Position numbers and translations under genes: made by a program
The notes under the pieces: generated by a model
Seen by the model: the letters and a program-made list of their open reading frames with translations, nothing else
Databases searched by the model: none
Told to the model about the DNA's origin: nothing
Origin: a virus
Strand: one strand, 5' to 3'
DNA length: 38,281 nucleotides
Virus record (IMG/VR): IMGVR_UViG_3300013112_000194
Span: 1-38,281 of that record
Shown: positions 1 through 38,281 of the stretch, piece after piece
Layout: every line of letters starts with the position of its first letter
Position numbering within the stretch: position 1 is the stretch's first letter

Positions 1-1
1 T

Positions 2-124
2 GGACTGGATAAAAACATATATAAACGTTGGGATGGTATGTGGTATACAACATATACTACTTGGTTTTCATCTAGCGATATGGAAAAGATGGGTTTACCA
101 ACAATGTTGAGGATTGGAAAATAA
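2..124 (+). CDS. C-terminal end of a truncated virion-type hypothetical protein
   Basis: The window opens inside a reading frame that runs 40 codons to a TAA at 122-124, immediately before the next start codon. The visible tail is aromatic-rich (KNIYKRWDGMWYTTYTTWF). The KN-YKRWD stretch resembles KNRYKRWDSFVG in the protein at 4741-5031, so the two may be related virion-associated proteins. The start lies outside the window and no function can be assigned. Confidence 0.55.
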   Translation, partial: GLDKNIYKRWDGMWYTTYTTWFSSSDMEKMGLPTMLRIGK

Positions 125-125
125 T

Positions 126-1088
126 ATGAAATCATTTAAACAACATTTACAAGAAGAGAAACTATTCGAGGAATACCTTGAAGAAAAACTAATTATGCTT
201 TCTCAAGGTAAGAAGTATGGACAAATTGTATTTCTTGCAGGTGGTGCTGGTTCTGGTAAAGGATTCGCTTCAACTAATTTTATGCAGAAAGAGTTATTCA
301 AAGTGCGTGATGTTGATGAATGGAAGAAAACGTTTATGGATATTGCTGATATTATAGACAACCCAGCAAGATATGCTAAAATGAAAAAGGCAGGTACTGA
401 AATTCCAAAAGGCGAATATGAAGAAATTAAAGGTTTGGATTTAAAAAATCCTAAACACGTTGAAAAGTTACATTTCTTTATTAAGAAATTAGGTCTTAAA
501 AACAAGACACTTGATTTGATGCTTAGTCAAATGAAAAACAAAGAAACGTTACCAAATATTATGTTTGATATTACTGCTAAAGATTCAAAGGATATTGGAC
601 AATTTTTACCACGTTTATTACAGGCGGGATATAACCCTGCAAATATTCATTTAGTATGGGTATTAACTGATTATAAAATTGCTATTAAACAAAATGCTGG
701 TAGAGAACGTGTTGTGCCTGATGATATTATGTTAGCAACACATAAAGGTGCTTCTGAAACAGTTTACAAATATGTTACTGGACAAGGTAAGAAGATGCAG
801 ATTAATGGCGAAATTCACGTTATTTTAAATAATCAACAAAATACAATATTTTTCGAACCATCTGGTGCTGATAGAACTTCTAATATGAAGAAGTATGATA
901 ATAAAACCAATAAGTTTAAAAAGAAAACTAATGGTTTAGTTGTTAAAGATTTTAAATATTTGACATTGAAAAAACGTGGTAAACCAATTTCAAAAGAAGC
1001 AGAAGTACAAAAACAATTATATAGTTGGGTTGTTGATAATATACCAAAGAGTGATTTCCAAAAGGCATTAAAGGATATTAATAAATAA
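126..1088 (+). CDS. Zeta-toxin-like P-loop kinase with capsid-targeting-like N-terminus
   Basis: A 320-residue protein. Residues about 36-50 hold a clear Walker A loop (FLAGGAGSGKG) after a beta strand. Downstream are FDITAKD and a long basic helix with RERVVPDD, as in zeta-toxin/nucleotide-kinase folds, so ATP-dependent phosphorylation of a nucleotide or small substrate is likely; the substrate is unknown. The N-terminus MKSFKQHLQEE resembles MKTFNQLREA of the polyprotein at 1997 and the T4 internal-protein targeting peptide, suggesting packaging in the prohead. ATG 126 is chosen over an upstream in-frame TTG at 114 because it gives this N-terminus and follows the preceding stop directly. 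Fold is fairly secure; targeting is inferred. Confidence 0.85.
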   Translation: MKSFKQHLQEEKLFEEYLEEKLIMLSQGKKYGQIVFLAGGAGSGKGFASTNFMQKELFKVRDVDEWKKTFMDIADIIDNPARYAKMKKAGTEIPKGEYEEIKGLDLKNPKHVEKLHFFIKKLGLKNKTLDLMLSQMKNKETLPNIMFDITAKDSKDIGQFLPRLLQAGYNPANIHLVWVLTDYKIAIKQNAGRERVVPDDIMLATHKGASETVYKYVTGQGKKMQINGEIHVILNNQQNTIFFEPSGADRTSNMKKYDNKTNKFKKKTNGLVVKDFKYLTLKKRGKPISKEAEVQKQLYSWVVDNIPKSDFQKALKDINK

Positions 1089-1089
1089 A

Positions 1090-1299
1090 ATGTGTCCGAT
1101 TTGTTGGACATTAGCGGTATTAACCTTTTTAGGTTTTGGTAGTGCTTCGATAACATTGTTTGTTCAATCAAACGGTTGGTTGTCGTTTGGTTTAATGGTG
1201 TTTACGTCAATAACGTTTTGGGTTTTGACGTATAAATTAGTAATGAGTAAATGCGAAAAGGGTGGTAAAAAATGCGAGTGTGGGAAACCGAAGAAGTAA
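1090..1299 (+). CDS. Small two-helix membrane protein
   Basis: 69 residues, starting one base after the kinase stop. It begins MCPICW (a CxxC pair), has two hydrophobic stretches at about residues 5-27 and 30-52 separated by a short polar turn, and ends in a Cys/Lys-rich tail (CEKGGKKCECGKPKK). This fits a small inner-membrane protein with a cytoplasmic metal-binding tail. The gene overlaps the next one by 28 bases, indicating co-translation. Family not recognised; a holin-like role is possible but nothing specific supports it. Confidence 0.7.
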   Translation: MCPICWTLAVLTFLGFGSASITLFVQSNGWLSFGLMVFTSITFWVLTYKLVMSKCEKGGKKCECGKPKK

Positions 1300-1607
1300 T
1301 AGAAATATTAGAGCAGGGTCCAGTAAGATTAAAGTTAAAATTTACTAATGGTGAATTAAGACAGTTTACTCGTGATATGGGTACTGCAGACACTTGCCAT
1401 TGTGATGAAGGACATAAGTCTTGTGGTTTTATATCAGAATTAGAGTGGACTGATAGGTTACTCTGGTGGGATAAAGATGGACGAATTGCTGTATGGGATA
1501 TTGGTACACACGAATTTACCAACATTCTGGCAGAAGATATAGATGTAATTATTGGACATGGTGAAGATGAAGGTAAACCCTCATGTTGCTGTAGTAAGGA
1601 GAACTAA
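1272..1607 (+). CDS. SH3-like small phage protein, Cys-rich variant
   Basis: 111 residues. The segment LKLKFTNGELRQFTRDMGTAD parallels VRARIDGEVRQFTRNASKTG of the next gene, and the later strand IAVWDIGTHEFTNI parallels IGVYELGIGKLTTI. The two are therefore diverged paralogues of the small SH3-like barrel family common in T4-like phages (the WYL_2/DUF2693 type). This copy carries an insertion CHCDEGHKSCG and a terminal CCC, which may bind metal. Start ATG lies inside the previous gene. Function unknown. Confidence 0.75.
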   Translation: MRVWETEEVIEILEQGPVRLKLKFTNGELRQFTRDMGTADTCHCDEGHKSCGFISELEWTDRLLWWDKDGRIAVWDIGTHEFTNILAEDIDVIIGHGEDEGKPSCCCSKEN

Positions 1608-1609
1608 GA

Positions 1610-1876
1610 ATGACAAAGACTGAATTATTAAAACATTTGAAAGAAGGTGTTGTTAGAGCAAGAATTGATGGTGAAGTGCGCCAATTTACACGTAATGCCA
1701 GTAAGACTGGACTTATGGAAGATGGTGACCTTAATGTACTAACTGATGCTAAAATTAAAGAAGCAGATTCTGGTGCTACTATTGGTGTTTATGAATTAGG
1801 TATTGGTAAATTAACTACAATTACTAATAAGGAAATGAATGATATTATTGGTACAATTAATTTAGAATGTCTGTAA
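1610..1876 (+). CDS. SH3 beta-barrel (WYL_2/DUF2693-like) small protein
   Basis: 88 residues beginning MTKTELLKHLKEGVVRARI, the typical helix-plus-strand opening of the phage SH3-like family, then GEVRQFTR and a late strand GVYELGIGKL where canonical members have a V-D-x-E-x-x-WRSF strand. An AAGGAG-like site (gtaaggag) precedes the ATG. It lies two bases after the paralogue at 1272 and overlaps the next small frame by ten bases. A third relative sits at 10899. No biochemical role is known to me for these proteins. Confidence 0.8.
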   Translation: MTKTELLKHLKEGVVRARIDGEVRQFTRNASKTGLMEDGDLNVLTDAKIKEADSGATIGVYELGIGKLTTITNKEMNDIIGTINLECL

Positions 1877-2028
1877 CACCGACAAAGGAAGAAAAGAAAA
1901 GAATTATGGACAAAGTTCCTACTAGAACGATGTCTTATAAACAATGGGGTGAAGTTCTAGGTTGGACTCACTCAGAAGCAAAACAAGGAATTAAAGATGA
2001 AGACATTCAATCAACTAAGAGAAGCTAA
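1867..2028 (+). CDS. Small hypothetical protein (53 residues)
   Basis: An ATG frame overlapping the end of the preceding gene by 10 bases and the start of the polyprotein by 32 bases. It encodes a basic, helix-compatible peptide with the segment YKQWGEVLGWTHSEA, reminiscent of a short helix-turn-helix. It fills the only gap between 1610-1876 and 1997, which supports it, but the size and double overlap leave real doubt. It could instead be an untranslated leader. Confidence 0.5.
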   Translation: MSVTPTKEEKKRIMDKVPTRTMSYKQWGEVLGWTHSEAKQGIKDEDIQSTKRS

Positions 2029-3511
2029 AAACTACGATAAAATAGCAAAGGATATAAACAAAACTTATGCTTCATCTAGAGGTAAAGTAGGTAAGGATAA
2101 AGATGGTGTTGATACTGCTGGAAACCGTGTAGTTTATGAAAAGGATGGTTATAGAGTACAGCAACTGACTGACGATGGTTTGGGTGATACGTTTGTTGTT
2201 ATTAAAAACTATAAGCAACTTCTTTTAGGTTGGTCTGCTAAAGTTGGTGGAAATAAAAAGACTGCTCTAAAACTTAAAAAGACTGATAAGTTCAAATGGA
2301 CTTGGGCAAAGTATGCCAAAAATTATGGTGGACAAGCAGGTGGTATGTTACAAGCACCTGGCTCAGAAACACTATCTGGTAATACGTGGGAAGTATCTCC
2401 TGTAGAATTAATTGCTTGGTTAAAGAAAGAAGGTATTAAAGAATCAGTTGAACTTGAAGAAGGTTACTTTAACGTCCAATACTACGATAAAAAAGGTAAA
2501 GCAGTTAAAGGTGGTAAAACATTCAAAACTAAATCTGAAGCAGATAAGTATGCTAAACGTGGTAACGCAGTAGATAAAGTTGGTGGTACATATAAAGTTC
2601 TTGCTGTTAAAGGACGTATGGAATCAGTTGAACTAGACGAAGTTGAACTTGATGAAGCAAAACAAGTATCTCTTTCAAAGAAAGGTGAATATAATTTAAC
2701 TGCTGATGGCAAATCCTCTGTTGGTGTTCGTTTATCACTAAGATATAATGGTAAACAAGTTCTTACTGGTGTTAAACAAGATGGTATGTTTGTAATGGCG
2801 TTTGATGCTAAGTTCGTTAAAGATAATAAATTAGATCACGGTGCTAAGATTGTTAAGAAAGGTAAGTGGACTCACGTAGGATTCAAGAAAGCAGACGATG
2901 TAATTGCTTATGCCGTTCTTGGTGGATTGAGTGAAGAAGTTATTAATGAAGTTAATAATGGATTAGGTTCATTTGTTTCGCAAATGAAGAAGTTACTTAA
3001 AGACCCTAAAGCAAAAAAGGCACACAGAGCCGCCTCATCATTGATTATGCGTGCCCAAGAGAAAGGACCTCTTGCTAAAACTGCTGTTAAAGCAATCAAA
3101 AAAGCATTGCCTGGACTTGCTAAGAAGGCAGGTGGTAAATGGGAAAAGAAAATTCTTGGTATGAGAACAATGTTAATTGAGGAAAAAGAAATGAAAACAT
3201 TTGAAAGTCTAAGAGGTGAATTAACTGAAGCGAAAGCAAAAGGATTTATTGGAACTAAAGGTAATAACAACTACGCAGTATCATTAGATGGTGCTGACAG
3301 TTCACGTCCTGATTCAATGGATGTAGAACGTGCCGCTCATAAATTTAAGAAAGTTGCTAAAAAGGGTTATGCTGGTTCTAAAGGTAAAGCAACTATACCT
3401 GCAGTTAAAAAAGAAATTAAAATGTTAGGTGCAACACAGTATTATGCAAAATGGCAGAAAGATTCTTCTTCATACAAAGATGATACTGTTACAATCTATT
3501 ACACTAAATAG
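1997..3511 (+). CDS. Prohead internal-protein polyprotein with repeated LxE|A/G cleavage sites
   Basis: 504 residues, very Lys-rich. The N-terminus MKTFNQLREA matches the T4 capsid-targeting peptide of internal proteins (MKTYQEF..E|A, known from T4), including a gp21 protease-type site LRE|A at 9/10. Further sites fitting L-x-E|A/G are at 155/156 (LEE|G, in ESVELEEG), 220/221 (LDE|A, in ESVELDEVELDEA) and 411/412 (LTE|A). Looser ones lie near 215, 313 and 395. A second MKTFESLRGELTEA module begins at residue 399. Cleavage would release about four basic domains of 65-190 residues, as expected for DNA-associated head proteins. An aagga site precedes ATG 1997. Cleavage is inferred; the motif pattern is visible. 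Confidence 0.85.
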   Translation: MKTFNQLREAKNYDKIAKDINKTYASSRGKVGKDKDGVDTAGNRVVYEKDGYRVQQLTDDGLGDTFVVIKNYKQLLLGWSAKVGGNKKTALKLKKTDKFKWTWAKYAKNYGGQAGGMLQAPGSETLSGNTWEVSPVELIAWLKKEGIKESVELEEGYFNVQYYDKKGKAVKGGKTFKTKSEADKYAKRGNAVDKVGGTYKVLAVKGRMESVELDEVELDEAKQVSLSKKGEYNLTADGKSSVGVRLSLRYNGKQVLTGVKQDGMFVMAFDAKFVKDNKLDHGAKIVKKGKWTHVGFKKADDVIAYAVLGGLSEEVINEVNNGLGSFVSQMKKLLKDPKAKKAHRAASSLIMRAQEKGPLAKTAVKAIKKALPGLAKKAGGKWEKKILGMRTMLIEEKEMKTFESLRGELTEAKAKGFIGTKGNNNYAVSLDGADSSRPDSMDVERAAHKFKKVAKKGYAGSKGKATIPAVKKEIKMLGATQYYAKWQKDSSSYKDDTVTIYYTK

Positions 3512-3520
3512 GAGTATATA

Positions 3521-3682
3521 ATGGCAAAGAAAAAACCAAACAAGGCATTAAAAGATTCAATTAAACAGAACGCAAGTCTTAAAGCAAAGACTAAGTATGC
3601 CGAAGAACCAATTACTGTTGCAGATAGACCTGCACCACGTAGTTCAAACGATATTTTAAAGGAGTTAATTGAAAATGGCTAA
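3521..3682 (+). CDS. Small basic hypothetical protein
   Basis: 53 residues from ATG 3521, preceded by a good Shine-Dalgarno (taggag, 3510-3515) just after the polyprotein stop. The N-terminal half is Lys-rich (MAKKKPNKALKDSIK) and the C-terminal half is acidic-amphipathic (SSNDILKELIEN). The last codons overlap the start of the next gene by 8 bases. Its place after the internal-head polyprotein suggests another small head or DNA-binding component. No family recognised. Confidence 0.65.
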   Translation: MAKKKPNKALKDSIKQNASLKAKTKYAEEPITVADRPAPRSSNDILKELIENG

Positions 3683-3854
3683 AAGTAAAAAGAAAACTGT
3701 TACTGATAAAGTAAAGGATACTGTAAAAAAGGTTGCAGGTAAAGATATTTTACGTGACGCATCAACAGGTGTATTTTTTGAAGGTAAAGCACCTAAAGGT
3801 GTTAGTCCTTCTGGTAATATGGGTGGAAAACCTTTTTACGAAGTTACTAGATAA
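3675..3854 (+). CDS. Small basic hypothetical protein
   Basis: 59 residues. ATG 3675 is preferred to the in-frame TTG at 3669 because aaggag at 3658-3663 is correctly spaced. The N-terminus is a Lys-rich amphipathic stretch (MAKSKKKTVTDKVKDTVKKV), followed by a Gly/Pro-rich tail. The N-terminus resembles that of the gene just upstream (MAKKKPNKALKDSIK), so the two may be a tandem pair. Function unknown; a head-associated role is only a context inference. Confidence 0.65.
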   Translation: MAKSKKKTVTDKVKDTVKKVAGKDILRDASTGVFFEGKAPKGVSPSGNMGGKPFYEVTR

Positions 3855-3920
3855 TGTTTCTAAAAGTAGTAGATACAATCGTTACACAAGAAGTTATTGA
3901 TGTAAACGAGGAATTAGATA

Positions 3921-4316
3921 ATGATAGAAACACCGAAGGAAATAGACTTTCCAACCTTGAACAAGAGGAACTTTTTGACATATATGGCGAGCCATTATGT
4001 GGAGAACCTAGTTGAAGATGATGTTTGTGATTTTGAGGATGATTTAAAACGTATAAAATACATTAAACGTTTATTAACAAAGTATAATGAAACTGGTGTT
4101 TTAAAAACACGATTATTATTAAACCATATTGTTATATTAATGAATACACTTGGTCCACTTGCTACTACTAGGATATTATTATATAAAATTAATCCCAAAT
4201 ACCATGAAATTATATCAACGTTTTTACATGAATTAAATGCTTTAAATGGTGTATTAATGAAAGAAATGGGTATTGATGAAAAGGTACAAAACTTAATTAG
4301 AAAAGAAATGCGATGA
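3921..4316 (+). CDS. Conserved marine T4-like hypothetical protein (DUF7207-like)
   Basis: 131 residues. The order KRNFLTYMASHY, then DDLKRIKYIKRLLTKY, then LKTRLLLNHIVILMNTLGP and TRILLYKI is the pattern I recall for a small helical protein conserved next to virion genes of T4-like cyanophages and pelagiphages (DUF7207-like). A gaggaatt site lies 8-13 bases before the ATG. Its stop overlaps the next start (ATGA), so these two are translationally coupled. No biochemical function known. Confidence 0.8.
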   Translation: MIETPKEIDFPTLNKRNFLTYMASHYVENLVEDDVCDFEDDLKRIKYIKRLLTKYNETGVLKTRLLLNHIVILMNTLGPLATTRILLYKINPKYHEIISTFLHELNALNGVLMKEMGIDEKVQNLIRKEMR

Positions 4317-4744
4317 ATACTTTAAACGAACAAGGTGCTGGATCTTCTGCTTTAGATTTATACTTTGTATATAAATTTGCAAAATATATTGCCATGGATT
4401 GGGAAGATTGGGAAGCATATAAGTTAGGTATCATTGACGATAAGGGAAATGTTATTAAAAAGAACCGTACAATGACGGTTGAAAAGCAAAATTACACATT
4501 TTTCCATAGATTACTTCGTAAGTTAAAACAGTTGTTAGAAAAGGTGCCTGGTATGAAATCTAAACTAGGTAAAGCAGCTGCCGCTTATTTCTTATTTAAA
4601 GAAGAATTAGTTAAACATGGAACAGATGCAGAAGCATTAGATGAAGCATTTCTTGACTATTGTAATGATAATATGACTTTATCTGAGTCTATGCAAATGG
4701 AACAGTTATTATCACAACATATATTATTGGAGAATGTGAAATGA
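4313..4744 (+). CDS. Conserved T4-like virion-region protein
   Basis: 143 residues, ATGA-coupled to the genes on both sides. Recognisable pattern: LYFVYKFAKYIAMDWEDWEAYKLGIIDDKG, then a helix KLKQLLEKVPGMKSKLGKAAAAYFLFKEEL. I have seen this arrangement in marine T4-like phages beside head and neck genes, where it is annotated only as hypothetical or structural. The N-terminus is Gly/Ser-rich and the C-terminus acidic. Virion association is inferred from neighbourhood, not shown. Confidence 0.75.
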   Translation: MNTLNEQGAGSSALDLYFVYKFAKYIAMDWEDWEAYKLGIIDDKGNVIKKNRTMTVEKQNYTFFHRLLRKLKQLLEKVPGMKSKLGKAAAAYFLFKEELVKHGTDAEALDEAFLDYCNDNMTLSESMQMEQLLSQHILLENVK

Positions 4745-5031
4745 ATGAAGAAGTAACAGTAGGTGATGGTGGTGGAGCAGTAAACGTTCAAAAAGACGTT
4801 CCGTTGTTTACTAAACCAGATGGTAAAGCCTTTGGTTCAGATTATTGGACTGCACCTGATAATGATACTTATCATAATGTTAGATTAGGAAAGAATAGGT
4901 ACAAACGTTGGGATTCGTTTGTAGGTAAAAGTGATTGGGCTAAAGGTGTAGCCAATTATGCAAAATCTAATAAAGGAGGAATGTTGCTTAAACATCCTAA
5001 AGATCCAGTATTTCAAGTAATTAGACGATAA
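4741..5031 (+). CDS. Small virion-region hypothetical protein
   Basis: 96 residues, ATGA-coupled to the previous gene. The opening MNEEVTVGDGGGAVNV is Gly-rich. A C-terminal aromatic segment KNRYKRWDSFVG resembles the tail of the truncated gene at 2-124. It is the last gene before a strong promoter, so it closes the structural operon that starts at or before the window edge. No family assignment. Confidence 0.7.
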   Translation: MNEEVTVGDGGGAVNVQKDVPLFTKPDGKAFGSDYWTAPDNDTYHNVRLGKNRYKRWDSFVGKSDWAKGVANYAKSNKGGMLLKHPKDPVFQVIRR

Positions 5032-5034
5032 TAC

Positions 5035-5063
5035 TTGACATTTGGTTGACCGTCGTGTATAAT
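5035..5063 (+). promoter_or_regulatory. Perfect sigma70-type promoter for primase
   Basis: TTGACA at 5035-5040, a 17-bp spacer and TATAAT at 5058-5063: an exact consensus promoter. Only 7 bases separate the -10 box from the ATG at 5071, so the predicted transcript starts at or within a base or two of the start codon. Confidence 0.85.
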
Positions 5064-5070
5064 ATACACT

Positions 5071-6093
5071 ATGGATTATATTGATCAGAAATACATAGGT
5101 ATTCTGGGCGTTCGCCTAGAGCAATTCAAAAAGAAAGGTAAAGGGTTATGGCAATGTCGTTGTCCTTTATGTGGCGATTCTAAAAAAGACAAAACAAAGG
5201 CACGTGGTTTCATCTTCGAATATGATGGTGATGTAATGTATAAGTGTCATAATTGTGGTGTTGCAACAAGTTTTCCAAGTTTACTTAAAGAAGTAGATAT
5301 TAACTTACATAAACAGTATGTGCTTGAAAAGTTCGGTAATAAGAACAAACGTAAGAAACCTGAAACTGTTGATGAATTTTTCAAATCAGTAAAGAATAAG
5401 TTTGAAGGTAAAACGTTTAGACTACACGGTCTTAATCGCATTGACAAATTAGATTCAAATCACCCAGCAAAACAATATTGTGACAATAGGAAAATACCTA
5501 TTGAAGCACAAAAACGACTGTTTTGGACTGATACGTTCAAACAATGGGCCCATTCTAAAAACAAAGAAAAGTTCAAAGTCATCAAAAAGGATGAGGGTAG
5601 AATTGTTATTCCATTCCTTTCTGAAGATGGACATTTGATAGCATTTCAAGGACGTACACTTGACCCAAACAATGAATTACGTTATATAACTATTAAAGTT
5701 GATGAAACTGTATGTAAGTTGTTCGGACTTGAAAAGATGGACACAACAAAACCTGTGTATGTACTCGAAGGTCCGATTGATAGTTTATTCATTCCTAATT
5801 CAATCGCAATGGCAGGTTCTGATATGAACAAAAAATGTGTGATGAACAAGGATACTGAATTTGTTATTGTAATGGACAACGAAAACAGAAACAAAGAAAT
5901 CGTAAATAAAATCGCTGGATTCATTGATAATGGATTTTCAGTATGTATTTGGGATGAGAATATTAAACAGAAAGACGTGAATGATATGATACTAAACGGT
6001 ATGTCTGCTGAACAAGTATTTGACTCAATTAAACGCTATACATATAAAGGATTACAAGCAAAAATGAGACTAGCACAGTGGAGTAAAGTTTGA
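5071..6093 (+). CDS. 61: DNA primase, gp61 type
   Basis: 340 residues, close to T4 gp61 (about 342). It makes RNA primers for lagging-strand synthesis with the replicative helicase. A zinc-ribbon occupies residues 29-62 (CRCPLCGDSK then YKCHNCG). The catalytic TOPRIM-like half shows VYVLEGPIDSLF (Glu in the first motif) and EFVIVMDNENRNKE (Asp in the second). The start is fixed by MDYIDQKYIG, typical of the family. No Shine-Dalgarno is visible and the promoter sits immediately upstream, so translation may be leaderless. The last bases overlap the next gene (TTGA). Confidence 0.93.
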   Translation: MDYIDQKYIGILGVRLEQFKKKGKGLWQCRCPLCGDSKKDKTKARGFIFEYDGDVMYKCHNCGVATSFPSLLKEVDINLHKQYVLEKFGNKNKRKKPETVDEFFKSVKNKFEGKTFRLHGLNRIDKLDSNHPAKQYCDNRKIPIEAQKRLFWTDTFKQWAHSKNKEKFKVIKKDEGRIVIPFLSEDGHLIAFQGRTLDPNNELRYITIKVDETVCKLFGLEKMDTTKPVYVLEGPIDSLFIPNSIAMAGSDMNKKCVMNKDTEFVIVMDNENRNKEIVNKIAGFIDNGFSVCIWDENIKQKDVNDMILNGMSAEQVFDSIKRYTYKGLQAKMRLAQWSKV

Positions 6094-6287
6094 AATACAT
6101 AGTTAATTATGATACACCAAAAGGGGTTAACAAAACAGTAACTAAAACTGCAACTTCAATAGACGAATTAGTTGATGATTGTGAAAAGAGTAATAGAAGT
6201 ATTAATTGGATAAAGACTGAATATGATGTTACAGTTGTAGAAAGGTTATATATAGAAGAATTTAAAAGAACTGAGTTGAAAGGTTAA
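6090..6287 (+). CDS. Small hypothetical protein with TTG start
   Basis: 65 residues. No ATG exists near the beginning; TTG at 6090 overlaps the primase stop as TTGA and has gtggag 6-11 bases upstream, which decides this start. The protein is charged with alternating beta-like segments (MKYIVNYDTPKG, YDVTVVERLYIEEF). Coupled to the primase gene. Function unknown. Confidence 0.65.
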   Translation: MKYIVNYDTPKGVNKTVTKTATSIDELVDDCEKSNRSINWIKTEYDVTVVERLYIEEFKRTELKG

Positions 6288-6288
6288 T

Positions 6289-6549
6289 ATGAAAAAAACA
6301 TTTAGTACATTAGAAGAGGTTGCATTGGATAAAGAAAACATTGCATTGAAGATAGAAAATAAAGCATTAAGAACTGAAAATAGGGTTTTAAATGACAATC
6401 TAAATAAAACAGAAAAGGAACTAATGCAACTTAAAGCAAAGTATGATTCTATTTGTGGTAAGATTAAAATTAATGCTAGTGATAATAGAAAAAGTGAAGG
6501 TGAAATGTTTCTTATGAAAGATATACTTAATAAAGGTAATTGGGAGTAA
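6289..6549 (+). CDS. Coiled-coil hypothetical protein
   Basis: 86 residues starting one base after the preceding stop. Residues about 10-55 have the heptad-like, Glu/Lys/Asn-rich pattern of a coiled coil (KENIALKIENKALRTENR). It probably oligomerises. Its position in the primase operon suggests early expression. No known family. Confidence 0.7.
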   Translation: MKKTFSTLEEVALDKENIALKIENKALRTENRVLNDNLNKTEKELMQLKAKYDSICGKIKINASDNRKSEGEMFLMKDILNKGNWE

Positions 6550-6553
6550 TAAT

Positions 6554-6772
6554 ATGCCGTTTTTTGATTTTAAGTGTGAAGAATGTGGTGAAATAATTGA
6601 AAGAAACGTGAAGTGGTCAAAAACAATGGCAGAAGATTTAGAGCCTTGTAAATGTGGTGCTAAGAAATGGAAAAGACAGTTTAGTGTATCACATAGTAAA
6701 TTCGCAGAACCAGATAGGGATATTGCAGTAAGACAGACAAATGAAATGATGAGTGGAAAAGGATGGTTATAG
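6554..6772 (+). CDS. FmdB-like zinc-ribbon protein
   Basis: 72 residues. MPFFDFKCEECGEIIE followed 20-30 residues later by CKCGAKKWKRQFS is the FmdB-type zinc-ribbon plan (FDFKCxxCG...C-x-CG). The family is widespread and often called a putative regulatory protein; its biochemical role is not established. A second FmdB-like gene is at 15951. The C-terminal part after the ribbon is polar and unlike bacterial FmdB. Confidence 0.78.
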   Translation: MPFFDFKCEECGEIIERNVKWSKTMAEDLEPCKCGAKKWKRQFSVSHSKFAEPDRDIAVRQTNEMMSGKGWL

Positions 6773-6773
6773 T

Positions 6774-7193
6774 ATGAGTGTTTTTAATAAAGTAATGGAT
6801 GCTTTTTATAAGCAATCTGCAAAAAGAATTAAACATAAGGAAGTAAAAAGAGAACGTTATAGACAAGTATATGGTAATATTGAAGGAAGTAAAAAAACTT
6901 GTGATGAATTAAAAGAAATATTTGATTCTGGTGGTATTATTATTGACCTAAGAAACCCAGTTGATTTTATATCTGGTGGTATGGTACACAATGCAATTAA
7001 TGTGCCTGCAAAAGATATTGATAACTGGTTAAATAGTAATAATAACCTTACTAAAAATACACCTATTATGTTATATTCAACTAATGGTATTACTGCAATA
7101 GAGGTACTTGAGAAATTAAAAAGAACACCTTATAATTTCAATAATGTTCATAATATAGGGGCTGCCAGATGGTATCCTAACTGTTCTTGTTAA
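6774..7193 (+). CDS. Rhodanese-like protein lacking the catalytic cysteine
   Basis: 139 residues. From about residue 48 the fold is rhodanese-like: IIIDLRNPVDFISGGMVHNAINVP corresponds to the D-x-R-x-x-x-x-F-x-x-G-H-I-x-G-A-x-N-x-P motif. The active-site loop that normally reads Y-C-x-x-G-x-R-S is here LYSTNGITA, so Ser replaces the sulfur-carrying Cys and sulfurtransferase activity is not expected. A basic helical N-terminus of about 45 residues precedes the domain. ATG 6774 is preferred over 6753 because it avoids overlap and has aagga upstream. A late-type promoter follows its stop. Possible binding or regulatory role. Confidence 0.75.
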   Translation: MSVFNKVMDAFYKQSAKRIKHKEVKRERYRQVYGNIEGSKKTCDELKEIFDSGGIIIDLRNPVDFISGGMVHNAINVPAKDIDNWLNSNNNLTKNTPIMLYSTNGITAIEVLEKLKRTPYNFNNVHNIGAARWYPNCSC

Positions 7194-7200
7194 TTCTTGT

Positions 7201-7208
7201 TATAAATA
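7201..7208 (+). promoter_or_regulatory. T4-type late promoter box
   Basis: Exact TATAAATA, the box recognised in T4 by the gp55 late sigma factor, 32 bases before the ATG at 7240. It would drive the small zinc protein, RuvC and possibly the adhesin gene late in infection. Box identity is seen; use is inferred. Confidence 0.6.
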
Positions 7209-7239
7209 AGATTAATTAACATATATCAAGGAAGACCCA

Positions 7240-7386
7240 ATGATTGAAATTTCTATAGAGTGTGATGAATGTCTTGCATCATGTGTTATACAACATGAGC
7301 TTGATGAAGACCATTATGAAATACAAGAACAGTGCCCATTTTGTGGTAGTACGAATGTTTGTATTGAATGTGATGAGGAAATATGA
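7240..7386 (+). CDS. Small zinc-ribbon protein
   Basis: 48 residues, with aaggaag at 7228-7234 before the ATG. It carries CDECLASC, CPFCG and CIEC, a Cys pattern suited to one or two structural zinc sites. The remainder is strongly acidic. Its stop overlaps the RuvC start (ATGA), so the two are co-translated; a regulatory or DNA-processing partner role is plausible but unproven. It follows a TATAAATA box. Confidence 0.75.
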   Translation: MIEISIECDECLASCVIQHELDEDHYEIQEQCPFCGSTNVCIECDEEI

Positions 7387-7940
7387 TAGTTGGTATTGAT
7401 TACTCAATGACATCACCTGCAATATGTGTTTGTATTGGTGAATTTAAGTATGAAAACTGTAAGTTTATTTTCGTAACTGGTAAAAAGAAATTCGCACAAC
7501 CTTTTAATAAACAAATAGAAGGTGTTATCCTCCCTACATATAAAAACAACACTGAAAGGTTTTCTAGCCTAGCAGAAATAACCCGCGATTTTATTTTTAA
7601 TGAATGGCCTGAGGATGATGAAGTTTCATTAGGTCTTGAGGGTTATGCTATGGGGGCAAAAGGTCAAGTATTCAACATTGGTGAAAATACTGGTATTCTT
7701 AAATATTATTTACAATATATTGAGGAGTGGGGTGTTGATATTCATGCTCCATCTGCCATTAAGAAATTCGCTACTGATAAAGGTAACGCCAGTAAAGAAT
7801 TAATGTATGAAGCATTTGTTAAAGAAACTGGTGTAAACCTTGATGAAATATTAGAACAAAAAATTGATAATGGTGTACCATCTCCAATAAGTGATATCGT
7901 AGACGCTTATTACATTGCAAAGTTACAATCAACTATGTAA
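7383..7940 (+). CDS. ruvC: RuvC-like Holliday junction resolvase
   Basis: 185 residues. The RNase H-fold nuclease signature is present: GIDYSMTSPA (first catalytic Asp at residue 6), LGLEGYAMGAKG (catalytic Glu), HAPSAIKKFATDKGNASKE (basic strand-helix) and DIVDAYYIAKL (terminal Asp cluster). This marks the RuvC family of junction endonucleases, which resolve branched replicative DNA before packaging. It would replace the T4 gp49 endonuclease VII function. ATGA-coupled to a zinc-ribbon gene. Confidence 0.85.
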   Translation: MIVGIDYSMTSPAICVCIGEFKYENCKFIFVTGKKKFAQPFNKQIEGVILPTYKNNTERFSSLAEITRDFIFNEWPEDDEVSLGLEGYAMGAKGQVFNIGENTGILKYYLQYIEEWGVDIHAPSAIKKFATDKGNASKELMYEAFVKETGVNLDEILEQKIDNGVPSPISDIVDAYYIAKLQSTM

Positions 7941-7958
7941 ATACCTAAATATAATACT

Positions 7959-10181
7959 ATGAGTAATATATTTGATTACAATCCTATACAAGAGTGGAAT
8001 GGTAAAGTAATAGACTTTGGTACAGGAAACTCACAAAAAAACTATGATATAACTTCTATGGTTACTTCTGTTGAGGGAGCACAAGAGGCTACCTCGTTGG
8101 TTGATAGGGCCTTATATGATGCAGAGACATATAGAGAAATTAACCGTGTAATAAGATTATTCTTTTCTGGACAACCATTAGATGTTGAAATATCAGATTG
8201 GGGTGGTAACGTCGGTGAAATATTTGAAATTAATATTAACTTTTCACTTGATGTTAGTATTGTATTATATAATAATCTAGTAATACCACTTGATGAGCCC
8301 AATGTTTATATTTTAAACGAACATGGTTATAATTATTATTATAGTTTAATTAAAAATACAACATTACCCAAATGTGAGATATTTTTGGATAAAAAAGAAA
8401 GTTTTAGAACATCTGCAAAATATCCATTATTTACACCTACTGGTTGTTATACTAATGATTTTAGTAAACCAAGGTTAAGTGAAAATTCAAATGAATCCTG
8501 TACTTCTATGGGTGCTATGTGGTTAGAAGGAACATATGATACACCTTTTTATTTACTTAAAGAAATTGAAGGTCCACGCACTTATTCATATACAACTTCC
8601 CATATGCCTAATGGTGACCCATTTGTTGATATAAATTGGTATGATGGTGCTTTAGATAGTAGGTGCTCTGATTTCCAATATACAGACCAAGCATCCTGCG
8701 AAAGTAATAGTACAACTATGTGTCTAGGTGCTAATGGACAAGAAGTTATGGCTGATAGATATAATGGACAGCTTTCACCTGCATTTAGTACCCAAACCAA
8801 ATGCGAGGTATTTTCTAGTTGGCAAGGTAGAGGGTGTTATTATAGTAGTAATAAAGTAAATTGGTATTGGTCTTACATTAACAATGTCTATGGTGTGGAT
8901 ATAACAGAGGAAGAGTGTTGGTCTTACAGTAACAATTCGTATTATTATGTGTTGCATGAGCCGGGAAATGTGTGGGATATAGATTATCATAGTTGGTGGC
9001 CTTCTATGCATACACAAGCCACTGTGCAACAACAAATATTGTATGAAGGTGATAGTATGTATCACTATCCAACAATATACAACGACACAGTCATGCCAGC
9101 AGTACACACCGAACGTATTGAGTGGAATGATTTGAGTGCTAACGGAAAAAAACGTAGGGGGCGACAAACACGTTTATTTTGGATTGGATATGGACTTACA
9201 CATCATTTAGAGGATCATAGAACGTTAATTGACCCTAGTAAATATTTGAAGGTCACTTTCCCTGAGCATTTTTCTGTACAAAATACAAACAGTAGACCTT
9301 CATCTGCATATGGTTATACCAATCAATATGGGAAAACTATGATTGAGTGGAAAGCACCACAATGGGGGACAAGTGTTAATGCTAGAACATATCCAACACC
9401 AGATTATTATAGAATTTATCGTAGTAATTATTATAGGTTTGGTATCACATCACCTACTGATTATACAGAGGGAATTAAACATTTAGTGGGGGAGGTTCCC
9501 CATACTGAAGATGAAGACCGTATGTATTTTGAAGAGTATGAAGCCGATTTACGTGCAGAGGGTTTGTTTAATAACCAATATGCATATTATTGGGTTACTG
9601 CCGTATGGACTAATTTTACAATGGGTAATAAGGGGTTAGATGCATCTTTATATAATGGTTATTTTAATGATAATATAAGTTGGTTTGATACTGCTGTTCC
9701 TAATTCAACAACAAGGTGGCATAGTATTAACCATAATTCAGGTGGTAATAAATATTCATATAAAGTAGTTGGTTACTTTAGAGCAAGTACCACTGGTATA
9801 TATAATTTTAGACTACATAGTGATGATGCATCGTATTTATGGATTGGTTCTTCTGGTACTACATATGGTGATTTAGAGGGTAGTGCTACTATTAGCAACT
9901 CACTTATTAGTAATGGTGGTTTACATCCACCATATTCAGTTTCTGGTAATATATCATTGGTTGCAGACACGTATTATCCAATTTTAATGTATTATGGAGA
10001 ATGGACAGGTGGTCAAGTTTTCGAACTATTTTTCACACCACCTAATGGAATTGAACAAACATCTGGTCATGGTTATTTCTTTATGGATGATAGTGATGTT
10101 ACCAATGGGTATAATACAGATGGTGTTGAAAGAGAGGGTCATTTTACTGCAAATAATAATTGTAGGTCATACTACCTATAA
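7959..10181 (+). CDS. Tail/adhesin protein with Cys-rich repeats and a PA14/GLEYA-like domain
   Basis: 740 residues, no signal peptide. Residues 1-155 are an unrecognised N-terminal domain (perhaps virion attachment). Residues about 160-320 contain spaced cysteines in short repeats such as YTDQASCESNSTTMCLG and STQTKCEVFSSWQGRGCY. Residues about 465-550 look FN3-like (MIEWKAPQWG, PDYYRIYRS, YYWVTAVW). Residues about 556-695 match a PA14/GLEYA carbohydrate-binding fold: LYNGYF, VVGYFRAS, FRLHSDDASYLWIG (the DD pair is the Ca/ligand site in GLEYA adhesins), YYPILMYYGEWTGGQVFELFF. A receptor-binding tail protein is the best reading. No clear Shine-Dalgarno precedes the ATG. Confidence 0.8.
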   Translation: MSNIFDYNPIQEWNGKVIDFGTGNSQKNYDITSMVTSVEGAQEATSLVDRALYDAETYREINRVIRLFFSGQPLDVEISDWGGNVGEIFEININFSLDVSIVLYNNLVIPLDEPNVYILNEHGYNYYYSLIKNTTLPKCEIFLDKKESFRTSAKYPLFTPTGCYTNDFSKPRLSENSNESCTSMGAMWLEGTYDTPFYLLKEIEGPRTYSYTTSHMPNGDPFVDINWYDGALDSRCSDFQYTDQASCESNSTTMCLGANGQEVMADRYNGQLSPAFSTQTKCEVFSSWQGRGCYYSSNKVNWYWSYINNVYGVDITEEECWSYSNNSYYYVLHEPGNVWDIDYHSWWPSMHTQATVQQQILYEGDSMYHYPTIYNDTVMPAVHTERIEWNDLSANGKKRRGRQTRLFWIGYGLTHHLEDHRTLIDPSKYLKVTFPEHFSVQNTNSRPSSAYGYTNQYGKTMIEWKAPQWGTSVNARTYPTPDYYRIYRSNYYRFGITSPTDYTEGIKHLVGEVPHTEDEDRMYFEEYEADLRAEGLFNNQYAYYWVTAVWTNFTMGNKGLDASLYNGYFNDNISWFDTAVPNSTTRWHSINHNSGGNKYSYKVVGYFRASTTGIYNFRLHSDDASYLWIGSSGTTYGDLEGSATISNSLISNGGLHPPYSVSGNISLVADTYYPILMYYGEWTGGQVFELFFTPPNGIEQTSGHGYFFMDDSDVTNGYNTDGVEREGHFTANNNCRSYYL

Positions 10182-10184
10182 AAC

Positions 10185-10213
10185 TTGACTTTTATATGGT
10201 ATTATAGTATAAT
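10185..10213 (+). promoter_or_regulatory. Sigma70-type promoter
   Basis: TTGACT at 10185-10190, a 17-bp spacer and TATAAT at 10208-10213. It begins four bases after the adhesin stop and drives the small-gene run from 10235. Confidence 0.8.
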
Positions 10214-10234
10214 ATCTTAATTAAGGAGCAAAAT

Positions 10235-10471
10235 ATGTATATAGAAACATGGCAAATGTTGATGGTGGGTATGGTTATTATATCTGCATATTTTTCATAT
10301 GGACAAGGAAGAAAAGAAGGCGTCGCCGCTGGGGTGAATGTTGTAATTTCAGATCTACATGAAAAGGGTATTATATCTGTGTATAGAGATATTGAACGTG
10401 GTGAAGTTGTTATTGGCAGATATGATGAATTTGATTGGGAGGCTGAAGTTGAAATCGACACCGAAGATTGA
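10235..10471 (+). CDS. Single-pass membrane hypothetical protein
   Basis: 78 residues with an aaggag site 8-13 bases before the ATG. Residues about 5-25 form one transmembrane helix (MLMVGMVIISAYFSYGQG), followed by a soluble acidic domain ending EVEIDTED. It would anchor a small cytoplasmic domain to the inner membrane. First gene of a short early operon. Family unknown. Confidence 0.75.
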   Translation: MYIETWQMLMVGMVIISAYFSYGQGRKEGVAAGVNVVISDLHEKGIISVYRDIERGEVVIGRYDEFDWEAEVEIDTED

Positions 10472-10625
10472 TAAAGATTGTGGTGCAGATTGCGATTGTC
10501 ATAACGATCAACTAACCCATTTAGGTAGGAATGTTTGGACTAATGAGAATGGTGGAAGTGGACCGTCTGAACGTATGAAAAGGTTACTGAAAATGAAGGA
10601 AGAACGTGCAAATAAAACTAAATAA
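10449..10625 (+). CDS. Small Cys-containing hypothetical protein (TTG start)
   Basis: 58 residues. The open frame extends upstream to 10359, but TTG 10449 is chosen because gggagg sits 6 bases before it and it limits the overlap with the previous gene to 23 bases. The protein has a metal-site-like DCGADCDCH near the N-terminus and a basic C-terminal helix (RMKRLLKMKEERANKTK). Function unknown; the start is the main uncertainty. Confidence 0.55.
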   Translation: MKSTPKIDKDCGADCDCHNDQLTHLGRNVWTNENGGSGPSERMKRLLKMKEERANKTK

Positions 10626-10827
10626 TGAGTTCTTTGGTTCGCTTTTTGGACTGCTAGGTGCATTCACTATTGCAGTAAATAACCCTATAGGATTTTGGTT
10701 TTTCTTAATATCAAACTTATGTATGATACATATGGGGTTTGAGAAGAAAATGAAACCATTTTTAGTTATGCAGGGGGCATTCCTATTAACATCATTAATT
10801 GGTATATATACTAATTATTTCGCTTGA
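10606..10827 (+). CDS. Small membrane protein, three hydrophobic segments
   Basis: 73 residues from GTG 10606, which has aaggaag 4-10 bases upstream; no in-frame ATG precedes the first hydrophobic stretch. Segments at about 10-25, 28-44 and 52-72 are hydrophobic. The plan GSLFGLLGAFTIAVN, GFWFFLISNLCMIHMGF, MQGAFLLTSLIGIY resembles small phage membrane proteins distantly like one repeat of PnuC-type transporters. Transport itself is not demonstrated. Overlaps the previous gene by 20 bases. Confidence 0.7.
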   Translation: MQIKLNNEFFGSLFGLLGAFTIAVNNPIGFWFFLISNLCMIHMGFEKKMKPFLVMQGAFLLTSLIGIYTNYFA

Positions 10828-10852
10828 CATATGTAATCTACTGTGGTATAAT
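10824..10852 (+). promoter_or_regulatory. Sigma70-type promoter for SH3-like gene and topoisomerase
   Basis: TTGACA at 10824-10829, a 17-bp spacer and TATAAT at 10847-10852, overlapping the previous stop codon. The 5' leader to ATG 10899 carries aaaggagag. Confidence 0.85.
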
Positions 10853-10898
10853 GTCCTCGTTAAATAGAGAAATACATTAAATAAAGGAGAGTTATATT

Positions 10899-11183
10899 AT
10901 GAGTAAAATATCAACAGTAAGGGAAAATGTTGTAAACGCATTGAAAAATGAGGTTGCAACAATTACATTCACTAAAAAAGATGGTTCAGAACGTGTTATG
11001 AAAGGTACTTTGATGCCAACACTATTACCTGAATTTACATCTGATAAACCTAAAAAAGAACGCAAAGTAAACGAAGAAGTGGTTGCAGTATTTGATATTG
11101 AAGCAAACGGTTTTCGTTCGTTTAGACTTGACACTGTTACAAGTTTTGTTACAGATACAATGGTTGCAGGTAAACTACTATAA
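10899..11183 (+). CDS. SH3 beta-barrel (WYL_2/DUF2693) protein
   Basis: 94 residues and the most canonical member of this family in the window: ATITFTKKDGSERVMKGTLMP then VVAVFDIEANGFRSFRLDTVTSF. It is expressed from its own strong promoter immediately before the topoisomerase gene, with which it abuts directly (stop at 11183, ATG at 11184). The family is abundant in T4-like phages with no assigned activity; a nucleic-acid or RNA-polymerase binding role has not been shown. Confidence 0.88.
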   Translation: MSKISTVRENVVNALKNEVATITFTKKDGSERVMKGTLMPTLLPEFTSDKPKKERKVNEEVVAVFDIEANGFRSFRLDTVTSFVTDTMVAGKLL

Positions 11184-13001
11184 ATGAGAAAAAACGACGT
11201 TAAGGTTCTATCTGAGATAGAACACGTACTTCATCGGCCTGGGATGTATGTTGGTGATACCACTATTGGTAAACACGACAAATGGGTAATGGAAGATGGA
11301 CGTATCGCAAAGAAAAAAGTCAAAGTTGTACCGGCATTCCTCAAGTTATTTGATGAAATCATCAGTAATTGTATTGATGAAGGTTTTCGTACAAACTTTA
11401 AGTATGCTAATGAAATCAAGGTGAGGGTTGATGACAATGGAAAAATTACAATTGAGGATAACGGACGAGGAATACCAGTCAAAGAGTCGGAAGGTGGTAA
11501 AACACAGTCTGAACTTGCTTTCACAAACCTACGTGCAGGAGCGAATTTTGATGATGGTGTGGGTAACGTTTCTATTGGTACACACGGTCTTGGTTCTACA
11601 TTAGTTAATATTCTATCAAAGAAGTTTATTGCTCACACTGACGATGGTAAGAAACACTTCCGTCTACAGTGTAGCAAAAATATGAGTGAGATTGATACTG
11701 AGGTATCAGAAACAAAAAACAAACAAGGAACAACAGTAAGTTATTTTGCTGATTTTGATAGACTTGGTATGAAAGGTATTGATGCCGACCATATGAGTTT
11801 GATTGAAAAACGTGTAACAGACCTTGCAGTATGTTTCCCACAAATCAAATTCAAATTCAATGGTCGTCTTGTTAAAGCAGGTACGTTCAAAGAATACCTA
11901 AAAAAGATAGGAGATACATATGAAATTTGCGAAACATCTACTTTCAAGGTCGCAGTTATTCCGTCAGAAAGTGGAGAATATATTTCTTTTGTTAACGGAA
12001 TCGACACTTTTGGTGGTGGTGTTCATTGCGATATTGTTAGTAGTGATGTCGCTGGAGCCTTAAAGGACGCAATTAAAAAGAAACATAAATTAGACATTCG
12101 TGTACCAGACATTAAGAACCGTCTGTTGTTTGTAGTTATTACAAATGATGTTGGTGACCCAAAGTTTGATTCGCAAACAAAAGAGCGTTTAACTAATAAT
12201 GCTAATGAAATTAAACCAATCTTTGAAGGTGTAACAGATGATAAATTCATCAATCGTATTATGCGAAATGAAGAACTTATCCAACCAATCATTGAAGCAT
12301 TATTATTAAAGAAACAACTTGCTGAAGCACGTGCATTACGTAAAGCACAAAAGACTGCTAAAAAGAAAAAGGTTGCAAGTCATATTAGTGCTAGTGGTAA
12401 AAACACTGAGGATAAGATACTATTCATTACTGAAGGACAGTCTGCTATTAGTAACTTGATTAACGTAAGACAAACTGCTATTCACGGTGGTTTTCCGTTG
12501 AGGGGTAAGCCACGTAATGTGAGGGAATTGAAACCAACTGATATTATGAAGAACAAAGAGTTATCCGAGTTAATGAGTATAATTGGTCTTGAACTTGGTG
12601 AACCTGCAGATGACTTGAACTATGGAAAGATTGGTATCCTTGCTGATGCTGATTATGACGGTTTTAGTATTGCGGCCCTTTTGGTTAATTTCTTTTCTAA
12701 TTGGAAGGAATTGTTTGATGATGGACGTATCTTATTCATCAAATCACCAATTGTTATTGCTAAGAATAAGAAAAAGGTTAAACGATATTATGATTTAAAA
12801 GACTTTGCTGATGATAGTTTAGGTAGTGATTGGAAAATTGAATACAATAAAGGATTAGGAAGTCTTTCTGTTGAAGAATATGATTTAATGATTAATAACC
12901 CTGTGACAGAAACTATTGATTATGATAGTGGTGCCACTGGTAGTTTAGAAACTGCATTTGGAAAGAATTCAATACCTAGAAAACAATGGTTATTAAATTA
13001 G
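11184..13001 (+). CDS. 39: DNA topoisomerase II large subunit (ATPase plus TOPRIM)
   Basis: 605 residues. The GHKL ATPase has ISNCIDEG (Glu/Asn motif), IEDNGRGIPV and GTHGLGSTLVNILS. The TOPRIM half has ILFITEGQSAISN, ILADADYDGFSIAALL and KGLGSL. T4 splits this between genes 39 and 60; here both regions are in one chain. It pairs with the subunit at 13062 to relax DNA and support replication initiation. The leader begins RKNDVKVLSEIEHVLHRPGMYVG, as in the family. Confidence 0.95.
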   Translation: MRKNDVKVLSEIEHVLHRPGMYVGDTTIGKHDKWVMEDGRIAKKKVKVVPAFLKLFDEIISNCIDEGFRTNFKYANEIKVRVDDNGKITIEDNGRGIPVKESEGGKTQSELAFTNLRAGANFDDGVGNVSIGTHGLGSTLVNILSKKFIAHTDDGKKHFRLQCSKNMSEIDTEVSETKNKQGTTVSYFADFDRLGMKGIDADHMSLIEKRVTDLAVCFPQIKFKFNGRLVKAGTFKEYLKKIGDTYEICETSTFKVAVIPSESGEYISFVNGIDTFGGGVHCDIVSSDVAGALKDAIKKKHKLDIRVPDIKNRLLFVVITNDVGDPKFDSQTKERLTNNANEIKPIFEGVTDDKFINRIMRNEELIQPIIEALLLKKQLAEARALRKAQKTAKKKKVASHISASGKNTEDKILFITEGQSAISNLINVRQTAIHGGFPLRGKPRNVRELKPTDIMKNKELSELMSIIGLELGEPADDLNYGKIGILADADYDGFSIAALLVNFFSNWKELFDDGRILFIKSPIVIAKNKKKVKRYYDLKDFADDSLGSDWKIEYNKGLGSLSVEEYDLMINNPVTETIDYDSGATGSLETAFGKNSIPRKQWLLN

Positions 13002-13006
13002 TATGC

Positions 13007-13035
13007 TTGACAAACATTGGTTGTTAGGGTATAAT
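13007..13035 (+). promoter_or_regulatory. Sigma70-type promoter for gene 52
   Basis: TTGACA at 13007-13012, a 17-bp spacer and TATAAT at 13030-13035. It lets the second topoisomerase subunit be transcribed separately from the first; the ATG lies 27 bases downstream of the -10 box. Confidence 0.85.
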
Positions 13036-13061
13036 ACGAAGTATTGAATGAGGAATATATT

Positions 13062-14354
13062 ATGAATGTAACACAATTGATAGACACACAATACCGTGAC
13101 TACTCTAAGTATGTATTGTATAGTCGTGCAATTCCTAATATGATTGATGGGTTAAAACCGTCACAGCGTAAGATTTTATATACTGCACTTAAAACTGCAA
13201 AAACTAATCGTATTAAGACTGCTTCGTTAAGTGGTAACACCATTAGTCAGGGAAATTACCATCATGGTGATGCATCGCTAAATGAAGCAATTACAAAGAT
13301 GGTTCAACCTTTCAGTAATAACGTTCCATTACTAAGGGGTGAGGGGTCATTTGGTAGTAGGTTAGTGCCAGAGGCAGCTGCCGCCAGATATACCTATGTA
13401 CAAACCCATAAAAACTTTGAAAGTTATTTTGCTGATACTATGGTGACAGACCCCTCTGTCGACCCCGAAGACCCCGAGCCTGCGTTTTATTTGCCGATTA
13501 TACCTTGGGTGTTGGTTAATGGAATTAAAGGTATTGCTGTTGGTTTTGCGACTGAAATTCAACCACATAACCCTAAAGACCTTTCTAAGTTGTGTAAAGC
13601 ACATCTTGAAGGTAAGGACATATCAAAACGTAAGTTATTACCATCATACCCAGAATTCAAAGGTACTATTAGTGAAGTAAATGGTGATATTTATTGTGAA
13701 GGTGAATTTAATTTAAAAAGTCAAACTAAATTAATTATTACAGAAGTGCCTATTGGTTATAATAGGGAAACGTATGTTAATTTATTAGATAAACTTGAAA
13801 ATGAAGGTAAGTTGGTATCATATACAGATAAGTGCGATTCATCTGGTTTTAAGTTTGACATTACACTTAAACGTGGTAAGTCACTGACACCAAATCAGAT
13901 AATTAATACATTTAAACTAAAGAAAAAGTTAAATCAAAATCTAACGGTTATTAATGATAAAAATGAGTTAAAGGTTTACGATACTACTATTGATATTATT
14001 AAAGACTTTTGTAACTACCGTTTAACAAAATATACTGAACGTTATAATTGGTTAATTGATAAAGGTACTACCGATTTAAAATTATTAATGTCTAAAATTA
14101 AATTTATTGAAGCCGTGATTAAAGGTGATATTGAATTTAATAACAAAAACAAACAACAAATTAAAGATGAATTAAAAGTCCTAAATGAGGATGATGAAAC
14201 CATTGACATTCTTATTAGAATGCCTATTTACACGTTATGTCAAGATGAACTTGATAAACTAAAAGAACAGGGTGGTGCTTTATATAATCAGATTGAAGAA
14301 TGGAAAGTGGTTGATGTGAATGAGCAATTCATTAAGGAATTGGGTGAATTATAA
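13062..14354 (+). CDS. 52: DNA topoisomerase II medium subunit
   Basis: 430 residues, near T4 gp52 (about 442). The breakage-reunion domain is clear: YSRAIPNMIDGLKPSQRKIL, then PEAAAARYTYV with the DNA-linking Tyr after Arg, as in GyrA/ParC. It lacks the long GyrA C-terminal wrapping domain, consistent with phage enzymes. ATG 13062 is preferred to an upstream TTG at 13044 because tgagga at 13049-13054 is correctly spaced. The stop overlaps the next start (TAATG). Confidence 0.95.
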   Translation: MNVTQLIDTQYRDYSKYVLYSRAIPNMIDGLKPSQRKILYTALKTAKTNRIKTASLSGNTISQGNYHHGDASLNEAITKMVQPFSNNVPLLRGEGSFGSRLVPEAAAARYTYVQTHKNFESYFADTMVTDPSVDPEDPEPAFYLPIIPWVLVNGIKGIAVGFATEIQPHNPKDLSKLCKAHLEGKDISKRKLLPSYPEFKGTISEVNGDIYCEGEFNLKSQTKLIITEVPIGYNRETYVNLLDKLENEGKLVSYTDKCDSSGFKFDITLKRGKSLTPNQIINTFKLKKKLNQNLTVINDKNELKVYDTTIDIIKDFCNYRLTKYTERYNWLIDKGTTDLKLLMSKIKFIEAVIKGDIEFNNKNKQQIKDELKVLNEDDETIDILIRMPIYTLCQDELDKLKEQGGALYNQIEEWKVVDVNEQFIKELGEL

Positions 14355-14650
14355 TGAAATTGATTAGAGATAACTATGTAAAGATTATACCTGAAGAAAG
14401 GTTATTTGTTGTAGACCCAAAAACTACTCCAGATGTTTTCAAAGAATACGTGGTTGCTAAAATTTATGAAGAGTTGGATGAACTTGCAGAAAGTGGTTAT
14501 AAAGATATAACTGAATATGCAGATGTGTATGAAGTATTTTTAAAATTAATGGAAATTAATAATGTAACATTAGAAGAGGTTATTAATGCACGTGTGTCTA
14601 AACGTGAACAATTTGGTGGTTTCGATGATGGTCTTATATTAAGGAAATAA
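14354..14650 (+). CDS. MazG-like nucleotide pyrophosphohydrolase
   Basis: 98 residues. KLIRDNYVKII, KIYEELDELAES (the ExxE metal motif) and DITEYADVYEVFLKLM (ExxD motif) match the all-alpha NTP pyrophosphohydrolase / phosphoribosyl-ATP pyrophosphohydrolase-like family. Members hydrolyse NTPs to NMP and PPi; in phages they may clean nucleotide pools or lower alarmone levels. Substrate not determinable here. Coupled to gene 52 (TAATG overlap). Confidence 0.8.
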   Translation: MKLIRDNYVKIIPEERLFVVDPKTTPDVFKEYVVAKIYEELDELAESGYKDITEYADVYEVFLKLMEINNVTLEEVINARVSKREQFGGFDDGLILRK

Positions 14651-14651
14651 T

Positions 14652-14876
14652 ATGGAATTTTTAGATGAAATGCCTGATGAAGGAAAAGAAGTGGTAGAGA
14701 AAAAAATACCAAATAAGAAAAAAGAAATTAAAACAAAACCACCATCTGATGGGTTTGGATTAGAAATTGGATCATTAATATTTTCTAGTGATGATGCTGA
14801 CCTTGAAATTAAAGATGTAAAGGTAAGGGATATGGATGATTTTAGAAAATTATTAATGGAGGTATTGGAACAATGA
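14652..14876 (+). CDS. Small hypothetical protein
   Basis: 74 residues with aaggaaa upstream of the ATG. The N-terminal third is charged and probably disordered (EKKIPNKKKEIKTKPP); the C-terminal half is acidic and ends in a helix (DFRKLLMEVLEQ). ATGA overlap couples it to the RNase H gene, suggesting a replication-associated role, but nothing identifies it. Confidence 0.7.
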   Translation: MEFLDEMPDEGKEVVEKKIPNKKKEIKTKPPSDGFGLEIGSLIFSSDDADLEIKDVKVRDMDDFRKLLMEVLEQ

Positions 14877-15721
14877 TATTAGTTGATTATTCACAAGTGA
14901 TGGTTGGTGGTCTAATGTCCCATGCCAAATCAATGAATGATGTAAGTGAAGACTTGTTGCGTCATATGGTTTTAAATACACTTAGGTCATACCGTAAACA
15001 GTTTGGTAAAACATATGGTGAATTGGTATTATGTATTGATTCACGTCATTATTGGAGACGTGATGTGTTTCCAAACTACAAACACGCAAGAAAAAGTGGA
15101 CGTGATAAATCGGCATTTGATTGGGACATTTTGTTTGGTTGGTTTGATAAAATCAAGGCAGAACTAAAAGAAAACTTTCCATATAAAACCATTGACGTGA
15201 TGGCCGCTGAAGCAGATGACGTTATTGGTGTATTAAGTAAGTATAAACATATGGAAGAAAAGATACTTATTTTATCTAGTGATAAGGATTTTATTCAATT
15301 GCATAAGTACAAAAATGTTAGACAGTATTCACCTATGCAGAAGAAATGGGTAAGACATCCAGATCCAATTGGGTATGCTAAAGAACATATTATTAGAGGT
15401 GACCGTGGTGATGGTATCCCAAACTTTTTAAGTGGTGATGATTTTCTTGTGGAAGGTATTAGACAAACTCCAATCAGTAAAAAGAAACTTGAAGTGTGGT
15501 TAACACAAACACCTGAAGAAATTTGTGAAGGTAACGAAGAAATGATGGAAAGGTGGCAACGCAATTCACGTTTGACACAATTCGATGAAGTGCCTGAACT
15601 GTTACAAAATGATATTCTCAACGCATTTAAGAAAGAACCAAAAGGTGCTAGGAAAAAGTTATATAATTATTTTGTGATGAATAAGTTACAAAACTTGATG
15701 GATGTTATTGGAGATTTTTAA
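14873..15721 (+). CDS. rnh: RNase H, T4 rnh-type 5' nuclease
   Basis: 282 residues (T4 RNase H is about 305). The PIN/FEN-type 5'-3' exonuclease motifs are visible: ILVDYSQVM (first Asp), LVLCIDSRHYWRRDVFPNYK, MAAEADDVIGVLSK, ILSSDKDFIQLHKY and RGDRGDGIPNF (metal-binding acids plus helix-hairpin region). It removes RNA primers from Okazaki fragments before sealing by ligase at 16759. ATGA-coupled upstream and TAATG-coupled downstream. Confidence 0.93.
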   Translation: MILVDYSQVMVGGLMSHAKSMNDVSEDLLRHMVLNTLRSYRKQFGKTYGELVLCIDSRHYWRRDVFPNYKHARKSGRDKSAFDWDILFGWFDKIKAELKENFPYKTIDVMAAEADDVIGVLSKYKHMEEKILILSSDKDFIQLHKYKNVRQYSPMQKKWVRHPDPIGYAKEHIIRGDRGDGIPNFLSGDDFLVEGIRQTPISKKKLEVWLTQTPEEICEGNEEMMERWQRNSRLTQFDEVPELLQNDILNAFKKEPKGARKKLYNYFVMNKLQNLMDVIGDF

Positions 15722-15954
15722 TGAGGGATGAGTGTAATCATAGGTGGGTATATTATTTAAAGTATTTTTCTGCAACAATGGTTTTAATTGCTATTGTTCT
15801 TCATACTTTAGACATGTATCCAATCAATATTATTGTTCATTTAATTGGTGCTATTGGTTGGACAGTAGTTGGTTTAATGTGGAAAGAAAATTCAATATTA
15901 TTGAACTTCGCTCCACAAATTTTAATTTTTAGTTTAGGATTATTGTTGTTATGA
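15721..15954 (+). CDS. Small membrane protein
   Basis: 77 residues overlapping the RNase H stop (TAATG). Three hydrophobic segments (about 13-30, 34-51 and 58-77): LKYFSATMVLIAIVLHTL, IIVHLIGAIGWTVVGLMW and LLNFAPQILIFSLGLLLL. The motif HLIGAIGWTVVGLMWKENSILLNFAPQ looks like a DUF6552-type conserved marine-phage membrane protein, from memory. Likely in the inner membrane; function unknown. Confidence 0.72.
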   Translation: MRDECNHRWVYYLKYFSATMVLIAIVLHTLDMYPINIIVHLIGAIGWTVVGLMWKENSILLNFAPQILIFSLGLLLL

Positions 15955-16145
15955 TATATGAATATAGATGTGAAAAGTGTGGCACCGTGTTTGAAATGAA
16001 CCGACCATCTTCTGAGTACAAAGAACCAGGCGAATGTCCTAAATGTGATGGTCAGGGACATAGAATTTTAAGTACACCATTGTTTAAAACAGGTGGTGGT
16101 GGTCATAAAAATGTAATTAGACAACAGGAGATTGTATTGTGGTAA
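15951..16145 (+). CDS. FmdB-like zinc-ribbon protein
   Basis: 64 residues. MIYEYRCEKCGTVFEMNRP and, 20 residues on, CPKCDGQGHRILS give the FmdB zinc-ribbon (CxxCG...CxxC), closer to consensus than the copy at 6554. ATGA overlap with the membrane protein upstream; overlaps the next gene by 7 bases. Family role unproven; a zinc-binding regulator or adaptor is the usual suggestion. Confidence 0.82.
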   Translation: MIYEYRCEKCGTVFEMNRPSSEYKEPGECPKCDGQGHRILSTPLFKTGGGGHKNVIRQQEIVLW

Positions 16146-16759
16146 ATAAAATTAATGATGTTAGTATCTGGGGATATGGTGGTGAGGAAGTTAATATTCC
16201 TATTACTGAAGCACAATACGACTATTGGAAAGATAGGGAAGACGAATTAACTGATTATTGTTTATGTTGGGATGACGAAGATGTTTCTGTTTCTATTCCT
16301 ATGGAAATGCGTTTTCTACAATCGGAAGATGGTGAATACCACAATGCAATTTGGGATGCAGATAATATTATTATACATGAAACTGTTTGTACACTTGATA
16401 GTGCTAAATTGGATGTACAAGTTGATGGTGAAATGGTATTTGAAAATGAAGAAATTGGAACAACTGAATTAAATGAAACATATATACCATCTAATGAGGA
16501 AGATGATTATGCAGGTCACAAGTATATTATGACTTACGAAACTGCAGATAAAGGTACTTTCTTTGCTTTAGAGGAAGAAGTTGAAGTAGAGGATTTTTCA
16601 GTGGATAAAATGGAAATTATGACTACTGAAAATTACCACGGCGAAGAACTTATTATTGGTGTTAGATATGATAATGTTGATTTAGATGTGTATTTTGAAG
16701 ATTCACGTAATGTTGCTATTAATTGTAGTGTGTGGATTAACCAAAGTGAGGTTGATTAA
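16139..16759 (+). CDS. Highly acidic hypothetical protein
   Basis: 206 residues starting at GTG 16139, with aggag at 16126-16130. Asp and Glu dominate throughout (WDDEDVSVSIP, LNETYIPSNEEDDYAG, FALEEEVEVEDFSVD) with few Lys/Arg, giving a strongly negative beta-rich protein. Such composition is seen in DNA-mimic inhibitors, but also in many phage proteins, so function is open. It overlaps the FmdB-like gene and abuts ligase (TAATG). No family recognised. Confidence 0.72.
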   Translation: MVNKINDVSIWGYGGEEVNIPITEAQYDYWKDREDELTDYCLCWDDEDVSVSIPMEMRFLQSEDGEYHNAIWDADNIIIHETVCTLDSAKLDVQVDGEMVFENEEIGTTELNETYIPSNEEDDYAGHKYIMTYETADKGTFFALEEEVEVEDFSVDKMEIMTTENYHGEELIIGVRYDNVDLDVYFEDSRNVAINCSVWINQSEVD

Positions 16760-18105
16760 TGCTTAAAAGTGTAAGTGAAATATTAAAAGAGTTAGAAAGT
16801 GATAATGGAAGGTTATTTAAGATTAATGTTTTAGAAGAAAACTTAGATAATAGATTATTTGAACGTGTGGTTAAGGCTACTCTAGACCCATATACACAAT
16901 ATTATATTCGCAAAATACCTGATTTTATATTTGATGTTACTACTGAAAAATTAGACTTGGATTGGGCATTGGGTAAATTAAAAATGCTATCTGATAGGGT
17001 TGTGACTGGTAATGATGCACGTGACCATTTAAAAATGGTTTTGGAAACATTGACACTTGAAGACGCAGATGTGGTTACACGTATTATTGGGAAGGATCTT
17101 AAATGTGGTGTAAATGTAAGCACAGTTAATAAGGCTTATGGTAAAGGTTTTATTGAAAAATACCCTTGTATGCTTGCCAGTGCATATAATGAAAAGAACT
17201 TCAAACATATTAAATACCCTGCAATTGTACAAATAAAGTCCGATGGTATGAGAGCAAACATTATTATGAACGCAAATGGTAATGTTGAGATACGTAGTAG
17301 AAACGGAAAGGATATTGAATTGCACGGTCATTTTGATGAGGTTGTGCGTAGTGTTTTTTATTCAAAACCAAGCGGTGCTACTTTAGACCAGTTCAGGTCT
17401 GCAGTTATAGATGGTGAATTGGTTGTACTTGATGAGAACTTAGAATATGTATTGGATCGTAAGACTGGTAATGGTATTTTAAATAAAGCAGTTAAAGGTA
17501 CAATAAGTAAAGAGGAAGTTAAAAGGGTGCGTTTGGTTGCTTGGGATTTAATTCCTTTAGATGATTTTAAGGCATTGAGGTGTGATATACCTTATTTTGA
17601 TAGGTTAGATGTATTGCGTCAACGTATGGATGAGGTTAGTAATACGTTTGATAAACAGTTGATTGAAATACAGACTACTGCTTTTGTTGATAACTTTGAA
17701 CAGGCACAACTATTATTTAATGAAGCATTAAGTGATGGTGAAGAGGGTGTTATTGTAAAGAATGGTGACTCCCCTTGGGAAGATAAACGTTCTAAATATC
17801 AAGTAAAGATGAAAGCAGAACTTGAAGCAGATTTGTTAGTGACTGAGTGGAATGAAGGAACAGGACGTATTGAGGGTCTTATGGGTTCTGTTACGTGCGT
17901 GAGTGCTGATGGTGGATTAGAGGTACACGTTGGATCAGGATTCAATGATGAAGACCGTAAAATGGTTGCAGGTGATATTGTTGGTAAAATCATCACAGTG
18001 AAATACAATGAAGTGATACAAGACAAAAACAAAGATAAAAAATCACTTTTCCTGCCTATATTTGAAGAGATTAGATTAGATAAAAATGTCGCAGACAAAT
18101 TTTGA
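16759..18105 (+). CDS. 30: ATP-dependent DNA ligase
   Basis: 448 residues (T4 gp30 is 487). Lys160 in the adenylation motif QIKSDGMRA (KxDGxR) falls at almost the same position as in T4 ligase. Other nucleotidyltransferase motifs follow: VEIRSRNGKDI, AVIDGELVVL, DGEEGVIVKN and YQVKMKAELEADLLV. An OB-fold C-terminus is present (VTCVSADGGLEVHVG). Seals nicks after RNase H action. Start follows the previous stop as TAATG. Confidence 0.95.
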   Translation: MLKSVSEILKELESDNGRLFKINVLEENLDNRLFERVVKATLDPYTQYYIRKIPDFIFDVTTEKLDLDWALGKLKMLSDRVVTGNDARDHLKMVLETLTLEDADVVTRIIGKDLKCGVNVSTVNKAYGKGFIEKYPCMLASAYNEKNFKHIKYPAIVQIKSDGMRANIIMNANGNVEIRSRNGKDIELHGHFDEVVRSVFYSKPSGATLDQFRSAVIDGELVVLDENLEYVLDRKTGNGILNKAVKGTISKEEVKRVRLVAWDLIPLDDFKALRCDIPYFDRLDVLRQRMDEVSNTFDKQLIEIQTTAFVDNFEQAQLLFNEALSDGEEGVIVKNGDSPWEDKRSKYQVKMKAELEADLLVTEWNEGTGRIEGLMGSVTCVSADGGLEVHVGSGFNDEDRKMVAGDIVGKIITVKYNEVIQDKNKDKKSLFLPIFEEIRLDKNVADKF

Positions 18106-18295
18106 GAAATATCATAAAAAGAAAACAAAAGAATTAAAAGAGAAACGACTTGCAGTATGCAAGGAGTGTGAACACGTCCGAGACCTTAAAAATAGGGGTT
18201 GGATAAATTATTGCAATTTGTGTGGTTGTATGTTACTTGTTAAAGCAAGAATACGATCATCTGATTGCCCAATAGGAAAATGGGATGAATTATAA
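18086..18295 (+). CDS. Small zinc-binding protein
   Basis: 69 residues overlapping the ligase end by 20 bases. CKECEHVR, then CNLCGCML, then CPIGKW: six cysteines in the order of a DUF6171-like zinc ribbon frequent in T4-like phages. The N-terminus is a basic helix (FEKYHKKKTKELKEKR). Overlaps purM by 11 bases. Likely structural zinc; function unknown. Confidence 0.78.
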   Translation: MSQTNFEKYHKKKTKELKEKRLAVCKECEHVRDLKNRGWINYCNLCGCMLLVKARIRSSDCPIGKWDEL

Positions 18296-19259
18296 AGAAA
18301 GTGGAGTAGACCTGCACGAGCAGGATGTTTTTAATGCAAGATTGGCCAAGAAAATGCCTTGGTTAGGTGGTTTTGGTGGTGCATTTGATATTGGTGAGGA
18401 TTATTTAATATCATCTACAGATGGTGTAGGTACTAAAGTTATGTTATATAATGACTATAAAGATGAGCCAGGTGTGAGTATTAGTAATTTGGGTATTGAC
18501 CTTGTTGCAATGGTAATGAACGATATTGTATGCACTGGTGCTAAACCTTTATTTTTTAATGACTATCTTGCAGTAAATGATTTGACTAAAATGGACGCTA
18601 TGGATCTGATTGCTGGTATTAATACAGGTCTGCATCTTTGTGGTGATGTGCCACTATTGGGTGGTGAAACTGCTATTATGGGTGATATGTATGGTGAGGG
18701 TGAGTTTGATGTTGCTGGTTTTGGTGTAGGTGCCTGTCCTAAGGATGATTTTATTGATGGTACTGCTATTTCTGATGGTGATGTTATGTTAGGACTTGCT
18801 TCAAGTGGTTTTCACTCTAATGGTTATACTTTGATTAGAAAGGTACTTGAAAACGTTCCTAATGAGGATATACCTACAGATTTGTTTAAAGATTTACTGA
18901 AACCTACTAAAATATATGTTAATTCAATCCTACATACATTAAAGAAACATAAGACGTCAATTCACGGAATTGCCCATATCACGGGTGGTGGCAGAGCAAA
19001 CGTAAATCGCTTATTAGGTGAAGATATTAATTTGCGACCAGTATGGCACGATGCAGAGCCTAAAAACGATATGTTTGAGTTTATTAAGAAATATGGTAAT
19101 ATTGATGAGTTTGAGTTTAGAAAGGTTTTCAATAATGGTATTGGAATGGTACTAATTGTAGATCGTGGTGATGCATTTGAAATACAACGTACACTTGAAT
19201 CTGTTGGTGAAAAGGTTATTGAAGTTGGTGCAATTGGAACTAGAGTGAGGGTACAATAA
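18285..19259 (+). CDS. purM: Phosphoribosylformylglycinamidine cyclo-ligase (AIR synthetase)
   Basis: 324 residues (bacterial enzyme about 345). It closes the imidazole ring in purine synthesis using ATP. Motifs in order: STDGVGTKVMLY, GIDLVAMVMNDIVCTGAKPLFF, LLGGETAIMGDMY, GLASSGFHSNGYTLIRKVL and IAHITGGGRANVNRLL. All key segments are intact, so it should be active. purM is a known auxiliary metabolic gene of marine T4-like phages, boosting purine supply. Overlaps the zinc protein upstream and the HAD gene downstream (TAATG). Confidence 0.95.
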   Translation: MNYKESGVDLHEQDVFNARLAKKMPWLGGFGGAFDIGEDYLISSTDGVGTKVMLYNDYKDEPGVSISNLGIDLVAMVMNDIVCTGAKPLFFNDYLAVNDLTKMDAMDLIAGINTGLHLCGDVPLLGGETAIMGDMYGEGEFDVAGFGVGACPKDDFIDGTAISDGDVMLGLASSGFHSNGYTLIRKVLENVPNEDIPTDLFKDLLKPTKIYVNSILHTLKKHKTSIHGIAHITGGGRANVNRLLGEDINLRPVWHDAEPKNDMFEFIKKYGNIDEFEFRKVFNNGIGMVLIVDRGDAFEIQRTLESVGEKVIEVGAIGTRVRVQ

Positions 19260-19579
19260 TGAGAATATTTGTGGATATTGACGAAACTATTTGTTTTGGT
19301 GGGTTTCCGTACAATAAATGTAAACCTATAAAGGAACGTATAGAACGCATTAATACGTTATATGACAAAGGAAATCATATAACATATTGGACAGCACGTG
19401 GTGGTCGCAGTGGTGTTGATTTTACACAAATAACAACTTCGCAACTAGAAATATGGGGTGCTAAGTACGACGAATTGCTTATGAACAATAAACCGTCATA
19501 TGACTTGTATATTGATGATAAATCAATCAATTCTGAAGCATTCTTTGATGACGACCATTGTGGGATGAGTAGAAAATAA
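19259..19579 (+). CDS. HAD-superfamily phosphatase-like protein
   Basis: 106 residues. MRIFVDIDETICFGG is HAD motif I (DxDxT) and YDLYIDDKSINSE is motif IV (DD). Between them are TYWTARGGRSGVDF and TSQLEIWGAKYDELLMNNKPSY, the pattern of small phosphatases related to capsule-biosynthesis HADs. There is no large cap domain. Substrate unknown. Last gene of the purM operon; a new promoter begins 12 bases later. Confidence 0.85.
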   Translation: MRIFVDIDETICFGGFPYNKCKPIKERIERINTLYDKGNHITYWTARGGRSGVDFTQITTSQLEIWGAKYDELLMNNKPSYDLYIDDKSINSEAFFDDDHCGMSRK

Positions 19580-19591
19580 TTACATAAAAAC

Positions 19592-19620
19592 TTGACTTTT
19601 TAATATTAGTATGGTATAAT
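19592..19620 (+). promoter_or_regulatory. Sigma70-type promoter for porin gene
   Basis: TTGACT at 19592-19597, a 17-bp spacer and TATAAT at 19615-19620. Transcription from here would give an unusually long 5' leader of about 138 bases before the porin ATG. Confidence 0.8.
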
Positions 19621-19626
19621 ATACCC

Positions 19627-19764
19627 ATATATTAACTAAAATTGTATGTTGCGAAAATACAACAAATTTTATGCAAAAATACGAAAAATGTGTTATATAT
19701 ATCTAAGTAAATATATTAAAGAGTTATAATATGTTTGCTATAATTTAATTAATGAAGGAAAATT
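19627..19764 (+). promoter_or_regulatory. Long AT-rich 5' leader of the porin gene
   Basis: About 138 bases between the predicted transcription start and the porin ATG, almost all A/T. It holds a small inverted repeat (TTGTAT at 19642-19647, ATACAA at 19657-19662), two extra TATAAT strings (19725-19730, 19739-19744) and the ribosome site gaagga. No known riboswitch class is recognisable. A second start site or translational control is possible. Confidence 0.4.
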
Positions 19765-20616
19765 ATGTATAAGAAAATTTTAATGGCAACTGTTGTTGCT
19801 ACATCTATGACTGCTAACGCTGAATTTGGTATTACTGGTGACTATGAAGGCACTTGGACTGACGGTGGAGCGGCCACTTTTGCACAAGACCTAGACCTAA
19901 CTTTGGTTGGTTCAACTGAAGGTGCTAAGGTAACTGTAATGATGGAGGACTTGACTGGTGGTTCTACTGTAACTACTAATCAGGTATTTGTTGAAGCGGG
20001 TGTTGAGGGTTTAGACCTTAAAGCGGGTAACTATAAAACACAAAATGGTTCTGGTGTATTGCAAAAGAAATCTGCTGTTGCTAATCAATTTGAAATTGGT
20101 ACAGATGTTGCTGGTTTTGGTGTAAGTGTTGGTCAAGTATCAGGCGATGGTAATGCGACTGTAGATGCTTCTGTAACCGTTGCAGGTGTTGATCTAAGTG
20201 TACAAAATGTTGCAAATTCAGATCGTTTTGTAACTGCAAAACTTGATGTTGCAGGTGTTGATTTAACTACAGAAACACAAAATACATCTGTTGGTCGTAA
20301 TACTGCCTTTGTTGCTACAACTACTGCTGGTGGTTTTGATGTGACTGGTGTTATGATTGATGTAAATGATGCGACAGTTATTACACAAGATGATGGTGTA
20401 TTAGGTGATATTTCTGATGCTACTAACGGTAAGGACTTGAATGGTGTTGTGGTAACAACTGCATCAACTTTAGGTACTGTGACAGGTAAGTACATCAATA
20501 AAAATGATGCAACTACATATGTTGGTAAATTGGAACGTGGTATTATGGAATATGCATACTCAAAGACTGAAAATGTTGATGGTGTTGCATCTGTTAAACT
20601 TAAAGTAACTTTTTAA
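19765..20616 (+). CDS. Outer-membrane porin-like beta-barrel protein with signal peptide
   Basis: 283 residues. A Sec signal peptide (MYKKILMATVVATSMTANA|E) is followed by alternating beta-strand sequence (FGITGDYEGTWTD, DLKAGNYKTQ, FGVSVGQVSG, AKLDVAGVDLTTETQN) with few charges and no Cys. The chain ends SVKLKVTF with the C-terminal Phe that directs barrel assembly by Bam. The size is small for a 16-strand porin but fits a 10-14 strand barrel. It would sit in the host outer membrane during infection, changing permeability or masking receptors. Own promoter and terminator make it a single-gene unit. Exact family unverified. Confidence 0.8.
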   Translation: MYKKILMATVVATSMTANAEFGITGDYEGTWTDGGAATFAQDLDLTLVGSTEGAKVTVMMEDLTGGSTVTTNQVFVEAGVEGLDLKAGNYKTQNGSGVLQKKSAVANQFEIGTDVAGFGVSVGQVSGDGNATVDASVTVAGVDLSVQNVANSDRFVTAKLDVAGVDLTTETQNTSVGRNTAFVATTTAGGFDVTGVMIDVNDATVITQDDGVLGDISDATNGKDLNGVVVTTASTLGTVTGKYINKNDATTYVGKLERGIMEYAYSKTENVDGVASVKLKVTF

Positions 20617-20651
20617 TTAAAAACAATAAGTTAAACTAGAGTTATATAAAG

Positions 20652-20680
20652 AGGGTTGGTGTTTAAAGTCAGCCCTTTTT
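20652..20680 (+). terminator. Rho-independent terminator after porin
   Basis: Stem AGGGTTG (20652-20658) pairs with CAGCCCT (20670-20676) through one G-T wobble, with an 11-base loop and a T run at 20676-20680. Confidence 0.85.
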
Positions 20681-20716
20681 ATTAAGAAACTATATTAGAA
20701 TATTATAATATAGTTG

Positions 20717-20724
20717 TATAAATA
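20717..20724 (+). promoter_or_regulatory. T4-type late promoter box
   Basis: Exact TATAAATA between the porin terminator and the first small secreted gene, 75 bases before its ATG. Suggests late expression of the secreted-protein group. Confidence 0.55.
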
Positions 20725-20798
20725 GAAGTGAGAATAGGTTTTAATGATGGTTGACCTTTATAAAATAAACCATTTATTATTTAATAGGAGAAGTGAAA

Positions 20799-20999
20799 AT
20801 GAAGAATATGTTTATTGCAATGGTTATGACTGTAGTAGCGTTTAATGCATCTGCAAATGGTGTAACTGATTATATTGCAGAGTTTTATAACGGAACGTGG
20901 TTTGTTGATACCACTTATGAAGTAACCGAGACGAAATGCCCACAGATCACAGATGAGGATGTGATTGTTTATAATGAAAGTAATGGGTATTGGGATTAA
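20799..20999 (+). CDS. Small secreted protein
   Basis: 66 residues. MKNMFIAMVMTVVAFNASANG is a compact Sec signal peptide with an A-x-A cleavage site, leaving a mature acidic peptide of about 46 residues with one Cys and several Trp/Tyr. ATG 20799 is used because taggag is spaced 9 bases upstream; an in-frame GTG at 20793 lies inside the ribosome site. The leader plus first codons duplicate those of the gene at 21026. Periplasmic location expected; function unknown. Confidence 0.78.
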   Translation: MKNMFIAMVMTVVAFNASANGVTDYIAEFYNGTWFVDTTYEVTETKCPQITDEDVIVYNESNGYWD

Positions 21000-21025
21000 T
21001 TTTATATAATATAGGAGAAGTGAAA

Positions 21026-21295
21026 ATGAAGAAAATTTTAATGACAATTATGGCACTTATGGTGTCTGTATCTGCAAACGCATTTTTTGGTGCAAATAAC
21101 GATATGGAATTTCCGTTAAGTGATGATAATAAATACGACAATGGTATGTTCGCATATAATGGATACGACTTTTTTGACCCACGTTGGTTTTCAACTGAGT
21201 TTACTAATATGGTAAATGAAATTGATGACGATGGGGATATGTTTGGTTCTAACTATGATGACCACCGTTCACAATATAACTTTCCAACTAAGTAA
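21026..21295 (+). CDS. Small secreted protein
   Basis: 89 residues. Signal peptide MKKILMTIMALMVSVSANA then a mature acidic, Asn/Asp/Phe-rich domain (NNDMEFPLSDDNKYDNG, NEIDDDGDMFGSNYDDH) that could bind calcium. The in-frame extension to 20990 is rejected because the ribosome site taggag lies directly before ATG 21026. The leader (21011-21033) is identical over 23 bases to that of the previous gene, although the mature proteins differ. Function unknown. Confidence 0.78.
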   Translation: MKKILMTIMALMVSVSANAFFGANNDMEFPLSDDNKYDNGMFAYNGYDFFDPRWFSTEFTNMVNEIDDDGDMFGSNYDDHRSQYNFPTK

Positions 21296-21307
21296 AGTTT
21301 AGTGATT

Positions 21308-21342
21308 ATAGTGATGTTTTCTTAAATAGGGGACATCACTAT
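21308..21342. repeat. Perfect 10-bp inverted repeat
   Basis: ATAGTGATGT at 21308-21317 is the exact reverse complement of ACATCACTAT at 21333-21342, with a 15-base loop. No T run follows, so it is not a standard terminator. It lies between two small-gene groups and could be an operator, an RNA processing site or an mRNA stabiliser. Confidence 0.6.
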
Positions 21343-21377
21343 TGTGACTAGATTTGAGGAAAAACAAGGAGAAAACG

Positions 21378-21494
21378 ATGAATATTGGAGATAATATAAA
21401 CGCATTATATGGTATGTGGAAAATGCATTGCCTTTTACCAAGAGCATATAGATTTTTTAAAGCATTTATCCAAACATATAAAGACCACAAATAA
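21378..21494 (+). CDS. Small hypothetical protein (38 residues)
   Basis: ATG 21378 has a strong aaggag at 21367-21372. The peptide is basic/aromatic (MWKMHCLLPRAYRFFKAF) and may be an amphipathic membrane-binding helix. It opens a three-gene run with 21497 and 21610. Supported mainly by the ribosome site and tight packing. Confidence 0.55.
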   Translation: MNIGDNINALYGMWKMHCLLPRAYRFFKAFIQTYKDHK

Positions 21495-21496
21495 GA

Positions 21497-21622
21497 ATGG
21501 AACTTTGGATAATTAACACAATGATGGCAAGTGCTTTAGTATTTGCGTTTTATATAACACAAGAAGATAGAAACTATTTTTGTCAAAAACAAGTGGAGAA
21601 AATTAAATTATGGATAAAATGA
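21497..21622 (+). CDS. Very small membrane protein (41 residues)
   Basis: Starts two bases after the previous stop and overlaps the next gene by 13 bases. Residues about 3-20 (LWIINTMMASALVFAFYI) form one transmembrane helix followed by a short charged tail (EDRNYFCQKQVEKIKLW). The layout resembles tiny phage lysis or membrane regulators, but no family is recognisable. Confidence 0.5.
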   Translation: MELWIINTMMASALVFAFYITQEDRNYFCQKQVEKIKLWIK

Positions 21623-21924
21623 GTAAACGTGCAATGGGTATTTTTTCAGCACTGGTGCTATGGACAATATTATCAACAATGATTGTATCATCCGCATATG
21701 CTAATGTGACTATGGATGTTGATAAATGGAATGGGCCATCTGGTACATATCTATGTAAAGATGTAAAGACGTGTTGGTTATTATATAGAGCGGCTGAAGT
21801 ACGCGGTGATACTTATTACTGTAATTCAGTAGCAATCAAACGTGACGGACGAATTGTATGGTACAAGAACTTCTATCCAAACATTAGACGGTCAAACTAT
21901 GACTTCCCGATGAACGTTAAATAA
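21610..21924 (+). CDS. Secreted or membrane-anchored small protein
   Basis: 104 residues. N-terminal hydrophobic segment AMGIFSALVLWTILSTMIVSSAYA|N is a signal peptide or anchor. The mature part has Cys at CKDVKTCW and YYCNS, allowing disulfides, and a basic C-terminal region. ATG 21610 is preferred to 21619 because gtggag is 11-16 bases upstream. It ends a small-gene group closed by a terminator. Periplasmic role expected; function unknown. Confidence 0.72.
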   Translation: MDKMSKRAMGIFSALVLWTILSTMIVSSAYANVTMDVDKWNGPSGTYLCKDVKTCWLLYRAAEVRGDTYYCNSVAIKRDGRIVWYKNFYPNIRRSNYDFPMNVK

Positions 21925-21932
21925 CACACTCT

Positions 21933-21956
21933 AACCCTCTTAATTGAGGGTTTTTT
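21933..21956 (+). terminator. Rho-independent terminator
   Basis: AACCCTC (21933-21939) and GAGGGTT (21946-21952) form a perfect stem with a 6-base loop, followed by a run of six T. Closes the envelope cassette. Confidence 0.92.
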
Positions 21957-21963
21957 ATAAATA
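21956..21963 (+). promoter_or_regulatory. T4-type late promoter box before phoH
   Basis: Exact TATAAATA starting in the terminator T run, 35 bases before the phoH ATG. Use is inferred from identity with the T4 gp55 box. Confidence 0.5.
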
Positions 21964-21997
21964 ATTTATAATTTAACTCATAAAGGGCCTTTATAAT

Positions 21998-22702
21998 ATG
22001 GCAAAGAAGAGTACAATCCGTTCAGCAAAAGCACTGATGAACAAACAACACCTAGAGCTACAAAAAGTAGTCCCATTAACTGATTCTCAAACAACTTTCT
22101 TCAACAATTACGACACAGGTAAATCGCAGGTATTATCAGGTTCAGCAGGAACAGGTAAAACCTTTATGTCTTTATACAAAGCATTTGATGAAATCCTTAA
22201 TTCCAAACAAAACTACAGAAGGATTGTTATTGTAAGATCTGCAGTTGCCACCAGAGATATAGGACACCTGCCTGGAACACTAGAAGAAAAACAAGCAATC
22301 TATGAAATTCCTTACATTGGAATATGCAATGAATTGTTTAATAGAGGTGACGCCTATGGATTGATGAAAAAGAATAACATTGTAGATTTTATGCTAACTT
22401 CATATGTAAGAGGTATAACACTAGACGAAACCATTGTGATAGTAGATGAATACCAAAACCTAACATCTGCCGAAGCAGACTCTATTATAACCAGATTAGG
22501 AAAGGGTTCTAAGATTATATTCTGTGGTGATACTTGCCAGACAGATTTTCAAAAGAACTCTGAAAAGGATATTGATAAATTTTTATATGTACTTGAAAAG
22601 ATGCCTAAATGGTTTGACCTAAACGAATTTACAGTAGACGATATTGTTAGATCAGGTATAGTAAAAGAGTATATTAAAAGCAAACAACACCATAACAGAT
22701 GA
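21998..22702 (+). CDS. phoH: PhoH-like ATPase
   Basis: 234 residues. Walker A LSGSAGTGKTFMSLY and Walker B TIVIVDEYQNLTSAE are followed by KIIFCGDTCQTDF, the PhoH signature. PhoH-type P-loop ATPases are very common in marine phages; bacterial relatives are phosphate-starvation induced, and some are fused to RNases, but the phage function is unproven. Chain length matches other phage PhoH. Codon style is slightly C-richer than its neighbours. Its stop overlaps the next start (ATGA). Confidence 0.93.
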   Translation: MAKKSTIRSAKALMNKQHLELQKVVPLTDSQTTFFNNYDTGKSQVLSGSAGTGKTFMSLYKAFDEILNSKQNYRRIVIVRSAVATRDIGHLPGTLEEKQAIYEIPYIGICNELFNRGDAYGLMKKNNIVDFMLTSYVRGITLDETIVIVDEYQNLTSAEADSIITRLGKGSKIIFCGDTCQTDFQKNSEKDIDKFLYVLEKMPKWFDLNEFTVDDIVRSGIVKEYIKSKQHHNR

Positions 22703-22896
22703 CACCAGACGATAAATTCAATGAAGCATATTTCAAAGAAATGCTTTCATTAGAAGAACAACTAGAGTATGCCTATTGGATTGATGTATTAGTAGAACAT
22801 GGTTGTGCTTGTATGGGTGAACTAAGTGAAGAAGAACTAGATGCTAAAATGTATCGTATGTATCAATGCGATATAAACCAAGAAACCATGCGATAG
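22699..22896 (+). CDS. Small acidic hypothetical protein
   Basis: 65 residues, ATGA-coupled to phoH. Acidic and helix-rich (YFKEMLSLEEQLEYAYWIDVL, GELSEEELDAKMYRM) with Cys at CAC and one later. No family recognised. It is the last gene before the repeat-rich gap. Confidence 0.7.
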   Translation: MTPDDKFNEAYFKEMLSLEEQLEYAYWIDVLVEHGCACMGELSEEELDAKMYRMYQCDINQETMR

Positions 22897-22904
22897 TGTT
22901 TATA

Positions 22905-22942
22905 GTAGACGTATGGTGATATGGTAGACGTATGGTGATATG
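22905..22942. repeat. Two tandem 19-base repeats
   Basis: Units at 22905-22923 and 22924-22942 are identical (gtagacgtatggtgatatg). They run directly into the 24-base repeats, with which they share atggtgatatg. Confidence 0.9.
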
Positions 22943-23011
22943 ATATAGATGATGGATGGTGATATGATATAGATGATGGATGGTGATATGATATAGATGA
23001 TGGATGGTGAT
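22943..23011. repeat. Tandem 24-base repeats, 2.9 copies
   Basis: Units at 22943-22966 and 22967-22990 are identical, and 22991-23011 repeats the first 21 bases. Core: gatgatggatggtgat. G/T/A-rich on this strand with no C. The related sequence gatggtgat also appears in the second gap near 24789. Confidence 0.9.
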
Positions 23012-23076
23012 TTCATTGATTGGTGGTATTTTGTGGTGAATAGTGGTTTTTCTTGGGAAAATAAAAGTAGACCATA

Positions 23077-23118
23077 TACCCCTAAAGTAATATATTTCTC
23101 TACCCCTAAAGTAATATA
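23077..23118. repeat. Direct repeat of an 18-base C-rich motif
   Basis: tacccctaaagtaatata occurs at 23077-23094 and again at 23101-23118, 24 bases start to start, the same spacing as the tandem array upstream. Confidence 0.85.
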
Positions 23119-23315
23119 ACAACCCAACCCATCAAAGTAAGAATACCCAAACCTTTTAGCCTTACAATAGATCACTATCACTATACACCCCAACCCCAAT
23201 ATATAGTGATCGCTGATCTGTTATACGATCATTATGATCTATCCCATATAACACCAAACAAACCACATGACGGCCACCGTGCCGGCCACCATGCCTAGAC
23301 CCCATAACTTTCTTT

Positions 23316-23351
23316 CGAAAATAGTTACACAAACGATCGATCATAGTGTAT
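23316..23351 (+). repeat. 36-base promoter repeat, copy 1
   Basis: Identical over 36 bases to 23827-23862. Contains TTACAC and the palindrome GATCGATC. Each copy precedes a small early-type gene pair. Confidence 0.92.
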
Positions 23352-23354
23352 GAT
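23325..23354 (+). promoter_or_regulatory. Probable promoter with GATCGATC in the spacer
   Basis: TTACAC at 23325-23330, an 18-bp spacer containing GATCGATC, and TATGAT at 23349-23354. Weaker than consensus, so it may need an activator or be regulated through the palindrome. The ATG at 23386 follows 31 bases later. Confidence 0.5.
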
Positions 23355-23385
23355 CATAGTATATTAAATAAGAAATGGAGTTACT

Positions 23386-23607
23386 ATGACATTATTCACT
23401 ACAAAAAACTTGGTGCGAGATGGTGCCTATGTTTACTATAAGACAGATACTACTAAGAAGTTTGTTGCACGATTTAAGTTTAATCGCAAACGTCAAACAC
23501 AATTTATGAAATTTCTAAGAAATAATATTACAGTTGAACGTTATTTCACTGAATACGATCAAGGTGCATCACCGTTAAGTATTGCTAGAGATAGGGGGTT
23601 TATTTAG
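23386..23607 (+). CDS. Small basic hypothetical protein
   Basis: 73 residues with a tggag ribosome site. Strongly basic and aromatic (FVARFKFNRKRQTQFMKFLRN), suggesting nucleic-acid binding, then a neutral C-terminus. Unrecognised. First of a cluster of small genes with GATC-containing promoters. Confidence 0.68.
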   Translation: MTLFTTKNLVRDGAYVYYKTDTTKKFVARFKFNRKRQTQFMKFLRNNITVERYFTEYDQGASPLSIARDRGFI

Positions 23608-23608
23608 T

Positions 23609-23824
23609 ATGGGATATCCTAACGTTACAAATCCTAGTGAAAAGTTAGTATTTGAAGACATTCAGACTTCAAAACTTGAGTATGGATCATATACAGTAGC
23701 CGCATTAGTTAATGGTGAATTAACCCTACGTGATACGGACAAACAATCCCCCGATGAAGCAATTGAATATTTTAAGGAGATTGCAAAGAGGTGGGCGAAG
23801 TATTACCCAAACTATGAAAAATAA
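23609..23824 (+). CDS. Small hypothetical protein
   Basis: 71 residues. The frame is open from 23582, but ATG 23609 lies just after the previous stop. N-terminal beta-like half (SYTVAALVNGELTLRD) and a C-terminal amphipathic helix (DEAIEYFKEIAKRWAKYY). A small alpha-beta domain; family unknown. Confidence 0.65.
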   Translation: MGYPNVTNPSEKLVFEDIQTSKLEYGSYTVAALVNGELTLRDTDKQSPDEAIEYFKEIAKRWAKYYPNYEK

Positions 23825-23826
23825 AT

Positions 23827-23862
23827 CGAAAATAGTTACACAAACGATCGATCATAGTGTAT
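23827..23862 (+). repeat. 36-base promoter repeat, copy 2
   Basis: Second exact copy of the element at 23316-23351, starting two bases after a stop codon. The copies differ only after the -10 region starts, giving TATAAT here and TATGAT there. Confidence 0.92.
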
Positions 23863-23865
23863 AAT
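23836..23865 (+). promoter_or_regulatory. Promoter with GATCGATC in the spacer
   Basis: TTACAC at 23836-23841, an 18-bp spacer with GATCGATC and a consensus TATAAT at 23860-23865. Drives 23899 and 24005. Confidence 0.6.
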
Positions 23866-23898
23866 ACGTAGTATGTTGAATGAAAAAAGGAGTGTAAT

Positions 23899-24003
23899 AT
23901 GATTGAAGCAGGTATGATAGCGATCGTGTTGGTTGCAATTATTAGTAAATATGTTAACAGTGGCCCTGCTGGTGCCACCCCTATCTTTGTGGAGGTTGAA
24001 TAG
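23899..24003 (+). CDS. Very small membrane protein (34 residues)
   Basis: ATG 23899 with aaggag 8-13 bases upstream. Almost the whole first half is hydrophobic (MIEAGMIAIVLVAIISKYV), a single transmembrane helix, with a short polar tail. It lies one base before the next gene, whose ribosome site ggagg is inside it. Too short for family recognition. Confidence 0.6.
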   Translation: MIEAGMIAIVLVAIISKYVNSGPAGATPIFVEVE

Positions 24004-24004
24004 T

Positions 24005-24229
24005 ATGACCCTAGAAACAGAAATTGAAAGTTATATCCGTAAAGCAACTACATTCACTGAAAACAAATACAGTGATGGATCAGTTAATTGGAACTACGTT
24101 GATGCTGATGCCTGTATGGAGTTTGGTAAATACTTTGCATTGATCGGTGATATACTAAACAAGGTTGCTGATGAGTATTTCGAAAAGGAAATTGAAAAAC
24201 AGGAATATGTTTTTGAAAATAAACTATAA
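24005..24229 (+). CDS. Small acidic hypothetical protein
   Basis: 74 residues. ATG 24005 is taken, with ggagg at 23991-23995, rather than the longer frame from 23933, which would overlap the membrane peptide. Helical and acidic (MTLETEIESYIRKATTF, VADEYFEKEIEKQEYVFE). Unrecognised. Confidence 0.68.
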   Translation: MTLETEIESYIRKATTFTENKYSDGSVNWNYVDADACMEFGKYFALIGDILNKVADEYFEKEIEKQEYVFENKL

Positions 24230-24234
24230 AACAG

Positions 24235-24264
24235 TTGCATTAATGATCAATAGTATGGTATAAT
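24235..24264 (+). promoter_or_regulatory. Sigma70-type promoter with TGATCA in the spacer
   Basis: TTGCAT at 24235-24240, an 18-bp spacer with TGATCA and TATAAT at 24259-24264, followed at once by another TGATCA. Confidence 0.7.
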
Positions 24265-24290
24265 ATGATCATATTATGAATGAGGTGACT

Positions 24291-24542
24291 ATGATAGATA
24301 ATAAATTGTTTATAAAAGCTAATGATGACGCTCTAAAAGTAGTAAGCAATTATCCTACACTACAACCAAACGTACTAAAGATCGTAAAAGAGCTGAGTGA
24401 TAGTATTATGATCGAGGGGCGTGATGCAATGCGTTCATTGTCTGTGTTCAATACTAAACTAGACAACCTAGTGGTTGCCTATAAGAATGGACAGACTGAT
24501 CAAATACGTTCTGTTGCTAGTGATTTAGTGGGGTTACTATGA
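24291..24542 (+). CDS. Small hypothetical protein
   Basis: 83 residues. Two ATGs are in frame; 24291 is preferred because gaggtg lies between them, while 24276 would sit only 11 bases from the -10 box with no ribosome site. Helix-rich (NVLKIVKELSDSIMIEGRDAM, LDNLVVAYKNGQTDQIRSV). ATGA-coupled to the next gene. Unrecognised. Confidence 0.68.
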   Translation: MIDNKLFIKANDDALKVVSNYPTLQPNVLKIVKELSDSIMIEGRDAMRSLSVFNTKLDNLVVAYKNGQTDQIRSVASDLVGLL

Positions 24543-24757
24543 CGGTTATTGATCGTAGAATGATCTACTTAAAATCGATAGGTACTGTGGTAGACGAGGC
24601 GTTGGTTTTCTACCCCTTAAATACAAACCTCGGCCCCGACAGACGTATGAATCCAAAGGGTGCTGTGGAGTTTATGGACGTGGATCAATCGTTGTTTGAA
24701 CGTATGAGTTACGGTGATAGAGAATTCCTCGAGGGGTTTATGTTAGGGTTAGAGTAG
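24539..24757 (+). CDS. Small hypothetical protein
   Basis: 72 residues, ATGA-coupled to the previous gene. Mixed alpha-beta with a Pro/Asn/Gly loop (YPLNTNLGPDRRMNPKG) and an acidic C-terminal helix (DREFLEGFMLGLE). No family recognised. Ends the second small early-type operon. Confidence 0.68.
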   Translation: MTVIDRRMIYLKSIGTVVDEALVFYPLNTNLGPDRRMNPKGAVEFMDVDQSLFERMSYGDREFLEGFMLGLE

Positions 24758-25006
24758 TGGGGTTAGGTGTGGATGGGATAGTGATGTGGATGGTGATTTG
24801 AACTTGACGTATATATGTTAGATGAGTAGTGGTGATTCATATCAGATTTAAAACAACATCTTTAATATCTCTTTCTACACATATCCAAACACACAATACA
24901 AAGTACCCCCCCCCGAATTTTTTTACAGATCATAAAAACCCAGATCCAAAAAAATTTTACGGATCAAAAATTTGACAAATCCCTTTTTGTATGGTATAAT
25001 AATAAT
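24758..25006. other. 249-base gap repeating the G-rich to C-rich layout
   Basis: Begins G-rich (tggggttaggtgtggatggg, then gatggtgat as in the array at 22943), turns C/A-rich after 24860, has a run of nine C (24906-24914) and seven T, then three GATC-containing motifs (cagatc near 24925, cagatcc near 24940, cggatc near 24960) before the promoter. No coding frame is visible. The overall plan parallels the gap at 22897-23385. Confidence 0.5.
24972..25000 (+). promoter_or_regulatory. Perfect sigma70-type promoter
   Basis: TTGACA at 24972-24977, a 17-bp spacer and TATAAT at 24995-25000. The ATG at 25007 begins 6 bases after the -10 box, so the transcript should be leaderless. Confidence 0.85.
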
Positions 25007-25198
25007 ATGAATAAAATAATGTCTATAGTTGGTTTGCTCGGTGGTTCTATACTACTAGCATTTGGTATGTTCTCTTTCGTGTACATAGCATACCCATATT
25101 CGCTATATGGTTTGCTTGTTGCCCTAATCGGGGTATATGCATTGTGGTTAGGGATCGAGTTATTAATGAAGTTAGATAATAAAGGAGAAAGTGTATGA
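25007..25198 (+). CDS. Small two-helix membrane protein
   Basis: 63 residues with two transmembrane segments at about 5-27 (MSIVGLLGGSILLAFGMFSF) and 32-54 (SLYGLLVALIGVYALWLGIE), and a charged tail. The first ATG would sit at the predicted transcript start; an internal ATG at 25019 is also possible but has no ribosome site. ATGA-coupled to the next gene. Function unknown. Confidence 0.72.
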   Translation: MNKIMSIVGLLGGSILLAFGMFSFVYIAYPYSLYGLLVALIGVYALWLGIELLMKLDNKGESV

Positions 25199-25449
25199 GT
25201 GATAATAATTCTACAGTTGAATGTGGTATTTTACTACAGAGTGTCGGTAGTTGGTGTGATCTTAATGGTGTACATCCACTATGTGAAGATGGTGTACCTG
25301 ATCTATCTAAGGATATGTGTGTTGGGTATGATGAAATTGAGTTTATTGAATTTACAGAAATGATGGATGAAAAGGATGCGAAGTTGTATAGGGTTGCATT
25401 AAAGGAGTATGATCCGTCCAATCCTTTTGTTACAATGGGGGTTGCATAG
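25195..25449 (+). CDS. Small acidic hypothetical protein
   Basis: 84 residues with aaaggaga before the overlapping ATGA start. Four cysteines in the first half (ECGI, WCDL, LCED, MCVG) and an acidic stretch DEIEFIEFTEMMDEKD. Metal or disulfide use is possible. Unrecognised; directly abuts the next gene. Confidence 0.68.
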   Translation: MSDNNSTVECGILLQSVGSWCDLNGVHPLCEDGVPDLSKDMCVGYDEIEFIEFTEMMDEKDAKLYRVALKEYDPSNPFVTMGVA

Positions 25450-25674
25450 ATGAATGATGTATGTGTTAATGGGGTAGGTTATACCGTTACTACTCGGGGT
25501 GTTTATGATTACTATATCAGAAATGATGTATCTGCTCATGTGGATTTCGAAAAAGATGAGGATATCATTCTCCAAGTTATGAGTGACTATATCTTCGAAA
25601 CTGTAGAAAAGTATGATGGTATGGTAACTGAAAAGTATTTGGTTAAAGTTCCTAGCGATAATAAAGATAAATAA
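25450..25674 (+). CDS. Small acidic hypothetical protein
   Basis: 74 residues beginning on the base after the previous stop. Beta-like N-terminus (VNGVGYTVTTRGVYDYYI), then an acidic helix (VDFEKDEDIILQVMSDYIFETVEKY). No family recognised. The ribosome site is weak, so coupling to the previous gene is likely. Confidence 0.65.
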   Translation: MNDVCVNGVGYTVTTRGVYDYYIRNDVSAHVDFEKDEDIILQVMSDYIFETVEKYDGMVTEKYLVKVPSDNKDK

Positions 25675-25680
25675 TAATTG

Positions 25681-25866
25681 ATGGGACGTCCTGTATTAAA
25701 GCAATGGTGTGTCATATTTAATGATGGATCGGGTAAGACTGTACTTGGATATAGTAAGGATCATGTACGTAAAAATTTTTTAAATGTTCGTTCGGTGTTC
25801 AGAATGGGAATAAAGCATTCCGACCCGAACGACAAATACGAGCAAGAAGGAATTAGAGGAAAATAG
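25681..25866 (+). CDS. Small basic hypothetical protein
   Basis: 61 residues. ATG 25681 is chosen over the TTG at 25678. Basic, with a beta-like segment KQWCVIFNDGSGKTVLGYSKDHVRKNF and a polar tail. It lies one base before metK and supplies the gagga ribosome site for it. Unrecognised. Confidence 0.6.
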   Translation: MGRPVLKQWCVIFNDGSGKTVLGYSKDHVRKNFLNVRSVFRMGIKHSDPNDKYEQEGIRGK

Positions 25867-25867
25867 A

Positions 25868-26962
25868 ATGGATAACAAACAACATATTTTTACAAGTGAG
25901 TCTGTGGGTGCAGGACACCCCGATAAGGTGGCAGATCAAATAAGTGATGCATTGGTGGATGTAAGTCTACGGAATGGTGATGAGTCTACACGTACAGCAA
26001 TCGAAACATTGGTGACTACAAACTATGTGGTAATTGCAGGGGAAATAAAGAATAGTTGTCTTGCAAATAGCGAACACGTGGTTGAGGAAATTGTGCGAAG
26101 GAAAATCCAACAGATTGGATATGAGCAAGGTGGTTTTCATTGGGCAAATGTGGAAGTTGTAAATAGACTGCATTCGCAAAGTGGGGATATTGCACTAGGC
26201 ACAGATGACTTCGGTGCAGGTGATCAGGGTATAATGTTTGGTTATGCTTGTACGGAAACGGATAGTTATATGCCAGCACCTATTCATTATAGTCATCGTA
26301 TTCTTCAAAACCTAGATCTTAAACGAAAAGAGTCCACTGTATTAGGACCTGATTGTAAAAGTCAAGTAAGTATTTGTTACGAAGATGGTGTACCTAAATA
26401 TGCGACCAATGTAGTTTTATCTACACAACATACAGATGGGGATATTGATGAAGCACGTGAATTAAGTAAAGAAAGTATTAAAGAAGAGTTGGGTGAACTG
26501 TTTTCACCTTCAAAGACTAAACTGTTTCTAAACCCTACAGGTAATTTTGTTATTGGGGGCCCTGATGGTGATGCAGGTTTAACAGGAAGAAAAATTATTG
26601 TCGACACGTATGGTGGTTATGCACCTCATGGTGGTGGAGCATTCAGTGGAAAAGATCCAACAAAGGTTGATCGCTCTGCCGCCTATATGTGTAGATGGTT
26701 GGCTAAAAAGGCAGTGTCACGAGGACAATGTTCGTGGTGCTCAATACAACTATCATATGCCATTGGGGTAGAAGAACCAATGAGTGTTTATGTTGATAGT
26801 GATGGTGATAGTGAAGCAATTAGGAAAGGAATATTAAATGAAAATGATTTGACCCCATATGGTATTATTACTACATTTGGCTTATTTGATTTTTATAGGT
26901 ATTCGGATAATTGTATCTACGGACACTTTGGTGATAAAGATGTGCCGTGGGAAAAGGTATAA
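25868..26962 (+). CDS. metK: S-adenosylmethionine synthetase
   Basis: 364 residues (bacterial MetK about 384). Makes SAM from methionine and ATP. Signature segments are present: ESVGAGHPDKVADQISDALVD, GAGDQGIMFGYACTET, GGPDGDAGLTGRKIIVDTYG and HGGGAFSGKDPTKVDRSAAY. Catalytic His and the glycine-rich loop are intact, so activity is expected. Unlike the C-rich small genes upstream it is a full metabolic gene. It may supply SAM for the methyltransferase-like proteins at 32763 and 34879 or for host methylation. Confidence 0.96.
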   Translation: MDNKQHIFTSESVGAGHPDKVADQISDALVDVSLRNGDESTRTAIETLVTTNYVVIAGEIKNSCLANSEHVVEEIVRRKIQQIGYEQGGFHWANVEVVNRLHSQSGDIALGTDDFGAGDQGIMFGYACTETDSYMPAPIHYSHRILQNLDLKRKESTVLGPDCKSQVSICYEDGVPKYATNVVLSTQHTDGDIDEARELSKESIKEELGELFSPSKTKLFLNPTGNFVIGGPDGDAGLTGRKIIVDTYGGYAPHGGGAFSGKDPTKVDRSAAYMCRWLAKKAVSRGQCSWCSIQLSYAIGVEEPMSVYVDSDGDSEAIRKGILNENDLTPYGIITTFGLFDFYRYSDNCIYGHFGDKDVPWEKV

Positions 26963-26984
26963 TATTATGTATAGGAGAAAAGGT

Positions 26985-27371
26985 ATGAGTAAAACTAAAC
27001 TAGAAGAAGTTCCAGTAATGCGTCCAGCAGATGAATTAAATGTGACTGAAAGTCACGGTAAGACACACGTAACAATTAACAATGATACTATGAAGGCAGA
27101 AATTGTTAATCAGTTATGGGGGTTCTTTGGGTTGCACGGAATTAGAACACTTCGTAGGACTGAGTTACACGAACTATGTGCAAAGGCACACGGTTTATTA
27201 AAAACAGATTCTGATTGGGGTATTCATTCATTTGAAAAACCATTAGATGATTTAGAAGAGTTGGGTGTTATTGAACGTATTAAATACACTGAACCTAAGA
27301 AGGCAACATATATTAGATTAACAAATTCATATATGAGTGCGTGGAAACCAGAATTAAAAGCTACTAAATAA
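26985..27371 (+). CDS. Possible winged-helix hypothetical protein
   Basis: 128 residues. ATG 26985 follows taggagaaaagg; the longer frame from 26859 would overlap metK and is rejected. A helical middle and wing-like end (TELHELCAKAHGLLKT, PLDDLEELGVIERIKY, KATYIRLTNSYM) suggests a winged-helix DNA-binding fold, which I hold loosely. A TATAAT at 26958 could be a weak promoter. Function unknown. Confidence 0.65.
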   Translation: MSKTKLEEVPVMRPADELNVTESHGKTHVTINNDTMKAEIVNQLWGFFGLHGIRTLRRTELHELCAKAHGLLKTDSDWGIHSFEKPLDDLEELGVIERIKYTEPKKATYIRLTNSYMSAWKPELKATK

Positions 27372-27374
27372 AGG

Positions 27375-28067
27375 GTGATAAAATTGATTACAGATAATAA
27401 ATCAAATGTAAGAACGGTAAGTTATTCTATGCCGGGTGAAGAGTTCACCAAAGAAGGATTAGAGAATGTACAAGACTTGATTGCCTTTTGTGCTCGGGTT
27501 TCCAACCCTAGCAATCAGTTTAATAAAGAAACAAGTGAAAAGTTAATCAAGTATCTTATTAAACATAAGCATTGGAGTCCATTAGAAACAGTTAGTGTAT
27601 GTTTGGAGATTGAAACAACACGTGATATTGGTAGACAAATTTTACGTCATCGTAGTTTTAGTTTCCAAGAGTTTAGTCAACGATATGCAGATCCTACTAA
27701 GGACCTCGATTTTGTAAGACGTGAAGCACGTTTACAAGATACAAAGAACAGACAAAACTCTATTGTAACTGATGATGAAGAATTGCAAAACACGTGGGAT
27801 TTGTACCAAGAGAATGTTTTAATGGCATCACAGGATGCATACAAGTGGGCAATTGATAATGGTATTGCGAAGGAACAAGCACGTGCTGTATTGCCAGAAG
27901 GTTGTACAATGAGTAGAATGTATATGAATGGAACACTTCGTTCGTGGGTACATTACATTGAATTGCGTAGTGCAAATGGTACACAGAAAGAACACATTGA
28001 TGTTGCATTACAATGTGCAAAAGAAATTGCTAAAATCTTTCCTTTAATGCTAGACATTATTGAATAG
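27375..28067 (+). CDS. thyX: Flavin-dependent thymidylate synthase
   Basis: 230 residues. The ThyX signature RHRSFSFQEFSQRY (RHRxxSxxExSxRY) is present; together with LIKHKHWSPLETVSVCLEIE and ARAVLPEGCTMSRMYMNGTLRSWVHYIELR it marks the FAD/NADPH enzyme making dTMP from dUMP. Phage ThyX replaces T4 gene td. Start codon uncertain: GTG 27375 gives MIKLITDNK but has no spaced ribosome site, while TTG 27384 has aaggg 7-12 bases upstream. Supplies dTMP alongside nrdAB. Confidence 0.95.
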   Translation: MIKLITDNKSNVRTVSYSMPGEEFTKEGLENVQDLIAFCARVSNPSNQFNKETSEKLIKYLIKHKHWSPLETVSVCLEIETTRDIGRQILRHRSFSFQEFSQRYADPTKDLDFVRREARLQDTKNRQNSIVTDDEELQNTWDLYQENVLMASQDAYKWAIDNGIAKEQARAVLPEGCTMSRMYMNGTLRSWVHYIELRSANGTQKEHIDVALQCAKEIAKIFPLMLDIIE

Positions 28068-28079
28068 GTATAGTATAAT
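28051..28079 (+). promoter_or_regulatory. Sigma70-type promoter for tRNA/nrd operon
   Basis: TAGACA at 28051-28056, a 17-bp spacer and TATAAT at 28074-28079, overlapping the thyX end. Would drive 28105, the two tRNAs and nrdA. Confidence 0.7.
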
Positions 28080-28104
28080 AGTTTAATTAATTGGAGAATA
28101 TATA

Positions 28105-28248
28105 ATGAGTAAAACACCAATCCCAGGCGTTACATATAAAAAAGACCCTAATGGAAATCGCCTAACCAAGAAGGCATCAAGTCACGGATCGTTTAGGTGT
28201 AAACGACACCCAAACAGTCCTAGATGCACTAATGGGTCAGTAACATAA
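28105..28248 (+). CDS. Small basic protein with Cys pair
   Basis: 47 residues from ATG 28105, with ttggag 9-14 bases upstream. Basic, with a His/Cys-containing C-terminus (SHGSFRCKRHPNSPRCTNG) that could bind zinc or RNA. It sits on the mRNA just before two tRNA genes. Family unknown. Confidence 0.65.
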   Translation: MSKTPIPGVTYKKDPNGNRLTKKASSHGSFRCKRHPNSPRCTNGSVT

Positions 28249-28254
28249 AAATTC

Positions 28255-28331
28255 GGAGCGGTAGTTCAGCTGGTTAGAATACCTGCCTGTCACGCAGGGG
28301 GTCGCGGGTTCGAATCCCGTCCGCTCCGCCA
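28255..28331 (+). tRNA. tRNA-Asp (GTC)
   Basis: Complete cloverleaf: acceptor GGAGCGG/CCGCTCC, anticodon stem CCTGC/GCAGG around loop CTGTCAC (anticodon GTC), T arm GCGGG TTCGAAT CCCGT. CCA is encoded. Confidence 0.95.
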
Positions 28332-28337
28332 AATAAT

Positions 28338-28412
28338 GCTCGGTTCGTCTATCGGTTAGGACCCAAGGTTTTCATCCTTGTAAGAGGGGTTCGATTCCCC
28401 TACCGAGTACCA
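28338..28412 (+). tRNA. tRNA-Glu (TTC)
   Basis: Acceptor GCTCGGT/ACCGAGT (one G-T pair), anticodon stem CAAGG/CCTTG around TTTTCAT (anticodon TTC), T arm AGGGG TTCGATT CCCCT, discriminator A and encoded CCA. Glu-UUC tRNA is a classic substrate for s2U34 thiolation. Confidence 0.94.
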
Positions 28413-28433
28413 AATTAGTAATAAGGAGAAATA

Positions 28434-30725
28434 ATGAGTGAAATATTTGTAAAGAAAAGAAGTGGTGATTTAGAACCATTAGAATATGATAAGATACATA
28501 ATATGTTGGAGTGGTGCTCTAACGGTTTAAATGTATCTGTGTCTGACACTGCCCTTAATGCACATATTAAATTCGTTAACAAAATATCAACTAAGGATAT
28601 ACAACAAACCCTTGTTAAATCTGCAGCTGAAAAAATCAGTCCACAAGAACCTGATTATGATATCTATGCAGGTAGATTATTAGTCACCTCTATGAGGAAA
28701 GAGGTGTATGGTGGTAATAAAGTTATACCATTTTTAGACTACATTAAAAAGAATGTTAAGAGTGGTATCTACTCTAAAGAAATTTTAAACCAATATACCG
28801 AAGAAGAAATTGTCGAGTTTGGTGATTTTTTAGATTATGATAATGATTTAAATAGGGGTTACGCTTCTATCGTTCAGATGGAAAGTAAATATTTAATTAG
28901 GGATGTTAAGAGTGGTATTCTACAAGAAATGCCACAAGAAACGTTTATGATTATTCCTATGGTTATTTTTGCTAACGAACCAACTAGAAGAAGAAAACTA
29001 ATACTTGACTTTTATAATGCATTAAAGGATGATGAGATTAGTCTACCAACGCCAGTTATTTCTGGTGTACGTACACAATTGAAAATGTTCAGTTCGTGTT
29101 GTAAAATTAAAATGGGCGATACTGCAGAGTCAATTCTAGCAACAGAATATGCAACAAGTTTAATGACAAGTCAAAGAGCAGGTATTGGAGTTGATATGGG
29201 CCCAGTCCGTGGCATACTAGCACCTGTTAAGAATAACACTGTTAAACATACAGGAGCACTACCACTATTAAAGGCAATTGAGTCAGTATCAAAACAGTTT
29301 ACACAAAATGCATTACGTAGTGGTGCAACGGTAGTTAACTACCCAATCTTCAATTGGGAGATTATGGATATACTTGAGTATAAAAATAACCAAGGTTCTA
29401 ATACAACACGAGCAAGGTTTATTGATTATACAATTGGAATACCATCGATCTTTATTGAACGTGTAATGAAGAAAGAAGACTTTACCTTGTTTAGTTCAGA
29501 AGAAGTGCCTGAGTTATTTGAACATTATGGTGATACTGATAATTTTAATGAAGCATATTCGAAGTATGAAAATAAACGTGGTATTAGAAAAACAAAAGTA
29601 CCTGCAGTTGAAATTTTTAATAAGTTAGTTAAAGAGCGAGTTGGTACTGGTCGCATCTATATACACTTCCTTGATAATATGAATAAACAAGGTATGTTTA
29701 GTGAGCCAGTTACACAAACAAATCTTTGTTCTGAAATCTTTCTACCAACTAGACCAATGAAGTTTAATGGTTTAAAACAATATGCATATGATGATATTGA
29801 GGATTATGATTTAGATGATGGTATGATATCATTATGTATTCTTGGATGTATTAACTTTGGTAAGTTACAAAATATTACACGTATGGATTTACTTACAAGA
29901 TTAATGGTAAGGTTTTTAGACAACTTGATTGATATACAAGTGTACCCATTAAATGCCGCCGAGTATCCTACACGTCAGTATAGGTTTTTAGGTATTGGTA
30001 TTAGTGACTTTGCCCACTTCCTTGCCAAGAACGAAGCAAGGTTAGGTACAACTAAAGCAAAAGAATTAACACATAAATGGGCAGAGCGTTTCCAATATGG
30101 TTTAATTACTGCATCTATGGAACTCGCTAAAGAACGTGGTAGGTGTACTGCATTTGATAAGAGTGAATATTCGCTTGGTAAGTTACCTATTGATACATAT
30201 AATAAGAATGTTGATCAAATAGTCGATAATAAACTATTATGTGATTGGGAGTGGTTACGTAAGAAAGTTGAAAAACACGGTTTACGTAATATGGCACTAT
30301 CTGCTATTCCACCAACTGCTTCGTCAAGTTTAGTTAGTAATAGTACACAGGGTATTGATCCAATTCAATCAGTAACAGATACATTTGAAAGTGCATCATA
30401 TACAGTTAGAAGTTTAGTACCAGATCATGATAAAGAAAAGTATTATATGAAGGCTTGGGATTTACCAAATAACGATAGTAGTGAATATATTAAACTTATG
30501 GCAATACTACAAAAGTTTATTGACCAAGGTATGAGTGTTAATCAGTGGTATGACTTGACAAAGATTGAAGGTAAGGTATTAGATTCAAATAGAGTTAAAC
30601 GCGATATATTAACTGCATACAAATATGGGTTAAAGAGTTTATATTATATTAGAAGTAAAGATAAAGAAAATATTAGTGAAAATATAACATCAGGTGGTTG
30701 TGAGTCTGGTGCTTGTGCAATTTAA
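28434..30725 (+). CDS. nrdA: Ribonucleotide reductase class Ia large subunit
   Basis: 763 residues (E. coli NrdA 761). N-terminal ATP-cone (residues 1-90, FVKKRSGDLEPLEYDKIHN) for allosteric control. Catalytic barrel motifs: FSSCCKIKMGD (first active Cys), NLCSEIFLPT (N-x-C-x-E) and LGCINFGKL. The Tyr-Tyr radical pathway is in KSLYYIRSKD. C-terminal shuttle cysteines are in GGCESGACAI. Makes deoxyribonucleotides with NrdB. Ribosome site taaggag; follows tRNA-Glu by 21 bases. Confidence 0.97.
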   Translation: MSEIFVKKRSGDLEPLEYDKIHNMLEWCSNGLNVSVSDTALNAHIKFVNKISTKDIQQTLVKSAAEKISPQEPDYDIYAGRLLVTSMRKEVYGGNKVIPFLDYIKKNVKSGIYSKEILNQYTEEEIVEFGDFLDYDNDLNRGYASIVQMESKYLIRDVKSGILQEMPQETFMIIPMVIFANEPTRRRKLILDFYNALKDDEISLPTPVISGVRTQLKMFSSCCKIKMGDTAESILATEYATSLMTSQRAGIGVDMGPVRGILAPVKNNTVKHTGALPLLKAIESVSKQFTQNALRSGATVVNYPIFNWEIMDILEYKNNQGSNTTRARFIDYTIGIPSIFIERVMKKEDFTLFSSEEVPELFEHYGDTDNFNEAYSKYENKRGIRKTKVPAVEIFNKLVKERVGTGRIYIHFLDNMNKQGMFSEPVTQTNLCSEIFLPTRPMKFNGLKQYAYDDIEDYDLDDGMISLCILGCINFGKLQNITRMDLLTRLMVRFLDNLIDIQVYPLNAAEYPTRQYRFLGIGISDFAHFLAKNEARLGTTKAKELTHKWAERFQYGLITASMELAKERGRCTAFDKSEYSLGKLPIDTYNKNVDQIVDNKLLCDWEWLRKKVEKHGLRNMALSAIPPTASSSLVSNSTQGIDPIQSVTDTFESASYTVRSLVPDHDKEKYYMKAWDLPNNDSSEYIKLMAILQKFIDQGMSVNQWYDLTKIEGKVLDSNRVKRDILTAYKYGLKSLYYIRSKDKENISENITSGGCESGACAI

Positions 30726-30737
30726 TAGGAGGAAAAT

Positions 30738-31907
30738 ATGGGTTGTAAAATTTTCAGTTTAGGTGAAACTGTACACAGTAAACAAACAAGTCTGTTCTTA
30801 GGAGAGAATTCTTGTAACAGAAATATTCAAACATTCCACGACCCTAAGTATCAGTGGATTATGGACTTCGCAGAAGAAATGAGAAGTATTGGTAATTGGT
30901 CAAAGAACGAGATTGACTTATCCAAAGAGAAAAAGCATTTCGACGGACTTGATGAAGCAGGGAGGCACATTTATGAAGCAGGACTTAAATTCGCTATTAC
31001 GTTGGATAGTTGTGCAGGTAGGGCGCCCCTTCAACTGTTCAATAACGGAGGAATATCTAATAACCCCGAATGGGAATTGTATATCACCAATCATCAGAAT
31101 AATGAATTACTTCATTCAGAATCCTATACAGAAATGGTTCGTGCTATCTACAATGATGTTGATGTGTTTATTGATTCTATTATTGATGATAAATATATTC
31201 AAAAACGTGCTACTTCTATTCTAAGTGCATTTGATTGGGCAACAACTGTATTCGATAAGATGGATGCTAATAAGACTTGTAAAGAATTAAAACTTGGTTG
31301 TGAAGTACCATTTCCAGAAGTTGATGAAAGGGTGGTTAAGGAAGCAATTTACAAGTCTGCTCTTGTTCTGAATATGTTTGAGGGTATTCGTTTCTTCTGT
31401 ACCTTTGTAACTAATTGGTCATTTAGTGAACAACCCGAAAAGTTAATGTCGGGTTCATCTAACATTTTTAAATTAATTGCACGTGATGAAATGATCCATC
31501 TTGATGTATTCCAACGTGTAATTAAAATGCTTAGGGAAGACCCCAATGAAGGTTTTACTAGAGTTGCCGCCGACTTGGAAGATGAAACTTATGCAATGTT
31601 CCAAACGGCATATGATGAGGAAATGGAATGGGTTGAGTATCTATTCTCTAAAGGTACACCTTTAATTGGTATGAATGAACATATTCTTAAAGGGTATATG
31701 GATTATATCTTTGCAATTAGAATGACTAATATTGGACTTGATCCTAAGAAGTTAGGACTTGAATTGGGTAACAACCCTTTACCGTGGGTAGATAACTATC
31801 TTGATTCTACTAATGTAAAGTCTGCACCACAAGAAATTGAAAGTGTTAACTACATCGCCGCTATTGATAGTAGTAAAGATGAGGATTTTGACCTAGATGA
31901 CCTATAG
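30738..31907 (+). CDS. nrdB: Ribonucleotide reductase class Ia small subunit
   Basis: 389 residues. Ferritin-fold diiron ligands: ITLDSCAGRAP (Asp), NELLHSESYTE (ExxH and the radical Tyr in place), FEGIRFF and RDEMIHLDVF (ExxH). The acidic tail DSSKDEDFDLDDL matches the R1-binding C-terminus. All radical-site residues are kept, so it is a normal Tyr-radical enzyme. aggagg lies before the ATG. Partner of nrdA 12 bases upstream. Confidence 0.97.
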   Translation: MGCKIFSLGETVHSKQTSLFLGENSCNRNIQTFHDPKYQWIMDFAEEMRSIGNWSKNEIDLSKEKKHFDGLDEAGRHIYEAGLKFAITLDSCAGRAPLQLFNNGGISNNPEWELYITNHQNNELLHSESYTEMVRAIYNDVDVFIDSIIDDKYIQKRATSILSAFDWATTVFDKMDANKTCKELKLGCEVPFPEVDERVVKEAIYKSALVLNMFEGIRFFCTFVTNWSFSEQPEKLMSGSSNIFKLIARDEMIHLDVFQRVIKMLREDPNEGFTRVAADLEDETYAMFQTAYDEEMEWVEYLFSKGTPLIGMNEHILKGYMDYIFAIRMTNIGLDPKKLGLELGNNPLPWVDNYLDSTNVKSAPQEIESVNYIAAIDSSKDEDFDLDDL

Positions 31908-31918
31908 ATAAATAATAT

Positions 31919-31942
31919 AACAAATTGCTAGACAAATTTGTT
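31919..31942. promoter_or_regulatory. Operator-like inverted repeat in the tRNA-Leu promoter
   Basis: AACAAATT at 31919-31926 and AATTTGTT at 31935-31942 are perfect 8-bp arms 8 bases apart. They straddle the -35 box (31929-31934) and enter the spacer, where a repressor would block RNA polymerase. Confidence 0.5.
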
Positions 31943-31957
31943 ATAATGGTGTATAAT
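31929..31957 (+). promoter_or_regulatory. Sigma70-type promoter for tRNA-Leu and tusE-like operon
   Basis: TAGACA at 31929-31934, a 17-bp spacer and TATAAT at 31952-31957. The predicted start is a few bases before the tRNA-Leu 5' end. Confidence 0.7.
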
Positions 31958-31970
31958 AATAACCAAGTGT

Positions 31971-32057
31971 GCGAGTATGGTGAAATTGGTAGACACAAGG
32001 GACTTAAAATCCCTCGCTAGAAATAGCATCCGAGTTCGACTCTCGGTACTCGCACCA
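31971..32057 (+). tRNA. tRNA-Leu (TAA)
   Basis: 87 bases with a class II long variable arm (TCGCTAGAAATAGCA region), acceptor GCGAGTA/TACTCGC, anticodon loop CTTAAAA (anticodon TAA), T arm CCGAG TTCGACT CTCGG, CCA encoded. TTA is a heavily used Leu codon in this AT-rich genome. Confidence 0.96.
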
Positions 32058-32080
32058 TTTTTTAAATGAAGGAGTATATA

Positions 32081-32248
32081 ATGAGTAATGGAGTAACAAG
32101 GGGCAATCGCCCAGCATTCGGTGGAAACATCGAAGCAACAAGAGCATCAAATCCACTAAACATCAGAACTGGTAAAGAGTCAGTTAGACAAACACAAGAC
32201 TTTAAGAATTGTATGAAGTCACGTGAAGAACTAGAGGAGTATAGATAA
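32081..32248 (+). CDS. Small basic hypothetical protein
   Basis: 55 residues. ATG 32081 follows aaggag; the in-frame ATG at 32066 is rejected because it precedes the ribosome site. Basic and polar with a possible helix at the end (NCMKSREELEEYR). Overlaps nothing and abuts the tusE-like gene by one base. Unrecognised. Confidence 0.65.
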   Translation: MSNGVTRGNRPAFGGNIEATRASNPLNIRTGKESVRQTQDFKNCMKSREELEEYR

Positions 32249-32249
32249 T

Positions 32250-32537
32250 ATGTTAGCAAGAACAGGAAACGGATATTTAGAAGACCCAACAATTTGGTCA
32301 TTAGAAGTAATGGCAGAAATGGCACTTGAAGATGGTATTGAGTTATCAGAGTCTCAAGTGATGCAAATCGAAAAGGCAAGAGAATACTATGACGAGAATT
32401 CAAGTGTTCCACCTATTAGAACATTTGCGAAGTTAATAGGCATTGATAAGAAGATTCTATTCAAAGAGTGGTTGACTGGGCCGATGAAACCGATTACTAA
32501 GTACGGTGGATTACCTCAACCAACAGGATGTGTATAG
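32250..32537 (+). CDS. tusE: TusE/DsrC-family sulfur-carrier protein
   Basis: 95 residues. The family plan is clear: FLED-like GYLEDPTIWSLEVMAEMALEDGIELSESQ, then REYYDENSSVPPIRTFAKLIG and the C-terminal GLPQPTGCV with the sulfur-carrying Cys penultimate. The second DsrC cysteine about 11 residues upstream is absent (YGG region), so it is TusE-type rather than a dissimilatory DsrC. TusE passes persulfide sulfur toward MnmA for s2U34 in Glu, Gln and Lys tRNAs. DsrC-like genes are known from T4-like marine phages. A tRNA-Leu gene lies in the same operon. Confidence 0.9.
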   Translation: MLARTGNGYLEDPTIWSLEVMAEMALEDGIELSESQVMQIEKAREYYDENSSVPPIRTFAKLIGIDKKILFKEWLTGPMKPITKYGGLPQPTGCV

Positions 32538-32545
32538 TACAATAT

Positions 32546-32647
32546 ACATTAACGTATATAGTGTACAGTATATTGTACATTAACGTATATAGTGTACAGT
32601 ATATTGTACATTATACACATTAACCTATATAGTGTACAGTATATTGT
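32546..32647. repeat. Three 31-base repeats with palindromic TGTACA sites
   Basis: Identical 31-base units at 32546-32576 and 32577-32607, and a third with one change at 32617-32647 after a 9-base insert. Each repeat and the first bases after it give TGTACA-GTATAT-TGTACA (32562-32579, 32593-32610, 32633-32650), an 18-base inverted repeat. An opposite-orientation partial copy (gtacaatatac) precedes at 32537. They lie between the tusE-like gene and tRNA-Cys, like an operator array. Confidence 0.9.
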
Positions 32648-32669
32648 ACATTATATACAAACAATTTTA

Positions 32670-32747
32670 GCACAAGTACCAAAGTGGTCCAATGGGGCGG
32701 TTTGCAAAACCGTAAAGTCGTCAGTTCGAATCTGACCTTGTGCTCCA
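32670..32747 (+). tRNA. tRNA-Cys (GCA)
   Basis: 78 bases. Acceptor GCACAAG/CTTGTGC, 3-bp D stem CCA/TGG, anticodon stem GCGGT/ACCGT around TTGCAAA (anticodon GCA), T arm GTCAG TTCGAAT CTGAC, CCA encoded. The variable loop is slightly long. Confidence 0.92.
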
Positions 32748-32762
32748 ATATTAAAATATATT

Positions 32763-34112
32763 ATGAGTAAAGTTGATATAAGATGCAATGATGAGTTGTA
32801 TGATTACTATGGTGGTCATTTATCCGATGGACGACCAATATTAAATTCATCTGAGTTTAAATACGTAACAGACAAGTATGGTAAAGATATTGCCAGAGAA
32901 ACACTTGCACATTATATACACAATAACAGAACCGAATATCCAATTAAAGATATTGGTTATGATAGAATGTCTAAAACATTTCATAAACTTCGTACATCAA
33001 GTTATTTTGAAACAATAACACCTGTAGAGAATTTTGAAAATGGTATTATTGAAAAGTATGAATATGAGTATGATTTCGACACATATGGTTTAGGTGTTAT
33101 CGACGCACCTGCAACTTTCAACCCAGCATCAGATTACTTTATGAACAAATTACGTGCAAGGTGTTCATCTGTTACACATGATGGGCCTGCTGTTGTATGG
33201 GAAGAAGGTAGTGTTAGAAAAATATGGCAGGCCTTTGGTGCAATATGGAGAGGGGTTAATAATTGTCATTTTGATGAAGAAGGTAAAGTTATTAGTGGTG
33301 ATTTAACAAACGACACATACTTAACTGCCTTTCGTTTAGGTACATATCTAGCAACACAATTTAAACCAAACGTTGCTCGAACTATATACGAAATGTGTGA
33401 TGCGAAAAAGGTATTAGATACTTCTATGGGGTGGGGCGATAGGTTATGTGGGTTTATGACGTCTAATGCTAAAGAGTATGTTGGTTGTGACCCAAACCCC
33501 AATACATTTAAGAACTATAAAATAATGGCAAAAGAGTATTCAAAACTCGTAGGTGATGAAATTATTTCGGTTGTAGATGAAGATGATTATTATAAACAAA
33601 TAGGTACAAAGAAAACAGTTACAGTTTATAGAAGTGGTGCAGAGAATATACCGTGGAATGATGTAAATGAAATTGATTGTGCATTTACATCACCTCCTTA
33701 TTTTTCAACAGAGAAATATAATGAAGGTGGTGATAAAGAAGAAGACCAATCGTGGTCTAAATTTAAGGAATATGAATCATGGCGAGATGATTTTTATTTA
33801 CCAGTCGCAAAAAATAGTTTTGATGCATTGAGTGATAATGGTTTTTTATTAGTTAATATTATGGATCCTCGTATCCACGGTAAACGTTATCACTCTGGTG
33901 ATGAATTAGTTAATTCAATGAAGGATGATTTTGTTGGACAAGTTGGTATGAGGATTATGCAACGTCCACACGGCAAGATGAAATTCACCCCAGAAGAATT
34001 ACGTGAATATATGAAAAAAACTTATATTGAAAATGTATGGGTGTTCTCAAAAGGTAGTAAATTGGATTTATTTAGGGATGCTCGGGTTAGTAATTTGGAT
34101 AGTTTTTTTTAA
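32763..34112 (+). CDS. SPPY-type DNA methyltransferase-like protein
   Basis: 449 residues. SAM-binding motif I is KVLDTSMGWGDRLCGF, followed by YVGCDPNPNTF, and the catalytic motif is AFTSPPYFSTEKY (S/D-P-P-Y) of N4-cytosine and beta-group N6-adenine enzymes. The strand NGFLLVNIMDPR and terminal VWVFSKGS fit the MTase core. A long N-terminal domain of about 210 residues is unrelated and may recognise the target. ATG 32763 has a weak ribosome site. A relative is at 34879. Target base unknown; phage DNA modification or host DNA are candidates. Confidence 0.85.
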   Translation: MSKVDIRCNDELYDYYGGHLSDGRPILNSSEFKYVTDKYGKDIARETLAHYIHNNRTEYPIKDIGYDRMSKTFHKLRTSSYFETITPVENFENGIIEKYEYEYDFDTYGLGVIDAPATFNPASDYFMNKLRARCSSVTHDGPAVVWEEGSVRKIWQAFGAIWRGVNNCHFDEEGKVISGDLTNDTYLTAFRLGTYLATQFKPNVARTIYEMCDAKKVLDTSMGWGDRLCGFMTSNAKEYVGCDPNPNTFKNYKIMAKEYSKLVGDEIISVVDEDDYYKQIGTKKTVTVYRSGAENIPWNDVNEIDCAFTSPPYFSTEKYNEGGDKEEDQSWSKFKEYESWRDDFYLPVAKNSFDALSDNGFLLVNIMDPRIHGKRYHSGDELVNSMKDDFVGQVGMRIMQRPHGKMKFTPEELREYMKKTYIENVWVFSKGSKLDLFRDARVSNLDSFF

Positions 34113-34119
34113 TACCTGC

Positions 34120-34148
34120 TTGACAAATGGTTTTTTGTGTAGTATAAT
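34120..34148 (+). promoter_or_regulatory. Perfect sigma70-type promoter
   Basis: TTGACA at 34120-34125, a 17-bp spacer and TATAAT at 34143-34148. The leader contains aaaggaga before ATG 34179. Drives the groES-like / second methyltransferase operon. Confidence 0.88.
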
Positions 34149-34178
34149 ATGTCTATAATTTTTATAAAAGGAGAATAA

Positions 34179-34373
34179 ATGTTTACAAATGTAGTAAAGA
34201 AAACTAAAAAATTCTTTGGTGTAGATACTGAAGATTATAAATCAAAATATTTTTATGAATTACAACGTTCAAAGGAATTAGAAGAAAAACTAAATTTCTT
34301 TTGTGGTCAATTAACTGCAGTTTTAAAGCAAGTAGATGCTTGTGGTAAGGGAGGTAAAGTAAATGACTATTAA
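34179..34373 (+). CDS. Small coiled-coil-like hypothetical protein
   Basis: 64 residues with a strong aaggag. Basic N-terminus (NVVKKTKKFFG), then a heptad-like helix (YKSKYFYELQRSKELEEKL) and a Cys-containing end. Its gggagg lies before the next ATG, with an 11-base overlap. Unrecognised. Confidence 0.7.
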   Translation: MFTNVVKKTKKFFGVDTEDYKSKYFYELQRSKELEEKLNFFCGQLTAVLKQVDACGKGGKVNDY

Positions 34374-34554
34374 TAATTTATCAAAAGATCAAATGGCACG
34401 TATTATATACGCGTTAGATTTCACATTGAAAAATGATCCAACAAAAGTAGCAGGAATCAGAGAAACTGCCCATTGGGTGGATTTACAATATACTGAACAG
34501 AAGAAAGGTGGCCCTTGGAAAGCACGTTTACGTGAACAAGGTTATGCAATTTAA
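34363..34554 (+). CDS. Small hypothetical protein
   Basis: 63 residues with gggagg 8-13 bases upstream. Helical, with YALDFTLKNDPTKVAGIRETAHWVDLQY and a basic tail (KKGGPWKARLREQGYAI). Overlaps the previous gene by 11 bases. Family unknown. Confidence 0.7.
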   Translation: MTINNLSKDQMARIIYALDFTLKNDPTKVAGIRETAHWVDLQYTEQKKGGPWKARLREQGYAI

Positions 34555-34571
34555 ACAAAAGGAAATATATT

Positions 34572-34886
34572 ATGGCAATTGAAAGAATGTACCCTATTGG
34601 GGATAAAGTATTAATTAAACCAGATGCGGCTGGAAATGAAACTGCATCAGGTATCGTATTGACAACAGAAAAGAAATCATCTACAGGAACAGTGGCGGCA
34701 GTAGGGCCTGGTTTGGTTGCTATTGATGGTACAGTCCATCCATTACAGTGTAAACCTTTAGACCGTGTTATGTTTGCGGCCGTTGATGCGACAGTATCAC
34801 AAAGGACTATTACTATGAATGGTGAGAATTATTTACTAATTCCAGAGTCACAAGTCTTTGGTGTTATTGAGGAATCAGATGATTGA
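34572..34886 (+). CDS. GroES-like co-chaperonin (gp31 analogue)
   Basis: 104 residues (T4 gp31 111, GroES 97). MYPIGDKVLIKPD opens the barrel, ETASGIVLTTEKKSSTG is the mobile loop with the IVL chaperonin-binding edge, then VAAVGPGLV and a C-terminal GVIEESDD. T4 gp31 replaces GroES for major capsid folding; this chain is closer to bacterial GroES than gp31 is. Acts with host GroEL. Overlaps the second methyltransferase gene by 8 bases. Confidence 0.92.
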   Translation: MAIERMYPIGDKVLIKPDAAGNETASGIVLTTEKKSSTGTVAAVGPGLVAIDGTVHPLQCKPLDRVMFAAVDATVSQRTITMNGENYLLIPESQVFGVIEESDD

Positions 34887-36120
34887 TTTTTCATTAAGTG
34901 AAGATGAGTTTTTAACTTTATTTGATTTAACCCCAATAACTTATGATGAATTTTTAGCAACTGCTAAACGTGGTACAAAAGATTTCCCACTATTGGTAGA
35001 TTACTTCAAAGACTTAAAAGAACCGAAAGGTGATGATGAGGATTTACGTATTACCAAAAGGGATGAAGTTTTGCAAGGTATGTATGATATGATTTTTAAA
35101 GACAAACGTGACTTTCTAATCAAATGGTATAATACACACATCCACTTGTCAGATGATGCATTTAAAAAGGCAATGTATTTTAATACCAAACGTTTTAACA
35201 TTATGGAAAACGGTCTAATTGATGGTAGGAAAAATGATGGTAAGAATAGTAGGTTAATTAAAAATATGAACTTCTTCCAAATGTATTCAACTAAGAAGTT
35301 AGATAAAGATGATAACCGTAATACACTTGATGTTATTAGAAGTTTAATTGATGATGTTACATTTGGTGGAAGTGTATCGGCACCTGGCGCCGCTAAATTT
35401 TACCTAAACGGTGACTGGTCTACATTGTTTGCTATTATACGAGGAACTACAAATAAAGCATCTACGTTTAATCCATTCACTGCAGGTTGGATATTTAGAC
35501 ATATATTTAAAGCAGAGAAGGTTCTTACACCAACTTTAGGTTGGAATAGTTATTTGGTTGGTGCGTTAAATGCCGATGTTAAAGAGTATGTTGGTATTGA
35601 TGTTATTAAAGAAGTAACTGCAAAAAGTAAAAAGATTGTAGATTATTACAACGAAAATAATAGTAGTTTAGATAGTTTCTTTGGAAACGATGAACTTAAA
35701 CTTACAACTTACACGTGTCCGTCTGAGGAATTAAACGACCGTTATGGGTTTGACGAAAAGTATAGTAAACATTTTGATACTATTTTTTGTTCACCTCCGT
35801 ATTGGGATTTAGAATTATATGATGGTGATAACCCAGATCAAAGTACAAACAAGTTTACAAATTATGAAGAATGGTTAGATGGTTATTGGGGTGCAACTTG
35901 TAAAACACTAGCGAATGTTATGACTGATGATGGTAGATTTGGTTTTGTTGTTAGTAGTTTTTCAAACAATACCTTTTCAGAAGATATGAAGGATAAGGCT
36001 TCTGAATACTTTGACTTAGAACATCACTACAAGGTTTCGTGGAGTGCATTTAAGGTACTTGAAGGGAAAATGGAAGATGGTAATTATGAAGACTTTTGGT
36101 TTTTTAAAAAAAAGACTTGA
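34879..36120 (+). CDS. Second SPPY-type methyltransferase-like protein, altered motif I
   Basis: 413 residues. Catalytic motif TIFCSPPYWDLELYDG matches the paralogue at 32763, but motif I reads KVLTPTLGWNSYLVGAL, with Thr for the usual Asp, followed by VGIDVIKEV. A long N-terminal domain again precedes the core. Start ATG 34879 (gagga upstream) is used rather than 34858. Translation is linked to groES-like by overlap. SAM binding may be weaker; a heteromeric partner of the protein at 32763 is possible. Confidence 0.8.
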   Translation: MIDFSLSEDEFLTLFDLTPITYDEFLATAKRGTKDFPLLVDYFKDLKEPKGDDEDLRITKRDEVLQGMYDMIFKDKRDFLIKWYNTHIHLSDDAFKKAMYFNTKRFNIMENGLIDGRKNDGKNSRLIKNMNFFQMYSTKKLDKDDNRNTLDVIRSLIDDVTFGGSVSAPGAAKFYLNGDWSTLFAIIRGTTNKASTFNPFTAGWIFRHIFKAEKVLTPTLGWNSYLVGALNADVKEYVGIDVIKEVTAKSKKIVDYYNENNSSLDSFFGNDELKLTTYTCPSEELNDRYGFDEKYSKHFDTIFCSPPYWDLELYDGDNPDQSTNKFTNYEEWLDGYWGATCKTLANVMTDDGRFGFVVSSFSNNTFSEDMKDKASEYFDLEHHYKVSWSAFKVLEGKMEDGNYEDFWFFKKKT

Positions 36121-36145
36121 CAAACGATGTTAAGTAGTGTATAAT
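36117..36145 (+). promoter_or_regulatory. Perfect sigma70-type promoter
   Basis: TTGACA at 36117-36122 overlaps the previous stop codon, a 17-bp spacer follows and TATAAT is at 36140-36145. The leader has aaaggag before ATG 36173. Confidence 0.88.
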
Positions 36146-36172
36146 AAAACTATAAACAAAAAGGAGTTAAAT

Positions 36173-36694
36173 ATGTGGGATCATGATTGTAAAGTAGAAA
36201 AGGTAATGATGTCTGTTGAGGACGGAAAAGAATGTAATTGGTGTGGACGTCGAGAAGAAGACGAAGGTGTTGAATTCGGTAAGTTAGGACCTAACGAATT
36301 TCCTGATGATGAACTTGAAGATTACCTACAAAACGAGGAAAGTAAATCATTCGATGCTCATCAGGCAACACGTGACACATTGGAACAATTCGATTTGGAG
36401 GAAGAAATTATGAATGAAGATGAAATTCAAAATGTAGAAATAACTGATATGCCTGATGGTTCAGCAAAGATTACTATGGATTTATCAGCACTGGCTCAAC
36501 AGCAATTTATAAAGCAAGGTCTTCAATATCTTATTGAAGAGATGAGAATGAATGATAAAGTTAAAGTATTAGATCCAAACGACTTTGATAAAGAAACCAA
36601 AACTTGGGAACTTGACGACGAAGAAGCAAATGCACTATTCCACTTTGGGTTTATTCACGCACTTAAATTAGGAATGGATAAGGAAGAAATTTAA
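36173..36694 (+). CDS. Acidic hypothetical protein with a small Cys motif
   Basis: 173 residues. ATG 36173 follows aaaggag, so the open frame from 36137 is not used. The N-terminus has ECNWCGRREEDEG, a Cys pair possibly with the earlier DCK. The rest is strongly acidic and helical (FDLEEEIMNEDEIQNVE, FIKQGLQYLIEEMRM). No family recognised. First gene of an early-type operon of small acidic proteins. Confidence 0.72.
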   Translation: MWDHDCKVEKVMMSVEDGKECNWCGRREEDEGVEFGKLGPNEFPDDELEDYLQNEESKSFDAHQATRDTLEQFDLEEEIMNEDEIQNVEITDMPDGSAKITMDLSALAQQQFIKQGLQYLIEEMRMNDKVKVLDPNDFDKETKTWELDDEEANALFHFGFIHALKLGMDKEEI

Positions 36695-36695
36695 T

Positions 36696-36776
36696 ATGGA
36701 TTACGGTGAAATTATGTTTGGCGTTTTGATATTATTTTCGGCATACGCATTATACAATATTAACAATTTAGACTAG
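36696..36776 (+). CDS. Minute membrane peptide (26 residues)
   Basis: ATG 36696 one base after the previous stop; aaggaag is upstream. Residues 6-20 (IMFGVLILFSAYALY) form one short transmembrane helix. Position, ribosome site and helix support a real small gene, but the size leaves doubt. Confidence 0.45.
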   Translation: MDYGEIMFGVLILFSAYALYNINNLD

Positions 36777-36787
36777 GATATTATATT

Positions 36788-37012
36788 ATGATTAAAATTA
36801 TACAAGAATTTGATAATGAACGTGAGGCAAGTAACTCATTAAGGACAGTTGATTATTGGTGTTCTTTATATGACTTAGATGAATGGTTGCGTTCAGAAGT
36901 TAAGTATAACAATAATCTATCTGAAAACACTGCTGATTCTTTTGATAAAGTGCGTGAAAAACTTAGAAATATTATGGACAGACACGGTGTAAATTTATTG
37001 GACTACGACTAA
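36788..37012 (+). CDS. Small conserved-type hypothetical protein
   Basis: 74 residues. Helical and charged, with TVDYWCSLYDLDEWLRSEVKY and DKVREKLRNIMDRHGVNLLDYD. This helical plan is common in small T4-like phage proteins with no assigned role. Overlaps the next gene as TAATG. Confidence 0.75.
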   Translation: MIKIIQEFDNEREASNSLRTVDYWCSLYDLDEWLRSEVKYNNNLSENTADSFDKVREKLRNIMDRHGVNLLDYD

Positions 37013-37323
37013 TGTATAGACTATCAAAATTAGATTCAACAAAAGAAAATGACTATTATGGCGTTGTGCTTTCACACGGTAGACATACTCAAGCACTTAG
37101 AATAAACTTTGAAGAATTACAACAATCGCATAAAAAAGAATTGACCGAAACTTCAATACAAGAACCAACTGTCGGTGCTGTATTAGTTGTTGAAAACTTA
37201 AAAGAATGGTATAGAACAAACGTAGTAACACACATACGTTCTGATGTTACAAACAAAGAAGGAATTAGAACTGTCGTATTTGAAACAGCATCTGGTTCTG
37301 TCTATCAATGGGACACAGCATAA
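37012..37323 (+). CDS. Hypothetical protein
   Basis: 103 residues linked to both neighbours by TAATG overlaps. Mixed beta-alpha: DYYGVVLSHGRHTQALRI and a C-terminal beta run (GIRTVVFETASGSVYQW) that may form a small barrel. Unrecognised. Translationally coupled in the acidic-gene operon. Confidence 0.7.
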   Translation: MYRLSKLDSTKENDYYGVVLSHGRHTQALRINFEELQQSHKKELTETSIQEPTVGAVLVVENLKEWYRTNVVTHIRSDVTNKEGIRTVVFETASGSVYQWDTA

Positions 37324-37637
37324 TGATTAATAAAGTTATTAAAGACGGAATGGTAGGTGTTCTTGTATCAGGTGGATACGGGGCAGGTTTCTCGACTTGG
37401 AATTCACAAGAACCAGAAATTATGTTTGAACCGATTGTTATTGGTATGCTCGAACAAGAAAAGTCTGAGGAAGAAATTACAAAATACCTTGAAGAAGAAT
37501 ACCCAGAAGGATATTGGGGTGGTGTTGATGGATTAACAGTTATCTGGTTAAAGCAAGGTACTGAGTTTAACATTACTGAATATGATGGTGCCGAAGGTAT
37601 TGAGTATAAAGAAAGTGAGTATTGGAAAGTGGCGTGA
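37323..37637 (+). CDS. Acidic hypothetical protein
   Basis: 104 residues. ATG 37323 overlaps the previous stop; the frame from 37308 is not needed. Glycine-rich beginning (GVLVSGGYGAGFSTW) then an acidic helix-rich part (LEQEKSEEEITKYLEEEYPEG) and beta end (GLTVIWLKQGTEFNITEYDG). I recall similar proteins in phages but no function. Coupled to the next gene (ATGA). Confidence 0.7.
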   Translation: MINKVIKDGMVGVLVSGGYGAGFSTWNSQEPEIMFEPIVIGMLEQEKSEEEITKYLEEEYPEGYWGGVDGLTVIWLKQGTEFNITEYDGAEGIEYKESEYWKVA

Positions 37638-37987
37638 TGATTACATATAGTTGCAACTGGATGGGTCCGATGAACCACTGGTATGAAAAGCACGATGTTC
37701 CTTTTACTTGGGATTATTTTACTTGGGAAGGTGAAAAGAAAAAGATTAAGAAGTATAAACAATATGCTGGTGGTAGGATTGACATTTATGGCGACGAACC
37801 TTGGCAAGAATTAGGTTGTCCTATTATGACTGCGGAAGATTGGAATGAATTACATTATTTTTGTGATGAGTTTAAGTCTAAGGAACAATTGAATGAAACA
37901 GAGTTCTTTGCTGAATTTGAGAAATGGTTAGGACGTGAAATGAATTTAGGTCCAGGCGAAAATAGGAGCGATTATGGCACTAAGTGA
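37637..37987 (+). CDS. Hypothetical protein
   Basis: 116 residues from ATG 37637 (the frame from 37622 overlaps more). Trp/Tyr-rich: CNWMGPMNHWYEKHDVPFTWDYFTWEG, then basic KKKIKKYKQYAGGRIDIYG and an acidic C-terminal helix. No family recognised. Overlaps the last gene by 14 bases. Confidence 0.7.
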   Translation: MITYSCNWMGPMNHWYEKHDVPFTWDYFTWEGEKKKIKKYKQYAGGRIDIYGDEPWQELGCPIMTAEDWNELHYFCDEFKSKEQLNETEFFAEFEKWLGREMNLGPGENRSDYGTK

Positions 37988-38281
37988 TGAAATTTATATG
38001 AAACACCACGCATCGGAGTTGATAGACTTAGATGCACCAACAGTAAAACTTTGGAGAGAAGGACAAGAACGTTGGTGTCAAAGAACACACGGAATGACTT
38101 CTGATGAATGGTATGCTAAACTTGATAACAAGTTAGAAGATGTCCCAATTGCTAATTATGACTTTGACAATGACGGTGTAGGTGGATACGGAAGTTCTGG
38201 TCGTAAACCATTGCCTAAGGAGTATTGGGATGATTTATATTGTATCGTGAATAAGGTGGAGAATGATGGAGAAGATGATGC
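37974..38281 (+). CDS. Partial hypothetical protein, runs off window
   Basis: ATG 37974 with taggag 6-11 bases upstream; the frame stays open to the window end (102 codons visible). Acidic, with DLDAPTVKLWREGQERWCQR and a Gly/Asp-rich stretch DFDNDGVGGYGSSG. It continues the small acidic gene run. The 3' end is outside the window. Confidence 0.6.
   Translation, partial: MALSDEIYMKHHASELIDLDAPTVKLWREGQERWCQRTHGMTSDEWYAKLDNKLEDVPIANYDFDNDGVGGYGSSGRKPLPKEYWDDLYCIVNKVENDGEDD

Follow-up and report, generated by a model that had tools for sequence, protein, structure and literature searches.

Phage T4 marks proteins for its head with a capsid-targeting sequence (CTS) and cleaves after L/I-X-E (PMC9026906). 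Its internal proteins are diverse and share mainly the targeting sequence (PMC3012670 and PMC9026906). Polyvalent proteins are multidomain phage proteins for which packaging and injection have been proposed; they show domain shuffling, and their proteolytic processing is likely (PMC5512222). In the phiKZ-like inner-body or ejection proteins (SPN3US gp53 and gp54, phiKZ gp86), known cleavage either removes an N-terminal propeptide or breaks it up, and the accessible parts of that literature describe no strings of mature modules. The CTS, the specificity of gp21, the diversity of T4 internal proteins and injected multidomain phage proteins are all already known. For internal proteins strung together and cut where modules meet, we found no description in the accessible parts of the open-access literature, which most subscription papers lie outside.

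We analysed a 38,281-base stretch of viral DNA (the window), which is the entire IMG/VR record IMGVR_UViG_3300013112_000194 and probably a fragment. The original prediction placed at 1997-3511 a Lys-rich protein of 504 residues that starts with MKTFNQLREA and carries four L-x-E sites followed by A or G within near-repeated linkers. The coordinates, length and Lys-richness were exact (86 Lys, pI 9.75), as were the N-terminus and the four sites (P1 at residues 9, 155, 220 and 411), and the linkers ESVELEE (149-155) and ESVELDEVELDE (209-220) are present. Further LxE-type sites beyond these four are IKE149|S, LDE215|V, LSE313|E and INE318|V. The features of the gene and its neighbour are as follows, with D1-D4 denoting the modules of the protein.

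126-1088, + strand: zeta-toxin-like kinase gene with N-terminus MKSFKQHLQE (phrog_5268, 2e-50)
1985-1989, + strand: Shine-Dalgarno-like AAGGA, 7 nt 5' of the ATG, read from the sequence
1997-3511, + strand: predicted mosaic prohead-core/internal-protein polyprotein, 504 aa, pI 9.75
1997-2023, + strand: N-terminal capsid-targeting-like MKTFNQLRE, predicted from the sequence pattern to be cut after E9
2024-2461, + strand: D1, residues 10-155, with C-terminal linker ESVELEE|G; a 94% identical module occurs in contig L003
2462-2656, + strand: D2, residues 156-220, with C-terminal linker ESVELDEVELDE|A; recurs in other loci
2657-2950, + strand: D3, residues 221-318, predicted compact beta domain (model, and recurrence elsewhere)
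2951-3190, + strand: D3b, residues 319-398, helical in the model, possibly a separate module after INE318|V
3179-3183, + strand: GAGGA, 7 nt 5' of an internal ATG at 3191, a possible internal start read from the sequence
3191-3229, + strand: internal CTS-like MKTFESLRGELTE|A, residues 399-411, predicted cut after E411; absent from the original prediction
3230-3508, + strand: D4, residues 412-504, predicted independent alpha/beta domain (AF2 model, 22 loci)

A second IMG/VR record (L002) contains an identical 504-aa ORF; the single long frame thus occurs in more than one contig. Comparison supports assigning the N-terminus to the T4 capsid-targeting type: MKTFNQLRE|A has an aromatic residue at position 4 and Glu at 9, the T4 IPIII position being 10, one residue further, and the pattern is common to the 504-aa protein, the neighbouring kinase and eight genes in L004. 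Like T4 IPI, IPII, IPIII and Alt, the protein has a CTS-type N-terminus followed by L/I-x-E, and its predicted products are small and basic. Whereas T4 IP and Alt genes each encode one protein with one cut, this gene places several modules, separated by linkers of cleavable type, behind one targeting peptide. Neither the protein nor its pieces gave a PHROG or Pfam match better than E of about 0.03, and none showed homology to IP or Alt. The original prediction's label of T4-style internal proteins strung in one gene is thus borne out in part: separable modules, motifs at their borders, relatives adjoining head genes and the targeting N-terminus speak for it, but the likeness to T4 is one of architecture and targeting only, and no module resembles a known T4 internal protein.

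Two other systems invite comparison. As with T4 gp67, gp68 and gp22, several relatives lie between portal and gp21 and each chain has multiple L-x-E sites; but T4 core proteins are mostly degraded, whereas in the strings the spacing of the sites follows the borders of conserved modules, each some 50-110 aa long. The genome region of the window gene is not that of gp67 and gp68, and PHROG and Pfam gave this gene no match to the gp67 or gp68 family. Polyvalent proteins have recognised domains of disparate activity, whereas the window protein has no recognised domain. Their processing is proposed mainly to occur through their own zincin-like peptidase domains, whereas a separate gp21 is presumed for the strings. 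Family searches found no peptidase domain in the window protein, such domains being common but not universal in polyvalent proteins. Searches for function or fold (Pfam, PHROGs, NCBIfam, PDB by sequence, and Foldseek against PDB and viral models) returned nothing convincing, and tblastn of the window protein against cultured phages and plasmids gave nothing usable. GH43_C and Arm-DNA-bind_4 (weak matches) and P53_tetramer in L238 fell below cut-offs and were set aside.

We evaluated the number and placement of the sites against shuffled sequences. The 504-aa protein has four [LI]xE|A/G sites against a mean of 0.63 in same-composition shuffles (P(>=4) = 0.0026, a post hoc value for one protein). 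Among 15 family members, [LI]xE|[AGS] occurred 77 times against 14.5 +/- 3.7 in shuffles; in the same members the control motifs [LI]xD (51 against 59) and [LI]Ex (66 against 64) were at expectation, and [LI]xK was slightly above it (164 against 141 +/- 10). Most of the 15 were fetched through homology to D3 (221-318) or D4 (412-504) and not through the linker; the window protein and two relatives that came from the whole-protein search, whose peptide patterns included one linker, make up three of the 15. Edges of HSPs lay within 6 aa of [LI]xE for 56% of starts against 22% at random and for 53% of ends against 18%, with no such rise for [LI]xD or [LI]xK. A larger, linker-selected protein set gave the same border trend; its motif totals are not the main statistic, since the linker was required for selection. 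Of 104 distinct ESVEL[DE]E contexts in a collection scan that left P1' free, 40 had A or G as the next residue, the background being 15%. Many linkers in relatives have a P1' residue other than A, G or S, and cyanophage counterparts have fewer canonical sites.

The segments between the sites behave as modules. The copy of D1 in L003 lies downstream of a portal gene and differs from that of the window with dN 0.03 and dS 0.28. D2 recurs in L004, L238, L241 and L257 with differing neighbours. In the D3 model, 10-residue blocks from 231 to 310 have pLDDT 70-87, and several copies of D3 in other phage contigs directly follow LEE|G or LDE|G. For D3b, comparison with the relatives and segment clustering found no clear homologue, and a canonical site is absent between D3 and D3b with the relic CTS. 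The piece 221-411, the largest predicted, probably contains two modules and a relic targeting sequence and is therefore not one clean unit. L238 keeps a related KSFKELRGLIE|A ahead of its D4 module. Modelled alone from the predicted cut 411|412, D4 reached an AF2 mean pLDDT of 85.2 and pTM of 0.79, and it is predicted to fold confidently by itself; Foldseek searches with D4 against PDB and viral models gave no known fold match. The full-length model (pLDDT 48.8, with D3 best and the linkers at low confidence) is too poor for defining all domains.

Residues 10-155, 156-220, 221-318 and 412-504 recur in other marine phage proteins in differing orders, and the module borders coincide with LxE linkers. 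Relatives share parts of the 504-aa protein only; D2, D3 and D4 recur in L004, L038, L105 and L014 with different neighbours. Alignment scans found D4 in 22 loci and D3 in 13, the window's twin being counted in each, and the proteins at these loci are strings, mostly of 50-110-aa segments with ESVELDE-like linkers between them. In L238, L241 and L004 the gene neighbourhood is that of the window gene, with small ORFs accompanying a kinase on the upstream side and a primase on the downstream side (names read from translations), but the module sets differ. Splitting 20 strings at their sites yielded 106 segments, 92 of which fell into 17 shared families under single-linkage clustering, where the largest family may merge distinct modules; for most of the 17, neighbours vary. 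Across phages, module identity is about 50-94%, and dN was well below dS in all seven module pairs compared. A 75-aa CTS-bearing single-module gene (L236:2306-2533) shares 68% identity with the opening module of a string (L256:5161-6507); this match, together with the relic targeting sequence within the window protein, suggests that strings form when IP-like single genes fuse. Apart from the cultured phages, the loci are all metagenomic fragments, and gene names in the neighbourhoods were mostly read from translations, with families tested in the stated cases only.

We then asked what surrounds the strings, which a linker scan found in many contigs. The gene order in L067 and L110 is portal, string, one or more small core-like genes, gp21-type protease, scaffold and major capsid protein. 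L093 and L118 keep this order from the string on, the contig stretch ending before the portal, and L259 has a D3-bearing string in the interval from portal to protease, directly preceding the protease. The strings in L067, L093, L110, L118 and L259 all adjoin gp21-gp22-gp23 genes. Family searches confirmed the portal (L003), the protease (L259) and the scaffold (L067), the other gene names being given by eye. The relatives in L067, L110 and L259 occupy the gene 67/68 position, between portal gp20 and gp21, and the window gene lies elsewhere. The original prediction had proposed looking for a gp21-type protease in the rest of the genome. Read by eye, the ORFs of the 38-kb window include none, and the window fragment has no late head cluster, but Peptidase_S77 (PF03420, gp21-type) is present in 19 of 55 distinct related records. 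Among gp23 N-termini, [LI]xE occurs within about 40 residues before the FDPVLISLVRR block in 26 of 26 distinct sequences. This placement near the inferred gp23 maturation site suggests that the proteases of this phage group may keep the T4 L/I-x-E specificity; a conserved LLE in the upstream helix also fits the motif, and the N-termini show a second site closer to the block. An ORF at 277-1413 of L061, next to a string, has a signal-peptide-like start (by eye).

Virion data are available for the cyanophage S-CREM2, in which mass spectrometry detected gp154, gp155, gp156 and gp160, and also gp137 near the terminase genes (PMC10665884). The first four, gp154 being a cytidylyltransferase, come from a genome region matching the cluster of the window. 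The same paper cautions that some enzymes might be highly expressed and unseparated from virions, and its main text makes no mention of targeting sequences (PMC10665884). With the named structural and endolysin proteins set aside, 26 virion-detected proteins remain. The pattern [FL]..F[LMF].E, tightened from looser ones tried earlier, appears in the first 30 residues of 6 of these and of 1 of 166 undetected proteins (P = 2e-5); the pattern definitions gave P = 0.005, 0.001 and 2e-5, which are exploratory values because the last two definitions (0.001 and 2e-5) were chosen after the list was seen. The six carriers are a SAM hydrolase, Cas9, gp13, the kinase gp14, gp136 and the cytidylyltransferase, and their N-termini are of a type related to MKTFNQLRE. 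LxE|[AGST] at residues 7-20 had no significant link to virion detection in S-CREM2 (P = 0.30), and the window protein, with its shorter spacing F..L.E, does not fit the strict pattern. The virion-detected Cas9-type nuclease of S-CREM2 (OR473000, L288, 7704-10313) has a CTS-like FASFMAE|A near its N-terminus and may be packaged head cargo.

The kinase encoded at 126-1088, which also has a weak Zeta_toxin match below cut-off, is likely co-packaged cargo. Relatives in phrog_5268 are widespread in T4-like phages of enterobacteria, and the matches listed mostly begin at residue 30, beyond the CTS-type N-terminus. Eight clustered genes in L004 (3602-11047) have CTS-like starts (MKSFKQHLEE and similar) and include a cytidylyltransferase and a kinase; this is a probable block of head-cargo genes. 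Elsewhere in the window, the ORF at 19765-20616 has a signal-peptide-like start, is repetitive and resembles a bacterial outer-membrane porin (by eye). Those at 18285-19259 and 25868-26962 read by eye as AIR synthetase (PurM) and S-adenosylmethionine synthetase (MetK), both possible host-derived metabolic genes. A probable DNA methyltransferase pair with TSPPYF and CSPPYW motifs lies at 32763-34112 and 34858-36120 (by eye), and ARAGORN found four tRNA genes (Asp, Glu, Leu, Cys) at 28255-28412, 31971-32057 and 32670-32747.

The main rival to a delivered set of domains holds that a core protein is cut up and then lost. On this account an enlarged gp67/gp68-type protein would be packaged and cut at LxE, and its pieces would help to assemble the head or fill volume and for the most part exit it, with nothing useful injected. 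Several relatives do occupy the gene 67/68 position from portal to protease, and L251 and L248 have gp67-like N-terminal helices (by eye). T4 gp22, gp67 and gp68 are themselves cut into several fragments (PMC9026906), and since these are mostly lost, multiple sites alone do not imply useful products. However, a disposable core needs neither modules conserved at about 50-94% identity with dN < dS nor the stable fold predicted for at least D4. Moreover, the window copy and its counterparts share their cluster with genes for a kinase and a cytidylyltransferase, and virions of S-CREM2 contain proteins of the matching region. We regard this rival as unlikely. A chain packaged but left uncut, with ESVELDE as a flexible acidic spacer or core-binding peptide that is also a recombination junction and with the modules forming one multidomain protein, fits the conservation of the linker past its LxE core and the K, V, R or N found at P1' in many copies. 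It seems improbable given the enrichment of A and G at P1', the specificity of enrichment and border placement to LxE (absent for [LI]xD and [LI]xK), and the match of the linker to the motif that this phage group retains close to its inferred gp23 maturation site.

The GAGGA 7 nt 5' of the ATG that opens MKTFESLRGELTE|A raises another reading, in which translation from ATG 3191 yields most of the D4 as a CTS-bearing protein of its own and the long frame results from a recent fusion of two genes. This has a low probability in our judgement, as the L238 counterpart reads ERKSFKELRG without Met and the D4 modules of other relatives come after an ordinary LEE|A or LDE|A linker that lacks a start; D4 would in any case remain one of several modules, and an internal start is compatible with the main explanation. 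A search for mRNA structure at 3191 found none. Short motifs can also arise randomly a few times per protein, and the LxE sites could be chance products of a Lys-rich protein containing E and L; the shuffles of the window protein (P = 0.0026) and of the family (77 against 14.5) and the position of the sites at module borders make chance a very remote explanation.

Overall, we think it probable that the gene encodes a prohead-core polyprotein that is targeted by its CTS, cut in trans by gp21 at the linkers, and whose domains are kept and delivered. In this polyprotein reading, the CTS-like MKTFNQLRE would bring the entire chain into the assembling scaffold core, where the activated gp21-type prohead protease would act in trans on the acidic linkers, cleaving after [LI]xE. 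Roughly four to five small basic domains would result (approximate lengths 146, 65, 98-190 and 93 aa). As with T4 IPI-IPIII and Alt, they would remain associated with the DNA and be passed into the host. The cleavable linkers would double as points for the gain, loss and exchange of position of modules, letting the cargo evolve quickly. The modules and their borders are strongly supported by sequence comparison, which also supports the reshuffling and the placement of the motif at the borders, and a virion location is supported indirectly by the gene position of relatives, the targeting peptide and the mass spectrometry of a related phage. Targeting and cutting draw on the T4 precedent and on motif placement, from which we infer that cutting may occur at these sites; retention of the modules after cutting, their injection and a function in the host would follow by inference. 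Against the polyprotein reading stand the window copy, which does not adjoin gp21, and D3b with the relic CTS, which has no canonical border from D3.

More tentatively, marine T4-like phages may possess strings of effector domains behind one targeting peptide, with the linker as both cut site and exchange junction, such that one protein delivers many host-acting domains. If the strings are cut and injected, they would constitute a large and quickly reshuffled set of uncharacterised proteins delivered at the first moment of infection. This set would then be readable from sequence, the segments between LxE sites behind a targeting peptide being candidates for host takeover or anti-defence, and many "hypothetical" marine phage genes would gain a role. 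The combination of a CTS and LxE linkers would also amount to a sequence rule that predicts head cargo, which the S-CREM2 data support in part.
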